This document shows, piece by piece, positions 1 through 64,000 of a stretch of DNA of 64,000 bases. The stretch covers positions 1,488,001-1,552,000 of the forward strand of contig NZ_ATXB01000001.1 of assembly GCF_000421465.1 (NCBI RefSeq), in the 5' to 3' direction. The notes under the pieces were generated by a model. The model was given only the letters and a program-made list of their open reading frames with translations, did no database searches and was not told the DNA's origin. Source of the stretch: Methylohalobius crimeensis 10Ki (GTDB taxonomy: Bacteria; Pseudomonadota; Gammaproteobacteria; Methylococcales; Methylothermaceae). A program made the translations under genes and the position numbers. The stretch's first letter is position 1. Each line of letters begins with the position of its first letter.

Positions 1-160
1 GCAAGGCTTCCAACACTTCGGGCCGGTGTTCGTGGCGGCGTTTGAGTTGCCAGGAAAGATACCCCAACAGGCGTTTTCCCCGAAGTTGCCGAAGAGAAAT
101 CGAATTGAGCGAAGTGAGATGAGGATCGGATAAATGGGCGAGACGGAAAGTTTGCGTCAT
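1..160 (-). CDS. Metallophosphoesterase, 5' part only (runs off the left edge)
   Basis: Reading the minus strand from an ATG at 160 gives 53 uninterrupted codons to the window edge. The first residues contain RLAHLSDPHL, the classical first metal-binding motif (D-x-H) of calcineurin-like phosphoesterases, followed by a basic stretch GKRLLGYLSWQLKRR seen in a subgroup of these enzymes. The rest of the gene lies outside the window. Its start lies 27 bases inside the divergent gene that begins at 134, so the two 5' ends overlap or the neighbour starts later. No clear ribosome binding site precedes the ATG. The substrate cannot be told from the fragment. Confidence 0.8.
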   Translation of the reverse strand, partial: MTQTFRLAHLSDPHLTSLNSISLRQLRGKRLLGYLSWQLKRRHEHRPEVLEAL

Positions 161-1075
161 TGGATGAGTGGTCAAATTCAAGCCCCGGCATTCGCGCCGG
201 TTGCCCCGTTGGTGGAAAAACTGCGTGAGCTGCACGGTGCCGGGGTGGCCGCGGTGCTCATGTACGGCTCCTGTCTCCGCAGCGGCGATCCTTTCGATGG
301 CCTAGTGGATTTATATGTGCTGGTGGACGATTATACCAGCGTCTATGTACACCGCTGGCAGGCGTGGGCCAATCGTCTCTTGCCGCCCAATGTCTTTTAT
401 TTGGAAATAGAGGTTGAAGGGCGTCCCCTCCGGGTCAAGTATGCGGTCTTATCGCGGCAAGATTTCGCCGCGGGCGTGAGCCAATGGTTCCACTCCTATC
501 TCTGGGGGCGCTTCGCGCAACCTTGCCGCTTGCTCTACGGACGCGATTCCGATACCGCCGACTGGATCTCTGAACGGCTTGTGGAGGCGGCGCGGACATT
601 CATCCGGCGGACCGTTCCCGCATGTTCGGCGTGTCTTACCTTGCCCGAGTTATGGCAGAGGGGGTTGCGGTTGAGTTATCGGGCCGAGCTTCGCGCTGAA
701 AACGCCGCCGCCAGGGCACAGCAGTTATTCGACTATGCCGCGGATTTCTACCAAATCTTGACGCCTCCCTTATTGCGAGAACTTCCCTGGACGACGCAGT
801 GCGAGAACGGACGCTACTGCTTTGCCATTCCCAATGCGACTCGAAGGATCGCCAAAGCCGGATGGGCGCTGCGCTTCCTCCAGGGGAAAGGTTTGTCCCT
901 GCTGCGCCTGATCAAGTCTCTGTTTACCTTCCAGGGCGGGGTGGACTATATCGTCTGGAAGCTGGAGCGCCATACCGGTCGGAAGATCGAAGTTCCGCCC
1001 CGCGCCCGCCGCCGTCCCCTGGTTTATGGTTGGGGCGTGTTGTGGCGACTCTATCGCGAAGGGGCGTTTCGTTAA
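134..1075 (+). CDS. Tam41-like nucleotidyltransferase (possible CDP-diacylglycerol synthase)
   Basis: The 313-residue protein looks like the mitochondrial Tam41/Mmp37 family, which makes CDP-diacylglycerol from phosphatidate and CTP. Visible family features are YGS at 44-46 followed by DGLVDLYVLVDD around 55-66 (the nucleotidyltransferase GS...DxD core), NVFYL around 86-90, VKYAVLS at 101-107 and YLWGRFAQP at 122-130, in the same order as in Tam41. No membrane segment is obvious, so it is probably peripheral. A GAGG at 121-124 precedes the ATG at 134. A second ATG at 164 would remove the overlap with the divergent phosphoesterase start. Family membership is fairly secure; the reaction is inferred from eukaryotic homologues. 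Confidence 0.65.
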   Translation: MGETESLRHWMSGQIQAPAFAPVAPLVEKLRELHGAGVAAVLMYGSCLRSGDPFDGLVDLYVLVDDYTSVYVHRWQAWANRLLPPNVFYLEIEVEGRPLRVKYAVLSRQDFAAGVSQWFHSYLWGRFAQPCRLLYGRDSDTADWISERLVEAARTFIRRTVPACSACLTLPELWQRGLRLSYRAELRAENAAARAQQLFDYAADFYQILTPPLLRELPWTTQCENGRYCFAIPNATRRIAKAGWALRFLQGKGLSLLRLIKSLFTFQGGVDYIVWKLERHTGRKIEVPPRARRRPLVYGWGVLWRLYREGAFR

Positions 1076-1087
1076 TAGTTTAAGCAC

Positions 1088-2248
1088 CTATACATAAATT
1101 GTGTGGTGTATGGAGGTGCGCCGGTAGTATTCCGCAAACCCGTTTTTCTTCCCTGAAAAAAGGTTTACAGGCACTTCCCTTTGTTTTCCTAGAAGGAGAG
1201 AGGGCCGGGAGATTGCCTTGAGGGCGTTTGCCCCCTCCCTGGCCCTCCCCCCAGCGGGGGAGGGTTGGGTGGGGGGAGAAGAATCTTTCCACTGGCTCAG
1301 ATCGCGATTCAAAAGGGAACCGAGCAAATCGATGTCTTCTCGGAAAGTGGCTACGAGTTCTTTCCGAAGATCATTCGCCATCGGGGGGCGGGGGCGATAG
1401 ACAAGATTTTTGCTCAGCAACCATTTGCGCAACCGTTTAATCGGATGTTTCTTCTTGGTTTTTTTTCTTTTTCGTTGGTGCTCCAGATGAACCAGAAAGC
1501 TTTGTACCTGGGTGGGCGGGCGTTTCAGCCAGCGCTGCAACCATTTGAAGCGCGGATATTTGTGGCTCGCCCGCGGCGGAAACGCCGTCCGACCGTCGTA
1601 CTCGACGCCGATGAATTCGAGCACTTGCCGATAGACGGAGAGCGGATCGGCGATGAAATCGTCGAATACCAGCACCAGGCAGCGCTCCCGGCCGACCTGT
1701 TGGAAAAACCGCTCGAGATATTTTCCCAAACTACCGATCTCCGCATACTGCAGCAAGAAAGGGTTGCGGCAGGCTTTGGGCAGGCGTTCTCCTTGCTTGC
1801 GTCGTTCCTGCAGCCGCCAGGCGGTGGCGAAATCCGCTTCGTCTTCGTCCAGGAGGGCGACCAAACGGGAATGATAGGAATAGACCAGATCCACGGGGTT
1901 GCGCACCATGACGATGAAACGCGCCCCCGGATTCAGGGTCAAAATGCGCTCGATGGCATCCCGGTCGTACAGGTAGGACACCGACCCTTCTCCCATGACT
2001 TTATGGCGAGCAGGTTCATAATGGGAAAAGCAATGGCGCAGATAGAAATGCTCGTCGAGATCGGGATGGCGCTTGCGGATCAGGCTGAAGAAATGGGGTT
2101 CTTTGGGTTTGGAAAAACAAATCTGCGGATGATGGCCGAGATAATGGCTCATGGCGGTGGTGCCGCAACGGGGGGCTCCGACCAGGAAAAAATCGGGAAA
2201 GAACGGAAGATCCATTTCCGTTGCGCAGGGTTTCGGTTTGGGGTTCAT
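1088..2248 (-). CDS. Sulfotransferase family protein with repeat-derived C-terminal tail
   Basis: This is a PAPS-dependent sulfotransferase that probably sulfates a surface glycan or lipid. The 5'-phosphosulfate loop is GAPRCGTT near residues 24-31 and the 3'-phosphate motif is FIVMVRNPVDLVYSYHSR near 107-124. The family-like end is LLNRDLSQWKD around residue 321, matching the end of the paralogue at 38128-39027 (LNRDLSAWRKK). The 64 residues beyond it are translated from a GC-rich palindromic repeat (1231-1277) and flanking intergenic DNA, so the original stop appears lost. It is the last gene of the minus-strand operon that starts with neuB. The stop lies 12 bp from the convergent Tam41-like gene. 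Confidence 0.85.
   Translation of the reverse strand: MNPKPKPCATEMDLPFFPDFFLVGAPRCGTTAMSHYLGHHPQICFSKPKEPHFFSLIRKRHPDLDEHFYLRHCFSHYEPARHKVMGEGSVSYLYDRDAIERILTLNPGARFIVMVRNPVDLVYSYHSRLVALLDEDEADFATAWRLQERRKQGERLPKACRNPFLLQYAEIGSLGKYLERFFQQVGRERCLVLVFDDFIADPLSVYRQVLEFIGVEYDGRTAFPPRASHKYPRFKWLQRWLKRPPTQVQSFLVHLEHQRKRKKTKKKHPIKRLRKWLLSKNLVYRPRPPMANDLRKELVATFREDIDLLGSLLNRDLSQWKDSSPPTQPSPAGGRAREGANALKAISRPSLLLGKQREVPVNLFSGKKNGFAEYYRRTSIHHTIYV
1231..1277. repeat. GC-rich palindromic REP-like repeat, type A copy 1
   Basis: The stretch has C-rich and G-rich arms (CCCTCCCCCC / GGGGGAGGG around an AGC centre). Related copies lie at 28537-28629 and 50823-50871. This copy lies inside the reading frame of the sulfotransferase, downstream of the conserved C-terminus. 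Confidence 0.8.
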
Positions 2249-2253
2249 GTATT

Positions 2254-3039
2254 TTAACCGTCCTGACTGACGGGTTGGTTTTCCATGCGGCGCAGGGCCG
2301 CCGCGTACCGGTCTTCCCAGCGCTGCATATTCTTGACCCCGTCCTTGACATAGGGGGACGCCTTGATCAACGCCAGCATCAGCCGGCTGACGATTTTTCC
2401 CTGCCAGCGCAAGGGGCGTTCCACATGCACCAGGAGGACGACCCGGTGTTCGTCGGTGTCGTTGCGTACTTCATGGTCGAAGGTGTCGTCGAAGACGAAG
2501 CATTTGCCTTCTTCCCAGGTGAGTTTGCGATCGGCCACCCGCAAATAGCATTGGTCCTTTTCCTTGGGGACGATCAATCCCAAGTGGCAGACGGTAAAGC
2601 TCTTGGTGGGTCCCCGGTGGGGCGGAATGTGATAGCCCGGGTCGATCATGGAAAACCAAGCGGTCATCAGGCCGGGGATGGACTCCAGGACCTTGGCGGT
2701 TTCCGGGCAGCGCTCGCAGTTTTGTTCGATGCGGCGACCGAAGCCGTACAAGATATGGGTCTTCCAGTGATCCCCTTTGGAAATCCGGGTCTGGTCGGGG
2801 GAGATTTCGTGGAAGGCGGGGATCAGATCCCGCTCCTGCAAGAGCTTTTCGGCTTCCTTTTGGATTGGCGCATAGTTTTTCTCCAGACTGGGCACCCAAT
2901 CGAATTGGTCGGCCTCGAAGGCGGGCGCGTCGCCGATCAGGGATTGGCTGGCGAGAAAGCGGTCCACCGTTCGGGTGAGGGCCTTGCCCGTTTTGATGAT
3001 GGCGCGGCGTTTTAGCTGCTTGATTCGCTCCAGATTCAT
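2254..3039 (-). CDS. Aspartyl/asparaginyl beta-hydroxylase family dioxygenase (LpxO-like)
   Basis: This is a 261-residue Fe(II)/2-oxoglutarate dioxygenase-type protein of the aspartyl/asparaginyl hydroxylase fold, to which the lipid A hydroxylase LpxO also belongs. Metal and cosubstrate motifs are visible: YHIPPHRGPTKSF (first His), FVFDDTFDHEVRN (second His after the acidic turn) and a following HRVVLLVHVERP with the Arg expected to bind 2-oxoglutarate. I chose the ATG at 3039 because the upstream in-frame 37 codons are Cys- and Arg-rich and look non-coding. It sits 5 bp before the sulfotransferase in the glycan operon. A role in hydroxylating lipid A or a surface glycolipid is plausible but inferred. 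Confidence 0.8.
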   Translation of the reverse strand: MNLERIKQLKRRAIIKTGKALTRTVDRFLASQSLIGDAPAFEADQFDWVPSLEKNYAPIQKEAEKLLQERDLIPAFHEISPDQTRISKGDHWKTHILYGFGRRIEQNCERCPETAKVLESIPGLMTAWFSMIDPGYHIPPHRGPTKSFTVCHLGLIVPKEKDQCYLRVADRKLTWEEGKCFVFDDTFDHEVRNDTDEHRVVLLVHVERPLRWQGKIVSRLMLALIKASPYVKDGVKNMQRWEDRYAAALRRMENQPVSQDG

Positions 3040-3082
3040 GTTCGGTGCCTGTGGCTTTGTTTTAACCCTACAGATTGTAGCA

Positions 3083-4048
3083 TTAGGACAACGTTTGCAG
3101 TAGTCGTTTGATTTTGCGCCATTTGCGCCGCCCCTTTCCCCACAAGGCATAGCCGTACCAAAAGTGTTCGATGCGCCTGGTTTTGGCCAGAATCGGGGCG
3201 ATCGCCACCGGCTGCAAGAACAGGTCGGTCGGCGTAACGGCCGAATCGGGTTTGCGTGCGACGACGACGATCACGCGGTTCTGGCCGGTCGCTTGGATGG
3301 GATCGATGCTGCACTGAACTACCTCGAAGCCCGCCGCTTTCAGATAAAGCGCCATGCTTTCCCGGGTGAGGTGGTATTGGTGGGCTTGGCCCGAGGCGAA
3401 AGGGGTGGGGCGGGCGACATTGTAGTTGGGACGCAGGACGTCTTTTTCCAGCAAGAATAGCCATCCTCCCGGTTTCAAGATGCGCAGGGCGTTGTGCAAA
3501 AACTCCCGGGGGGAAAGTAAATGGGCGAGGAGATGTACGGTCAAGGCGGTGACCGCGTCGATCGATGCGGAGGGAATGTCCGCCAAACGGTGCAATTCCG
3601 TCATGGGCATTTGTTGCGCTCGCCCGAGTTTGCGGTGCTTTCGGGCATAGTCGATGTTGGCCGGAAAGGGATCCACGGGAATGACTTGAGCGCCTTCCGA
3701 TGTCATGGCGGATGCCAAGGCGCCCGAGCGCGAGCGCAGATCGAGCACGATTTTTCCGGTCAAATCGATATGCCGGCGGATCAGGGGTAGTGCCCAGCGG
3801 TTTACGCGCCGTTCCTCGGAGCGGACTTTCTTGGGCGTGGGCAGCCCCTCCTCGCCGGTGATGGCCCGGGCGCCCGCATCCCCGGTGAAGTCGCTGCGAT
3901 AGAAGGACTCCAGCGCTTCCGGAGTCAGGCGCGGGCGGGCGAAAAACAAGCCGCAGCGCCGACACAGGGCGATCCGCCCTTGCTGAGGCGGGTTGGGTTC
4001 GGAGACGATAACGGCGTCATCGGCCAGACAAAGATCACACGCGTCCAT
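3083..4048 (-). CDS. Class I SAM-dependent methyltransferase with N-terminal zinc ribbon
   Basis: The 321-residue protein opens with CDLC...CRRC, a four-cysteine zinc-ribbon often found in sugar C- and O-methyltransferases, then GKIVLDLRSRSGALASAM, which occupies the place of the SAM-binding motif I, and a later ILKPGGWLFLLEKD typical of motif III. Motif I is unusual: the usual glycine-rich D-x-G-x-G-x-G is degraded to DLRSRSGAL. The start at 4048 is one base from the stop of the upstream neuA-like gene, so translation is probably coupled. It is likely a glycan or sugar methyltransferase; weakened SAM binding cannot be ruled out. Confidence 0.75.
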   Translation of the reverse strand: MDACDLCLADDAVIVSEPNPPQQGRIALCRRCGLFFARPRLTPEALESFYRSDFTGDAGARAITGEEGLPTPKKVRSEERRVNRWALPLIRRHIDLTGKIVLDLRSRSGALASAMTSEGAQVIPVDPFPANIDYARKHRKLGRAQQMPMTELHRLADIPSASIDAVTALTVHLLAHLLSPREFLHNALRILKPGGWLFLLEKDVLRPNYNVARPTPFASGQAHQYHLTRESMALYLKAAGFEVVQCSIDPIQATGQNRVIVVVARKPDSAVTPTDLFLQPVAIAPILAKTRRIEHFWYGYALWGKGRRKWRKIKRLLQTLS

Positions 4049-4049
4049 A

Positions 4050-4775
4050 TCAACCTTCAGAGGATTGGGTTGAGAAAGTTTGTCGCCGGTACAGGAATTC
4101 GGCGAAGGCCAGATCGATGGGGTCGTCGATGTTGGCCGTGTATTCGTCGATGACGACCCCCGCGCAAGCCGATTCGACGATTTGACGCCGCTCCACGACG
4201 GCCTCCCGCCAAGCGGCGTAGCAGGCGCCGGTGCGATAGTAATAACGGGACGCCGTTTGCCGGTTGGAGACGAATTTTTCCAGATAGGGTTGGACCCGTC
4301 CTTGATCGTCCAGGCGCAGGATTTTCTCGGGAACGAAATGCCCCGGCACCGGCGCAATGGTGGTCGCCGCCTCAAAGGGCCCCGACCATAAGGTTTCCAC
4401 CGTCCGTGCGATTTGCTCGGGCGTGCGAAGGGGCGTGGTGGGTTGCAAATAGAGACTCAAATCGAACCGGCAACCGTAATGGTCTTCGGCCGCCAGCCAC
4501 CCGTGGCGCCAGACGTCGACGCCCAAGGCGGTATCGGTGGCCAGTTCCGGGGGGCGAAAAAAGGGCACGGGAAGGCCTTCCCGGCGTCCTTCTTCCGCCA
4601 GTTCCGCATCGTCGGTACTCAACAGGGCTTGATCGATCCAGGGCAATTCCTCGATCAGGCGAGCGGTCCAGCCGATCAGGCTTTTGCCTCCGACGGTGCG
4701 CAAATTCTTGCGGGGTATGCCTTTGCTGCCGCCGCGGGCCGGAACGATGGCCAGTACGGATTTATCTTTCCACAT
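4050..4775 (-). CDS. neuA: CMP-nonulosonate cytidylyltransferase (NeuA/LegF-like)
   Basis: The 241-residue protein activates a nonulosonic acid with CTP. The nucleotide-binding signature IVPARGGSKGIPRKN at residues 10-24 is diagnostic for acylneuraminate cytidylyltransferases, and LQPTTPLRTPEQI and the DxD-like IDEYTANIDDPIDL near the end also fit. Length is normal for the catalytic domain without an added esterase domain. Its start overlaps the preceding gene by 14 bp and neuC and neuB lie upstream in the same operon, which confirms the pathway. Whether the sugar is Neu5Ac, legionaminate or a related acid cannot be decided from motifs. Confidence 0.88.
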   Translation of the reverse strand: MWKDKSVLAIVPARGGSKGIPRKNLRTVGGKSLIGWTARLIEELPWIDQALLSTDDAELAEEGRREGLPVPFFRPPELATDTALGVDVWRHGWLAAEDHYGCRFDLSLYLQPTTPLRTPEQIARTVETLWSGPFEAATTIAPVPGHFVPEKILRLDDQGRVQPYLEKFVSNRQTASRYYYRTGACYAAWREAVVERRQIVESACAGVVIDEYTANIDDPIDLAFAEFLYRRQTFSTQSSEG

Positions 4776-6114
4776 CTTGAATCCGGTAGAGGTTGGTCTC
4801 CAATTCGGTCACCGCGACCGAATGGAAACGGTTCAGTAAGCGGGAGAACGATTTCGTTTGTGCCTCGACGTAGGCGACCGGGGTGGGCGGATAGAGGTCG
4901 GCGAACATGCGCTGCTTGGATTTGCCCTTCATTTGGCGTTTGATTTGCTTCCGCGCGATTCGCATTCTGCCGGCCAGGCGTTCCCCGAGGGAAGCGGTCT
5001 GAGGCGGCAACGCTTTGAATATTCGGGCAATTCGATCGCAGGCCAGCGGTCCTTCCGCGGCGGCCAGGTGGCGCTTCAACACCTCGCCCTGGGCGGTGCG
5101 GGCCTTGAGATCCGTTTCCTCTTTGAGGACGGCGGCCAGGGTGTCTTTGAGTTCGTTAACGCTGGCGACCTCCAGACTCAGCTGGATCGGCAGGGGGGGA
5201 TCGAGCGCTTCGTCGCGGAGGGGACGGTAACAGATAACCGACTTGCCCAGGACGAAGGACTCCACCGCCGTGGTGCAACTGTGATGGAGAACCGCTTGAC
5301 TGCCCAGGATCCAGGGGGTCACTTCGCCTTCGTAGATGACGTGGCAATTGTTCAGATGCGCGGTGGCTTGCTGCCAGGGAAAGGAGCTTTCGGCCGGGTG
5401 TGGCCGGAGGATGAACTGCAATTCCGGAAACGATGCGGCCAACTCGGGGAGGGCTTCCAGGTAGGCGCGAAACAGTGCGATTCGATAGCGCGCCAGGTCC
5501 GGGTTGTAAAACTTGGGAGTGGGGAATTTCCCCGAGGCCACATCTGCCGGAGAAGGGAGCCGGGTGGCGGCCGCCTTGCGGGTGTTGACCCAGTGAAAAT
5601 TGCTGTTGAACAGGAGGTAGGGGCCGTAACGGTCTCTGAGGTTTTGGGCTTGTTTTCGATATAGCTCGCGTAAGGGAGAGCGGAACAGGTCGAAGCGGGG
5701 ATTGCCGGTGACATGGATTTTACCCCCTTCCCGGGAGCCGAAATAGTCGCGCCAAAGTGTGGCGTTGGCTTCCCCCCAGGCGAAGAGCGCTTGGGGTTGC
5801 TGCAAGGTTCCGGCGCCTACTCGACGGGTCTTGTAGATCTCGGGGGAATAAATCACCAACCCTTCTTCGTCCAAGGCGGTGACCGTATGCCCCAGTTGGC
5901 GCAAGTGACGGTAGAATTTTTCCATGTCACCGGTCACGCTCTTGCCCAGATAAATGCCTCGGGGAAGGCGATGGGCGAGCGGCTTGAGCCGGTCCCGATC
6001 GCCAAGATAGACCGAATGGCCCTGTTCGGCCAGCACGCAAGCGAGCAGGATCATGGCGTCCAACTCCCGGGTTTTGATTTCCACCGGCAGGAAGACGGGA
6101 AGGCGATCGCTCAT
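4762..6114 (-). CDS. Surface carbohydrate biosynthesis protein (GT-B-like)
   Basis: The 450-residue protein resembles the bacterial surface carbohydrate biosynthesis family found beside neuABC genes. It has a glycosyltransferase-B-like look: an N-terminal Rossmann half, HVTGNPRFDL near residue 135, then FILRPHPAES and the nucleotide-sugar-binding style segment VLHHSCTTAVESFVLGKSVI in the C-terminal half. No signal peptide or membrane segment is seen. It overlaps neuC by 4 bp (ATGA) and neuA by 14 bp, so it belongs to the nonulosonate operon and may transfer the nonulosonate or build the acceptor. The exact reaction is not known to me. Confidence 0.7.
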   Translation of the reverse strand: MSDRLPVFLPVEIKTRELDAMILLACVLAEQGHSVYLGDRDRLKPLAHRLPRGIYLGKSVTGDMEKFYRHLRQLGHTVTALDEEGLVIYSPEIYKTRRVGAGTLQQPQALFAWGEANATLWRDYFGSREGGKIHVTGNPRFDLFRSPLRELYRKQAQNLRDRYGPYLLFNSNFHWVNTRKAAATRLPSPADVASGKFPTPKFYNPDLARYRIALFRAYLEALPELAASFPELQFILRPHPAESSFPWQQATAHLNNCHVIYEGEVTPWILGSQAVLHHSCTTAVESFVLGKSVICYRPLRDEALDPPLPIQLSLEVASVNELKDTLAAVLKEETDLKARTAQGEVLKRHLAAAEGPLACDRIARIFKALPPQTASLGERLAGRMRIARKQIKRQMKGKSKQRMFADLYPPTPVAYVEAQTKSFSRLLNRFHSVAVTELETNLYRIQDVER

Positions 6115-7268
6115 TTTTTGAAACTCAACGGTGTGGTGGCGAGAATCTGGGCGATGCGCTCGCCGGCGGCGCCGTCTCCGTAAAGATGATCCGGTGCCGG
6201 GCGCGGGCTATGGTTGACCTGGTCGATGGCGGCCAAAATCTGGCTGCGATCGGGGTTGACGTCAATCACATTCTTTCCCCGATCCCGTCCGTGCTGGCGG
6301 CTGCCGATATTGAGTGCCGGCACCCCCAAAAAAGCGCATTCTCGAATCCCGGCGCTGGAATTGCCGACGATGGCCAGGGAATTGTGGACGAGACGCAGGA
6401 AGTCCTCGGGCGGCACGTTTTTGAAAAAATGGATATGGGGGGGGCGATAGCGTTCCCGAAACGCCCGGATGCCGTGGGAGACCACGTCCGAACCGGCGTC
6501 GATATTGGGCCAGAACCACAGGGCGGGAAGATTGCTTTCATACACCGCATGCAAGGTTTCGTCGATTTGTTGTTTGGCCGATTCGGTTTCGGTGGTGACC
6601 GGGTGTTGCAGGACCACCAGATAAGGACGGTGCCAATCGATTCGCGGGCCGACGCCTTTATAGGCGTCGAAAATATCCACCCCGATTTCCGGATCTTCCC
6701 GCACCTGGGCGGCGATGTCGATGGAAGGGCAACCGGTGACGTGAACCTTGTCCGGCTCCTCCCCCAAGGCGATGACCCGTTGGCGCGCCGGGTCCGAGGA
6801 CACCAGGTGGAGATCCGCCAGCTTGGTGATGGCGTGGCGCACCTTGTTGTCGATATTGCCGGTGATTTCGCCGCCTTGAATGTGAACCAGGGGAATATTC
6901 ATGTAGGAAGCCGCCACCGCCGTGGACAAGGTTTCGAAGCGGTCGGCGATGGTGATCACCCCGTCCGATTGGAGGGTTTGGAAGGCGGAGGCGAGTTCGA
7001 TGATGCCGAGCCCCGTGGATTTGGCGGCGGTGATCAGATTGCCGCCTTCGAGCATGGTATGCAGTTTGTAATCGATCTTGAAGCCATCGGCTTCGATCAC
7101 CCGGTCGGGAAAGCCGAAGCGTTCCAGAATCGCCGAGGCGGCCACGATGATCTGAAGCTCCAGCTCCGGGTGGCGGGCGATCGCCTCCATGGCGGTGCGG
7201 AAGCGGGCGTAACTGGGGCGCGCGGTAATCACCACGCAAATTTTGCGGCGTTTTTTTTGAGTCATCAA
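6111..7268 (-). CDS. neuC: Hydrolysing UDP-N-acetylglucosamine 2-epimerase (NeuC/LegG-like)
   Basis: The 385-residue protein belongs to the hydrolysing 2-epimerases that release ManNAc (or the diacetamido analogue) from UDP-sugar to feed NeuB. Seen in sequence are ICVVITARPSYARFR at the N-terminus, the HIQGGEITGNIDNKVRHAIT segment around 136-155 and GNSSAGIRE near 312-320, all family hallmarks. It overlaps both neighbours by 4 bp (ATGA), a tight translational coupling. The substrate choice between UDP-GlcNAc and UDP-diNAcBac decides sialic versus legionaminic acid and cannot be settled here. Confidence 0.88.
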   Translation of the reverse strand: MMTQKKRRKICVVITARPSYARFRTAMEAIARHPELELQIIVAASAILERFGFPDRVIEADGFKIDYKLHTMLEGGNLITAAKSTGLGIIELASAFQTLQSDGVITIADRFETLSTAVAASYMNIPLVHIQGGEITGNIDNKVRHAITKLADLHLVSSDPARQRVIALGEEPDKVHVTGCPSIDIAAQVREDPEIGVDIFDAYKGVGPRIDWHRPYLVVLQHPVTTETESAKQQIDETLHAVYESNLPALWFWPNIDAGSDVVSHGIRAFRERYRPPHIHFFKNVPPEDFLRLVHNSLAIVGNSSAGIRECAFLGVPALNIGSRQHGRDRGKNVIDVNPDRSQILAAIDQVNHSPRPAPDHLYGDGAAGERIAQILATTPLSFKK

Positions 7269-8308
7269 TCTTCCAAATCTGCCCAGGTCAGGAGATGATC
7301 GGCGGCGGCATCGCGGCGCAGGCGTTTGCCGACCACCTGCTCCAGGTCATGAGCGGGGATACCGGTGCCGGGTTTCTTCGCGGCGAGGTGGTCTCGTTCC
7401 AGTCGGGTACCGGCGCTAAGGGGGCGATTGATCACCACGCTTTTCATGAATATCGGCCTGAGTTCCGCCACCGATTCGGGCAAGTGGGTTTTGTCCACCG
7501 GATGATTGAGGGCCGTTTCCAGATAGCGGATACCGGTGACCAGCTGCTCGAGTTCCTCGACGGTGACGGAGGCGGGCACGTCCGGTCCGAACATGCGTCG
7601 ACTCAAGGTGACGTGGACTTCGACCGCCTGGGCGCCTAAGGTGGCGGCGGCCAGGCTCGGGAAAATTTTGCCCGAGTGGTCGGAAAGCCCGCTGGCGCCG
7701 TATCGCTCCCGAAACAGGGAAATATTGTTGAGGCCGATGCTTTCCGGCGGGCACGGATAGGCGGAAGTGCACTGCATGACCAGCGACGGGATTTTGAAAG
7801 GTTCGAGCCAAGCGATCGTTCGATCGATTTCCGCCAAGGCGCTCATTCCGGTGGAAAGCAAAAGAGGACGTCCCGTGCGCGCCATTTTTTCCAACAGGGG
7901 ACGGTTGGTCAGCTCTCCCGAGGCCACTTTCCAACCGGCGACGCCGATGGATTCGAGCAGTTCGAAAGCCTGCTCGGAAAAAGGGGTGCTCAAGAACAAA
8001 AGTTCCCTGTCTTCGCAATGCGCTTTGAGTCCCCGCCATTGGGCGGGAGTGAATTCCATCCGCTTCCAATAGTCATAGCGGGTTTCATCTTGTAGACTGA
8101 AGCGCGCCCGCCAGGGTTCGCCGGGGGTGCTCTCCGCATCGGCAATATGGGTTTGGAATTTGACCGCATCGGCGCCCGTTTCGGCGATGGCATCGATAAA
8201 AGCGTGGGCCGTGCCCAGGCTTCCGTCGTGAGCCTGGGCCACCTCTGCGATGATGGTGCAAGATGCCGCAGGGCCGGGTTGGTGGAGCCAGGTGGTTTCC
8301 GAAGTCAT
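7265..8308 (-). CDS. neuB: Nonulosonic acid synthase (NeuB/LegI-like)
   Basis: The 347-residue enzyme condenses phosphoenolpyruvate with ManNAc or a diacetamido hexose. An N-terminal TIM barrel carries IIAEVAQAHDGSLGTA and FQTHIADAES, then FLSTPFSEQAFELLESI, SGELTNRPLL, LSTGMS and GLSDHSG; the C-terminal SAF domain is visible from about residue 285 (KSVVINRPLSAGTRLERDHL). It is the first gene of the seven-gene operon that runs to 1088. Its start faces the ELM1-family gene with only 14 bp between, so the two promoters must lie inside the opposite coding regions. Confidence 0.9.
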   Translation of the reverse strand: MTSETTWLHQPGPAASCTIIAEVAQAHDGSLGTAHAFIDAIAETGADAVKFQTHIADAESTPGEPWRARFSLQDETRYDYWKRMEFTPAQWRGLKAHCEDRELLFLSTPFSEQAFELLESIGVAGWKVASGELTNRPLLEKMARTGRPLLLSTGMSALAEIDRTIAWLEPFKIPSLVMQCTSAYPCPPESIGLNNISLFRERYGASGLSDHSGKIFPSLAAATLGAQAVEVHVTLSRRMFGPDVPASVTVEELEQLVTGIRYLETALNHPVDKTHLPESVAELRPIFMKSVVINRPLSAGTRLERDHLAAKKPGTGIPAHDLEQVVGKRLRRDAAADHLLTWADLED

Positions 8309-8322
8309 GGAGTTTGGTCGAA

Positions 8323-9420
8323 ATGCAAAGAAAAAGTCCGCGTGTCTGGTTAATCGTCGGAGATAAATCGGGCGACAATGCCCAAGTCCGCGCCATCGCC
8401 GAAGCGTTGGGCTGGCCGGTCGAATGGAAAGTGCTCCATTTTAAGCCACCTTTCGTCAAAGGCAAGCCTAAGGTGAACGCTTCTCTTCATCATGTGGACT
8501 TGACCCGCTCCGGTTCATTGTCACCTCCCTGGCCGGATTTGATCCTCACTGTGGGGCGGCGCCCCATCATGGCGGCGCTTTGGGTCAAAAGGCAAGCCGG
8601 CGGCAAAACGAAAATCGTTTTGCTCGGTCGCCCCAAACGCGGTTTCGATCCCTACGATTTGATTCTCGCCCCTTTGCAATACCGTTTGCCTCCTCACCCC
8701 AAACTCATTTCGATGGGTTTGCCGCTATTATTTCCATCCCTGGAGAAAATAAATGAAGCGAAAGAGATTTGGCAGCCTCGGTTGGCTTCCATGGCGCGGC
8801 CATTGGTGGCCGTATTGGTGGGGGGAGCCACCAAGCCGTATCGTTTCGATCGCCGGGTGGCCCAAGACTTAGTGGCCAAAAGCAGGGCCTTGGCAGGCCA
8901 AGGTTCATTATATTTTTGCGCCAGCCGCCGGACATCGCCGGAAGTCCTGGCCGAGCTTCGAAAAAGCGGCGCGCCTGTCTACGGTTGGGGAGAGGGGGCT
9001 CACGATAACCCCTATCTCGGTCTCTTGGGATTGGCCGACGCCTTCGTGGTGACCGGCGACAGTGTCTCCATGATGGTGGAAGTGGCCCGACTCGGTAAAC
9101 CTTTGGCGATTTATCCACTGCCCATCAAGTATCCGCGATTGCATGCCGTTTATCGGTGGCTGATCGAGCATGGGCTATATCGATCCGAGCCGAGCGCATT
9201 CGGATCCCGGTTGGCGCGCTGGGCGTTTGAGGTGGGGTTGATCGGTTACCTGCGGGAACTGGAGCGGGTTCACCTATATTTGTACGATCACAAGTTGGCG
9301 CTGCCCTTGGACGGGGAGGCGGGCATTTCCAAATCACAACTGGATGAGTGGGTGCCGCAAGGAGAAGCGATCGATGTGCTTCCTGAAGTGATCGATCGAA
9401 TTCGGGGGCTATTCAAATAA
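8323..9420 (+). CDS. ELM1-family protein (mitochondrial fission ELM1-like)
   Basis: The 365-residue protein matches the ELM1 family (DUF1022), known from plant mitochondrial fission and common in proteobacteria without an established function. Seen are VWLIVGDKSGDNAQVRAIAEALG at the N-terminus in two parts, the VAVLVGGATKPYRFD segment and a GT-B-like FVVTGDSVSMMVEVARLGKP near 245-264, which resembles a nucleotide-sugar-binding site. I start at the ATG at 8323 because the earlier in-frame start lies inside neuB. The gene sits between nonulosonate synthesis and an O-antigen-ligase-like gene, suggesting a cell-surface glycan job, but that is inference. Confidence 0.75.
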   Translation: MQRKSPRVWLIVGDKSGDNAQVRAIAEALGWPVEWKVLHFKPPFVKGKPKVNASLHHVDLTRSGSLSPPWPDLILTVGRRPIMAALWVKRQAGGKTKIVLLGRPKRGFDPYDLILAPLQYRLPPHPKLISMGLPLLFPSLEKINEAKEIWQPRLASMARPLVAVLVGGATKPYRFDRRVAQDLVAKSRALAGQGSLYFCASRRTSPEVLAELRKSGAPVYGWGEGAHDNPYLGLLGLADAFVVTGDSVSMMVEVARLGKPLAIYPLPIKYPRLHAVYRWLIEHGLYRSEPSAFGSRLARWAFEVGLIGYLRELERVHLYLYDHKLALPLDGEAGISKSQLDEWVPQGEAIDVLPEVIDRIRGLFK

Positions 9421-10589
9421 AGCAGTTCTTCGCTGATCGCCCACCCCAGGGGAAACCAAAAGAAAATCCATCCTTCCTTGGTACCGGTTAAAAGTTCCCA
9501 TTCGTTGGGTGTGATGCAAAGAAAACCGTAAATCAGCAGCCCAAACGGTAAAAAATTCCCGGATAGGCGGCCGCTTCTGAAAGTGATAAACAAGCTGTAT
9601 CCCATCGTCCAAAGTGTCAAACCCAGCCCCAGGACACCACCTCTCCTGAAATTGGCAAGGAAAAAGCTATGGGAATCGCCGTAATGGAACGTGGTGCCGT
9701 CGGGCAATCGGGTGACGCCATCGGGCGCGGCGAGGTAGCCTTGTCCCAACCAGGGGTGTTGCAGCGCATGGGCAAATGAATCCATCCAAATATAAGGGCG
9801 ATAAGGCATGGCACGGATCAGTTGAGCGGTGAGATCCGGTAGTATCGTGCCTAGCACCAGGGCGGCCACCGCTCCGAAAGCGATCAGGTATAGCCCGATG
9901 CGTTTACTGGGTGTCAGGATATGGAGACAAAATAAGGCCGCACCCATCGCCACCAGTACGCTGCGGGTCCAGCTCAAGCAAATATAGGCGAGAATGACCG
10001 CAAATATCACTCCGTAGGCGAGACGACCGGCAACCTGGAGGGAGCCGCTCATCCCATGCCAGGCAATCAATGCAAAGAGTCCGAAAGCGGCGGCGCTACG
10101 GATGGGATGATCCAGGTATCCGAGACCTTCCATGCGCGATTCGGGAAAGGGGTGCTGACCATACCACACCAGCATGACCCCCAGCGCCGATAAGGCGACC
10201 CAGCAACAAAGCCAACCGAGATGGCGGTCGAATGTTTGGAAATGCCAGGTGCGCAGTCCGGCCGTCAAGAGGATGAAATGGGCCATGGTGGCGGCGCCCG
10301 CCATTCTCGCCAATAACGGCTTCAGTTCCACGTGCGGAGACCAGAAGAGGCTTGCCAACAAAAAAATCAGATAAAGCAACAAGCTCCAATAGAGGCGGCT
10401 TGCCGCTACGGTGCGCCAAAGCTCGGGAAGGAAGCGCCAGGAGGCGGGTACGATCAATCCCGCGTACAAGGCCCATACGATTTTGCCGTCGGGAATGACA
10501 GTGAAAAAACAAAGGCTCAGAAAAAAAATATAAGTTAAGAGCAAACGTTGCCGTCCATCGAGGACGGCAAGCCTTTGGAGTAGGAACAT
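9288..10589 (-). CDS. O-antigen ligase / polymerase-like membrane protein (Wzy/WaaL)
   Basis: The 433-residue protein is rich in membrane segments (about ten to twelve), beginning with LLLTYIFFLSLCFFTV and including a large periplasmic loop with HPWLGQGYLAAP and YGDSHSFFLANFRRGG, the HxxxL/G pattern typical of O-antigen ligases and polymerases. It probably joins or polymerises the glycan made by the neighbouring operon. Its last 45 or so codons overlap the convergent ELM1-family gene by 133 bp; the tail (rich in Ser, Thr and Pro) reads as antisense to that gene, so the ancestral stop may have been lost. Confidence 0.75.
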   Translation of the reverse strand: MFLLQRLAVLDGRQRLLLTYIFFLSLCFFTVIPDGKIVWALYAGLIVPASWRFLPELWRTVAASRLYWSLLLYLIFLLASLFWSPHVELKPLLARMAGAATMAHFILLTAGLRTWHFQTFDRHLGWLCCWVALSALGVMLVWYGQHPFPESRMEGLGYLDHPIRSAAAFGLFALIAWHGMSGSLQVAGRLAYGVIFAVILAYICLSWTRSVLVAMGAALFCLHILTPSKRIGLYLIAFGAVAALVLGTILPDLTAQLIRAMPYRPYIWMDSFAHALQHPWLGQGYLAAPDGVTRLPDGTTFHYGDSHSFFLANFRRGGVLGLGLTLWTMGYSLFITFRSGRLSGNFLPFGLLIYGFLCITPNEWELLTGTKEGWIFFWFPLGWAISEELLYLNSPRIRSITSGSTSIASPCGTHSSSCDLEMPASPSKGSANL

Positions 10590-10611
10590 AAATGTTTAGA
10601 GAAACAAAGGC

Positions 10612-11088
10612 TTAGTGAGCGCGTGCGTAAGTGCCGACCAACGCGGTTTCTTCCAAAACGTGCCCCGCCATGGCTTCTTCCAGCCGTTGTTTGGTGGGCT
10701 GGCCCAGGTCTGGCAACACGGTATCCAAAGCGTAAAGTTTGAAGAAATAACGGTGCCTGCCTACGGGAGGGCAAGGTCCGCCGTAGCCGGTCCGTTTCCA
10801 ATCGTTGAGTCCCTCTCGAGTTCCTGAGGGCAGCTGGGCCCGAGTTGCGTTTTGGAGAAGTTCAGCCGAATCGGGGGGGAGATTGTAAAGCACCCAGTGC
10901 ACCCAGGTCATTTTGGGGGCGCGGGGATCGGGCGCGTCCGGATCGTCCACGATCAGGGCCAAGCTTCGGGTTCCCTCGGGAATCCCGGACCATTTCAGCG
11001 GGGGCGAGACGTTTTCCCCGTCACATGTGTAGAGGGCGGGAAGGCTCTCATTATGATCGAATTCGTTGGAAGTGAGGGTAAGCGCCAT
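10612..11088 (-). CDS. YbhB/YbcL family protein (PEBP / Raf kinase inhibitor-like)
   Basis: The protein has the phosphatidylethanolamine-binding-protein fold motifs LPALYTCDGENVSPPLKWSG, the DPDAPDP anion-binding loop and WVHWVLYNLP, followed by GYGGPCPPVGRHRYFF. From the ATG at 11088 it has 158 residues, the usual YbhB size, and this ATG has a good ribosome site (GAGG seven to eight bases upstream). An in-frame ATG at 11163 would add 25 residues with only a weak hydrophobic leader (compare periplasmic YbcL), so a secreted form is possible but less likely. Biological role in bacteria is unknown. Confidence 0.85.
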   Translation of the reverse strand: MALTLTSNEFDHNESLPALYTCDGENVSPPLKWSGIPEGTRSLALIVDDPDAPDPRAPKMTWVHWVLYNLPPDSAELLQNATRAQLPSGTREGLNDWKRTGYGGPCPPVGRHRYFFKLYALDTVLPDLGQPTKQRLEEAMAGHVLEETALVGTYARAH

Positions 11089-11191
11089 AACGGACCTCGC
11101 GATTGCCGAGTCAACGGCCAGTGCCGACAGCGTAGCCAGTCGGATCCCAAATCGGTATGACATGATTGATTACTTTCAACCGATATGTGCT

Positions 11192-11197
11192 TATAAT
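11192..11197 (+). promoter_or_regulatory. Candidate -10 box for the fructosamine kinase gene
   Basis: A TATAAT hexamer lies 29 bases before the ATG at 11226. No good -35 hexamer stands at the right distance (TTGATT at 11166 is 20 bp away), so this is a weak promoter call. Confidence 0.35.
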
Positions 11198-11225
11198 GCC
11201 AAACTTTTTCCAGATCTTCTAGGCG

Positions 11226-12107
11226 ATGAACTGGCGGGAAATAGAAGCTTCCATTCGTGCCGCGGTGGGTCATCGGTTTGAAGTGATGCATGCGCTTCCC
11301 TTGAGCGGCGGATGCATTCACGCCGCCTATCGAATCAGCGGAGTCGGAGAGCACTTTTTTGTGAAACTCGCCGAACCGAATTTGTCTAATGCGTTTGCCG
11401 GCGAGGCGGAGGGTTTGCGGATGCTGGCCGCCACCGGGACGGTGCGGGTGCCCTTGCCCATCTGCGAGGGGAATACGGCGACCGAGGCGTATTTGGTTTT
11501 GGAGTATCTCCACCTGAAGCCGCGCGATTCGGCTTCGGATCGGCGTCTGGGAGAGCAATTGGCGGCTTTGCACGCCATCGATCAGCCGGCGTTCGGTTGG
11601 ACTCGGGATAATTTTATCGGGGCGACGCTTCAGCCGAACGAGCTTTGTGACGATTGGGCGGCCTTTTGGCGCCGCCGTCGGTTGGCTTGGCAACTGCAAT
11701 TGGCCGCGGAAAACGGATACGGGGGCCGGCTCCAGCGTCTGGGAGAGCGACTGCTGGTCGGCTTGGACCGGCTGCTTGCCGATTACCGCCCTCGTCCGGT
11801 TTTGCTGCACGGCGATCTTTGGTCGGGCAACGCGGCGATGACCGATGCGGGAATGCCGGTCATCTTCGATCCGGCCTGTTATTGGGGGGACCGGGAAGCG
11901 GATCTCGCCATGACCGAATTGTTCGGGGGATTTAGTGGGGCATTTTATGACGCTTACGAGAGTCTAATGCCCAGGCGGCCGGGCTATGAAACGAGAAGCA
12001 TGCTTTACAATTTGTACCATGTTTTGAATCATCTCAACCTTTTTGGCGGAGGTTATTTGAGACAAGCGGAAACCTTGTTGGAACGATTGTTGATTGAAAC
12101 CGGATGA
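11226..12107 (+). CDS. Fructosamine kinase family protein
   Basis: The 293-residue protein is an aminoglycoside-phosphotransferase-fold kinase of the fructosamine/ribulosamine kinase family, which phosphorylates sugars bound to protein amines so that glycation is reversed. Kinase landmarks are the glycine-rich LSGGCIHAAYRI near 23-34, VKLAEPN with the ATP-binding Lys, VLLHGDLWSGNAAMTD (catalytic HGDxWxxN) around 194-209 and VIFDPACYWGDREADLAMTE with the Mg-binding Asp. The start at 11226 follows the short intergenic region with a TATAAT box at 11192-11197. Confidence 0.88.
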   Translation: MNWREIEASIRAAVGHRFEVMHALPLSGGCIHAAYRISGVGEHFFVKLAEPNLSNAFAGEAEGLRMLAATGTVRVPLPICEGNTATEAYLVLEYLHLKPRDSASDRRLGEQLAALHAIDQPAFGWTRDNFIGATLQPNELCDDWAAFWRRRRLAWQLQLAAENGYGGRLQRLGERLLVGLDRLLADYRPRPVLLHGDLWSGNAAMTDAGMPVIFDPACYWGDREADLAMTELFGGFSGAFYDAYESLMPRRPGYETRSMLYNLYHVLNHLNLFGGGYLRQAETLLERLLIETG

Positions 12108-12132
12108 CAGCCTGTTGCGGGAGGTAATGACG

Positions 12133-12339
12133 ATGGTTGTGGATCTGGATGATGATTTTCATGAAAATCAAGACCCTATTTCTTCGGACAATTTCGAAAA
12201 AGAGGTGGATGAGCTTTTTTCCGAATGGCGAGAGGATCAGGAAAAGCTGGCTTCCCGGAGGCGTTTGGAGCGTTATTTCGAACTGAAGCGCTTGCGTGAG
12301 CAGATCGGCGATATATACGAATTGGACGACGATTTTTGA
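12133..12339 (+). CDS. Small acidic PA3496-like protein
   Basis: This 68-residue protein is very acidic and ends in RRRLERYFELKRLREQIGD followed by an acidic tail, the pattern of the PA3496 family of small envelope-integrity-associated proteins. The ATG at 12133 is preferred because GGGAGG at 12119-12124 lies eight bases before it; an ATG at 12127 is too close and the upstream in-frame TTG overlaps the kinase gene. Function is unknown; the family assignment rests on the C-terminal basic/acidic pattern only. Confidence 0.6.
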   Translation: MVVDLDDDFHENQDPISSDNFEKEVDELFSEWREDQEKLASRRRLERYFELKRLREQIGDIYELDDDF

Positions 12340-12408
12340 GGACGCTTGAATTTCCCGTGAATTTATCCCATATTCCGAACGGGGTTGAATGTTTGAGAGG
12401 ATGCAGAG

Positions 12409-12669
12409 ATGGATGCCAGAACCGACTTGAACGAATTGCTCGAGACTTTGAAGCAGGATCGGGATGAACTGCGCGTCAGAATGCATTTGGCGAGGATGGA
12501 GCTGAAAGAGGAATGGGATGAGGCGGAAAAGAAATGGGAGCACTTCAAACCCAAAGTAGACGAGGTGCTACGGGATACCAAGGACAGCAGGGATGAAATC
12601 GTCAAATCGACCAAAATTATCGGAGAGGAACTGAAAAACGCCTACCGCAGGATTCGCGAGCGTTTATAA
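12409..12669 (+). CDS. Small charged coiled-coil protein of unknown function
   Basis: The 86-residue protein is almost entirely charged alpha-helix with heptad-like spacing (LNELLETLKQDRDELRVRMH and KKWEHFKPKVDEVL), predicting a coiled coil. There is no signal peptide or membrane segment. A purine-rich GAGAGGATGCAGAG stretch precedes the ATG. It is followed directly by an intrinsic terminator and lies in the same direction as the fructosamine kinase and the PA3496-like gene. I do not recognise a named family. Confidence 0.7.
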   Translation: MDARTDLNELLETLKQDRDELRVRMHLARMELKEEWDEAEKKWEHFKPKVDEVLRDTKDSRDEIVKSTKIIGEELKNAYRRIRERL

Positions 12670-12691
12670 AAAGTTATTAATCGATTGTCGA

Positions 12692-12722
12692 AAATGGCCG
12701 CTCCAAGCGGCCATTTCTTTTG
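12692..12722 (+). terminator. Intrinsic terminator
   Basis: A perfect 11-bp stem (AAATGGCCGCT / AGCGGCCATTT) with a CCA loop at 12692-12716 is followed by CTTTT. It ends the transcript of the two small genes and insulates argG. Confidence 0.8.
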
Positions 12723-12765
12723 CAGTATAATGACCTGTTTTTTAAGCAGAGAGTGATTTGAATTC

Positions 12766-13986
12766 ATGGCGGATAAAATCGACAAAGTGGTATTGGCCTA
12801 TTCGGGTGGTCTGGATACTTCGGTGATCCTCAAATGGTTGCAGGAGACCTACGAATGTGAAGTGGTTACCTTCACCGCCGATCTCGGTCAAGGCGAGGAA
12901 TTGGAGCCGGCGCGGGAAAAGGCTCGCACCTTGGGCATTCGGCAAATCTACATCGATGACTTGCGGGAGGAATTCGCGCGCGATTTCGTGTTTCCGATGT
13001 TTCGCGCCAATGCGATCTACGAGGGAGAATATTTGCTCGGCAGTTCCATCGCCAGACCCTTGATCGCCAAGCGGTTGATCGAGATCGCCAACGAAGTGGG
13101 GGCGGATGCCGTTTCCCACGGGGCCACCGGCAAGGGGAACGATCAAGTTCGATTCGAGTTGGGTGCCTATGCCTTAAGACCCGATATCAAGATCATCGCC
13201 CCCTGGCGGGAGTGGGATCTCAATTCCCGGGAAAAATTGCTGGCTTACGCCGAGGCGCACGGGATCCCCATCGAAAAGAAACGGGGGCAGGCCTCGCCTT
13301 ATTCCATGGATGCCAACTTGCTGCACATTTCGTACGAAGGCGGTATTTTGGAAGATCCCTGGGCCGAGCCCGAAGAGGCGATGTGGCGTTGGACCCGCGC
13401 ACCGGAAAAGGCCCCGGACCGTCCCCTATATCTGGAATTGACCTTCGAGCGCGGGGATGTGGTCGCCATCGACGGAGAGCCGCGTACCCCCGCCCAAGTA
13501 TTGGAAGTGCTGAACCGATTGGGCGGTGAGCACGGCGTAGGAAGGCTCGATATCGTCGAAAACCGCTATGTGGGGATGAAATCGCGCGGTTGTTACGAAA
13601 CCCCCGGCGGTACCATTCTCCTCAAGGCGCACCGCGCCATCGAATCCATCACCTTGGATCGGGAAGTGGCCCACCTCAAGGATGAATCGATGCCGCGCTA
13701 TGCTTCCCTGGTCTATAACGGTTATTGGTGGAGTCCGGAACGGAAAATGCTGCAGGAAATGATCGATGCTTCCCAGTCGAGCGTCAACGGCGTGGTTCGG
13801 GTTAAGCTCTACAAAGGCGGTGTGACCGTGGTGGGACGCAAATCGGAGGCCGACAGCTTGTTCGACGCCAACATCGCCACTTTCGAGGACGATGCGGGTG
13901 CCTTCGATCAAAAGGATGCGGAAGGATTTATCAAATTGAACGCGCTCAGGCTCCGAATCGCCGCCCGGCGGGGAATGAAGTTTTGA
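12766..13986 (+). CDS. argG: Argininosuccinate synthase
   Basis: The 406-residue enzyme joins citrulline and aspartate using ATP in arginine synthesis. The P-loop-like [18 protein letters not shown] at residues 8-25 is diagnostic, as are [30 protein letters not shown] and [16 protein letters not shown]. Length is standard for the bacterial enzyme. A TATAAT at 12726-12731 lies 35 bp upstream of the ATG. An IS110-type element has inserted 36 bp after the stop codon without touching the gene. Confidence 0.96.
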
Positions 13987-14045
13987 AGTTTTAATGCTTC
14001 AAAAAAAGATGCCTCAATCTCCCTTGTATGTTTTGTGTTGCTGGA

Positions 14046-15159
<1,114 letters not shown>

Positions 15160-15174
15160 CTTTAAACACGGTTG

Positions 15175-15196
15175 CTCTCCCGCTGGCGGGAGAGGG
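15175..15196. repeat. Right part of the IS-interrupted REP-like palindrome (type B)
   Basis: CTCTCCCGC TG GCGGGAGAGGG stands here without its first two C bases, which remain at 14021-14022 on the other side of the IS110 element. It is the presumed insertion target. Confidence 0.8.
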
Positions 15197-15213
15197 TTTA
15201 GAGAATCCGTTTT

Positions 15214-16908
15214 TCAGCCGATACTGTATTTCTGCATTCGGTACAATAGGGTGTCGCGGCTGATTCCCAGAAGCCGCGCCGAACGGCTGCGATTGCCGTT
15301 GGTTCGAACCAGCGCCTGACGAATCAATTCGATCTCCACTTCCTCCAGGGACAGGCCGGAGGCGGGGAGGGTGATGCCGGTCTTGGGGCGCGGTTGATTG
15401 AGCGTGATTTCCGCAGGCAAATTGGTCGGTTCGATGGTTTGGCCGGCCAGCAGGATGGAAAGCCGTTCGCAGACGTTGCGCAGTTCGCGCACGTTGCCCG
15501 GCCACTCGTAGTTCATGATGATCTGCTGGGCGGCCTTGGAGAGGCGGGGCGGTTCCAGGCCGTGCTCCCGGGTGGATTGGCGAATGAAGTGCGCCGCCAA
15601 TAAGGGAATGTCCTCTTTGCGTTCGCGCAAGGAGGGGGTTTCCAGGGGAACCACATTCAAGCGATAGTACAGATCCTTGCGAAATTCGCCGGCTGCGATT
15701 CTCCGCTCCAAGTCGGCGTTGGTGGCGGCGACGATCCGAACGTCCACCCGCTCGGTTCCGGTGGCTCCCACCGGCTGGCATTCGCCGGTTTCGAGAAAGC
15801 GGAGCAGTTTGGCCTGGAGGTTGAAAGGCATCGAGTCGATTTCGTCCAGAAACAAAGTGCCGCCGTCGGAGGCTTGAAGCTTGCCCAGGTGGTTGCCCAT
15901 GGCGCCGGTGAAAGCGCCCTTGCGGTGGCCGAATAATTCCGATTCCGCCAGGGATTCGGGCAAGGCCGCGCAATTGATGGTAATGAACGGCTTGTCGGCG
16001 CGGGGGCTGGACTGTTGTATGGCGTGGGCCAATTCTTCTTTGCCGGTGCCGGTTTCTCCGGTGATCAGGACGGTGACATCGGTGGCCGCCACCATCTTAG
16101 CGGAGCGCAGTAACGCTTCGAAATTCGGCGCTTGGCCGACGAGCGATTTGAACTTCTCCATCAGGTCTACCCCGTTGATTTTTATTTGCTGCATAACCCA
16201 TGGGTTCAACTTCGGGAAGGCCGCCAGCAAAGCCAGGAGAATCATGACGATTCCGGCGAAATACCGAAAACGGCGCATTCTAGCCAAACGGACCATCCAA
16301 TTTGTCATTATACCCACCCCCATGACAGCGGGTAAAGTACCGGCGCCGAACGCCGTCATGACCAACGCGCCGTGAGTCGGGCTGCCCGCGGTGGCGGCCA
16401 GTGCCAGGGCGGTGTAAACCAGACCGCAGGGCAGCCACCCCCAAACCATGCCGAACAGGAAAGCCTGGGAAAGATTGGTGACCGGCAGAATACGTCGTCC
16501 AAAGGGTTCGATCCGCCGCCAAAGCCGGGCGCCGAGCCTTTCCAGATAGGCGAAACGGGGGAACCATCCGGCGATATATAACCCGCAGCTGGTCATGATA
16601 ATGGCTGCCAGGATCTGGAGCAGGCGATAGCCTTGAATGCCGAATGGCAATTCCAGCGCGTACCTCAAACTGCCGGCAATCAAGCCGGCCATGGAATAGC
16701 TCAAAATCCGGCCCAGATTGTAGCTGAGTACATAGGGGGTCAGCCGCTGCTTGCGCATGCGGATTTCCTGACTCAAGCTTAAGGTCAAGGTCCCGATGAT
16801 GGAGCCGCACATGCCGATGCAATGGAAGCTGCTGAACAGCCCCATGAGAAAGGCGACCAGGTAAATGGGATTCAGTGCTTCTGCGGACATGGATGTAAAC
16901 ATTAGCAT
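15214..16908 (-). CDS. Membrane TauE/SafE-type domain fused to a sigma-54 activator (AAA+ and Fis-type HTH)
   Basis: One uninterrupted 564-codon frame joins two normally separate proteins. Residues 1-235 form a six-helix membrane domain of the TauE/SafE / UreH-2 type with the conserved FHCIGMCG (28-35) and WLPCGLVY (158-165). From about 250 follows a complete sigma-54 enhancer-binding module: Walker A GETGTGK (284-290), GAFTGA sigma-54 loop (331-336), Walker B LFLDEID (352-358), arginine-finger region YYRLNVVPLETPSLRERKED in parts, and a Fis-type helix-turn-helix at 533-560 (NRSRSARLLGISRDTLLYRM). There is no receiver or GAF domain, so the membrane part may be the sensor. Internal ATGs (codons 239 and 250) could start a soluble form, but no strong ribosome site precedes them. 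The divergent TonB receptor carries a sigma-54 promoter. Confidence 0.9.
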   Translation of the reverse strand: MLMFTSMSAEALNPIYLVAFLMGLFSSFHCIGMCGSIIGTLTLSLSQEIRMRKQRLTPYVLSYNLGRILSYSMAGLIAGSLRYALELPFGIQGYRLLQILAAIIMTSCGLYIAGWFPRFAYLERLGARLWRRIEPFGRRILPVTNLSQAFLFGMVWGWLPCGLVYTALALAATAGSPTHGALVMTAFGAGTLPAVMGVGIMTNWMVRLARMRRFRYFAGIVMILLALLAAFPKLNPWVMQQIKINGVDLMEKFKSLVGQAPNFEALLRSAKMVAATDVTVLITGETGTGKEELAHAIQQSSPRADKPFITINCAALPESLAESELFGHRKGAFTGAMGNHLGKLQASDGGTLFLDEIDSMPFNLQAKLLRFLETGECQPVGATGTERVDVRIVAATNADLERRIAAGEFRKDLYYRLNVVPLETPSLRERKEDIPLLAAHFIRQSTREHGLEPPRLSKAAQQIIMNYEWPGNVRELRNVCERLSILLAGQTIEPTNLPAEITLNQPRPKTGITLPASGLSLEEVEIELIRQALVRTNGNRSRSARLLGISRDTLLYRMQKYSIG

Positions 16909-16962
16909 AATCCCTGCAAGCTAGGGGTATCGTTGTCAGTCGCCTCGCCGCTGAGGCAGAAA

Positions 16963-17001
16963 GTGCGGGAAATGCCGCACCAGGTGCGTGATATCCCACA
17001 C
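16963..17001. promoter_or_regulatory. Tandem upstream activator sites for the sigma-54 activator
   Basis: Two copies of an 18-bp dyad, GTGCGGGAAATGCCGCAC (16963-16980) and GTGCGTGATATCCCACAC (16984-17001), agree at 14 of 18 positions and start exactly 21 bp apart, two helical turns. They lie 65-103 bp before the -24 element, the usual place for enhancer sites of sigma-54 activators. The binding protein is probably the fused activator encoded next door. Confidence 0.7.
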
Positions 17002-17065
17002 TTTGAAGGCATTCGGTTTGAATTGGGTCGGGTAAGGTGATGTAAAATCAATTTTCTAGGTATCA

Positions 17066-17080
17066 TGGCAAGTTAATTGC
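17066..17080 (+). promoter_or_regulatory. Sigma-54 (-24/-12) promoter of the TonB receptor gene
   Basis: TGGCAA-GTTAA-TTGC matches the sigma-54 consensus TGGCAC-N5-TTGC with one change and exact spacing of GG and GC. The predicted start lies near 17091, about 50 bases before the ATG at 17140. Confidence 0.75.
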
Positions 17081-17139
17081 ATAGCTAAAGAGTTCAAGAA
17101 CCCTGATTATCATCAACTAAATCATAAATGAGGGGGATT

Positions 17140-19317
17140 ATGCAGATCGGGAAAAGAAAATGGGTGCTGGCTCCACTTGCCGCCGCCATCGCCAGCCAAG
17201 GTCAATATGCCCTGGCGCAATACGAGGAGTTGCCCACCTTGACCGTGGAGGGAGAGGTCATGGAATCCGGCACGGCCTCCCTTCAGCCGGGAACCTCGGG
17301 GACTTTGGATGCCTCCGATTTTCTCAAGCGGGTGCCGGGCGGAAACGTGAACCGGAACGGCCCGCTTACCGGGATCGCCCAGTTTCGCGGCGCCTACGCC
17401 GAGCGGGTCAATGTGCTCACCAACGGCGTGGCCCTCAGAAATGCCGGTCCTAATGCCATGGATTCACGCATGAGTCATATCCCTTCGGCTTTGATGCGCA
17501 CGGTAAAAGTATATCGAGAGGTCACGCCGGTGAGCACCGGTTTGGAAACCCTCGGAGGATCGGTGATTACCGAATCGCGCCGCAGCCGGTTCACCGACAG
17601 CGAGCAATTCGATCTTCAAGGTTTCGGCAGCGCCGGTTATATGGGGGTCAGTAATGGACACTACGGCGCCGGCTTGCTGGGGGTGGCTAACCAAAACTAC
17701 CGCTTCCATTTTTCCGGCAGCGTAGAGCGGGGGCGCGATTACCGCTTCGACCGCACCCGGCGCGTCAATCCCAGCAAATATAGCCGCGAGACCTATAACC
17801 TGGGTTTCGGTCTGCGCAGGGCGGGACATGAATTCGGTTTCGACTACGACAATAAATATACCGGATTCACCGGCACGCCTTCCTTGCCCATGGATATCCG
17901 GTTCATCAATACAGATGTATTCCGCGGTAACTACGGTTGGGATCTGGGGGGTGGATGGAAGTTGGCCTTTGCAGGTTTCTACCAGGATGCCGACCATAAG
18001 ATGGATAATTTCTCTCTGCGTCCCGCACCTACCGATCCGACTCGTTGGCGAGAAATGAAGACGGATGTGGAGGCCGGTGGTTATAAATTGGCCCTGACCG
18101 TCCCCGGCGTCGGGCCGGGCAGTTTGGAAGTCGGGGTGGACGGAGATGTGGGCGTCCACAACGCGACGGTATCCAACCCCAACAACGCCGCATTCTTCGT
18201 ATCCGCTTACAACGATGTCAATCGAAATCGTTATGGTGCCTACGCGGAATGGGAAGGGGCACCGCTGGACAAGCTGCTGGTCACCGCCGGTGTTCGCTAT
18301 CGTTTCACCTTTATGGACGCCGGCCAGGTGGACGGCACGCCCGCGATGATGATGCCGGCGGCCCGCATGCTTCGGGATCGATTCAATGCCTCCGACCGGC
18401 GCCAGGATCAACATGACGTGGATGTGGCGTTGAATTTCCGCTACGCCCTCCAGGAAAGCCTCGACCTGGTGCTCGGTTTGGCTCGGAAAACCAACGCACC
18501 CACCTACCAACAGCGCTATACTTGGTTGCCGTTGGAAGCGACCGGCGGCTTGGCGGACGGTCGGGTTTATATCGGCGACGTCGGTCTGGACAGCGAAAAG
18601 GCCTATGAAGCGGTGGCCGGCTTCGATCTTCACCTGGACCATCTGGTCGGCGATTGGGTCCACGATGTCTATTTCGAGCCGCGCGGATTCTACCGCTACG
18701 TCAACGATTACATTCAGGGGCAGGCGGTCGACGATCCGACGGTCGTCATGGCGGCCAATATGATCCTGCCCGGCGCCAGCTGCCCCAACGACCCCACCCC
18801 CGGTGACGGCAATGCCGCCGATTGCGTGCTTCAGTGGGCCAATGTGGATGCCCAGTTTTACGGCACCGACATCCAGGCGGGCTTCGCCGTGGGGGATCAT
18901 TTCCGCGTGGACGGCTTGATGAACTATACCCGCGGAATAAAGCTCAGCGGCAAGGACGACAATCTCTACCGGATCGCCCCGCTCAACGGGCGGATTCGCG
19001 GTACTTTCTCCTGGTGGGATCTGGCTTTTTCCACGGAATTGGTGGCGGCATTGCGCCAGGATAAGGTGGCCGAATACAACAACGAGCGTCAAACTTCCGA
19101 TTGGAGCGTGTTGAATCTGCGTCTCCAATATCAACCGTCCTATCAATATGTGGCGGGGCTGAAAATCGCGCTCGGCGTCGACAATGTTTTCGACAATGAG
19201 CACACCGACCATTTGAACGGTCTCAACCGGGCAAGAAGCGTGCGCGATTTACCCGTGGGAACTCGCGTACCCAATCCGGGTCGCAATCTTTATGCAACGG
19301 TTGCCTATGACTTTTGA
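17140..19317 (+). CDS. TonB-dependent receptor, copper-receptor-like (OprC/NosA type)
   Basis: The 725-residue outer-membrane protein has a signal peptide ending near ALAQ, a TonB box (LPTLTVEGE), a plug domain with FLKRVPGGNVNRNG, FRGAYAERVNVLTNG and NAGPNAMDSRMSHIP, and a long beta-barrel ending in the typical terminal Phe. The plug resembles OprC/NosA copper receptors, where the corresponding loop is GACPNRMDPP; here the cysteine is replaced but both methionines remain. The ATG at 17140 has a G-rich ribosome site (GAGGGGG) and is better than the ATG at 17128. A sigma-54 promoter and two activator sites lie upstream. Copper or copper-chelate uptake is the best guess. Confidence 0.85.
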   Translation: MQIGKRKWVLAPLAAAIASQGQYALAQYEELPTLTVEGEVMESGTASLQPGTSGTLDASDFLKRVPGGNVNRNGPLTGIAQFRGAYAERVNVLTNGVALRNAGPNAMDSRMSHIPSALMRTVKVYREVTPVSTGLETLGGSVITESRRSRFTDSEQFDLQGFGSAGYMGVSNGHYGAGLLGVANQNYRFHFSGSVERGRDYRFDRTRRVNPSKYSRETYNLGFGLRRAGHEFGFDYDNKYTGFTGTPSLPMDIRFINTDVFRGNYGWDLGGGWKLAFAGFYQDADHKMDNFSLRPAPTDPTRWREMKTDVEAGGYKLALTVPGVGPGSLEVGVDGDVGVHNATVSNPNNAAFFVSAYNDVNRNRYGAYAEWEGAPLDKLLVTAGVRYRFTFMDAGQVDGTPAMMMPAARMLRDRFNASDRRQDQHDVDVALNFRYALQESLDLVLGLARKTNAPTYQQRYTWLPLEATGGLADGRVYIGDVGLDSEKAYEAVAGFDLHLDHLVGDWVHDVYFEPRGFYRYVNDYIQGQAVDDPTVVMAANMILPGASCPNDPTPGDGNAADCVLQWANVDAQFYGTDIQAGFAVGDHFRVDGLMNYTRGIKLSGKDDNLYRIAPLNGRIRGTFSWWDLAFSTELVAALRQDKVAEYNNERQTSDWSVLNLRLQYQPSYQYVAGLKIALGVDNVFDNEHTDHLNGLNRARSVRDLPVGTRVPNPGRNLYATVAYDF

Positions 19318-19356
19318 GCTCAATCCGGCTTTGGATTGATTGTGCCATCCCTCTTG

Positions 19357-19382
19357 AACGCGCCTACGGGCGCGTTTTTTTG
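19357..19382 (+). terminator. Intrinsic terminator of the TonB receptor gene
   Basis: The stem ACGCGCC / GGCGCGT with a TACG loop (19358-19375) is followed by an uninterrupted run of T. A smaller CAATCC/GGATTG hairpin precedes it. Confidence 0.85.
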
Positions 19383-19446
19383 GGAGGGTGAAATTTAGGA
19401 TTAAATAGGTCGGCAATCGGGTGGATTTCATGATAAAAAGAGCCGT

Positions 19447-19473
19447 ATTCGGTTAAGCCGACATTCGGTTAAG
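19447..19473. repeat. Two direct repeats ATTCGGTTAAG upstream of the DUF4332 cassette
   Basis: The 11-mer ATTCGGTTAAG occurs at 19447-19457 and 19463-19473. The rest of the 19383-19599 gap shows nothing else clear. The repeats could be a regulator site for the following genes, but this is only a guess. Confidence 0.4.
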
Positions 19474-19599
19474 TTGGATTGATCCATGTTGGCTTGCCGT
19501 GATGGAGCGACCCAAACTGTATCGGGTTCGGGTCTTCGTTGATATGACGGTTATCTTCCGCCGTGTCGTAGCTCATTTAGATTTATAGGAGAATGAGAA

Positions 19600-20007
19600 A
19601 TGACGATAGAGTTAAACGAATTGATGGGAATGACCTCGGAATTGGAGCGCAAGCTCAAGGAGATCGGTATCAACGACAGCGGGGATCTTCTTGATGCCGC
19701 CACCACTCCCAAACAGAGACAAGTCTTGTCCCAGCAGATGGCGGTTCCCACGCGAGATGTCCTGGAACTTGCCAATCGTGCCGATTTGGCCCGAATCAAA
19801 GGCATCGGTTCCGTTTATTCCGATCTTCTGGAAAAGGTTGGCGTCGACACCGTCAAGGAACTTGCCACTCGGCGTTCCGATCATCTGCATCAGAAGATCC
19901 TGGTGACCAATGAGCAGGTTCAGTTAGTGAAACGGCCTCCCACGCTCGCCCAGGTGGAGCAGTGGGTGGAAGAAGCAAAGCAATTACCCAAAGTATTGCA
20001 ATATTAG
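19600..20007 (+). CDS. DUF4332-like helix-hairpin-helix protein
   Basis: The 135-residue protein carries two helix-hairpin-helix-like segments, one near the N-terminus (LERKLKEIGINDSGDLLDAA) and one at LARIKGIGSVYSDLLEKVGV, followed by DTVKELA, the pattern of DUF4332. Such motifs bind DNA or proteins non-specifically. A TAGGAGA ribosome site precedes the ATG. It is the first of three same-strand genes with gaps of about 12 bp (DUF4332, DUF937, Kbp). The function is unknown. Confidence 0.75.
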   Translation: MTIELNELMGMTSELERKLKEIGINDSGDLLDAATTPKQRQVLSQQMAVPTRDVLELANRADLARIKGIGSVYSDLLEKVGVDTVKELATRRSDHLHQKILVTNEQVQLVKRPPTLAQVEQWVEEAKQLPKVLQY

Positions 20008-20019
20008 AGGGTATCCATC

Positions 20020-20580
20020 ATGAATCTGTTGCAGATAGTCATGGAAAATGGCGGGCAATCTGCGATCCGCCAAGTAGCCCAAAGGATGGGCTTATCGGAA
20101 AGCCAGGCGAATCAGCTTTTTTCCATGCTCGTGCCCGCCCTTGGAGAAGGTATCAAGCGCAATGTGAAGGCACCTTCGCAACGGGAGGGCTTGATGAACG
20201 CCCTGGCCCAGAAAAAACACCAGCAGGTTCTGGAGCAACCGGATGCCCTCGTCCAGGATGACACCATTCAAGATGGCAATGCCATTCTGGGGCACTTGTT
20301 CGGAAGTAAGGATGTGAGCCGAAACGTGGCTTCCCAGGTTGCCGAAAGAGCCGGTACGGAACCCGACATCGTCAAACAACTGCTGCCGATGGCCGCCAAA
20401 TTGGTGATGGGCGCGTTGAGTAAGGAAACGGAAAAAAGAGGAATGTTAAATGATCAAACAGGTTCTCCAGGGACGCAACAAGCCGACTTCATGGGCACCT
20501 TCATGGATTTTCTCGATATGAACAATGACGGCAGTGTTATGGATGATCTTTCCAATATCGCCCGGAAATTCTTTAAATGA
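20020..20580 (+). CDS. DUF937 domain protein
   Basis: The 186-residue protein matches DUF937 by the repeated helical pattern: an N-terminal helical block with RMGLSESQANQLFSMLVPAL, GNAILGHLFGSKDVSRNVAS, a central KQLLPMAAKLVMGALSK, and an acidic-aromatic end FMDFLDMNNDGSVMDDL that looks like an EF-hand-type or YidB-like tail. There is no signal peptide. It is placed between a DUF4332 gene and a Kbp-like gene with very short gaps. The role is unknown; association with envelope or stress physiology is inferred from the partner gene. Confidence 0.75.
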   Translation: MNLLQIVMENGGQSAIRQVAQRMGLSESQANQLFSMLVPALGEGIKRNVKAPSQREGLMNALAQKKHQQVLEQPDALVQDDTIQDGNAILGHLFGSKDVSRNVASQVAERAGTEPDIVKQLLPMAAKLVMGALSKETEKRGMLNDQTGSPGTQQADFMGTFMDFLDMNNDGSVMDDLSNIARKFFK

Positions 20581-20592
20581 TTGGAGGTAATC

Positions 20593-21039
20593 ATGGGCTT
20601 ATTAGATTTCGTCAAAGATGTGGGCCACAATCTTTTTACCAGCGATGAAGAAGCCGCGGAGAAAATCAAACAACACATCGAGTCCCACAATCCCGGCATT
20701 GAAACTCTCGAAGTCAGGTATCAAGATGGATCCGCTTTTCTTAAAGGCCGGGCTTCCTCATTCCAAGCCGTCGAAAAAGCCATTTTGCTGGCCGGCAATG
20801 TGAAAGGCGTATCCAACGTGATGAACGAACTGGAGCTCGCCGAATCCCCGGAGGCCCAGGAGCAGCCGGAGCAGGTGGAATACTATGTCATCCAGAAAGG
20901 GGATACGCTCTCGCTCATCGCGAAACGCTATTATGGCGATCCCATGTTGTATCCCAAGCTTTTCGAGGCCAATCGGGAGGTCATTCAGGACCCCGACAAG
21001 ATTTTTCCGGGACAAAAAATCAGAATCCCCTTGTCCTGA
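20593..21039 (+). CDS. kbp: BON-LysM protein, potassium-binding protein Kbp-like
   Basis: The 148-residue protein has the two-domain plan of Kbp (YgaU): a BON domain at about 25-85 (GIETLEVRYQDGSAFLKGRA, GNVKGVSNVMNELELA) and a C-terminal LysM domain at about 97-147 (YYVIQKGDTLSLIAKRYYGD, NPGQ-like FPGQKIRIPL). Length is nearly identical to the E. coli cytoplasmic K+-binding protein. The ATG at 20593 with GGAGG upstream is preferred to an earlier in-frame start at the previous stop. No signal peptide, so it is probably cytoplasmic despite the LysM. Confidence 0.85.
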   Translation: MGLLDFVKDVGHNLFTSDEEAAEKIKQHIESHNPGIETLEVRYQDGSAFLKGRASSFQAVEKAILLAGNVKGVSNVMNELELAESPEAQEQPEQVEYYVIQKGDTLSLIAKRYYGDPMLYPKLFEANREVIQDPDKIFPGQKIRIPLS

Positions 21040-21045
21040 AGGGTT

Positions 21046-21771
21046 TTATTCCTTCGGGTGAAATAAACTGGCGATTTGCTCCTGGATGGCTCTGGCGGCG
21101 GTTTTTGGATCCTGGGCATCACGGATCGGGCGGCCGACCACGATGTAGTCCACGCCGTCGGTAAAAGCCTGCTGGACTGTGACCACCCGCTGTTGATCGT
21201 CCTGCCGATCGGAAGTAGGCCGGATGCCGGGCGTGACGATCAGGAAATCGTCGCCCACCGCCTGACGGATCGACGCGCTTTCCCGGCCCGAGGCGATGAC
21301 GCCGTCAAGCCCTGCCTGTTGAGCCTGGCGCGCGCGATCCAGCACCAGGGAGTTCAAATCGCCGGTATATCCCATCCGTTTCAAAGCCGACTCGTTCAGG
21401 CTGGTCAAGACGGTCACCGCCAGAATCTTTAGCGTTTCCCCCTTGCCGCGGGCCGCGGCTTCCATGATCGCCGGGTCTCCGTGGACGGTGGCCAGTTGCA
21501 CGGAAGTGCGGCTCAATGCCCGTACCGCGCGTTCCACCGTGGCGGGAATGTCATAAAATTTGAGATCGGCGAACACTTTTTTGCCGCGGCTTTCGAGCCA
21601 GTCGATCAAGTCGAAGTAATCGCCGGCCATGAACAGTTCCAGGCCGATTTTATAGAATGACACCGCCTCTCCCAGGCTTTCCACCAATTCCTTGGCTTGC
21701 CGGTGGGTGGGCAAATCCAGGGCGACGATCAAGCGTTCACGGGAGGGAACGGGCTGGGTGGATAGTGGCAT
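21046..21771 (-). CDS. pyrF: Orotidine 5'-phosphate decarboxylase
   Basis: The 241-residue enzyme makes UMP in pyrimidine synthesis. Motifs are LIVALDLPT at the start, the catalytic FADLKFYDIPATVERA (D-x-K-x-x-D) near residue 70-85, DGVIASGRESASIRQ and VTPGIRP...DDQQRVVTVQQAF with IVVGRPI at the phosphate-binding end. It is monocistronic and convergent with the Kbp-like gene 6 bp away; a weak hairpin with a T-rich loop lies between the two stops. Confidence 0.95.
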   Translation of the reverse strand: MPLSTQPVPSRERLIVALDLPTHRQAKELVESLGEAVSFYKIGLELFMAGDYFDLIDWLESRGKKVFADLKFYDIPATVERAVRALSRTSVQLATVHGDPAIMEAAARGKGETLKILAVTVLTSLNESALKRMGYTGDLNSLVLDRARQAQQAGLDGVIASGRESASIRQAVGDDFLIVTPGIRPTSDRQDDQQRVVTVQQAFTDGVDYIVVGRPIRDAQDPKTAARAIQEQIASLFHPKE

Positions 21772-21863
21772 GATGTTTTTCCTTCGTTAATCAGGGGGAG
21801 CCAAATGATACACAATCGAAACGTTGCGACGCAGGATTTGGACGCTCGCACAGAGAGGGATCC

Positions 21864-22787
21864 ATGTCGTCGGTTTTGATTCAAATGTTTTTGCTGATGG
21901 TGTTCGGAGCCGCCTGGCGTGTGTTGCGCCCGGCGGGATTGAACGGGGATCAGACTCGGTTGGTATTGACAACCCTCGTTTATTATCTGTTCTTGCCGGG
22001 CCTGATCTTGAAATTGATGAACCGGGCGGATCTGGGGATGGAAACCCTTTCCATTTCCCTCTTCGGGGTCGGGATGTTGGGCTTCAGCGCTACCTTGGCG
22101 GGGTTGTACGTGCGTTGGCGGCGAATGCTCGCGGCACGGGCGGGGGCGGTTTGGTTGGCGATGACTTTTCCCAACATTACCTTTTTGGGATTACCGGTGC
22201 TGCTCGAGACTTTCGGCGACTGGGCGGCGCTGATGGTGATTCAATTGGATTATTTCGCATCCACCCCTTTGGTTCTGACTTTGGGCGTCGGGGTGGCGAG
22301 GGCATTCGGCAGCCGCGGTCAGGCGGGCAATCATTTTCTCGCCCTGCTGCGCGTCCCCCCCCTATGGGCGGCGATAGTGGGCGTGGGATTGAACTTGTCC
22401 GATTGGTCGCCGCCTTCCTGGTGGACGGATTTTCTCAACCTGTTGGCCGGTGCAGTCACCCCTTTGATGTTGCTCGCTTTGGGGTTGGCTTTGGATTGGC
22501 GCAGCTTGCATTGGAAGAGTGCGCCGGTGGTGCTGCCGGTGGTGTTGCTCAAATTAATTTTGATGCCGGCGTTCGGATGGTGGCTGGGGCAGCTGCTTGG
22601 ATTTTCCGGTAAACAGCTCGCCGCCTTGGTGTTGGAGGCGGGGATGCCCAGCATGATGTTCGGAATCGTGCTGTGCGATCGCTTCGGTCTGGAGAGCCGC
22701 CTCTACGCACTCTTGGTGACCGCGACCACGCTTTTGTCGATGGCGTCTTTGCCGCTATGGTATCGCTTGCTCGAGGGCGCGGTATAA
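21864..22787 (+). CDS. AEC family transporter (auxin efflux carrier-like)
   Basis: The 307-residue protein has about ten hydrophobic helices in two halves and the AEC-type segments [40 protein letters not shown] in the first half and the [20 protein letters not shown] signature near 265-284. Members export or import organic acids; no substrate can be named here. The ATG at 21864 gives a normal AEC length. It lies just before fabI with 37 bp between. Confidence 0.85.
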
Positions 22788-22824
22788 TTGCCGCTCGATT
22801 TTTTTACTTCAAAAAGGTAATTTT

Positions 22825-23610
22825 ATGGGTTTCATGCAAGGCAAGAAGGTTTTGATCGTCGGCTTGGCCAGCAACCGTTCCATCGCGTGGGGAGTCGCCC
22901 AGGCGATGCGTCGGGAAGGGGCGGAACTGGCTTTCACTTATCAAAACGACAAACTCAAGGATCGGGTGGAAAAGTTGGCGGGCGAATGCGGCAGCAGTTT
23001 GACCGTTCCCTGCGACGTCAACAGCGACGAAGAAATTCAAGGCGTGTTCGATTACCTGGGCCAACACTGGGATGGACTGGATGGCATCGTTCATTCGGTG
23101 GCCTTCGCTCCCCGCCGGGCGCTGGAAGGAGATTACCTGGAGTCGGTCGATCGAGAAGCGTTCCAGGTCGCCCACGACGTCAGCTCCTACAGCTTCGCCG
23201 CCCTGGCCAAGGCAGGCCGCTCCATGCTGCAAGGGCGCAACGGCGCGCTGCTGACCTTGAGTTACCTGGGCGCCGAACGGGTGATACCCAATTACAATGT
23301 CATGGGCGTGGCCAAGGCCAGTCTCGAGGCCAACGTTCGTTACATGGCGAGCGCTTTGGGTCCCGAAGGCGTCCGGGTCAATGCCGTTTCGGCCGGTCCC
23401 ATCCGTACCTTGGCCGCTTCCGGCATCAGCAATTTCCGGGAAATGTTGAGCAAAGCCGAGCAGGCGGCGCCGTTGCGCAAGAATGTGACCATCGAGGAAG
23501 TGGGGAATGCCGCGGCGTTCCTGTGCTCCGATTTGGCTTTGGGGATTACCGGCGAGATCGTCTACGTGGATGCCGGCTACAACACGATCGGCTTGGCATT
23601 CGAAGGCTAA
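22825..23610 (+). CDS. fabI: Enoyl-[acyl-carrier-protein] reductase (NADH) FabI
   Basis: The 261-residue short-chain dehydrogenase reduces enoyl-ACP in fatty-acid elongation. FabI-specific features are [20 protein letters not shown] (the altered glycine-rich loop with S-x-A-x-G), [14 protein letters not shown], the active-site [20 protein letters not shown] (Tyr-x6-Tyr-x6-Lys) and [16 protein letters not shown]. Length is typical. A TATAAT at 22783-22788 may be its -10 box. A MITE-like element follows 35 bp after the stop. Confidence 0.95.
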
Positions 23611-23645
23611 GATTCATGGCCTGTATAGGCGCAAGGGGGGGTAAT

Positions 23646-23865
23646 AGTCTGTTTCAAAACTCGTGTGAGGGTCGGAAGTAATCGCGAATGCCATTATCCC
23701 CCTTGTATGTTTTGTCTTGCTGGAGAGGCGTGTCGCAAAAGCCCCTCTCCCGCTGGCGGGAGAGGGACGCTTCTTGAGTCATTCCCGGACGGAGAGGAAA
23801 TTAAGGGGGGACGCGTCATGCCTCATAGGCTAGCTTGTACGGTATATCGAGTTTTGAAACAGACT
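23646..23865. mobile_element. 220-bp MITE-like element with 18-bp terminal inverted repeats
   Basis: Perfect 18-bp inverted repeats AGTCTGTTTCAAAACTCG (23646-23663) and its complement (23848-23865) bound 220 bp with no convincing gene. The ends resemble IS5-group termini, so this may be a non-autonomous derivative. GTAA occurs beside both ends, one base out of register on the left. Inside lie a 25-bp copy of the IS110 left end (23700-23724) and an intact type B palindrome (23743-23766). Confidence 0.6.
23743..23766. repeat. Intact 24-bp REP-like palindrome, type B
   Basis: Eleven-base arms (CCCTCTCCCGC / GCGGGAGAGGG) around TG form a perfect palindrome. It equals the sequence recreated at the IS110 site when the element is removed. 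Confidence 0.85.
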
Positions 23866-23890
23866 GTAAGGGCGTTGGAGTGACTCAATC

Positions 23891-25408
23891 TCAATGTGCC
23901 CTAGGATTGTCGAAGATCCCGGCGGGGGTTCGCGGTCGATGGAGCATCCGCTCGAATTCCTGAGCCGGCATGGGTTTGCCGAACAGATACCCTTGACCTT
24001 CGTCGCAGCCCATGCGCTGCAAGGCGGCCAATTGGCCGGGCGTTTCGATCCCTTCGGCCAGGGTTTTCAGATGGAGGCTGCGGCCGAGGCTGATGATTCC
24101 CTTGACGATCGCGGTGTTGCCTGGGCTTTTCTCGATTGGCCGGATGAATGACTGGTCGACTTTCAGGGTGTGGAGCGGAAAGCGGCGTAGGTAATTCAGC
24201 GACGAAAAGCCGGTGCCGAAGTCGTCCAGCGCCAGTTGAATGCCGAGTCGTTTGAGTTGGTGGAGTATTTTGGCGGTGTGGTCGATATCCAGCATGGCCG
24301 CCGACTCGGTGATCTCCAGTTCCAACCAGCGAGGATCGATGCGATATTCCGACAGCAGGCGCTTGATCAAATGGGGAAGGTCCTGCTGATGAAATTGGTA
24401 GGCGGAGACGTTGATCGCCAGGCGGATCGGACGGTGTTGCCGCTGCCATATTTGCAGTTGACGCAATGCCCGATGCATGAGCCATACCGTAATGGGTGCG
24501 ATCAGCCCGGCTTCCTCGGCCAGGGGAATGAATTCTCCGGGAGGTATCAGTCGATATTGGGGGTGATGCCAACGTAGGGTGACCTCGGCGCCGCACAAGG
24601 CGCGGTCGTCGAGACGGATCTGGGGTTGATAATACAATTCCAGTTCGTCGTATTCGAGGGCGTGGCGGAGGTAGCCTTCCAAAATCAGCGGATGACGGCG
24701 GGGTTCCAGTTTGGGATGGTAGCGGCGCCAGGTATTGCCGCCTCGTTTCTTTGCCTGTTGCAGTGCCAGGTCGGCGGCGTGAAGGAGGGTATCCGCCGTT
24801 TGCCCGTCTTCGGGCGAAAGGCTGAAGCCCACGCTCACCGTGACGCAACATTCCCGGTGATTAACGTAGATCGGTTGATGCAATGCCTCGATCAGCGCCT
24901 CGGCGAGAGATTCCGGCGGCGTTTTTTCCGAAGCGAGTACCGCGAAGGTGTCGGCCTCGAAGCGGTAGAGGCGGGCGTCGGCCACGCCCCTTCGGATCAA
25001 CGCTTCAGTGAAACGCCGCGCGACCGCCTTCAGCAAATCATCGCAAAGCAAGTACCCGAGGCTTCCGATGAACAGCTTGAAGCGGTCGACGTTGATGAGT
25101 AGCACCGCGGCGGGCGATTCGGGATGATGACGCAACAAACACGTCAATCGTTCATGGAATAGGTGACGGTTGGGCAAACGGGTGGTTTCGTCATGGCGAG
25201 CCCGCCAAGCAAGCGCGCGTAGAACCAGGAAGGTCAAAGCCGATCTCAGCAAGACGACCGGCAGCAGCAACCATAAAGCCGTCTCTGCCTTCGAATCCGC
25301 CAGGTGGAGCGACAGAGCGATAAATGCCAGCAAGGCCAGCAGCAGGATGTCCAGGGCGGCGATCGAGTGCCTGAGATAGGGTGAAGCCGAGGGATGCCGG
25401 GTAGACAT
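23891..25408 (-). CDS. Membrane GGDEF-EAL protein with degenerate GGDEF site
   Basis: The 505-residue protein begins with two membrane helices (residues about 16-65), then a GGDEF domain (80-240) and an EAL phosphodiesterase domain (250-490). The GGDEF signature is replaced by RFEADTF, so cyclase activity is probably lost. The EAL domain keeps most catalytic residues (INVSAYQF, LELEITESAAM, LALDDFGTGFSS, LKVDQSFI, LAEGIET), but the EAL motif itself reads EVT. It may hydrolyse cyclic di-GMP or act only as a binding protein. It is a single gene divergent from a small membrane protein gene. Confidence 0.88.
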   Translation of the reverse strand: MSTRHPSASPYLRHSIAALDILLLALLAFIALSLHLADSKAETALWLLLPVVLLRSALTFLVLRALAWRARHDETTRLPNRHLFHERLTCLLRHHPESPAAVLLINVDRFKLFIGSLGYLLCDDLLKAVARRFTEALIRRGVADARLYRFEADTFAVLASEKTPPESLAEALIEALHQPIYVNHRECCVTVSVGFSLSPEDGQTADTLLHAADLALQQAKKRGGNTWRRYHPKLEPRRHPLILEGYLRHALEYDELELYYQPQIRLDDRALCGAEVTLRWHHPQYRLIPPGEFIPLAEEAGLIAPITVWLMHRALRQLQIWQRQHRPIRLAINVSAYQFHQQDLPHLIKRLLSEYRIDPRWLELEITESAAMLDIDHTAKILHQLKRLGIQLALDDFGTGFSSLNYLRRFPLHTLKVDQSFIRPIEKSPGNTAIVKGIISLGRSLHLKTLAEGIETPGQLAALQRMGCDEGQGYLFGKPMPAQEFERMLHRPRTPAGIFDNPRAH

Positions 25409-25480
25409 GGTAACGACCTGATGGGTAAAGTTTGGTCATTTTAGTCCCTTGGCTGGCAAGGGTGCGAATATTCCTACGGT

Positions 25481-25510
25481 TTGGCCGGGAGGGAAGTGTC
25501 TTGCTATACT
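25481..25510 (+). promoter_or_regulatory. Extended -10 promoter of the small membrane protein gene
   Basis: TGC-TATACT (25502-25510) is an extended -10 element and TTGGCC (25481-25486) a passable -35 with an 18-bp spacer. The ATG at 25582 lies about 65 bases downstream of the predicted start. Confidence 0.5.
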
Positions 25511-25581
25511 TCTCGTTTCCCTTTGGGGGCCGGATTGATCCGGTCCGATGTAATTTTGGAATTGGGGGCAAAGAACCTGTC

Positions 25582-25941
25582 ATGAAAAGGCTCAACCTAG
25601 GTTTGATTCGTCTGTTCGAGTTTTTTACATTGCTTTTGTATTCGTTTTTCGTGTTGACATATTTCGGTGCGTTTTTACTGCTTCCGCTGGATATCGTCTC
25701 GTTGCTCGTCAAGGGAATGGGAGTCATCGGCCTGCCGTCGCTCGTTTCCGTTCCCGTGGCCGGTGCGGTCGCCGGGATTTTTTGTTACCTGGTCTACAAA
25801 CTCCCCGAGTTGTATCGGACCATACTCAACGGCGGCGTGGAATTGACCAACGCGGGCTATGCCCAGATCCAACACTTGGAAGCCATTGCACGGAGCATCT
25901 CCTCGAAGTCCGAGGCCAATCCCGCTTCAGAAGAGGCTTGA
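25582..25941 (+). CDS. Small two-helix membrane protein of unknown function
   Basis: The 119-residue protein has two hydrophobic segments (LFEFFTLLLYSFFVLTYFGA with the following leucines, and LVSVPVAGAVAGIFCYLVY) and a soluble polar C-terminus, so it is probably an inner-membrane protein. The ATG at 25582 is used because the in-frame upstream part overlaps the promoter. I do not recognise a family. The gene stands alone between the GGDEF-EAL gene and a nuclease gene. Confidence 0.7.
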   Translation: MKRLNLGLIRLFEFFTLLLYSFFVLTYFGAFLLLPLDIVSLLVKGMGVIGLPSLVSVPVAGAVAGIFCYLVYKLPELYRTILNGGVELTNAGYAQIQHLEAIARSISSKSEANPASEEA

Positions 25942-26097
25942 AACGCCATTTGTCCGGGAGGACGGAGCGATTCTCGAACCGTCCTTTTCTCCCGGCCACC
26001 CGGGTGGCATTTCGACGGATTTCAAGCGCCCGAAAAAAACGATTCCGGGCTGACCCTCCTGTAAGCAAGTTTCTTTCACCATTCCGGTAACGCATCC

Positions 26098-26922
26098 ATG
26101 CGGAAAGTCATTTTTTGCATCTTGTGGCTCTGCGTCCTAAAAGCCTCCGCGGCGGTTTATCAATGGCGCGGTCCCGATGGGCAAATCCATTACGGGGACC
26201 GTCCCGTTCCCGGCGCGAATACCCTCTCTCTCAAACCCGGCTTCAGCTATTACCGGGTCGGCCATATATTCGATGGCGATACGGTCGAATTGGTGGATGG
26301 CCGTCGGGTACGCCTGCTCAATATCAATACCCCGGAGGTGGAAACGCCTCGCAAGCGTGGCGAACTTGGAGGAGAAGAAGCCAAGCGCCGTCTCCAAGAC
26401 TTGTTGGAGGATCGACGGATACGCTTGGTGTACGACGTCGAGCGACGCGACAAATACGATCGCACGCTGGCGCATCTTTTCACCGAGGACGGGGTGCATA
26501 TCAATCGGCTTTTGGTGGAGGAGGGCTGGGCGATCGCAAACATTCACCCGCCCAACCTCAAATACGCGGATAAAATTCTGGCGGCCCAGGCCGAGGCGGA
26601 ACAGGCCGGGCGCGGGATTTGGGGAATGGACGATTACGCCCCGCAACCGATTGAAACGTTGCGGCGTAAAAGGCTATACGGTTGGCATCGTTTGGTGGGC
26701 GAGGTGCTGCAGATCAAGGCCATGCGCAAGTATGTGCGGCTCCTGTTCGCCGCGGACTTGTACGTGGTGATTCCCAAAACCAATCTGAAATTGTTTCCCG
26801 ATTTCGATGCTTACGTCGGGCACCGGGTGGAAGTGCGGGGCTGGCCCGGTCGGCGCGGCCGAAGCCACTCGATTCTGGTGCGGCATCCCGACGCCTTGCG
26901 GATTCTGGATCCCGCCCCATAA
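26098..26922 (+). CDS. Secreted thermonuclease-like protein with DUF4124 domain
   Basis: The 274-residue protein has a signal peptide (first 18 residues, LWLCVLKASA), a DUF4124 segment (VYQWRGPDGQIHYGDRPVPG) and a staphylococcal-nuclease (SNase-like) domain at about 50-180. The catalytic arginines and acidic residues of the nuclease are visible in HIFDGDTVELVDGRRVRLLN, NINTPEVETPRK and DKYDRTLAHLFTEDG. A further 90-residue C-terminal domain, GEVLQIKAMRKYVRLLFAAD, looks like an OB fold. It is likely a periplasmic or extracellular nuclease. Confidence 0.85.
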   Translation: MRKVIFCILWLCVLKASAAVYQWRGPDGQIHYGDRPVPGANTLSLKPGFSYYRVGHIFDGDTVELVDGRRVRLLNINTPEVETPRKRGELGGEEAKRRLQDLLEDRRIRLVYDVERRDKYDRTLAHLFTEDGVHINRLLVEEGWAIANIHPPNLKYADKILAAQAEAEQAGRGIWGMDDYAPQPIETLRRKRLYGWHRLVGEVLQIKAMRKYVRLLFAADLYVVIPKTNLKLFPDFDAYVGHRVEVRGWPGRRGRSHSILVRHPDALRILDPAP

Positions 26923-27014
26923 GCTTCTCGGCGATTTCGCACGGCCGCGGACGTTGGAGATTTTATCGCTTACCGGTATAGTTGCCCTGTCCGATCAAAA
27001 TAAGGAGGCAACCC

Positions 27015-27194
27015 ATGGCGACAGAAGGCTATCGCAAATACGTCTGCGTAGTATGCGGTTATATCTATGACGAGGCCGAGGGAGATCCGGACGGCGGCCT
27101 TCCGCCCGGCACCCGTTTCGAGGACATTCCCGACGATTGGGTCTGTCCCGAGTGCGCCTCCTCCAAGGACGATTTCGAATTGTTGGAGGAGTAA
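27015..27194 (+). CDS. Rubredoxin
   Basis: The 59-residue protein has the two iron-binding CxxCG knuckles, [16 protein letters not shown] and [17 protein letters not shown], with the conserved aromatic and PGT residues between them. The ATG at 27015 has an excellent ribosome site (AAGGAGG at 27001-27007); an upstream in-frame start adds only 11 poor codons. It is a one-iron electron carrier. The gene ends 14 bp from the convergent glutaredoxin gene. Confidence 0.93.
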
Positions 27195-27208
27195 GGGCCG
27201 GGCGAAGC

Positions 27209-27466
27209 TCAATCGCCCAGCAAACGATCGAGTTCGCCCTCGTGGTTCAACGCGGCCAATTCCTGAAACCCACCCACGTGCCGATTTTCGATAAAGATTT
27301 GCGGAACCGTTCGGCGACCGGTTCGGGCGACCATCTCTTGGCGCCGCTCCGGCTCCAGATCGACCCGGACCTTGTGGATGGATTGGACGCCTTTGCTTGC
27401 CAGCAACCGCTCGGCCATCACGCAATAGGGGCAGCGGTCGCTCGTGTACATGACGATATTTTTCAT
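27209..27466 (-). CDS. grxC: Glutaredoxin, GrxC type
   Basis: The 85-residue protein has the glutaredoxin active site YTSDRCPYCVMAERLL (CPYC) near residues 8-23, the cis-proline RRTVPQIFIENRHVGG and a C-terminal LAALNHEGELDRLL. Length matches GrxC. The ATG at 27466 follows a CAGGAG ribosome site; an in-frame upstream start would add 29 unlikely residues. It reduces disulfides with glutathione. Confidence 0.92.
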   Translation of the reverse strand: MKNIVMYTSDRCPYCVMAERLLASKGVQSIHKVRVDLEPERRQEMVARTGRRTVPQIFIENRHVGGFQELAALNHEGELDRLLGD

Positions 27467-27584
27467 TCCAACTCCTGAAATCGGATCAAAACCGACTATT
27501 TTACCGGGTCGCTGAAAGCCGTGCCGAAATCGGTTAAACTTTACCGTTTCCAAGTATTCATGGATTCATTTTAAGGAGCCAGTT

Positions 27585-28268
27585 ATGCAGACACCCTGGA
27601 TTGCCCCTTCGATCTTGTCCGCCGATTTCGCCCGTCTCGGAGAGGAGGTCGAAAACGTCTTGAAGGCCGGTGGCGACGTGGTTCACTTCGACGTGATGGA
27701 CAATCACTTCGTGCCCAATCTGACCTTCGGCCCGATGATCTGCGAGGCCCTGCGTAATCACGGCGTCACCGCACCCATCGACGTCCATTTGATGGTCAAG
27801 CCGGTGGACCGGATTATTCCCGATTTCGCCAAGGCGGGTGCGAGCTACATCACCTTTCATCCGGAAGCCTCCGATCATATCGACCGCAGCTTGCAGTTGA
27901 TCCACGACAACGGCTGCAAGGCGGGATTGGTGTTCAATCCGGCCACCCCGCTGGATTACTTGGATTGGGCCATCGACCGGGTGGATATGATTCTCTTGAT
28001 GTCGGTCAACCCGGGCTTCGGCGGCCAGTCGTTCATCCCCTACGTGCTGCGCAAAATCGAGCAGGCGCGCAAGATCATCGACGCCAGCGGCCGGGACATT
28101 CGCCTGGAAGTGGACGGCGGGGTCAAGGTGGACAATATCGCCCAGGTGGCCGCCGCCGGCGCCGATACCTTCGTGGCCGGCTCGGCGATTTTCGGCAAAC
28201 CCGATTACCAGGCGGTGATCGAGGAAATGCGCGCGGAAATCGCCAAGGGAACGGCGGAGGCCGCCTAA
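27585..28268 (+). CDS. rpe: Ribulose-phosphate 3-epimerase
   Basis: The 227-residue TIM-barrel enzyme interconverts ribulose 5-phosphate and xylulose 5-phosphate. Signatures are [17 protein letters not shown] at the N-terminus, the metal site [30 protein letters not shown] and [16 protein letters not shown], with [13 protein letters not shown] near the end. It is followed after 9 bp by trpE; the gph phosphatase gene usual between these genes in many proteobacteria is absent. Confidence 0.95.
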
Positions 28269-28277
28269 ACCAAACCC

Positions 28278-29861
28278 ATGACGCCTCAACGCTTTCAAGA
28301 ACTCGCCGCCCAAGGCTACAACCGCATCCCCGTGACGCGCGAGGTCCTGGCGGACCTGGATACCCCCTTGAGCGCCTATCTCAAGCTCGCGAGTCGGCCT
28401 TACACCTATCTGTTCGAATCGGTGCTGGGGGGCGAGCAGTGGGGGCGTTATTCCATCATCGGCCTGCCGGCCCGGAAAGTGATCCGCATCGAGGGCGACC
28501 AGATCCAGGTTTGGCGTTATCCCGACGCCGCTGCGACCTCCCCCCTCCCAACCCTCCCCCCGCTGGGGGGAGGGCCAAGTGCGACCTCTCCCCTCCCCCC
28601 AACGGGGGGAGGGCTAGGGAGGGGGGAAGAGTTGATCGAGGAGGTGAGCTCTCCCGCCCCGCTCGAGTGGATCAAGGCATTCACCGCCCGTTACCGCACG
28701 CCGGCATTGCCGGACATGCCCCGTTTCAGCGGCGGATTGGTGGGCTATTTCGGCTACGAGACCATCGCCTACATTGAGCCCAAGCTTGAGGCGGCCCAAG
28801 CCAAGCCGGATCCGCTTCAGAACCCGGATATTCTGTTGATGGTTTCCGAGGATCTGGTGGTATTCGACAACCTGTCGGGAACGCTGCAGTTGATCACCCA
28901 CGCCGACCCCGAGGAGCCGGATGCCTTGGATCAAGCCCAACGGCGCTTGGAACAATGGGTGGATCGCCTGCGCGGCAGTTGTCCCTATCCTTCCGAGGCC
29001 GGCGGCCGGCGCATCAGCGAAGCGGATTTCATTTCCGGCTTTACCCGCGAGGGTTTCGAGCAGGCGGTGAGGGGCATCAAGGATTACATCGTCGCCGGCG
29101 ACGTGATGCAGGTGGTGCTGTCCCAACGCCTGTCGATTCCCTACCGCGGCGATTCCTTGAGTGTCTACCGGGCGCTGCGCAGCCTCAATCCCTCTCCTTA
29201 CATGTACCATCTGAACTTGGGGGATTTTCAGATCGTCGGCTCTTCGCCCGAAATTCTGGTGCGCCTGGAAGACGAGACGGTGACCGTCCGTCCCATCGCC
29301 GGAACTCGTCCCCGGGGCCGAACGTCGGAGGAAGATCAGGCGTTGGAAAAGGAGCTTTTGGCCGATCCCAAGGAGTTGGCCGAGCATCTCATGTTGATCG
29401 ATTTGGGACGCAACGACATCGGTCGGGTGGCGGAAGTGGGAAGCGTCGAGGTGACCGATCAAATGCTGATCGAGCGCTATTCCCACGTCATGCACATCGT
29501 CTCCAATGTCATCGGAAAGCTGAAGCCGGGGTTGGACGCTTTCGACGTGCTCGCGGCCACTTTCCCCGCCGGAACCGTTTCCGGCGCCCCCAAGATCCGA
29601 GCGATGGAAATCATCGCCGAGCTGGAGCCGGTCAAGCGCGGCGTCTATTCCGGGGCGGTAGGTTATATCGGTTGGTCGGGCAACCTGGACACCGCCATCG
29701 CCATCCGCACCGCGGTCATCAAGGACGAGCAGCTCCACGTCCAAGCCGGGGCGGGGATCGTCCACGATTCGATTCCGGCGAAGGAATGGGAGGAGACCAT
29801 GAACAAGGGCCGCGCGCTGTTTCGCGCCGTGGCTCGTGCGGCGGAGGGTCTGACGGCATGA
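28278..29861 (+). CDS. trpE: Anthranilate synthase component I, with in-frame repeat insertion
   Basis: The 527-residue enzyme makes anthranilate from chorismate. C-terminal chorismate-binding motifs are intact: [53 protein letters not shown] and [16 protein letters not shown]. The N-terminal tryptophan-feedback region is present. Residues about 86-118 are encoded by two tandem GC-rich palindromes (28537-28629) and read as Pro/Gly-rich linker between VWRYPDAA and EELIEEV, making the protein about 30 residues longer than normal. The frame is kept. It overlaps trpG by 4 bp. Confidence 0.93.
28537..28629. repeat. Two tandem GC-rich palindromes, type A, inside trpE
   Basis: CCCTCCCCCC/GGGGGGAGGG hairpins occur around 28551-28574 and 28591-28612, with extra C- and G-rich arms outside. 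They share arms with the copies at 1231 and 50823. The insertion keeps the trpE frame. Confidence 0.85.
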
Positions 29862-30445
29862 TTCGGGTGGTAATGATCGACAATTACGATTCCTTCACCT
29901 ACAACCTGGTCCAGTACTTGGGGGAACTGGGGGCCGATGTGGAGGTGGTGCGCAACGACCAAGTGGCGTTGGCGGACATCGAACGCTTGGCACCGGATCG
30001 TCTGGTCATTTCTCCCGGCCCTTGCACCCCCAAGGAAGCCGGCATCTCGGTGCCCGCCATCGAGCATTTCAAGGGCAAATTGCCGATCCTGGGGGTCTGC
30101 CTGGGGCATCAGAGCATCGGGGTGGCGTTCGGGGGGCGTATCGTCCACGCCAAAACGATCATGCACGGCAAGACTTCCCTGATTCATCACACCGATTCGG
30201 GCGTATTCCACGGTCTCCCCAACCCCTTCGAGGCGACCCGTTACCATTCCCTGGTGATCGAACGCGAGAGCCTGCCCGAGAGCCTGGAAATCACCGCCTG
30301 GACTCGGGACAAGGACGGGGCGGTGGAGGAAATCATGGGCATCCGCCACCAGACCTACCCGATCCAGGGCGTGCAGTTTCACCCCGAATCCATCCTCACC
30401 CGTCACGGCCATCAATTATTGCAAAACTTTTTGGAAGGCCGATGA
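29858..30445 (+). CDS. trpG: Anthranilate synthase component II (glutamine amidotransferase)
   Basis: The 195-residue protein is a class I glutamine amidotransferase supplying ammonia to TrpE. Motifs are [33 protein letters not shown], the nucleophile loop [12 protein letters not shown] and the His-Glu pair in [10 protein letters not shown]. It starts inside the trpE stop (ATGA) and ends inside the trpD start (ATGA), so translation is coupled. Confidence 0.95.
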
Positions 30446-31461
30446 CTCCCATTCGCGCCGCCATCGCCAAACTGCTCGAGCCGGCCGATCTCGGCGCATC
30501 CGAGATGCGCCGGGTGGTGACTCGGATCCTGGCGGGCGAAGCCACCCCGGCCCAGGTGGCGGGATTTTTGGTCGCCCTGCGGGCCAAGGGCGAAAGCGTC
30601 GAGGAAATCGCGGCGGCGGCCGAAGTGCTGCGCGAACAGGCGCTCAAAATCGACGTCGCCGGCGATCACCTGATCGATACCTGCGGTACCGGCGGCGACT
30701 CCCTGGACACGTTCAACGTCTCCACCACCGCGGCCTTCGTGGTGGCCGCCGCGGGCGGACAGGTGGCCAAGCACGGCAACCGTTCGGTCTCGAGCCGCTG
30801 CGGAAGCGCCGACGTCCTGGAGGCGGCCGGGGTCAATTTGGACCTCACGCCGACGGAGGTCAAGCGCTGTGTCGAAGAACTCGGCATCGGTTTTCTTTTC
30901 GCCCCCCGCCATCACGGCGCCATGCGGCATGTGGCCGATGTGCGGCGAGAGTTGGGGGTTCGCACGCTGTTCAATCTGCTGGGCCCCTTGCTGAACCCCG
31001 CCGGTGCCCGCCACCAACTGGTGGGGGTGTTCGATCCCCGCTATGTGGCGCCGTTGGCCTTGGTGTTCAAGCATTTGGGCAGCCGCCATGTGTTGGTGGT
31101 GCACGCCGAGGACGGCCTGGACGAAATCAGTATCGCCGCGTCCACCCGGGTGGCCGAACTGAAGGACGGGGAAGTGGAAACCTACCACCTCGCGCCGGAA
31201 CAGTTCGGTATTTCCCGCACGTCGTTGGCGGCGATCCAGGTCGCTTCCGTGGACGAGAGCCTTGAGCTCATCCGCGACGTGCTCGCCGGCAAACCGGGGC
31301 CTGCAAGCGACATCGTCGCCCTCAATGCCGGCGCGGCGCTCTACGCCGCCGATCTCAGCGATTCCCTCGCCGCCGGAGTGAAAAAGGCCCGCGCCGTCTT
31401 GGCTGCCGGTGCCGCCCTGGACAAATTGAATGCCTTAGTCGAATGGACGCAGAAGCGATGA
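30442..31461 (+). CDS. trpD: Anthranilate phosphoribosyltransferase
   Basis: The 339-residue enzyme transfers phosphoribose to anthranilate. The PRPP-binding motif [17 protein letters not shown] and the [19 protein letters not shown] segment are intact, followed by [20 protein letters not shown] and [12 protein letters not shown]. The ATG at 30442 overlaps trpG by 4 bp. Length is standard. Confidence 0.95.
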
Positions 31462-32261
31462 GCCAAGCGGATATCTTGCAGAAAATCCTGACCACCAAAC
31501 GCGAAGAGATCGACCGTCGCCGCCGGCGCGTCGCTTTGGGCGACGTGCGCGAAATGGCCGAATCCCAGGCCGCTCCCCTGGATTTCAGAGGCGCCTTGGA
31601 AAGACGAGTCGAAAGTGCTCAACCGGCGGTGATCGCCGAGATCAAAAAAGCGTCTCCCAGCCAGGGAGTGATTCGGGAAGCCTTCGATCCCCGAGAAATC
31701 GCCCTCAGTTACGCCAAAGGCGGGGCGGCGTGTCTTTCGGTACTGACCGACAAACCGTATTTTCAGGGTTCGGAGGCCTATCTGCAGCTGGCCAAACAAA
31801 CCGCCGGCCTCCCCACTTTGCGCAAGGACTTTACCGTCGATCCCTATCAAGTCTACGAGGCCCGGGCCATCCAAGCCGATGCTATTTTATTGATCGTGGC
31901 GGCCCTCGACGACGCCCTGATGCGGGATATGTACCAACTGGCACGGGAACTCTCCCTGGCGGTGCTGGTGGAGGTGCACGACGGCGACGAGCTGGAGCGG
32001 GCGTTGCCTTTGGAGAACGCGGTTTTGGGGATCAATAACCGCAATCTGCGCACCTTTGAAGTCTCTTTGGAAAACACTTTGAACTTGCTGCCCCATATTC
32101 CGGAAGGCCGGCTGGTGGTTACCGAAAGCGGGATCCACACCCGTGAAGATGTGGCCAAGATGCGGGCGCGGGGCGTCCATGCCTTTCTGGTGGGGGAGGC
32201 CTTCATGCGCGCCGAGGATCCGGGCAAAGCGCTAGGCCGGCTATTCGATATAGGGATGTAA
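31458..32261 (+). CDS. trpC: Indole-3-glycerol-phosphate synthase
   Basis: The 267-residue TIM-barrel enzyme closes the indole ring. Signatures are [14 protein letters not shown] at the N-terminus, [39 protein letters not shown] and [15 protein letters not shown], with [16 protein letters not shown] at the end. I use the ATG at 31458, which overlaps the trpD stop as ATGA like the other joints of this operon; an ATG at 31443 is also in frame. No trpF-trpB-trpA follow in the window. Confidence 0.94.
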
Positions 32262-32291
32262 AATGTTCCTGTTGCTTGAAGAGGTCCGATC

Positions 32292-32849
32292 ATGTCCCAG
32301 CATGCCTTTTTGCATCCACTGAGTATCGAGGACTATCTGGCGGGCGAGGAAATCAGCGACATTCGCCACGAATTCGTGGCCGGCCAGGTGTTCGCGATGG
32401 TGGGCTCCACCCGCGCTCATAACCGGGTGACTTTGAACATTGCTGCTTTCCTTCGCCATCATCTGCGCGGGACCCCTTGTGAGGTTCACATGAGCGACGT
32501 CAAGGTCCGCGTCGAGGCGGCGGATGCTTTTTACTATCCCGACGTGGTGGTGAGCTGCGAACCCTTCGATCCCAAAAGCGTCTTCCTGAACGAACCGACG
32601 CTGGTGGTGGAAGTCTTGTCTCCGAGCACCGAAAACGTCGACCGCCGGGAGAAGCGGCTCAATTATCAGAAACTTCCCAGCCTCAAGGAATATATGCTGG
32701 TGGCCCCCGATGAAATCCGAGTCGAGGTCTACCGCCGCGCGGGAGAGAATCTCTGGGAACTGGACGTGTACGGACCGGAGGACGAGTCGGTGGCCTTGAC
32801 CTCGGTGGAGGCCAGGCTTCCCCTGGCGGAGATTTACGGTGATGGTTGA
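32292..32849 (+). CDS. Uma2 family endonuclease-like protein (copy 1)
   Basis: The 185-residue protein belongs to the Uma2 (DUF820) family with a PD-(D/E)XK-like fold. Visible are DIRHEFVAGQVFAMVGSTRA, FYYPDVVVSCEP, and TLVVEVLSPSTENVDRREK with the E-x-LS-P-S-T motif, then KLPSLKEYMLVAPDEIRVEV. It starts 30 bp after trpC and opens the accessory island. Its closest relative in the window is the third Uma2 gene (34348-34917). Uma2 proteins are common in cyanobacteria and multicellular or mobile-rich genomes; the cellular role is not established. Confidence 0.85.
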   Translation: MSQHAFLHPLSIEDYLAGEEISDIRHEFVAGQVFAMVGSTRAHNRVTLNIAAFLRHHLRGTPCEVHMSDVKVRVEAADAFYYPDVVVSCEPFDPKSVFLNEPTLVVEVLSPSTENVDRREKRLNYQKLPSLKEYMLVAPDEIRVEVYRRAGENLWELDVYGPEDESVALTSVEARLPLAEIYGDG

Positions 32850-32925
32850 ATGGGTGAGGGTATGCGGCTAGCGGAGAGATCTTATATGGGTGTGAAATAC
32901 TTCGCGTGTTGGGTTGGAAATAATC

Positions 32926-33237
32926 ATGAGGTTGAGTAATTCTCAGCGTTCGCTTATTCGAGAATGTGTTGAATCCCTACTGGGATCAGAGGTTGAGATT
33001 TTCGTTTTTGGTTCGCGTTTGAACGATTCACTTCGTGGTGGAGATGTGGATTTGATGTTGATCAGTCCCCGCTCGATTCCGCTCGTGAAAAAACTCGAAC
33101 TCGAACGTGATCTTGAAGATAGGTTAGGCCTTCCGGTGGATATTCTCGTTATTCCGCCGCAGGGACCTCAGACCGCCTTCCAGCATTTGGCGATTGAACG
33201 AGCACAGAAGCTTCCGCCTGTGGAACTACGGATATGA
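32926..33237 (+). CDS. MNT-type nucleotidyltransferase (antitoxin of HEPN/MNT pair)
   Basis: The 103-residue protein is a minimal nucleotidyltransferase with IFVFGSRLNDSLRGGDVDLMLI (GS-x-DxD in two parts) near residues 27-48. MNT proteins modify or neutralise a HEPN RNase partner, and the gene directly downstream encodes such a protein with a 4-bp overlap. The ATG at 32926 is preferred to an upstream TTG. Base composition is AT-richer than the flanking trp genes, which suggests transfer. Confidence 0.85.
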   Translation: MRLSNSQRSLIRECVESLLGSEVEIFVFGSRLNDSLRGGDVDLMLISPRSIPLVKKLELERDLEDRLGLPVDILVIPPQGPQTAFQHLAIERAQKLPPVELRI

Positions 33238-33779
33238 GAACCGACTCTTCCGAGTATTCGCCCGAAGCCCAATATTTGGCGGAACAACTCATCGCAGTGG
33301 AGCGGTGCGCCTATTTTGCCTTACTGACCCGCAAAAAAATTTGTTGGCCGCTTCAACCGGAAGATCTCGAGATACATCGATTGGACGCCGAATTCTTTGA
33401 ACCGCTGGCGGCGCTAAATGAACGTTTTGCAAAGCTTCAAGATATGCTCGGTGCGGCGATGCGGAACGCTGCGTTTCTTCTGGCCGAGTCAGTACCCACT
33501 TTCTTGCATGTGCTTGAGTTTTATGAAAAGCACGATGTAATCGAATCGGTCAACTTGTGGCAGCGGATGCGAAAGCTTAGAAACGACGCGGCGCACGAAT
33601 ACGATATTGATCCTAGAGCAACGACGGAGCATTTCAATCTTCTGGAAGAGGATCTTTGCGCTTTAGTTAAGATGACTTTCCGGTTTGTGGCATTCGTCCA
33701 GCAGATGCTGAAAATCGAACCGCCCGACCGGGAAATTCATCGGCTTTTCTGCGAATCGGTAGACGGGATACAAAAATAA
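33234..33779 (+). CDS. HEPN-domain RNase-like toxin
   Basis: The 181-residue helical protein has the HEPN active-site motif RNDAAHEYD (R-x4-H) at about 126-134, in the same place as in MNT-partnered HEPN toxins, which cleave RNA. It overlaps the MNT gene by 4 bp, typical for the toxin-antitoxin pair. The composition is AT-richer than the region around. Activity is inferred from the motif only. Confidence 0.82.
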   Translation: MRTDSSEYSPEAQYLAEQLIAVERCAYFALLTRKKICWPLQPEDLEIHRLDAEFFEPLAALNERFAKLQDMLGAAMRNAAFLLAESVPTFLHVLEFYEKHDVIESVNLWQRMRKLRNDAAHEYDIDPRATTEHFNLLEEDLCALVKMTFRFVAFVQQMLKIEPPDREIHRLFCESVDGIQK

Positions 33780-33782
33780 AGT

Positions 33783-34343
33783 ATGTCGCTGGCGGAGCAA
33801 TACAATCTGTACGACCAATTGCTGGCCCTGCCGGAAAATCTGACCGGAGAAATCCTCAACGGCCAGCTCCATACCCAGCCCCGGCCTCGAGGTTCCCATG
33901 CCTGGGCGGAATCGGTATTGGGCAGTGAACTGATTGCGCCTTTCGGACGCGGCCGTGGCGGCCCCGGCGGGTGGTGGATCCTGGTCGAGCCGGAAATTCA
34001 TTTCATTCGCGACCGGGAGGTGGCGGTGCCCGATCTGGGCGGCTGGCGACGCACCAGAATGCCCGAGATTCCCCGGGGGCACCGTTTCGAGGTGGTCCCG
34101 GACTGGGTTTGCGAGATCCTCTCCCCTTCCACCGAGAGCAAGGATAGGCGCATCAAGATGCCGATCTACGCCTGCTACGGAGTTCAATACACCTGGTTGG
34201 TGGATCCGGAGGCGCGGACCTTGGAAGCCTACGAACTTCGGCAAGGAGATTGGGTGGAGATCGGCCGTTTCCGCGACGACGACAAGGTGTCGGTGGCGCC
34301 GTTCGCCGAAGTGGCGATCGAATTGACCGACTTGTGGGTGTGA
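33783..34343 (+). CDS. Uma2 family endonuclease-like protein (copy 2, divergent)
   Basis: The 186-residue protein is a more distant Uma2 member: GEILNGQLHTQPRPRGSHAW, WWILVEPEIHFIRDREVAVP, EVVPDWVCEILSPSTESKD and MPIYACYGVQYTWLVDPEA. It starts 3 bp after the HEPN stop, so it may be cotranscribed with the HEPN/MNT pair. The E-x-LS-P-S-T motif is intact. No function is established. Confidence 0.82.
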   Translation: MSLAEQYNLYDQLLALPENLTGEILNGQLHTQPRPRGSHAWAESVLGSELIAPFGRGRGGPGGWWILVEPEIHFIRDREVAVPDLGGWRRTRMPEIPRGHRFEVVPDWVCEILSPSTESKDRRIKMPIYACYGVQYTWLVDPEARTLEAYELRQGDWVEIGRFRDDDKVSVAPFAEVAIELTDLWV

Positions 34344-34347
34344 TGAG

Positions 34348-34917
34348 ATGCCGATTTTAAGAAAAAACGTGGTGCTGACCGTCGAGGAATACCTGGAAGG
34401 CGAAAAACACGCCGATATCCGCCATGAATACGAGCGCGGCGAAGTGGTGGCCATGGTCGGCGCGAGCCGCAATCATAATCGACTGACGGGACGCATATTC
34501 GCCGACTTGCTGCGCCACCTGGAGGATACCTCTTGCGAGGCATTCGCGTCGGATATGAAAGTCCGGGTGGACGACTGCTTTTACTATCCCGATGTGGTCG
34601 TCGGTTGCGATCCTAAAGACGATCACGATTTCTATCTGGAGCATCCCGTGCTGATCATCGAGGTGTTGTCCGAAAGCACCGAACAACGCGATCGCATCGT
34701 TAAACGGTTCGCCTATCAAAGTATTCCCGGTCTTCGGGAATACTTGCTTTTGGCCCAGGACAGGGTTCGGGCGGAACTCTACCGCCGCAGCGGATCCGGT
34801 TGGGATCTTGAGATTTACGGACCGGGTGAAGTCATGCGTCTGGCCTCGGTGGATCTCGAACTCCCCCTCGCTGAAATTTACCGGGGCGTCCGTTTGCCGG
34901 ATTCCTCAAAGTCATGA
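34348..34917 (+). CDS. Uma2 family endonuclease-like protein (copy 3)
   Basis: The 189-residue protein is the paralogue of the gene at 32292: DIRHEYERGEVVAMVGASRN, FYYPDVVVGCDP, VLIIEVLSESTEQRDRIVKR, and SIPGLREYLLLAQDRVRAEL. The catalytic-type motif has E-S-T in place of P-S-T. It lies 4 bp after copy 2. Similarity of copies 1 and 3 suggests local duplication. Confidence 0.82.
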   Translation: MPILRKNVVLTVEEYLEGEKHADIRHEYERGEVVAMVGASRNHNRLTGRIFADLLRHLEDTSCEAFASDMKVRVDDCFYYPDVVVGCDPKDDHDFYLEHPVLIIEVLSESTEQRDRIVKRFAYQSIPGLREYLLLAQDRVRAELYRRSGSGWDLEIYGPGEVMRLASVDLELPLAEIYRGVRLPDSSKS

Positions 34918-34975
34918 ACCGGTTTTTTGAAAATCGGCCCATCGTCAGGATTGCTCATGAAACGGGGATTCGGCT

Positions 34976-35290
34976 ATGAAGCAGAGTCCGGAAATGCTGA
35001 GCCTTGCGCAAACACTTTTCGCCTACGAGCAGGAGAAACATATGCCTTACGTCACATCGATCGAGCAGATGGGGTTGCAAAAAGGCCGTTTGGAAGGCCG
35101 GCAGGAGGGCGAAGCGGCGGTTCTGCTGCGTTTATTGGAACGCCAATTCGGACCCGTCGACGAGGCCGTTCGCGAACGGTTGGCCCGTGCCGACGATGCG
35201 ACCCTGCTGCACTGGTGCGAGCGCGTGCTGACGGCTGAAACCCTGGAAGAAGTGTGGCTGGAAAGCCGATCGGATTCGGGAAAGTCATGA
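34976..35290 (+). pseudogene. C-terminal remnant of an Rpn/YhgA-like nuclease (DUF4351)
   Basis: The 104-residue frame corresponds only to the end of Rpn-type recombination-promoting nucleases: YVTSIEQMGLQKGRLEGRQE followed by the DUF4351 helix pair LLERQFGPVDEAVRERLARA and LLHWCERVLTAETLEEVW. The N-terminal PD-(D/E)XK nuclease part is missing. It has an ATG and could still be expressed. The lost N-terminal region resembles the separate remnant at 36292-36640. Confidence 0.7.
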
Positions 35291-35291
35291 C

Positions 35292-35591
35292 ATGCGTCTG
35301 AATCCGTCTGAAATCGACCGTATTCGCGGGGTGGTTCGCAAAATGCTGGGAGGTAAGGCCGATATTTTGTTGTTTGGTTCCAGGGGGGACGACGCCGCCC
35401 GTGGAGGGGATGTCGATTTATTGATTACCATTCCCTATTGCGTTGAAAATCGCGCCATGACCGCCAGTCTTTTGGCGGCAAGGCTGGAACGTGCCCTGGA
35501 TGGCCGCAGAGTGGACGTGGTGTTGCGCACACCGGATACGCCTGCCCAACCGATTCACCGAATTGCCGAAAACACAGGGATCGGACTATGA
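35292..35591 (+). CDS. MNT-type nucleotidyltransferase whose HEPN partner is truncated
   Basis: The 99-residue protein carries ILLFGSRGDDAARGGDVDLL near 25-44, the MNT signature, and resembles the antitoxin at 32926. The expected HEPN gene begins with an ATG at 35588 inside its stop but ends after four codons (MKHP). So this is an orphan antitoxin or a decayed pair. It follows the Rpn remnant by one base. Confidence 0.8.
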   Translation: MRLNPSEIDRIRGVVRKMLGGKADILLFGSRGDDAARGGDVDLLITIPYCVENRAMTASLLAARLERALDGRRVDVVLRTPDTPAQPIHRIAENTGIGL

Positions 35592-35602
35592 AACATCCTT
35601 GA
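35588..35602 (+). pseudogene. Four-codon remnant of a HEPN partner
   Basis: ATG overlaps the MNT stop as ATGA, exactly as in the intact HEPN/MNT pair at 33234, but a TGA comes after codon 4. The following 70 bp show no HEPN sequence. Confidence 0.4.
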
Positions 35603-35673
35603 CCCGACCCGGCGAACGCCGACTGCCGTACTCATGGAGAAGGCTTGACCGATGCTTTCGGTCGGCGTTTAAA

Positions 35674-36009
35674 TCAAGAAAATAACCGATTCAAGGCATT
35701 TTCAACTGCCTGAACATCCCTTTCGGAAAGCCGCCCCAGCACCTCAAGGATCAGTCGGTGATCGAGGGTGAACAGCTTGTAACGAACCTTGGATGGTGCA
35801 GGAAGGCCGGCGCTTTGAATGTCCCGGATCGGGCAATCCAGAGGCCAGGGCGTGTGATAGGCCGAGGTGATCATGGTCATGACGGAATGGCCGATTCTGG
35901 TGTTGAAGGCTTCAGCGGAAGAGAGTACCAACGCGGGACGCTTTTTATGAGACCCTCGATCCGTGAAGGGAAACGGGACCTTGACCACGGTGAAGCGATC
36001 ATAGATCAC
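35674..36009 (-). CDS. PemK/MazF-family toxin
   Basis: The 111-residue protein has the MazF/PemK pattern: FTVVKVPFPFTDRGSHKKRP followed by ALVLSS, VMTMITSAYHTPWPLDCPI and RYKLFTLDHRLILEVLGRLS. These proteins cut mRNA at short sites. It overlaps the upstream antitoxin gene by 11 bp. The final segment RDVQAVENALNRLF is a normal end, so the gene is complete. Confidence 0.85.
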   Translation of the reverse strand: MIYDRFTVVKVPFPFTDRGSHKKRPALVLSSAEAFNTRIGHSVMTMITSAYHTPWPLDCPIRDIQSAGLPAPSKVRYKLFTLDHRLILEVLGRLSERDVQAVENALNRLFS

Positions 36010-36229
36010 GATAGGCTTCCTCGTCAGTATCGGATCGCCATTCGCTCAGGGTAGCCTGGACCGCTTTCAGGTATTCCACATCCATCGGCGGCACTTTCCG
36101 GATTTTGGCGCTGCCGTTCTCATCGAGTTCCCAGACGATCCGATCGCCAGGTTCGATCCCCAATGCCTTGCGGATATCCACCGGAATGGTGGTCTGTCCC
36201 TTGACGGTGACTTTGACGACGTTGGGCAT
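35999..36229 (-). CDS. AbrB/MazE-type antitoxin
   Basis: The 76-residue protein has the swapped-hairpin AbrB fold pattern VVKVTVKGQTTIPVDIRKAL followed by GIEPGDRIVWELDENGSAKI, and a C-terminal tail that should wrap the PemK/MazF toxin. It is the first gene of the pair and likely autoregulates it. The pair runs opposite to the surrounding island genes. Confidence 0.87.
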   Translation of the reverse strand: MPNVVKVTVKGQTTIPVDIRKALGIEPGDRIVWELDENGSAKIRKVPPMDVEYLKAVQATLSEWRSDTDEEAYRDL

Positions 36230-36291
36230 GGTAGGTCTCTAAAGTATTACGGTAATACCATGATATCATTTTTCCCTATTTTGAAGCCTTC

Positions 36292-36640
36292 ATGGCGATT
36301 TTCTTCCCGGAGGCCCATCGCGGGATCGACTGGAGTCGGGGTTACGAGTTTCTCGACAAGGAACTTCAACAGGTAGTGCGCGATGCCAAGTTGGGACGGC
36401 GGTTGGCGGCCCGAGGGGTTCGACTATGGTTTGTGGGGCTGTGAGCTGGCGTTCCGGTTTCCGGCGGTGAAGCTGGACGACTACCGGCAGCGCTGGGAGG
36501 AATTGGCGTCCTCGGAGAATCCGTTCGCCGTCGTGGTGATGGCGCATCTCAAGGCGCGGGAGACGCGCTCCGATCCCGCCGGCCGACTCCACAGTTCAAG
36601 CTCAATCCCTCTCGCTCTTGTTCGCTTGAAATCTAAATAA
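36292..36640 (+). pseudogene. Internally deleted Rpn-family nuclease remnant
   Basis: From the ATG at 36292 one frame reads FPEAHRGIDWSRGYEFLDKE and LQQVVRDAKLGRRLA, the N-terminus of Rpn/YhgA-like nucleases, and stops near 36444. A second frame continues with WRPEGFDYGLWGCELAFRF and SSENPFAVVVMAHLKARETR, the later part of the same family. Catalytic-core sequence between the two is gone and the frame is shifted, so the gene is broken. Confidence 0.7.
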
Positions 36641-36817
36641 AGCAATGCAATAAACCGCGCCTACTTGTTAGGCACGGATTTTGTTACTAAGCTTAGTTTG
36701 AGACAAACACGACGGACGGAGATTAAGGTGGATGCTTGTCCGAAAACCCTCGATCATCAGGATCGCCGGCCGGAGAGATGTCTGTGCGATCCGGTTCCTG
36801 TTTGAGCATGCCTTAAC
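36641..36817. other. Gap without a recognisable feature
   Basis: The bases between the Rpn remnant and the flippase contain no gene, repeat or hairpin that I can support. The region marks the border of the accessory island. Confidence 0.5.
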
Positions 36818-38131
36818 ATGATTTTTCGTTCGGAATGGATCGCCGGTCTGTGCGGCGCCGCGTCGGTGAAAATCACCGGGGCGCTGCTCGGATTTGTCCT
36901 GACGGTGGTTCTGGCCCGTCTGCTGGGGCCGGCGGAATACGGGATCTATGCATGGGTGATGGCGCTGGTGGCTTTGTTGTCGGTGCCGGTTCAATTGGGC
37001 CTGCCCACTTTGTTGATCCGCGAGGTGGCCCGGGCGCAGCAGCAGCGTGACTGGGGCTGCCTGCGGGGCATTCTGCGCTGGTCCGTGTTGCTGGCGAGTA
37101 CCATGGCGCTGCTGGTCGGGGTGGCATTCCTCGCCGGGATGGAAGCGTTTTCGGGCTCACTGGAAGGCCGCGGTCGTGCGCTTTTATGGGGGATTCCCTT
37201 GCTTCCGCTGCTGGCATGGATCGGTCTTGCTACTTCTGCGTTGACCGGATTGCGCAGGGTTGTTTTGGGCCAGCTTCCAGATAACGTCCTTCATCCTACC
37301 GCATTGATCGGTTTTATGACGGTTGCCTGGTTGTTCTTGCCCGCTTTCGATTGGAACGCCGTATCCCTTATGTCGTTAACCGTGCTGTCGTCGGTATTGA
37401 CCCTGTCGATCGCCTCCGGTTTGCTGAGCTGGAAAATTCCGCCCGAGTCGATCACCGCCGCGCCCGTCTATCGAGGGCGTCTGTGGTTGGCTAGCCTGGG
37501 ACCGTTGGCCTTGGCAACCGGATTGTATCTCGTCAATTCTCGAACCGACATGGTGATGTTGGGTTTCTTCGCCACGGATGAACAGGTGGGGATTTACCGC
37601 GTGGCAACTCAGATGGCGATGGTGGTGGTATTTGTTTTACAAGTCGTAAATAGAGTGGTCGCTCCCCATTTGGCCCGCCTGCACGCGGCCGGGGACATTG
37701 GCCGCTTGCAACGCCTGGTTACCCGAAGCGCGCAAATTACCTTGCTCGGTGCGATTCCCGTGGCTTTGGTGTTTATCGCATTCGGAAGTGTCTTGTTGGA
37801 GAGGGTCTTCGGTGCCGCCTTTGTGGCGGGACATGAGGCTCTGATCATTCTGGTGGTGGCCCAATTAGTTAATGCCGGCATGGGGTCGGTCGGGCTTTTG
37901 CTCAACATGACGGGTCACGAGCGGGACACCGCCAAAGGTGTCGCCGTGTCTACCTTCCTGAATGTGCCCCTCAATTTTCTTTTGATTCCTGCTTTCGGCA
38001 TAACCGGGGCGGCGTTGGCTACGGCGATTTCCCTTGTGGTCTGGAATATCATTCTTTGGTATGCGGTGAGAAAGCGTCTCGGTTTGAACAGCACCGCGTT
38101 CAACTTTGGAGGCACGGTAAAACTCGCATGA
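36818..38131 (+). CDS. Polysaccharide flippase (Wzx / MATE-like MOP family)
   Basis: The 437-residue protein has about twelve membrane helices and the N-terminal pattern KITGALLGFVLTVVLARLLG with GPAEYGIYAWV, the mark of oligosaccharide flippases, plus LVNSRTDMVMLGFFATDEQV in the middle and VPLNFLLIPAFGITGAALAT near the end. It should flip lipid-linked glycan units. It overlaps the following sulfotransferase gene by 4 bp (ATGA), so the two are coupled. Confidence 0.88.
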   Translation: MIFRSEWIAGLCGAASVKITGALLGFVLTVVLARLLGPAEYGIYAWVMALVALLSVPVQLGLPTLLIREVARAQQQRDWGCLRGILRWSVLLASTMALLVGVAFLAGMEAFSGSLEGRGRALLWGIPLLPLLAWIGLATSALTGLRRVVLGQLPDNVLHPTALIGFMTVAWLFLPAFDWNAVSLMSLTVLSSVLTLSIASGLLSWKIPPESITAAPVYRGRLWLASLGPLALATGLYLVNSRTDMVMLGFFATDEQVGIYRVATQMAMVVVFVLQVVNRVVAPHLARLHAAGDIGRLQRLVTRSAQITLLGAIPVALVFIAFGSVLLERVFGAAFVAGHEALIILVVAQLVNAGMGSVGLLLNMTGHERDTAKGVAVSTFLNVPLNFLLIPAFGITGAALATAISLVVWNIILWYAVRKRLGLNSTAFNFGGTVKLA

Positions 38132-39027
38132 AGAAACCCAATTTTTTCATCATCGGCGCGCCCAAGTGCGGCACCACGTCCATGGCGGCTTGGCTTGGTG
38201 AACACCCGAATATATATATGTCGCCGGAGAAAGAACCCTGGTTTTTTTGTAGCGATATACGTTATCCGGGGATCAAGACTTGGGGTGCCTATTTGCAGTT
38301 ATTTCAGGCTGCATCACCTGAGAAGGTGCGAAGGGGGGAGGCATCTGTGCCATATCTTTTTTCACAGGTAGCCGTCCCAACTATCGAACGACAACTGCCT
38401 GGCTCTACTTACATTGTGATGCTGCGCAATCCGGTGGAGATGGCTTATGCTTATCATGGTCAGCATTTACGCTATTTTCAAGAAGATATTGATGATTTTT
38501 CACAGGCTTGGCGGTTAGCCCCAAATCGCCGTGCCGGGCATCATGTGCCTTCGAATTGCCCGGATCCAATTTTGCTGGACTATTCCTCCTGGTGCCTTTT
38601 GGGCGAACAATTGGAACGTCTTTATTCGATTGTTCCGCGGGAGCGGGTACTGGTCCTGCTGCTGGACGATGTGAAGGAGAATCCCCGCCGGGAATATCTC
38701 AAGGTGTTGGATTTCCTCGGGCTATTGGATGACGGACGGCAGAGTTTTCCTGTGCATAATGCGGCACGGGAGTGGAGACTGAAAAAATTTGCCAAACTTA
38801 CCCATACGGTCAGAATTAAAGCCGCAAAACTGAGAAGTGCAGCTGGAGTAAACAGTTTTGGATTAAAGTGGTTGGTGGACATGTATGAATCGCTGAATTT
38901 CCAACAATACTCTCGTCCGCCCATGTCTGCCCAGCTGCGAGAGGAACTAGTCGACTTTTTCGCCGAGGATATCCAGCGGCTGGAACGGATGCTGAACCGG
39001 GATCTGTCTGCTTGGCGCAAAAAATAG
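38128..39027 (+). CDS. Sulfotransferase family protein (paralogue)
   Basis: The 299-residue PAPS-dependent enzyme has FFIIGAPKCGTTSMAAWL at the N-terminus, YIVMLRNPVEMAYAYHGQHL for 3'-phosphate binding and ends in MLNRDLSAWRKK. It is the paralogue of the protein at 1088 and shows what that gene looked like before its tail was extended. Its DNA is AT-richer than neighbours (for example the ATATATAT run near 38210). It probably sulfates the glycan handled by the flippase. Confidence 0.88.
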   Translation: MKKPNFFIIGAPKCGTTSMAAWLGEHPNIYMSPEKEPWFFCSDIRYPGIKTWGAYLQLFQAASPEKVRRGEASVPYLFSQVAVPTIERQLPGSTYIVMLRNPVEMAYAYHGQHLRYFQEDIDDFSQAWRLAPNRRAGHHVPSNCPDPILLDYSSWCLLGEQLERLYSIVPRERVLVLLLDDVKENPRREYLKVLDFLGLLDDGRQSFPVHNAAREWRLKKFAKLTHTVRIKAAKLRSAAGVNSFGLKWLVDMYESLNFQQYSRPPMSAQLREELVDFFAEDIQRLERMLNRDLSAWRKK

Positions 39028-39103
39028 GATTAGAGATCATTAGCATGATTCATCCAATAATGCCTTTCGGTTCTATAGATTGTGATCGTGAGTGTGCTAA
39101 GCA

Positions 39104-40045
39104 TTATTCTCCCGAGCGCATCGTGCCCAAGTGGGAAGCATTGTTGGAGCAAGTTGCGGCTTCAGGCAATTGAAGGTATCGCTGTGCCTTCTGGCGCTGG
39201 GGGTCGTGGCCGCGAGCGATGCGCCATCCCTCCCATAGACTTCTAATTGGCACCCCGCTGCGGTAACGCCATGCGCGCAACAGGGCCCGAAGGGGCAGGG
39301 TCATCAACCTTCCGCCGTAGAGGAGGATTCGGTCGCAGCGATTTTTGGCCAGCTTCCTTGCTAGGAGCCAGTGGCCAGCCACCAGCCGGGATTCGTAAAA
39401 CCTTGATCCTATACCACTGGAAGCACTGCCTTCGTGTCGGATCATTGCATCTCGAACATGAATTATGCGTTCCCGACCTAGTGTCCAGCCAAGATAAGTA
39501 TCTTCTCCGTACATAAAAAAATTCTCGTTGAACACAGGCATAGGGGCACGGCTAAGATCAATCAGCAGACAACAACCGCTGGCATAGGGAAAACTGCCGG
39601 GAAGCGCTCGAAACGTAATCAAACCGAAAAATCTGTGATAGTAAAAGGTCTCCAAGAGATGGCTGTCGTTATCGATAGTGGGATAGGCAAGCACAGCCTG
39701 TTGGGTCCTGTCGAGCGCCTCGTTCAAGGCAGTGAGGGCGCCTGGCAGAAGAATGGCGTCATTGTTGATCAGCAGGAGTCTGGCTTCAGGAAATCTGGAG
39801 GTGATATGCTCGATTCCTCGATTGACGCCAGCAGCAAAGCCGAGATTTTCCGGGCTTTGGATAATGGACACACAAGTTTCAGCGTTCCAGGTTTCCTGCA
39901 ATGCCTTGGTGTTTTTACCTTCATCGGACGAATTGTCCCATACCAACACATGGGTTACGCCGTCATGTAACAGGCTTTGAATACATCGATTGGTACGGAC
40001 AGGATCTCGGTAGTTGAGAGTAAAACCAATGGTTGTTGGCTTCAT
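39104..40045 (-). CDS. Glycosyltransferase family 2
   Basis: The 313-residue enzyme is a GT-A glycosyltransferase: TTIGFTLNYRDPVRTNRCIQ, VLVWDNSSDEGKNTKALQ, ENLGFAAGVNRGIEHI and the DxD-like LLINNDAIL around 100-108. The end SGIGSRFYESRLVAGHWLLA with the basic YRSGVPIRSL segment resembles rhamnosyltransferases. The ATG at 40045 overlaps the upstream glycosyltransferase stop by 4 bp. Composition is lower in GC than the trp region. Confidence 0.85.
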   Translation of the reverse strand: MKPTTIGFTLNYRDPVRTNRCIQSLLHDGVTHVLVWDNSSDEGKNTKALQETWNAETCVSIIQSPENLGFAAGVNRGIEHITSRFPEARLLLINNDAILLPGALTALNEALDRTQQAVLAYPTIDNDSHLLETFYYHRFFGLITFRALPGSFPYASGCCLLIDLSRAPMPVFNENFFMYGEDTYLGWTLGRERIIHVRDAMIRHEGSASSGIGSRFYESRLVAGHWLLARKLAKNRCDRILLYGGRLMTLPLRALLRAWRYRSGVPIRSLWEGWRIARGHDPQRQKAQRYLQLPEAATCSNNASHLGTMRSGE

Positions 40046-41055
40046 GAGGCCAACTCCTGATAAAGTGAAAAATAATCCTCTATTATATTCTGCTCTGAAA
40101 AACGCTTCATTACCCATTCCTTTCCAGCTTGCCGCATCTGGTACCAAGGCGCGGGGTGATCAGCCAAACGCCATGCTGCTGCAACAAATGCCTCAACATC
40201 ATCTACTGGACACATAAAACCCGTTTCTCTGTCCTTCACTACTTCCGGTAGCGATGATACGCTCGCCGCGATCACCGGCAGTCCACAGGCCATTGCCTCT
40301 GCAGCTACTAGTCCAAATCCCTCGAGGCGTGAGGGAAACAGCAGCGCATCGGCTTCCTGATATGCGCGAACCAAGTCTTTCCCCGAAAGCCGGCCCAGGT
40401 TGACGCAGTTTTGTGGCAAGGTGTAGTGCGCATGGCGCCCCTGACGGTCGGCGGTGTAGCGCAGTTCGAAATCTTTCCCTAGTCGTTCCATGACGGGTGC
40501 CAGGAGATCCACACCTTTGAGTGTCGACCAGTTGCCTACGTAAAGGAGGCGAAAAGGGTGGTGGGGTGCTGCGGTTCGGGGGGCGGGGGCAAAACGTTGG
40601 CAATCGATGCCGTTGTAGATGACTTCGATGGATGGGGTACCGAAGGCGGCCTTGGCCATGTCGGCGGTATAACGGCTGACGGCAACGATGCGCCGGGCGC
40701 GTCCGAGATTGGCCGCTTCGATGGATCGAATCCAAAACCGGTGATAAAGCGCCTGCAGACGGCTTTTGTAGGGAGACAGCGCCGGATCGTGCACGCATGA
40801 GTGGAGGGTGACGACCACCGGCAGGTTGTGCGGCACCAGGCTAGGTGGGAGCCAGGAGTTGATGTGAACGAGATTGGCCCATGACGGCGGCTCGGGGGCT
40901 GGAACCGTCCACGGGGCGTATTCGGCTCGGTGGGGAAGCCAGGTGATTTCGGCGCGGATGCCGCTTCGGTTCAGGGCCTCGCAAAGCCGCTCGGTGAATA
41001 CGTCCGTCCCGCTGCCACAGCGTACAGCGGGAAACCAGACGGCGGGTCGGGTCAT
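40042..41055 (-). CDS. Glycosyltransferase family 4 (GT-B)
   Basis: The 337-residue enzyme has GT4 features: WFPAVRCGSGTDVFTERLCE at the N-terminus, ARRIVAVSRYTADMAKAAFG, VIYNGIDCQRFAPAP, the nucleotide-sugar loop ALLFPSRLEGFGLVAAEAMA and CGLPVIAASVSSLPEVVKD. The E-x7-E pair (EGFGLVAAE) is intact. It leads a two-gene unit with the GT2 gene. Donor and acceptor are unknown. Confidence 0.88.
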   Translation of the reverse strand: MTRPAVWFPAVRCGSGTDVFTERLCEALNRSGIRAEITWLPHRAEYAPWTVPAPEPPSWANLVHINSWLPPSLVPHNLPVVVTLHSCVHDPALSPYKSRLQALYHRFWIRSIEAANLGRARRIVAVSRYTADMAKAAFGTPSIEVIYNGIDCQRFAPAPRTAAPHHPFRLLYVGNWSTLKGVDLLAPVMERLGKDFELRYTADRQGRHAHYTLPQNCVNLGRLSGKDLVRAYQEADALLFPSRLEGFGLVAAEAMACGLPVIAASVSSLPEVVKDRETGFMCPVDDVEAFVAAAWRLADHPAPWYQMRQAGKEWVMKRFSEQNIIEDYFSLYQELAS

Positions 41056-41180
41056 GGGGACATCATCCCTGGTTGGATGGTCGGCATGGTTGCCTTAAAT
41101 TGGCTATCTTTCATGGCTTGACTGGACAATTACCGACTAAAAGTATACCAGCGATAGTAGGCGCATCAATTGAGCGAAAC

Positions 41181-42386
41181 CTATCGGTGGGATGCGATCG
41201 TTTCTGAGTAAAGACAGGAGAATGCCGCCCCGATTCGGCGCCAATCGTAATCGCGGGCTTTGATTTGTCCTGCGGCGGCCAGTTGTTCGCGGAGCGGGTC
41301 GTCGATTAACAAGTGGGTAATGGCCGATTTGAGTGCCGACGGTTGCCCGGGTTCCACCAATATCCCTGTTCTTCCATGTTCGACGATCTCGCCGATACCG
41401 CCGGTATGGGTGGCAATCACCGGGGTGGCGCTGGCCATGGCCTCAAGGAAGACCACGCCTTGACCCTCGGTATCGCCTTGCCGGTCGGTGACCGAGGGCG
41501 CGACGAAAAGGTCGGCCGTCGCATAAAAAGTGGGTAAGCGGTGGTGAGGCATTTTTCCCCAAAAACGTATCCGGCTGCCGAGGCCGAGTCGGTCTACCTG
41601 GTTTTGCAGGCGGGTTTTTTCGCTACCGTCTCCGACGATCCATAAGTGGGTTTTCTCCTGGACCGCTCGATCCAGTGCTCCGAAAGCCTCGATCAAATCG
41701 CCGACGCCTTTTTTCTCTACCAACCGGCCGACGAAAAGAATGATTCGGTTGTCCGCTTTTTCTCGGATAAGCGCATCGGAGGAAGCGTGGGCGAAGGTGT
41801 GGTAATCCACGCCCATGGGAATGATGCGGGCCGGCGGCAGAGCAGGACGGGTTTGAATGGCTTGTGCGGTAGGCAGTGTGTTGCAGGTCCAGGCGGCGGC
41901 GTTATCAACGGTCCAAGCTTTGATCCGGTTGAGAAAGGGGCTTTTCAGGGCAAAGGCGTCTCCGCCGTGGGCGGTCACGATGACGGGAATGGTGAGTAGG
42001 TCTCCTATCGCGGCGGCGACCGTTCCCTGCGGGATGATCCAATGGGCGTGAATGAGATCGGGCTTGAGCATTTTACACTGGCGCCACAATCCGGTCGCCA
42101 TGCCGAGAAGAAAAAAAGGAATCTGGCCGTACAAGAGAGGCTGTCGTTTCAAGTTGGGAAGAATGCCGGAACCATAGGCCAGTTTTTGTTGAGACCGGGG
42201 CGCGAAATAACGGAATAGGTGCAGGGGAATGGATGACGCTTTCGGGGCGATGGTGAAGTCATCCGGTGCCAGAATGTGGAGATCGACACCTTGTGACTGT
42301 AGGGAATGTGCGAGATGCTGCAGGAAAATGGAGGCGCTGTCGTGCTCGAAGCGCGGATAGCTGGAAGTCAGCCAAAGGACTCTCAT
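41181..42386 (-). CDS. Glycosyltransferase family 4 (GT-B)
   Basis: The 401-residue enzyme reads VLWLTSSYPRFEHDSASIFL, LIHAHWIIPQGTVAAAIGDL, ARIIPMGVDYHTFA, NRIILFVGRLVEKKGVGDLI and EGQGVVFLEAMASATPVIAT, a standard GT4 protein with the E-x7-E motif. It lies 22 bp downstream of the GT2 gene that starts at 43269 and is likely cotranscribed with it. The 125 bp before the next gene carry nothing clear. Confidence 0.88.
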   Translation of the reverse strand: MRVLWLTSSYPRFEHDSASIFLQHLAHSLQSQGVDLHILAPDDFTIAPKASSIPLHLFRYFAPRSQQKLAYGSGILPNLKRQPLLYGQIPFFLLGMATGLWRQCKMLKPDLIHAHWIIPQGTVAAAIGDLLTIPVIVTAHGGDAFALKSPFLNRIKAWTVDNAAAWTCNTLPTAQAIQTRPALPPARIIPMGVDYHTFAHASSDALIREKADNRIILFVGRLVEKKGVGDLIEAFGALDRAVQEKTHLWIVGDGSEKTRLQNQVDRLGLGSRIRFWGKMPHHRLPTFYATADLFVAPSVTDRQGDTEGQGVVFLEAMASATPVIATHTGGIGEIVEHGRTGILVEPGQPSALKSAITHLLIDDPLREQLAAAGQIKARDYDWRRIGAAFSCLYSETIASHR

Positions 42387-42408
42387 GATGCGGTTTTCGG
42401 AACAAGCG

Positions 42409-43269
42409 TCATTCGTGATAGCGGTAATGCAGCGATGAGATTTGTTCCGAGATGATCCCCATCAGGAAAATGAAAAGCGCCCCCAGAAACATGACCACCG
42501 ACATGTTGGTCAATCGTCCCCAAAAGAAATAAGTGTAGGCGTAATAACCCAAACCGGTAGCGAAGGTGAAGGCGCTGACCGGGAGAAACAGGCGCATGGG
42601 GGAGAACAGGGCGCCGATCTTGAGGATGATGACGAAAAAGCGGATGCCGTCGCGAACAATTTTGATATGGCTCTTGCTGTCCTTGTCGCGTTTGCCGGCG
42701 TGAATGGGGACATAGGTGACCGGGAAGCCGGCCCGGAAGAAAGCCATCGTGCTGGTGGTGGGGTAGGAGAAGCCGTTGGGCAGCAGGTAAAGAAACTTGC
42801 GGAAACATTCGGCATCGGCGGCGCGAAAGCCGGAGGTGAGATCCTCGATTTGATAGCCGGTCATGAAGGAGGCCAGGTGGTTGTACCAGTGGTTGGCGAA
42901 GCGCCGGGTCAACGAGGCATGGGTGCGGGCGTGACGGGCGCCGACCACCATTTTGTACCCTTCGTCCAACTTGTCCAGCAAGTGAGGAATGTCTGCCGGA
43001 TCGTGCTGACCGTCGGCATCCATGAAGACCAGGATATCGCCGCGGGCGTTGCGGGCGCCGGATTTGATCGCCGCGCCATTGCCCATGCTGTAGGGATGGT
43101 TGATCACCCGGGCGCCGTGTTCCCGGCAGACCGCTTCGGTGGCGTCGGTGGAGCCGTCGTTGACGATCAGAATTTCGGCATTCGGGTGGAGCCGTTTCAA
43201 TTGGGGGATCAGGCGGCGTAAGCCGTCCGCTTCGTTCTTCGCCGGCAGGATGATGGAAAGTTGTGGCAT
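42409..43269 (-). CDS. Polyprenyl-phosphate glycosyltransferase family 2 (DPM-like) with two C-terminal helices
   Basis: The 286-residue protein starts LSIILPAKNEADGLRRLIPQ, with VNDGSTDATEAV and the DxD motif ILVFMDADGQHDPADIPHLL, which marks dolichol-phosphate-mannose-synthase-like transferases. Two membrane helices follow at about 205-270 (AFTFATGLGYYAYTYFFWG and MFLGALFIFLMGII). It should charge undecaprenyl phosphate with a sugar. The ATG at 43269 is used because the upstream extension runs through an FNR box and has no family similarity. Confidence 0.87.
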   Translation of the reverse strand: MPQLSIILPAKNEADGLRRLIPQLKRLHPNAEILIVNDGSTDATEAVCREHGARVINHPYSMGNGAAIKSGARNARGDILVFMDADGQHDPADIPHLLDKLDEGYKMVVGARHARTHASLTRRFANHWYNHLASFMTGYQIEDLTSGFRAADAECFRKFLYLLPNGFSYPTTSTMAFFRAGFPVTYVPIHAGKRDKDSKSHIKIVRDGIRFFVIILKIGALFSPMRLFLPVSAFTFATGLGYYAYTYFFWGRLTNMSVVMFLGALFIFLMGIISEQISSLHYRYHE

Positions 43270-43368
43270 CGGATAATGCGTCCTTGACCCTCTCAAGGTC
43301 CGTCGAATTGAGCCAATATAATGAAATGGATCGTTTCCTGCAAGCGTAATGGGGGCGAGCGGGCAAGT

Positions 43369-43382
43369 TTGATCCAGATCAA
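43369..43382 (+). promoter_or_regulatory. Perfect FNR/ANR box
   Basis: TTGATCCAGATCAA fits the FNR consensus TTGAT-N4-ATCAA at every position. Its centre (43375.5) lies 41.5 bp before the start predicted from an extended -10 element TGCTAGCCT (43401-43409), the exact class II activation geometry. It could also act on the minus-strand glycosyltransferase operon 100 bp away. Confidence 0.7.
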
Positions 43383-43415
43383 AATCGACCTTTGCCAAAC
43401 TGCTAGCCTATTCCC

Positions 43416-43507
43416 TAAACCTCCTTAGTTACCGTTGGTTTCGGACATTTCAGCCATTTATCCTCTGGGAAGGGTTTGAGCGGGTGCAATCGCCCCGCTC
43501 TTTTTTT
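43416..43507 (+). ncRNA. Candidate FNR-activated small RNA, about 92 nt
   Basis: No protein gene lies between the FNR-type promoter and a strong intrinsic terminator 92 bases later, so a discrete short transcript is predicted. Near the 5' end it carries CCTCCTTAG, which is complementary to ribosome-binding sequences and would be a natural seed for pairing with mRNA leaders. The 3' hairpin with seven T residues would also suit Hfq binding. The prediction is from promoter, terminator and seed only; I do not recognise a known family. It could instead be the leader of nqrA. Confidence 0.5.
43478..43507 (+). terminator. Strong intrinsic terminator upstream of nqrA
   Basis: The stem GAGCGGG / CCCGCTC (43478-43484 and 43494-43500) is followed by TTTTTTT. 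There is no protein gene upstream on this strand for it to serve, so it ends a short RNA or attenuates an nqr leader. Confidence 0.8.
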
Positions 43508-43566
43508 GCCCGTCTCTCGAAAGCCCGGCCCCGCGTTGTTCGGCCACGAAAATTGTGCTGTAATAA

Positions 43567-45014
<1,448 letters not shown>

Positions 45015-45015
<1 letters not shown>

Positions 45016-46220
45016 TGTCCAAGGTCAGAGCGTTCTTAGACAAGATTCATCCTTTATTCGCCAAGGGGGGGCGTTACGAAAAACTGTATCCACTCTATGA
45101 AATGGTGGATACATTCATGTATTCGCCGGCCGATGCCACCCAGAATCCGGTTCACATACGCGATGCCGTCGACCTGAAGCGGGTGATGGTATACGTCTGG
45201 CTGGCGACCTTTCCGGCCATTTTCATCGCCCTTTACAACACCGGCTACCAAGCCAACCAGGCGATGCAGTCCCTGGGACTGGAGACGATCGACAATTGGC
45301 GCGGACCGATCATGGATTGGTTCGGCTACAATCCCTCCAACCCCCTGTCGTGCTTGATGCACGGGGCCTTGTATTTCTTCCCCGTCTATATCGTCACCTT
45401 CGTGGCCGGGGGGGTCTGGGAAGTGCTGTTTGCGGTGGTGCGCAAGCACGACATCAACGAAGGCTTCTTCGTCACTTCCATTTTGTTTGCGCTGATCTGC
45501 CCCCCGGCAATTCCCTTGTGGATGGTTGCCTTGGGTATCAGCTTCGGGGTGGTGCTGGGCAAGGAAATTTTCGGCGGCACCGGCAAGAACTTCCTCAACC
45601 CCGCGTTGACCGGTCGGGCGTTTTTGTTCTTCGCTTATCCCGCCTTCATGTCGGGGGATACGGTTTGGACCGCGGTGGATGGTTATAGCGCGGCGACGCC
45701 GTTGGGTCTGGCCGCCACCGGCGGTTTGCAGGCCGTCCAGGAAGCCGGCTATTCCTGGGGGCAGACCTTTTTCGGCTTCATGCCCGGGTCTCTCGGGGAA
45801 ACGTCGGTGGTGGCGATCGTGCTCGGGGCGGCTTTCCTGATTTACACGAAGGTTGCCAATTACCGAATCATGGCCGGGGTGCTGATCGGCGTCATCGCCA
45901 CTTCGGTCATGTTCAATCTCATCGGCAGTGAAACCAACCCCATGTTCGGCCTGCCTTGGTACTGGCACCTGAGCCTGGGAGGACTGGCCTTCGGCTTGGT
46001 TTTCATGGCCACCGATCCGGTCAGCGCCGCGATGACCGATACCGGACGCTGGATCTTCGGCATCCTCATCGGGGTGATGACCGTCCTGATCCGAGTGGTG
46101 AACCCGGCCTTCCCGGAAGGGATGATGCTGGCGATTCTTTTCGCCAATATCTTTGCGCCGCTCATCGACTATTTTGTGGTTCAAGCGAATATCAGAAGAA
46201 GGGTCAAACGCAATGTCTGA
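45015..46220 (+). CDS. nqrB: Na+-NQR subunit B
   Basis: The 401-residue membrane subunit has about ten helices and binds FMN covalently on a threonine: the segment [13 protein letters not shown] contains the S/T-A-T environment expected near residue 225. [20 protein letters not shown] and [19 protein letters not shown]-like segments are conserved. It is translationally coupled to nqrA. It also holds riboflavin and the sodium path in the complex. Confidence 0.95.
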
Positions 46221-47073
46221 GAATACCAACTCGACGGTTCAACAACCCGGCGCATGGCAGGTCTGGCGGGAAAAAGCCAGGATCTATGCCGAAAAAATCC
46301 GTTCCCTGCCCAACGACAGCTTCGAGAAAACCCTATCGGTGGCGTTCTGGTTGTGCTTGGTGTGCGCGGTGGTGGTTTCGTTCGCCGCGGTGGTTTTGAA
46401 GCCTTTGCAGGAAAGCAACAAAGCGGCCGATATGAAGCGCAATATCCTCGAAGTGGTCGACCTATGGAAGGAAGGCATGGATGTGGATGACGCCTTCGAG
46501 CGGTTTGAAGTGCAAGTGGTGGATCTCGAGACCGGCGAAACCGCCGAAGACGTCGATCCGAGCAGCTACGATATGCGCAAGGCGGTCAAGGATCCCCAAT
46601 TGAGCGAACCCTTGCCGCGGGACAAGGATATTGCCCAGATCAAGCGCCTGCCCAAATATGCCACCGTTTATTTTCTGAACGACGAGAACGGTGAGCTGCA
46701 GGCGATTGTCCTACCGGTATCCGGTTACGGTTTGTGGTCCACCATGTACGGTTTTTTGGCCCTCGAACCGGACTGCAATACCGTGATCGGGATCAACTTT
46801 TATGATCAAGGTGAAACCCCGGGCTTGGGAGGCGAAGTGGTCAATCCCGATTGGCGCGCCATCTGGAAAGGCAAGCAGGTTTACGACGAGTCGGGGACGC
46901 CGGTGTTGCGCCTGATCAAGGGATCGGTGAGTGCCGACCGACCGGGCTCCGAATATATGGTGGACGGCCTGGCGGGCGCCACCCTGACCAGTAATGGGGT
47001 GACCAACTTGATTCGTTTCTGGCTCGGCGAAGACGGTTACAAGCCCTTTCTCGACAAGCTGTGCGGGCAATAG
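46213..47073 (+). CDS. nqrC: Na+-NQR subunit C (FMN-binding)
   Basis: The 286-residue subunit has one N-terminal membrane helix ([18 protein letters not shown]) and a periplasmic FMN-binding domain with the flavin-attachment motif [10 protein letters not shown] (S-G-A-T type, modified by ApbE) at about 253-262, plus [16 protein letters not shown] and GLGGEV. The ATG at 46213 overlaps nqrB by 8 bp; longer frames run into nqrB. Confidence 0.94.
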
Positions 47074-47085
47074 AGGAGAGATGTC

Positions 47086-47781
47086 ATGAGTGAAGAAATC
47101 CTGGAAACCGAAGAAGAATTCGATTTTCAAAAGGTCAAGCCGGTTTTGCTCGACCCCCTGGTCGACAATAATCCGATCACCCTGCAGGTCCTGGGGATCT
47201 GCTCGGCGCTGGCGGTCACCTCGCAGATGACCACCGCGTTGATCATGTGCATCGCCCTGACCTCGGTGGTGGCCAGCTCCAATACCGCGATCGCCTTGAT
47301 TCGCAATCACATTCCGTCGAGCATCCGGATCATCGTTCAGATGACCATCATCGCTTCCTTGGTGATTGTGGTGGATCAGGTCCTGAAGGCGGTGGCTTAC
47401 GATATCAGCAAGCAATTGTCGGTGTTCGTGGGTCTGATTATCACCAACTGCATCGTCATGGGGCGGGCGGAGGCCTTCGCCATGCAGAACCCGCCCGTGA
47501 CCAGCTTCTTCGACGGCCTGGGCAACGGCTTGGGCTATAGCTTGATCTTGATGTTCGTGGCGTTCTTTCGCGAATTGCTGGGTTCCGGCAGCCTGTTCGG
47601 CGTGGAGGTGCTGCCGCTGATCCAGAACGGCGGCTGGTACGAGCCCAACGGCCTCATGCTGTTGCCGCCCAGCGCCTTCTTCATCATCGGTTTGATGATC
47701 TGGGGCATTCGTTCCTGGAAGCCGAAGCAAGTGGAAGCGCCGGATTATAAAATCATGCCGGCCCACGGGGAGGTGGCGTAA
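47086..47781 (+). CDS. nqrD: Na+-NQR subunit D
   Basis: The 231-residue subunit has six membrane helices and is homologous to RnfE/Nqr[21 protein letters not shown] with [20 protein letters not shown], the buried cysteine in [20 protein letters not shown], and the hydrophobic C-terminus. A short acidic N-terminal extension precedes the family core. It ends one base into nqrE. Confidence 0.95.
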
Positions 47782-48389
47782 TGGAAGCGTTGATCAGTCT
47801 GTTCGTCAAATCGGTTTTCATCGAAAACCTGGCCTTGGCGTTCTTTCTGGGGATGTGCACGTTTCTGGCCGTCTCCAAGAAGATCAGCACCGCCATCGGG
47901 CTCGGGATCGCGGTGATCGTGGTGCAGACCCTGACCGTTCCGGCCAACCATTTGATCCATGCCTACCTGCTCCAGGAGGGCGCCCTGAGTTGGGCGGGGC
48001 TGCCGGATGTGAATCTGAGTTTTCTGGTTTACCTGGCCAGTATCGGGGTGATCGCGGCCATCGTCCAAATCTTGGAAATGACCCTGGACCGCTTCTTTCC
48101 GGCGCTGTTCAACGCCCTGGGTATTTTTCTGCCCTTGATCACCGTCAATTGCGCCATTCTCGGCGGCAGTCTGTTCATGATCGAGCGCGACTACAATCTG
48201 TCCGAGAGCGCGGTGTACGGCGTGGGCAGCGGTCTGGGCTGGGCGTTGGCGATTACCGCCTTGGCGGGAATCCGGGAAAAGCTCAAGTACAGTGATATTC
48301 CGGCCGGTTTGCAAGGGCTGGGCATCACTTTCATCACCGCGGGACTGATGTCGCTCGGGTTTATGGCGTTTTCCGGAATTCAGCTCTAA
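47781..48389 (+). CDS. nqrE: Na+-NQR subunit E
   Basis: The 202-residue subunit has six helices and pairs with NqrD around the 2Fe-2S site. Characteristic are [40 protein letters not shown] and [20 protein letters not shown]. Cysteines 26 and 120 by position sit in the conserved contexts GMCTF and VNCAI. It overlaps nqrD by one base. Confidence 0.95.
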
Positions 48390-48404
48390 TAACAAGGTTT
48401 AAAC

Positions 48405-49622
48405 ATGTTGGAGATCATTTTAGGGGTTTTATTTTTCACGCTCATCGTCATCGCTTTGGTGATGGTGATTCTATGGGCCAAATCCCATTTGGTGCCTCAA
48501 GGAGAGGTGGACGTGGTCATCAACGACGAGAAGACCATCCACGCACCGGTGGGGTCCAAGTTGTTGATGGCCTTGGCCAACAATCATTTGTTCGTCTCCT
48601 CGGCCTGCGGGGGCGGGGGAACCTGCGGCCAATGCAAGGTGAAAGTGCTGGAAGGCGGCGGCGAACTGCTGCCGACCGAGGCTGGCCACATCACCAAGCG
48701 CGAGGCCCGGGAAGGCGAGCGCCTGTCCTGTCAATTGACCGTCAAGCAGCCTCTGAAGATCGAAGTGCCGGAGGACGTCTTCGGGGTCAAGCAATGGGAA
48801 TGCACGGTACGCTCCAATCATAACGTGGCCACCTTCATCAAGGAGTTGGTGCTGGAGCTGCCGGAAGGGGAAACCCTGGATTTCCGCGCCGGGGGCTACA
48901 TTCAGATCGAATGTCCTCCCCACCTCGTGAAATATTCCGATTTCGACATTGAGGAAGAATTCCGCGAGGATTGGGACAAATACGATCTTTGGAAGTTCGA
49001 GTCGAAGGTGGGCGAGCCGGTGGTGCGGGCCTATTCCATGGCCAACTATCCGGAGGAACAGGGCATTGTGATGCTCAACGTGCGAGTGGCCACCCCGCCT
49101 CCGGGCATGAATGTTCCGCCGGGGCAAATGTCGTCCTACATTTTCAATCTCAAGCCCGGCGACAAAGTGACCATTTCGGGGCCGTTCGGCGAGTTCTTCG
49201 CCCGCGAGACCGACAACGAGATGGTCTTTGTCGGCGGCGGCGCGGGGATGGCGCCGATGCGCTCCCACATCTTCGACCAACTGATGCGGATCAAAACGAA
49301 TCGCAAGATGACCTTCTGGTACGGCGCCCGGAGTTTGCGCGAGGCGTTCTATATCGATCATTTCGACAAGCTCCAGGCCGAGAACGACAACTTCAACTGG
49401 TATCTGGCCTTGTCGGAACCGAAACCGGAAGACAACTGGAGCGGCTATACGGGCTTCATCCACGAGGTATTGTACGAAAACTATCTGAAGGATCATCCCG
49501 CGCCGGAAGACTGCGAGTACTATTTGTGCGGTCCCCCGGTGATGAACGCCGCGATGATCAAAATGCTGGAGGATCTCGGTGTCGAGCGGGAAAATATCAT
49601 GCTGGACGATTTCGGCGGTTAA
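48405..49622 (+). CDS. nqrF: Na+-NQR subunit F (FAD, 2Fe-2S, NADH)
   Basis: The 405-residue subunit oxidises NADH. It has an N-terminal helix, a plant-type ferredoxin domain with [17 protein letters not shown] and a later RLSCQL, then FAD (RAYSMANYP) and NAD domains ([37 protein letters not shown]). The first 2Fe-2S ligands are all present. It ends the membrane-complex part of the operon. Confidence 0.96.
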
Positions 49623-50664
49623 TCCTTCCGTCCTTTCCTTCGCCTTGCGAGGAGCCTTGGTGCTCCTCGTTTTGTTTGGGGTCGGTTGCGAGCGGGAGAC
49701 GTCGAAGGCTCAATTCGAACACGATGGCCTTGCCCTGGGGACGAGTTTTTCGGTCAAGGCCACTCGCTTGCCGCCGGGAATCGAACCGGACGGCCTCAAA
49801 AACGAGCTGGAAGATCTGCTGGAAACGGTGGATCGACAAATGTCCACCTATCGCGAGGATTCCGAACTATCCCGCTTCAATCGAAGCATCGCCGACAATT
49901 GGCAGCCGGTTTCGGAAGATTTGGCGAGGGTGGTGGCGGCGTCCCTGGAAATCAGTCGATGGAGCGGGGGGGCTTTCGATGTGACGGTCGGTCCTTTGGT
50001 CAATCTGTGGGGTTTCGGTCCCGATCCCGACATCACGGAGACGCCATCCGATGCAGCGATTGAAACGCTGAAGGCTCGAATCGGTTACGACAGGCTGGAA
50101 GTCCGGCTCGATCCGCCGGCGTTGAAAAAACGCGAGCCCCAGTTGTATGTGGATCTTTCGGCGATCGCCAAGGGCTTCGCCGTGGATCTTATGGCCGAAC
50201 ATTTGGAAGCCTTGGGGATCGAAGATTATCTGGTCGAGGTCGGCGGCGAGGTGCGTCTGAAAGGCGACAGTCCCCGCGGGGGCGCGTGGCGGATTGCGCT
50301 CGAGAAGCCGGTACCCCAAGTACGCCAAGTGGAAAAATTGCTGACATTAACCGATACCGCCATGGCCACCTCCGGCGACTACCGCAATTATTTCGAGGTC
50401 GACGGCGAGCGTTTCTCCCATACCATCGACCCCCGCAGCGGCAGGCCGATCAGGCACCGTCTGGCATCCGTCACCGTGTTGAGTCATACTACAATGCAGG
50501 CCGACGCGTTGGCGACCGCATTGACGGTACTGGGTCCCCGGGAGGGATTCGCCCGGGCGGAAGAGGCGGGACTTTCCGCCTTGTTTATCGTCAAAGAAAA
50601 GGAAGGCTTCAGCGAAAAGGCCACATCGGCGTTTATCAAGCAGACGGGTGGAGGTGCAACATGA
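49579..50664 (+). CDS. apbE: FAD:protein FMN transferase ApbE, probable lipoprotein
   Basis: The enzyme attaches FMN to threonines of NqrB and NqrC in the periplasm. Motifs are [46 protein letters not shown] and [20 protein letters not shown], and [17 protein letters not shown]. The first listed start (GTG) overlaps nqrF by 44 bp and gives 361 residues; a TTG at 49645 would give a compact lipoprotein signal [14 protein letters not shown] and is perhaps truer. The stop overlaps nqrM by 4 bp. Confidence 0.9.
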
Positions 50665-50921
50665 CCGTTTTTCTCGTAACTTTTGCCGTCATTCTCGTGA
50701 TCGTGGGTATCATGTCGATCGGTGTGATGTTCGGTCGGCCGGCCATCAAGGGCAGTTGCGGCGGTGTCGGAGGTAGTGAGTGTTTGTGTGCGCAAGGTAA
50801 GAAAGGCTGTGATGAAGGGTTGTCCCCCCACCCAACCCTCCCCCCGGCGGGGGGAGGGCTAGGGAGGGGGCAAAACCGTCGAACGCGAATCCGAGCCGCG
50901 CGGCCAGCTCCGCCGGGATAA
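50661..50921 (+). CDS. nqrM: Na+-NQR maturation protein NqrM with repeat-derived tail
   Basis: The 86-residue protein is the NQR maturation factor (DUF539), thought to deliver iron to NqrD/E. It has one N-terminal helix (VFLVTFAVILVIVGIMSIGV), then MFGRPAIKGSCGGVGGSECL and CAQGKKGCDE with the conserved cysteines. After this natural end a type A palindrome (50823-50871) adds a Pro/Gly/Arg-rich tail of about 32 residues. Whether maturation still works is unknown; the cysteines are untouched. It overlaps the apbE stop as ATGA. Confidence 0.85.
   Translation: MTVFLVTFAVILVIVGIMSIGVMFGRPAIKGSCGGVGGSECLCAQGKKGCDEGLSPHPTLPPAGGGLGRGQNRRTRIRAARPAPPG
50823..50871. repeat. GC-rich palindromic REP-like repeat, type A, at the end of nqrM
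   Basis: CCCTCCCCCC GGC GGGGGGAGGG with outer ACCCAACC-type and GGCTAGGGAGG arms. It shares its arms with the trpE and sulfotransferase copies. It replaces the nqrM stop region. Confidence 0.85.
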
Positions 50922-50970
50922 GTCCCGCGGAGGAAAATTAGAAAAAATATTTTTGCGGGAGGGTAACCCT

Positions 50971-51366
50971 ATGTTGCGGGATATCAGCGTACGCGAGTAC
51001 ATGGCGACCAATTTGGTGACTTTCACGCCGGAGACGGAAGTCTTCGAGGCGATTCGTCAATTGCTCAAACACAAAATCACCGGCGCCCCGGTGCTGGACG
51101 AAAACGGCCGGCTCAAGGGTACCTTTTCGGAAGGCGATTGCCTGCACGTGGCATTGGACGCCGCCTATCACGAAGAGATGGCGGGCAAGGTCGGCGAATA
51201 CATGAATGCCGACGTGGAAACCGTCGCTCCCGATACCAGCGTCATCGAAGTGGCCGAGCGGTTTCAGAAAAGCAAGCTGCGCCATTTCCTGGTCTTGGAC
51301 GATGACCGTTTGGTGGGCTTGATCAGCCGGGTGGATATATTGCGGGCATTGGTGAAGATTTACTGA
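50971..51366 (+). CDS. CBS-domain pair protein
   Basis: The 131-residue protein consists of two CBS domains: [20 protein letters not shown] with [20 protein letters not shown], and [20 protein letters not shown] with [20 protein letters not shown]. Such Bateman modules bind adenine nucleotides and report energy state. The ATG at 50971 is preferred; a GGGAGGGT ribosome site stands nine or so bases before it. It lies 50 bp after nqrM and could be part of the same transcript, but the link is only positional. Confidence 0.88.
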
Positions 51367-51400
51367 ACTTTTCAATTCAATCGAGCATGGAGTTGTTTGG

Positions 51401-54106
<2,706 letters not shown>

Positions 54107-54114
54107 GGAATTCA

Positions 54115-55959
54115 ATGAGCAGCGCGCCGGCCTTCGATATCGAGACGTTTTTGAAGACCTTGACCACCCTTCCCGGGGTCTACAAGATGCTGGGTGCCGA
54201 TGGCAACCCCATATACATCGGCAAGGCCGCCAATCTCAAGCACCGGGTCTCCAGCTATTTCCGGGGCGGGGCAGGGCCCAAGCAGCGGGCGATGCTCTCC
54301 AAACTGCAACGGATCGAGGTGACCGTCACCCGGACCGAGGGCGAAGCGCTGCTTTTGGAAAGCCAGTTGGTCAAGCGCTATCAGCCGCGCTATAACATCT
54401 GCCTCAAGGACGACAAGAGCTATCCGTACATTTACGTCTCCACCGAGCACCCCTTTCCGCGGGTGACTTTTCATCGGGGCGCGCGCAAGCTGCCGGGACG
54501 CTATTTCGGGCCGTATCCCAGCGCCGGCGCGGTGCGTCGCACCCTGAAGCTGCTCCAGAAAGTGTTTCCGGTCCGCCAGTGCCGGGACAGCTATTACAAC
54601 CACCGCAGCCGGCCTTGTCTGCAGTATCAGATCAAGCGCTGCACCGCCCCCTGTGTGGGCTACGTGGATCAGGTCCGCTATCGCCAGGACGTGGCCGATA
54701 TCCTGCGTTTTTTGGCGGGAGAGGGCGACCAGGTGGTGGCCGATTGGGTCCGGCGCATGGAACGTGCCGCCGAGCGGCTTGAATTCGAACAGGCGGCGCG
54801 CTACCGGGATCAGATCGCGACCCTCCGCGAGATCCTGGAAACCCAATGCGTGGCGGGCGAGCGGGGCGACCTGGATGTGATCGCCATCGCCGTGAAGGGC
54901 GGGGTGGCGTGTGTGCAGGTGGCTTGGTTTAGGGGCGGTCGTTACCTGGGAGATAAGACCTATTTTCCGGCCCAGGTGGAAGCCCATGCCCCGGCCCGGA
55001 TATTGACCGCCTTTCTCGGTCAGTATTATCTGGAAAAACCGATCCCCCCCGAGATCCTTCTCAATCACGATCCCGAGGATCCGGATTCGCAAAACTCGGC
55101 GGGGGAATTGTTGGCCGACATGTTGAGCCGGCAATCCGGACGCGGCGTCCATTTGATTCATCGGCCCCGGGGACAACGCCGCGAATGGCTGGAAATGGCC
55201 CGGGCCAATGCGGAGACTGCGCTCTCCTTGCGCTTGGCCAAACAGCAGGACGCCGGGGCCCGCTTGGCCGCGCTCAATCAGTTGTTGGGGCTGAACACGC
55301 CTCCCGAACGCTTGGAATGCTTCGATATCAGCCATATCCGGGGGGACCAGACGGTCGCCTCCTGTGTGGTGTTCGATCGCGAAGGGCCGGTCAAATCCGC
55401 GTATCGACGTTTCAATATCCGCGATGTCACGCCGGGCGACGACTATGCCGCCTTGGCCCAGGCGGTTCGACGCCGCTACCAACGTCTCCGCAAGGAAGGG
55501 CGGCGCTTGCCCGATTTGCTCTTGATCGACGGCGGCAAGGGGCAGGTCAGGGGGGTTGCCGAGGTGTTGATGGAACTGGAGGTGACGGGAATTCCCCTCG
55601 TGGGGGTCGCCAAGGGACCCGAGCGGCGGGACGGGGATGAGGATCTCTATCTGGCGTGGCGGGACGCGTGGCTGCATCCGGGAGAACATGCGGGCCTGCT
55701 GCTGATTCGCCATCTTCGCGACGAAGCCCATCGCTTCGCCGTGGCGGGGCATCGGCAAAGCCGCGGCCGGGCCAAGCGCCAATCGGTCTTGGAAACCATC
55801 GCCGGCCTGGGGCCGCGCCGCCGGCAGCGTCTGCTACAGCAATTCGGCGGACTTCAGGCGATTAAAAAAGCCAGCGTGGACGCCTTGAGTTCGGTGGATG
55901 GCATCAGTCGTCGGATGGCGCGGAAAATCTACGAAACTTTACACGAGCAAAACGCTTGA
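54115..55959 (+). CDS. uvrC: UvrABC system protein C
   Basis: The 614-residue nuclease makes both incisions in nucleotide-excision repair. It has the GIY-YIG domain (LPGVYKMLGADGNPIYIGKA), the zinc-like cysteines CLQYQIKRCTAPCVGYV, a UVR motif near 205-225 (EQAARYRDQIATLREIL), the RNase H-like C-terminal nuclease (CFDISHIRGDQTVASCVVFD, LLIDGGKGQV) and a final HhH pair. The ATG at 54115 has GAGGA upstream. It overlaps pgsA by 4 bp. Confidence 0.96.
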   Translation: MSSAPAFDIETFLKTLTTLPGVYKMLGADGNPIYIGKAANLKHRVSSYFRGGAGPKQRAMLSKLQRIEVTVTRTEGEALLLESQLVKRYQPRYNICLKDDKSYPYIYVSTEHPFPRVTFHRGARKLPGRYFGPYPSAGAVRRTLKLLQKVFPVRQCRDSYYNHRSRPCLQYQIKRCTAPCVGYVDQVRYRQDVADILRFLAGEGDQVVADWVRRMERAAERLEFEQAARYRDQIATLREILETQCVAGERGDLDVIAIAVKGGVACVQVAWFRGGRYLGDKTYFPAQVEAHAPARILTAFLGQYYLEKPIPPEILLNHDPEDPDSQNSAGELLADMLSRQSGRGVHLIHRPRGQRREWLEMARANAETALSLRLAKQQDAGARLAALNQLLGLNTPPERLECFDISHIRGDQTVASCVVFDREGPVKSAYRRFNIRDVTPGDDYAALAQAVRRRYQRLRKEGRRLPDLLLIDGGKGQVRGVAEVLMELEVTGIPLVGVAKGPERRDGDEDLYLAWRDAWLHPGEHAGLLLIRHLRDEAHRFAVAGHRQSRGRAKRQSVLETIAGLGPRRRQRLLQQFGGLQAIKKASVDALSSVDGISRRMARKIYETLHEQNA

Positions 55960-56525
55960 GTACCTCTGCATTGAATATCGCTACTTGGCTGACCTTACTC
56001 CGCATCGCACTGATTCCGGTGTTGATCGGTCTGTTTTATCTGCCCTGGCCGGGCGCGCGCGTCATGTGCGCGCTGGTGTTTCTTTTGGCCTCCCTGACCG
56101 ATTGGTTGGACGGCTATCTGGCGCGCAAATTGAACCAGTCCACGGCTTTCGGCGCCTTCCTGGATCCGGTGGCGGACAAGTTGATGGTGGCGGTGGCGCT
56201 GGTGCTTTTGGTCCAGAACGACCCGGAGCCCTGGCTGGCGCTGGCGGCGGTGATCATTATCGGCCGCGAGATTACCATCGCTTCGCTGCGGGAATGGATG
56301 GCCGAAATCGGCCAGCGCAGAAAAGTGGAAGTCTCCTGGCTGGGGAAAGCCAAGACCACGCTGCAGATGAGCGCGATCACTTTGCTGTTGTTCGCGGTGG
56401 ATTGGTGGACCGAGGTTTTGCAGCCCTTGGGTTACGGATTTCTCGTTCTGGCAGCCTTCATGACCCTGTGGTCGATGATCAACTATCTGCGCGCGGCCTG
56501 GCCCATTTTAATGGAAAACCGCTGA
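55956..56525 (+). CDS. pgsA: CDP-diacylglycerol-glycerol-3-phosphate 3-phosphatidyltransferase
   Basis: The 189-residue membrane enzyme makes phosphatidylglycerophosphate. The CDP-alcohol phosphatidyltransferase signature is TDWLDGYLARKLNQSTAFGA with FLDPVADKLM (D-G-x2-A-R-x8-G-x3-D-x3-D), around residues 48-80. Four to five membrane helices are visible. The start is non-ATG: a TTG at 55956 forms TTGA with the uvrC stop, and a TTG at 55971 gives the more usual NIATWLTLLRIALIP beginning. uvrC-pgsA is a common gammaproteobacterial pair. Confidence 0.93.
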   Translation: MSTSALNIATWLTLLRIALIPVLIGLFYLPWPGARVMCALVFLLASLTDWLDGYLARKLNQSTAFGAFLDPVADKLMVAVALVLLVQNDPEPWLALAAVIIIGREITIASLREWMAEIGQRRKVEVSWLGKAKTTLQMSAITLLLFAVDWWTEVLQPLGYGFLVLAAFMTLWSMINYLRAAWPILMENR

Positions 56526-56598
56526 TCCGAACCCCCTTCGCGGTGTAAAATAAGTCAATTTCTTTTGCTGACCATCCAATTGTTAAGGTGTTCTGGCT

Positions 56599-57669
56599 AT
56601 GTCCAACCGTTACCGTACCGATAATTTGAGAATTCAGGAAATCCAGGAAGTCAGTCCGCCCCAGCAGCTGCACGACGAATTGCCTTTGACCGATCGAGCG
56701 TCGCGTTCCACTTTCGAAGCGCGTCAGACGATTCATAACATACTCAACGGCGATGACAAGCGTTTGTTGGTGATCATGGGGCCCTGTTCGATCCACGATC
56801 CGGATGCGGCCCGCGACTACGCTTCCCGCTTGGTGAAGTGGAAGGAGTCCTTGGCCGAGGACCTGGTCATCGTCATGCGGGTGTATTTCGAGAAACCCCG
56901 TACTCGGGTGGGTTGGAAAGGACTGATCAACGATCCCGGCTTGGACGAAAGCTTCAACATCAACAAGGGGCTTAGAGTCGCCCGCAAGCTGCTTTCGGAC
57001 ATCAACGAAATGGGCTTGCCGGCGGCGACCGAATATCTGGATCTGATCACCCCGCAATACGTTTCCGACTTGATTTCCTGGGGGGCCATCGGAGCCCGGA
57101 CCACTGAAAGTCAGGTGCATAGAGAACTGGCTTCCGGCTTGTCTTGTCCGGTGGGGTTCAAAAACGCCACCGACGGTACCGTTCAGGTGGCGGTGGACGC
57201 CATCGCTTCGGCCCAGCGTCCCCATCATTTCCTATCGTTGACCAAGGCGGGCCACTCGGCGATTTTCGCGACCCGCGGCAACGAGGATTGCCATCTGATT
57301 CTGCGGGGCGGACGGCGTCCCAATTACGATGCGGAAAGCGTCAATCAAGCCGCCGAGACCCTGGAACAAGCGGGCCTGCCGGGGCGGCTGATGATCGATT
57401 TCAGTCACGGCAACAGCTTCAAGCAGTTCAAGCGGCAAATGTTGGTGGCCGAAGACGTGAGTCAACAAATCAACGCCGGCGACGAGCGTATCATCGGCGT
57501 GATGGTGGAAAGCCACTTGAAGGAAGGACGTCAGGATCTGAAGCCCGGCCAACCCTTGGAATACGGCAAGAGCATCACCGATGCGTGCCTGGGGTGGGGA
57601 GACAGCGAAAGAGTTCTGGAAATGTTGGCCCAGGCGGTGCGGAAACGCCGCGGCAATTCGGATCGGTGA
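56599..57669 (+). CDS. aroG: 3-deoxy-7-phosphoheptulonate synthase (class I, AroG-like)
   Basis: The 356-residue enzyme starts the shikimate pathway from PEP and erythrose 4-phosphate. Signatures are [59 protein letters not shown], the metal ligands in [31 protein letters not shown] and [15 protein letters not shown]. The N-terminal extension with [17 protein letters not shown] fits the feedback-regulated class Ialpha. Which amino acid inhibits it cannot be told, so aroG is a generic name. Confidence 0.92.
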
Positions 57670-57673
57670 TGGC

Positions 57674-58693
57674 ATGAGCGTAGCTATGACGGAAGATCGG
57701 ACCTTGGAAGTTATCGTCAACGGCGAGACTCGCCGAGCGGCTCAGGGCGATACCCTCGCCGATTTGGTGAGGGGCCTGGGCATGGCGGAGCAGCGGATCG
57801 CGGTGGAATTGAACCGGCGCATCGTGCCTTACGGGCGTTACGCCGAGGCCCCGCTCCGGGACGGCGACCGGATCGAAATCGTCCGCGCCATCGGCGGTGG
57901 AGAGGGGCGCGGCGAGGAGGATCCTTTGTCCATCGCCGGACGGCGGTTTCATTCCCGCTTGTTGGTGGGAACGGGAAAGTACAAGGATTTGGCCGAAACC
58001 CGCGCGGCCATCGAAGCCAGCGGCGCGGAAATCGTGACCGTGGCCATTCGCCGCACCAACATCGGCCAGCACGCCGACGAACCCAACTTGCTAGACGTAG
58101 TGCCGCCCGAGAAGTATTGCCTTCTGCCCAACACCGCCGGCTGCTACACCGTGGAGGACGCGGTCCGCACCTGCCACCTGGCGCGCGAATTGCTGGGGGG
58201 ACACAAGCTGGTCAAGCTGGAAGTGCTGGGCGACGAGAAAACCCTGTATCCGGATGTGGTCGGCACGCTGGAGGCGGCCAAAATTCTGGTCGGCGACGGT
58301 TTCGAGGTGATGGTCTACACCAACGACGACCCGATCGTCGCCCGCAAACTGGAGGAGCTCGGCTGCATCGCGGTGATGCCTCTGGCGGCGCCGATCGGTT
58401 CCGGCCTGGGGGTGCGCAATCCCTACAATATCCGCACCATCGTGGAGAACGCTTCCGTGCCGGTGCTGGTGGATGCCGGCGTGGGCACCGCTTCGGACGC
58501 GTCCGTGGCGATGGAGTTGGGGTGCGACGGGGTTTTGATGAATACCGCCATCGCCGAAGCCCGCCACCCGATTCGAATGGCCGAAGCCATGAAACTGGGG
58601 GTGGAGGCCGGGCGCAAGGCCTATCTCGCCGGAAGAATGCCCCGGCGGCGTTACGCTTCGGCTTCCTCGCCCTTGGACGGCGTCTTTTTTTGA
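57674..58693 (+). CDS. thiG: ThiS-ThiG fusion (sulfur carrier plus thiazole synthase)
   Basis: The 339-residue protein joins ThiS (residues about 10-76: [31 protein letters not shown]) to ThiG (from about 85: [68 protein letters not shown], the catalytic Lys, and [20 protein letters not shown]). ThiS normally ends in a free Gly-Gly that receives sulfur; here the diglycine is followed by EGRGEEDPL, so the tail must be cleaved or used in place. Such fusions are known. The ATG at 57674 lies 4 bp after aroG; an ATG at 57686 is possible. Confidence 0.9.
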
Positions 58694-58709
58694 CCACGGA
58701 GGTGATGCG

Positions 58710-59990
58710 ATGAAATCTTCCCGGCAATTGTTCGATGTGGCCCAGCAGTATATTCCCGGCGGCGTCAATTCCCCGGTGCGCGCATTCAAGGGCGTGGACG
58801 GGACGCCTTTGTTTATCGACCGCGCCAAGGGATCTTACATGTACGATGTGGAGGGGCGGCGCTATATCGATTACGTGGGCTCCTGGGGGCCGATGATCCT
58901 GGGCCATGCCCATCCGGAAGTGTTGGCGACGGTCATGGCGGTGGCGGAAAAAGGCCTCAGTTTCGGCGCGCCCACCGAGATCGAGGTGCAGATGGCGCGC
59001 GCGCTGTGCGAGCGAGTCCCTTCCATGGATACGGTCCGGATGGTCAATTCGGGGACCGAGGCGACCATGAGCGCCATTCGTCTGGCGCGGGGCTTCACCG
59101 GACGGGAAAAAATCGTCAAGTTCGAAGGCTGCTACCACGGACATGCCGACAGCTTGTTGGTCAAAGCCGGTTCCGGCGCGTTGACTCTGGGCGTCCCTAG
59201 TTCCCCGGGCGTGCCGGCCGGTTTGGCGGAGCACACCCTGACCTTGCCCTTCAACGATAGCGACGCGGTTCGGGAGTTGTTCCAGCAGTTGGGGAGCAAG
59301 ATCGCGTGCGTCATCGTCGAGCCGGTGGCCGGAAACATGAACTGCATTCCGCCTCAACCGGGTTTTCTGCAAACCTTGCGCGAAGTTTGTACCCGCTATG
59401 CCAGCGTGCTCATCTTCGACGAGGTGATGACCGGGTTTCGGGTGGCCTTTGGCGGCGCTCAGGCGCTTTATGACGTCCACCCCGATTTGACCACGTTGGG
59501 TAAGATTATCGGAGGTGGGATGCCGGTGGGTGCCTTCGGGGGACGGCGCGAAATCATGGAGCATCTGGCTCCGACCGGGCCGGTCTATCAGGCCGGAACC
59601 CTATCCGGCAATCCGGTGGCGATGGCGGCCGGGCTCAAAACGGTGGAGCTGCTTTCGGAATCCGGCTTCTACGATCGGCTGGCCGAAAAGACCGAGGCCT
59701 TGACGCAAGGTCTGAAAGAGCGGGCCGAGGCTCACGGCATCCGTCTTCGCACCAATCAAGTCGGCAGCATGTTCGGCCTGTTTTTCACCGCTGCGGAAGA
59801 AGTGAGCTGCTTCGATGAGGTGATGGCTTGCGATCTGGCCACCTTCAAACGATTCTTTCACGGAATGCTGGAAGAGGGGGTGTATCTGGCGCCTTCGGCT
59901 TTCGAAGCCGGCTTCGTTTCCGCCGTTCACGACGATGATACCCTCACCGCCACCTTGGCGGCGGCCGAGCGAGTGTTCCGGCGATTGTAA
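58710..59990 (+). CDS. hemL: Glutamate-1-semialdehyde 2,1-aminomutase
   Basis: The 426-residue PLP enzyme makes 5-aminolevulinate for tetrapyrroles. Motifs are [93 protein letters not shown] and the PLP lysine in [20 protein letters not shown]. Length is standard. A GGAGG ribosome site precedes the ATG. It follows thiG by 16 bp. Confidence 0.96.
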
Positions 59991-60054
59991 TAAATTCCGC
60001 ATCGATAGAGATGGGCTTTGTTCCTTGGCGCATCCAGCGGCAAACTGCCGCCGA

Positions 60055-61314
60055 TCAAGCCCGTTTCATGGATTCGAAGAATTCCGAATTGGTCTTGGTT
60101 TGGCGCAATTTGTCCAGCAGGAATTCGATGGCCGCTATTTCATCCATGGGATGAAGAATTTTGCGCAGGATCCAAGCCTTCTGAAGTTCGTCGGGCGGGA
60201 CCACGTATTCCTCGCGGCGAGTACCGGAGCGATTGATGTTGATCGCCGGATAGATTCGCTTTTCCGCGATTTTTCGCTCCAAATGCAGTTCCATGTTGCC
60301 GGTGCCCTTGAATTCCTCGAAAATCACGTCGTCCATGCGTGATCCGGTTTCCACCAAAGCCGTCGCGATGATGGTCAGGCTGCCTCCTTCCTCGATATTG
60401 CGCGCGGCGCCAAAGAAGCGTTTGGGTTTTTCCAGGGCGTTGGCGTCCACGCCACCGGTCAGGAGCTTGCCGGAGGACGGAACCACGGTGTTGTAGGCGC
60501 GCGCGAGCCGGGTGATGGAGTCGAGCAATATGACCACATCGCGTTTGTGCTCCACCAGGCGCTTGGCTTTCTCGATCACCATTTCGGAGACTTGCACGTG
60601 ACGGGTGGGCGGCTCGTCGAAAGTGCTGGATATGACTTCTCCGCGAACGCTGCGCTCCATTTCCGTGACTTCCTCGGGGCGTTCGTCGATGAGCAGGACG
60701 ATCAGGTAACACTCCGGGTTCTGAATGGCAATGGAGTGGGCAATGTTTTGCAGGATCATGGTCTTGCCCGCTTTCGGCGGCGACACGATCAGCCCGCGTT
60801 GCCCTTTGCCCACCGGGGCCACCAGGTCGATCACGCGTGCGGTCAGGTCTTCGGTGCTGCCGTTGCCCAGCTCCAGGACGAAGCGTTTTTGCGGGAAAAG
60901 CGGGGTCAGGTTGGAAAAGTCGACTTTGTGCTTGGCGACCTCGGGCGGCTCGAAGTTGATCTTCTCCACCTTGAGCATCGCAAAATACCGTTCTCCTTCC
61001 TTGGGCGGTCGGATCTTACCGGAGATGGTGTCCCCGGTACGCAGGCTGAAGCGTCGGATTTGGCTGGGAGAGACGTAGATGTCATCGGGGCCGGCCAAAT
61101 AGGAGCAATCGGCCGAGCGAAGAAAGCCGAAGCCGTCCTGGAGAATTTCCAAGACGCCGTCACCGTAAATATCTCCGCCGTTTTTCGCAGACTTTTTGAG
61201 AATAGCGAAAATCAGGTCCTGTTTACGGCTTCGGGAGACGCCTTCGATCCCTAGCGATTCCGCGATTTCCAAAAGTTCCGTGGCAGACTTGCCTTTCAGT
61301 TCGGTTAGGTTCAT
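60055..61314 (-). CDS. rho: Transcription termination factor Rho
   Basis: The 419-residue hexameric RNA helicase has the N-terminal [20 protein letters not shown], the RNA-binding cold-shock-like part ([27 protein letters not shown]), Walker A PKAGKTM ([20 protein letters not shown]), Walker [17 protein letters not shown] and the R-loop [20 protein letters not shown]. Length is exactly normal. It is preceded by trxA in the same direction, the usual trxA-rho order. Confidence 0.97.
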
Positions 61315-61463
61315 GTATGATGAGATTAGCTTTGTTTCAGAATATTCTAGTCCGGATCGCCCTGGAGGGTGGACGATCCGGGGAAGGGGTGGTGAGGTGT
61401 TTTATGAATGGCCCGTCCTTTTCTTCCTATTCAATGGGTAAGACGGGTCGGGCTAGAATGTCG

Positions 61464-61790
61464 TTACAGGTTTTGTTCCAGAAAAGCCTCTAGCTGGGAT
61501 TTGCTCAACGCGCCGACCTTGGTGGCTTCCACTTCGCCGTCCTTGAAAAGCATCAGCGTGGGAATGCCACGAACGCCGAAATTCTGCGGCGTTTTCGGAT
61601 TTTCATCGATATTCAGTTTGGCGATTTTCAGGCGCTCCCGATAATCTTCGGCGATTTGATCCAGGACGGGAGCGATCATTTTGCACGGGCCGCACCATTC
61701 CGCCCAGAAATCCACCAGTACCGGCCGATCGGATTGTACCACTTCCTGATCGAAATTGTCGTCGGTTACATGCACGATTACGTCACTCAC
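61464..61790 (-). CDS. trxA: Thioredoxin 1
   Basis: The 108-residue protein has the active site [20 protein letters not shown] and the cis-proline [17 protein letters not shown] use the GTG at 61790 because a GGAG lies six bases before it and the length is that of E. coli TrxA; an in-frame TTG at 61802 lies inside the ribosome site. It supplies reduced dithiols to many cytoplasmic enzymes. The 149 bp between it and rho contain the rho leader but no distinct motif I can support. Confidence 0.94.
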
Positions 61791-61910
61791 GCGCGTCTCC
61801 AAAAGTTTGTTGCGAAAGCATGAAGAAGAAATGAAGAAGCAGGCTTCAGTCTGTGGGACATTTCAGCTTAATCGATCCTGAATTTCAAGTTTTTTGTGGC
61901 GAATGATCGG

Positions 61911-61941
61911 TTGGGGGAATGACGGCTTAACCAATTATAAT
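61911..61941 (+). promoter_or_regulatory. Candidate sigma-70 promoter of cysQ
   Basis: TATAAT at 61936-61941 with TTGGGG at 61911-61916 and a long 19-bp spacer. The ATG at 61988 is about 40 bp downstream of the predicted start. Confidence 0.4.
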
Positions 61942-61987
61942 AAATCTGCTTTGTTGATTGTATCTTTGGATATTGAGGAGTCATCAC

Positions 61988-62803
61988 ATGTCTCAACTCG
62001 ATTTGGCCGATTTGCAAGAAGCGGTCATCGTCGCCACCCGCCGGGCGGGTCAAAAAATCCTCAAAATATATGCCTCCGATTTCCAGGTGGGACACAAGAG
62101 CGACAGTTCCCCCTTGACCGCGGCGGATACCGCCGCCCATCGTTATCTGGGGGATGTGTTGCCGGGATTGCCCGGGGGATTTCCCGTCCTGTCGGAAGAG
62201 GACAGCGCTCTGTCCTATCAAGAACGGAAGCAATGGCCGACATATTGGCTGGTGGATCCGCTCGACGGCACCAAGGAATTCGTCAACCGGAACGGCGAAT
62301 TCACCGTCAACGTGGCGTTGATTCACGGTCATGAACCGGTGCTGGGGGTTGTCCATGTACCGGTTCAAAAGACCACTTATTACGCCGCGGCGGGGTTGGG
62401 TGCCTTCAGGCAGGAGGAAGACCGGACGCCGGAAGCGATTAGGGTACGTAAACCCGCGTCGGAGGAATTGGTCGTCGTGGGCAGTCGTTCTCATCGGTCG
62501 CCGGCTTTTCAGGTTTACCTGGATAAGTTGAACGGTGCGTATCGATTGATTTCCATCGGCAGTTCCCTCAAGCTTTGTTTGGTTGCCGAGGGGCGGGCCG
62601 ACCTCTATCCCCGCCTGGGCCCCACTTCCGAATGGGATACCGCGGCCGCCCATTGCGTGGTGGTGGAAGCCGGCGGGCAAGTGATCGACGTGTCGGGAAA
62701 ACCGCTGCGTTACAACACCAAGGATTCGGTGCTCAACCCCTATTTTCTGGTGTATGGAGACGATTCGCGGGATTGGCTCAGCTATTTGCCGGACGAACTT
62801 TGA
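61988..62803 (+). CDS. cysQ: 3'(2'),5'-bisphosphate nucleotidase CysQ
   Basis: The 271-residue phosphatase removes the 3'-phosphate of PAP, the by-product of sulfate assimilation and of sulfotransferases, so the two sulfotransferases in this window depend on it. Metal-binding motifs are SPLTAADTAAHRYL, VLSEEDSAL, WLVDPLDGTKEFVNRNGEFT and TSEWDTAAAHCVVVEAGG. The ATG at 61988 follows a TGAGGAG ribosome site. It is a single gene with its own likely promoter. Confidence 0.94.
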   Translation: MSQLDLADLQEAVIVATRRAGQKILKIYASDFQVGHKSDSSPLTAADTAAHRYLGDVLPGLPGGFPVLSEEDSALSYQERKQWPTYWLVDPLDGTKEFVNRNGEFTVNVALIHGHEPVLGVVHVPVQKTTYYAAAGLGAFRQEEDRTPEAIRVRKPASEELVVVGSRSHRSPAFQVYLDKLNGAYRLISIGSSLKLCLVAEGRADLYPRLGPTSEWDTAAAHCVVVEAGGQVIDVSGKPLRYNTKDSVLNPYFLVYGDDSRDWLSYLPDEL

Positions 62804-62813
62804 TGGAGGGCAG

Positions 62814-62833
62814 GGCGGCCCCATGGGGCCGCC
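62814..62833. terminator. Bidirectional terminator hairpin between cysQ and the SRPBCC gene
   Basis: A perfect 9-bp stem GGCGGCCCC / GGGGCCGCC with an AT loop, followed by GCTTTGTT and later TTTTT. The T-run is interrupted, so termination may be partial. Confidence 0.6.
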
Positions 62834-62851
62834 GCTTTGTTCGGCCTGTTT

Positions 62852-63394
62852 TTATGATTCGGATTTGAGCTGCAGATGTTCGATCGCGGGGGGTTGCCCC
62901 AGCTTGAGCGCCAGTTCAGCCAAAAACACGTCCATGGCGCTGTAGTAGGAAAGCAAATAGCGGACGCAAAACCGGAAGAGGGGGGAATGGATGCGGTCGA
63001 CCTCGGTAACGGTGAGGATCGTCTCTCCGCTGTCCTCCTCCAGCCGATAACTCCACCGACCGCGCAGGGGAAGCGATTCATTGGCCATTTGGGTCACCAG
63101 CCAGACCGGCGGCTCGGCTTCCACCACCTGAAACGGGATTTTGCTGGCTTCGGCGCAGATCTCGGTCCACATGGGGCGGTTGTCCGGGGTGGAGCCCACT
63201 TCCACCCGCTTCAAGCCCATTCGCCAACTGGGGTAGGAACGGAAATCGGTGAGAATATGCCAGACCTCTTCCGGCTTGGCTTTGAGGCGAATGCGGCTGG
63301 CCGCTACATGGGTTTTGGGGAGGCGGCTGCCCACCATAAGGGTGACGCCTAAAAGGCCGCTCGCGATGAGGACGACGATCAGTATGGTTTGCAT
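62852..63394 (-). CDS. SRPBCC (START-like) family protein with N-terminal helix
   Basis: The 180-residue protein has an N-terminal membrane helix (QTILIVVLIASGLLGVTLMV) and a START/polyketide-cyclase-like domain (HVAASRIRLKAKPEEVWHIL, TDFRSYPSWRMGLKRVEV, ESLPLRGRWSYRLEEDSGET). Such domains bind lipids or hydrophobic ligands; no ligand can be named. It ends near the terminator shared with cysQ and lies 31 bp from the CYTH gene, possibly as one transcript. Confidence 0.82.
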   Translation of the reverse strand: MQTILIVVLIASGLLGVTLMVGSRLPKTHVAASRIRLKAKPEEVWHILTDFRSYPSWRMGLKRVEVGSTPDNRPMWTEICAEASKIPFQVVEAEPPVWLVTQMANESLPLRGRWSYRLEEDSGETILTVTEVDRIHSPLFRFCVRYLLSYYSAMDVFLAELALKLGQPPAIEHLQLKSES

Positions 63395-63425
63395 CTCTAG
63401 TTGGATCGATTTCTAAAAGTGTTGT

Positions 63426-63896
63426 TTACCAGGCTTTGAAGGGATTTTGCGCGAGTTGGGTATTGTAATAACGGGGATCATCGGTTACCTCCTGTCCTAC
63501 CCATTGGGGTTTGGAAAACGCGTCATCGGGGTGGGTCAGTTCGATCTCGGCGACGATCAGTCCCGCGTTGTCGCCTTCGAAGACGTCGATTTCCCAAAGG
63601 TGATCACCGGCGGGAACGAAGTGGCGCACTTTTTCGATCAGCGGTTTGCGGCATAAGGTATCCAGCATTTCCTCGGCGTCTCGATAGGGGATCTCGTACT
63701 CGTATTCGTGACGCCGGGCGCCGATGGTGACGCTCTTGACGTTCAACCAGCCCTGTCCGTCCGCGGAACGGACTCGAACCGAACACGCCTTGGCTTCTTG
63801 ATTCAGATACCCTTGGCGAATCGACATCGATCGGCTCACGTCAGCCTGCCAGGAATCGTTTCGAATCAGGAATTTGCGCTCGATTTCCAGGGCCAT
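63426..63896 (-). CDS. CYTH-domain protein (triphosphate tunnel metalloenzyme)
   Basis: The 156-residue protein begins with the CYTH signature MALEIERKFLIRNDSW (E-x-E-x-K) and has the tunnel-lining RVRSADGQGWLNVKSVTIGA, REHEYEYEI-like RRHEYEYEIPYRDAEEML and WEIDVFEGDNAGLIVAEIEL with the acidic strand. It matches the NYN/YgiF-type short triphosphatases, which cleave tripolyphosphate or thiamine triphosphate. It is the last gene of the window; the final 104 bp contain nothing I can call. Confidence 0.9.
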   Translation of the reverse strand: MALEIERKFLIRNDSWQADVSRSMSIRQGYLNQEAKACSVRVRSADGQGWLNVKSVTIGARRHEYEYEIPYRDAEEMLDTLCRKPLIEKVRHFVPAGDHLWEIDVFEGDNAGLIVAEIELTHPDDAFSKPQWVGQEVTDDPRYYNTQLAQNPFKAW

Positions 63897-64000
63897 GTTG
63901 AAAAGTCCTCCATGTAAAATAAGCTATTAAACCGGATCTCGGGGAAATAAAAAACCCACCGCCCAATGCTTTCTTGACCCTCCCCGCCTGGAAAAATTCA

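Follow-up and report, generated by a model that had tools for sequence, protein, structure and literature searches.

A predicted FNR-activated small RNA with an anti-Shine-Dalgarno core shared by four or more methanotroph families

The 64,000-nucleotide stretch of the Methylohalobius crimeensis 10Ki genome analyzed here (the window) contains a compact module, made up of an FNR box, a -10 element, a short C/U-rich core and an intrinsic terminator, which lies upstream of nqrA. It is best explained as the gene of an FNR-activated, trans-acting small RNA (sRNA) that would block ribosome sites under oxygen shortage, a reading to which we assign a probability of about 0.8. The module is probably a real and hitherto undescribed oxygen-responsive regulator, present in at least four methanotroph families; confidence is high for the gene itself and moderate for the mechanism.

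The anatomy of the locus was read directly from the sequence (Table 1). A transcription start at 43417 places the center of the box at position -41.5 and gives an RNA of about 91 nt. A preliminary description of this DNA had reported a perfect FNR box 41.5 bp before the predicted start, a strong terminator behind it and no protein gene between the two, and these points were confirmed: the box is kept in the homologues of the genus, the pairing of the terminator is preserved across families, and no conserved open reading frame (ORF) separates them.

Table 1. Features of the sRNA locus, in window coordinates
Feature	Position	Strand	Basis or remark
FNR/ANR box TTGATCCAGATCAA	43369-43382	+	read directly; center 43375.5, class II position
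Extended -10 stretch TGCTAGCCT	43401-43409	+	read directly
-10 element TAGCCT	43404-43409	+	preceded by TGC (extended -10)
Predicted FNR-dependent small RNA, ~91 nt	43417-43507	+	start from box/-10 spacing, end from terminator
CCUCCUU, 5'-end stretch, second possible anti-Shine-Dalgarno	43420-43426	+	conservation in the genus
Genus-specific core extension UUUCAGCCAUUU-AUCCUCU-GGGAAGGG	43449-43474	+	near-invariant in 8 genus genomes
AUCCUCU core, putative anti-Shine-Dalgarno seed	43460-43466	+	alignment A2 and R1 matches
Intrinsic terminator GAGCGGG-TGCAATCGC-CCCGCTC-TTTTTTT, 7-bp outer stem, T7	43478-43507	+	sequence
RNA-to-nqrA spacer with separate conserved promoter-like element	43508-43654	+	TTTTGTGATGTAATAC-like element in relatives
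TAATAA of the nqrA promoter-like element	43561-43566	+	comparison of regions before nqrA

Perfect boxes of this kind are scarce: the one in Table 1 is the only one in the window, and the whole genome (3.5 Mb) holds eight, compared with three for the reversed-pattern control. The others are mostly intragenic, for example, in pqqB, aroC and sdhB, names that were assigned by reading the translations. Just one further perfect TTGATN4ATCAA box looks clearly intergenic; it is located at C1:948680-948693 (L206:1181-1194), in AT-rich surroundings and with no obvious gene under its control. A chance origin of the module is excluded, because it is conserved in eight of the ten genomes of the genus and because box and -10 element keep a fixed spacing at all 36 loci described below.

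The host is a methanotroph, and its congeners are Methylothermaceae bacteria. At the DNA level, strong matches among 100 relatives were confined to the genus; this search, together with a covariance model (R1) built from the RNA alone with the box left out, located the RNA in those eight genomes, in every case before nqrA and with R1 scores of 88-106 bits. All eight copies contain the box, at an identical position, the -10 element, CCTCCTT, the core TCAGCCAnnnATCCTCTGGGAAGGG and the terminator, so that the conservation check proposed in the preliminary description found these elements conserved together. The region conserved in the genus spans 65 nt, and its core extension is near-invariant except for the number of U residues; the box is invariant, while the stretch between the box and the -10 element varies freely. 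Two of the ten genomes lack an intact module. In the small 2.2-Mb genome of G001 (L141), a decayed core remnant, GGCCATTTATCTCTCAGGG, lies some 150-250 bases before nqrA with no FNR box, an apparent loss of the sRNA; in G009 (L139) an ftsH-like frame continues directly into the nqr promoter, and both the ferredoxin gene and the small RNA that G003, a close relative, possesses are missing, owing to either a deletion or a misassembly. Several congeners (L003-L007) also retain a palindrome, GGAAACGCWGCGTTTCC, some 40-70 bases ahead of the FNR box, of which the window has only the half-like GTTTCCTGC near 43334-43342; it could be the terminator of the upstream gene or the site of another regulator.

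Beyond the genus, the presence of a box upstream of R1 matches counts as independent evidence, because R1 was built without it. Among 301 genomes of the order, R1 gave seven best matches outside the genus at E < 0.05, and six of these share ATCCTCT-[GT]G and have a box that precedes ATCCTCT by about 46-100 nt; the seventh (L024) matches through the terminator only. When the genomes were searched for the pattern of a box plus ATCCTCT, the module turned up in 30 of the 32 sampled genomes of genus g12 (family f8), in all six of g4 (f4), in both members of g7 (f7), in single members of g16, g23 and g33 and in two of g40, the genomes being counted by eye on the matched sequences and the terminator confirmed at the retrieved loci; reversed-pattern controls were near zero. 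The spacing was compared at 36 distinct loci that end in a strong terminator and represent four families and at least eight genera. A TANNNT -10 element is present at all 36, starting 21 nt after the box at 27 loci, 22 nt at four and 23 nt at five, and the upstream TG of the extended -10 is not general among them. As the -10 element was absent from every search pattern and yet occurs at a fixed spacing, a class II FNR promoter is strongly supported. Of the eight families seen in the order, four gave no copy of the module, and R1 gave only weak matches, lacking box or core, in 369 genomes of the class outside the order.

In an alignment of 29 sequences (A2), AUCCUCU and the terminator are the only parts common to all members; AUCCUCU formed part of the pattern search, but it is independent in the R1 matches. 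AUCCUCU is conserved across the four families and complementary to ribosome sites, and it is largely unpaired in the predicted fold of the window RNA and partly paired in those of some relatives. CCUCCUU is conserved in the eight homologues of the genus and not beyond it, and in the predicted folds it often pairs, in part, with GGGAAGGG. Both are, judged by their complementarity, anti-Shine-Dalgarno sequences. The proposal that CCTCCTT acts as the seed therefore stands only in part: the motif is present and the genus conserves it, but order-wide the conserved element is ATCCTCT. The surroundings of the core differ between lineages. A GGGA group (f1, f4 and f7) has GGGAWGG after AUCCUCU, with a tiny UCC-UCUG-GGA hairpin possible, and in f8 the AUCCUCU region mostly reads AUCCUCUUGAAAGAU, while the 5' stem AUGUC/GACAU of f8 becomes AUGUU/AACAU in a relative. 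The terminator stem changes its sequence completely between families and preserves its pairing. RNAalifold recovered hardly any consensus pairs from the wide alignment, since terminators that differ in length are misaligned in it.

As for the regulator, the host genome encodes one clear FNR (L105:1486-2199, minus strand; C1:1755785-1756465), with 38% identity over residues 15-242 of E. coli FNR and the cysteines CTNCGFGSAC, i.e., C-x2-C-x5-C, spaced as in E. coli. Its recognition helix reads ATVSR, compared with ETISR in E. coli, where the glutamate contacts the G of TTGAT. The host protein lacks that glutamate even though TTGAT boxes are conserved, and its exact site preference is uncertain because of this replacement. 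Five HTH_Crp domains occur in the genome, which besides FNR has three other clear CRP/FNR-family proteins and one borderline case. FNR and DNR binding sites are alike, and the same small RNA could accordingly be driven by another member of the family, for instance of the NO-sensing DNR/NnrR type, in which case the signal would be NO or nitrite. The ATVSR helix and the three other family proteins keep a NO-sensing relative among the possible controllers, albeit an unlikely one, given the single clear FNR match with its cysteine cluster retained and the conservation of the box over four families, which fits a core regulator.

The position of the RNA before the Na+-NQR genes had been regarded as attractive, and the position itself holds: in f1, and within f4 in g4 and g23, nqrA follows the RNA, and in f7 the two are near each other. 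An action on NQR is less well favored. In f8, G082 and G102 the RNA lies away from nqrA, beside ligA, ftsH-like or cysteine desulfurase genes, and nqrA has its own TTTTGTGATGTAATAC-like promoter element (window 43540-43570; L139-L146), which is conserved between families of the order irrespective of the presence of the sRNA. The nqrA neighborhood thus appears to be old synteny and is no proof of a functional link. The ribosome sites of nqrA-F and fnr are unremarkable for pairing, with a middling match at nqrE in a comparison made without an accessibility term. The same observations weigh against the idea that the module is the 5' leader and attenuator of the nqr operon, in which FNR would start transcription and a regulated terminator would limit NQR to some conditions. 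This reading would account for the placement before nqrA, but it is quite improbable, as the RNA stands apart from nqrA in other lineages, the promoter-like element of nqrA is downstream of the terminator and occurs also in relatives without the RNA, and the terminator has no evident common alternative fold.

The box is symmetrical, and a minus-strand glycosyltransferase gene has its likely ATG about 107 bp downstream of it on that strand; one could suppose that the box serves the glycosyltransferase genes and that the remainder is a chance terminator. The preliminary description had itself named this as the outcome that would overturn its proposal. It has very little in its favor, because the upstream gene varies among the genus copies: in the congeners examined, the homologous site lacks the glycosyltransferase and encodes a 2Fe-2S ferredoxin or a glycolate oxidase-like subunit, and the box, -10 element, core and terminator remain; furthermore, in L005 the upstream gene points the same way as the RNA. 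A small protein gene in place of an RNA gene has practically no likelihood at all. The reverse complement of the core does resemble a ribosome site followed by ATG GCT GAA, but the promoter and terminator face the opposite way, the reverse-strand frames across the RNA break between close relatives, for which reason this reading was rejected, and the ORF check found no plus-strand ORF of at least 60 aa within the RNA. The locus is devoid of a credible protein on either strand.

Returning to the FNR-activated sRNA, the locus would be a stand-alone gene for a trans-acting regulator. At low oxygen, FNR with an intact iron-sulfur cluster would bind the box at -41.5 and activate the adjacent -10 element, and RNA polymerase would halt at the intrinsic terminator, releasing an RNA of about 91 nt. 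AUCCUCU, together with CCUCCUU in the host genus, would then pair with particular mRNAs at their Shine-Dalgarno sequences and block their translation, by which a set of oxygen-phase proteins would be lowered. The sequence shows the anatomy of the gene, its conservation and the presence of an FNR gene in the genome; activation by FNR, expression, repression by base pairing, the targets and any chaperone are inferred, and for the mechanism past promoter and seed the model is other anti-Shine-Dalgarno sRNAs, among them S17 of Bordetella (PMC11722255).

Gene starts reading AGAGGAU-n-AUGGCUGAAA would suit the core of the genus, and the complement of the 26-nt core extension, CCCUUCCCAGAGGAU-AAAUGGCUGAAA, is like a ribosome site followed by AUG-GCU-GAA, a likeness that suggests a specific target in the genus. 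Candidate targets were searched for in the host genome and its relatives with CAGAGGAT-N-ATG. The best match in the host genome was the ribosome site of grxD (L112; C1:1452961), CCAGAGGATAA, with 11 nt complementary to the sRNA core, and in G000 no other gene start matched convincingly over 11 nt. This complementarity is absent upstream of grxD in the congeners, and grxD was dropped as a conserved target since the core match occurs in the host genome only; the complementarity of a methyltransferase in G006 is likewise not conserved. A wider proposal is that FNR exerts most of its oxygen response through translation, by way of an undescribed, order-wide RNA family of Methylococcales methanotrophs that would reduce the translation of many mRNAs with AGAGGAU ribosome sites; very few perfect intergenic FNR boxes occur in the host genome, and we regard the proposal as rather doubtful.

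Among known RNAs, the closest in logic is FnrS of E. coli and its relatives, an FNR-controlled sRNA that represses oxygen-phase genes when oxygen is short. The likeness drawn in the preliminary description holds at this level, both being free-standing sRNA genes under an FNR box and ending in an intrinsic terminator, but it does not extend to sequence: no relation was found, the FnrS family of Rfam has no match in the window and is absent even from the weak-match lists, and the core of the methanotroph RNA is the anti-Shine-Dalgarno AUCCUCU. No Rfam family reached its gathering score in the window, and weak matches (RF02278, L20 leader, sbrA, anti-hemB and others) were rejected as being driven mostly by the terminator and U run. 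NmsRa and NmsRb, the sibling sRNAs of Neisseria (RF02877), have UCUCCU-type motifs aimed at the ribosome sites of metabolic genes; their family scored 16.3 bits against a cutoff of 52. Induction under oxygen shortage would be shared with AniS of Neisseria, an sRNA induced when oxygen is short, and with PaiI of P. aeruginosa, and both are absent from the Rfam matches of the window. PaiI is reported to depend on NarXL (PMC5703892). The best Rfam match was RF02278, the Betaproteobacteria toxic sRNA (bdhR1 of Burkholderia), yet at 18.2 bits against a cutoff of 50 (15.9 in L004 and 13.4 in L070); like S17, it is short and combines a C/U-rich anti-ribosome-site stretch with a terminator behind it. 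S17 represses through ribosome-site pairing, and its description makes no mention of FNR (PMC11722255). A search of open-licence papers on small RNAs, FNR and oxygen in methanotrophs found no description of the RNA, which we rate as a new family among the FNR-controlled sRNAs.

Aerobic methanotrophs live at the limits of oxygen and determine the amount of methane that leaves sediments and water, yet little is known about the way they perceive oxygen shortage and respond to it. The conserved promoter, seed and terminator offer a handle for its study, since the seed predicts which ribosome sites would be blocked. Furthermore, the RNA would provide Rfam with a new family and add an unrelated member to the RNAs under the control of FNR.
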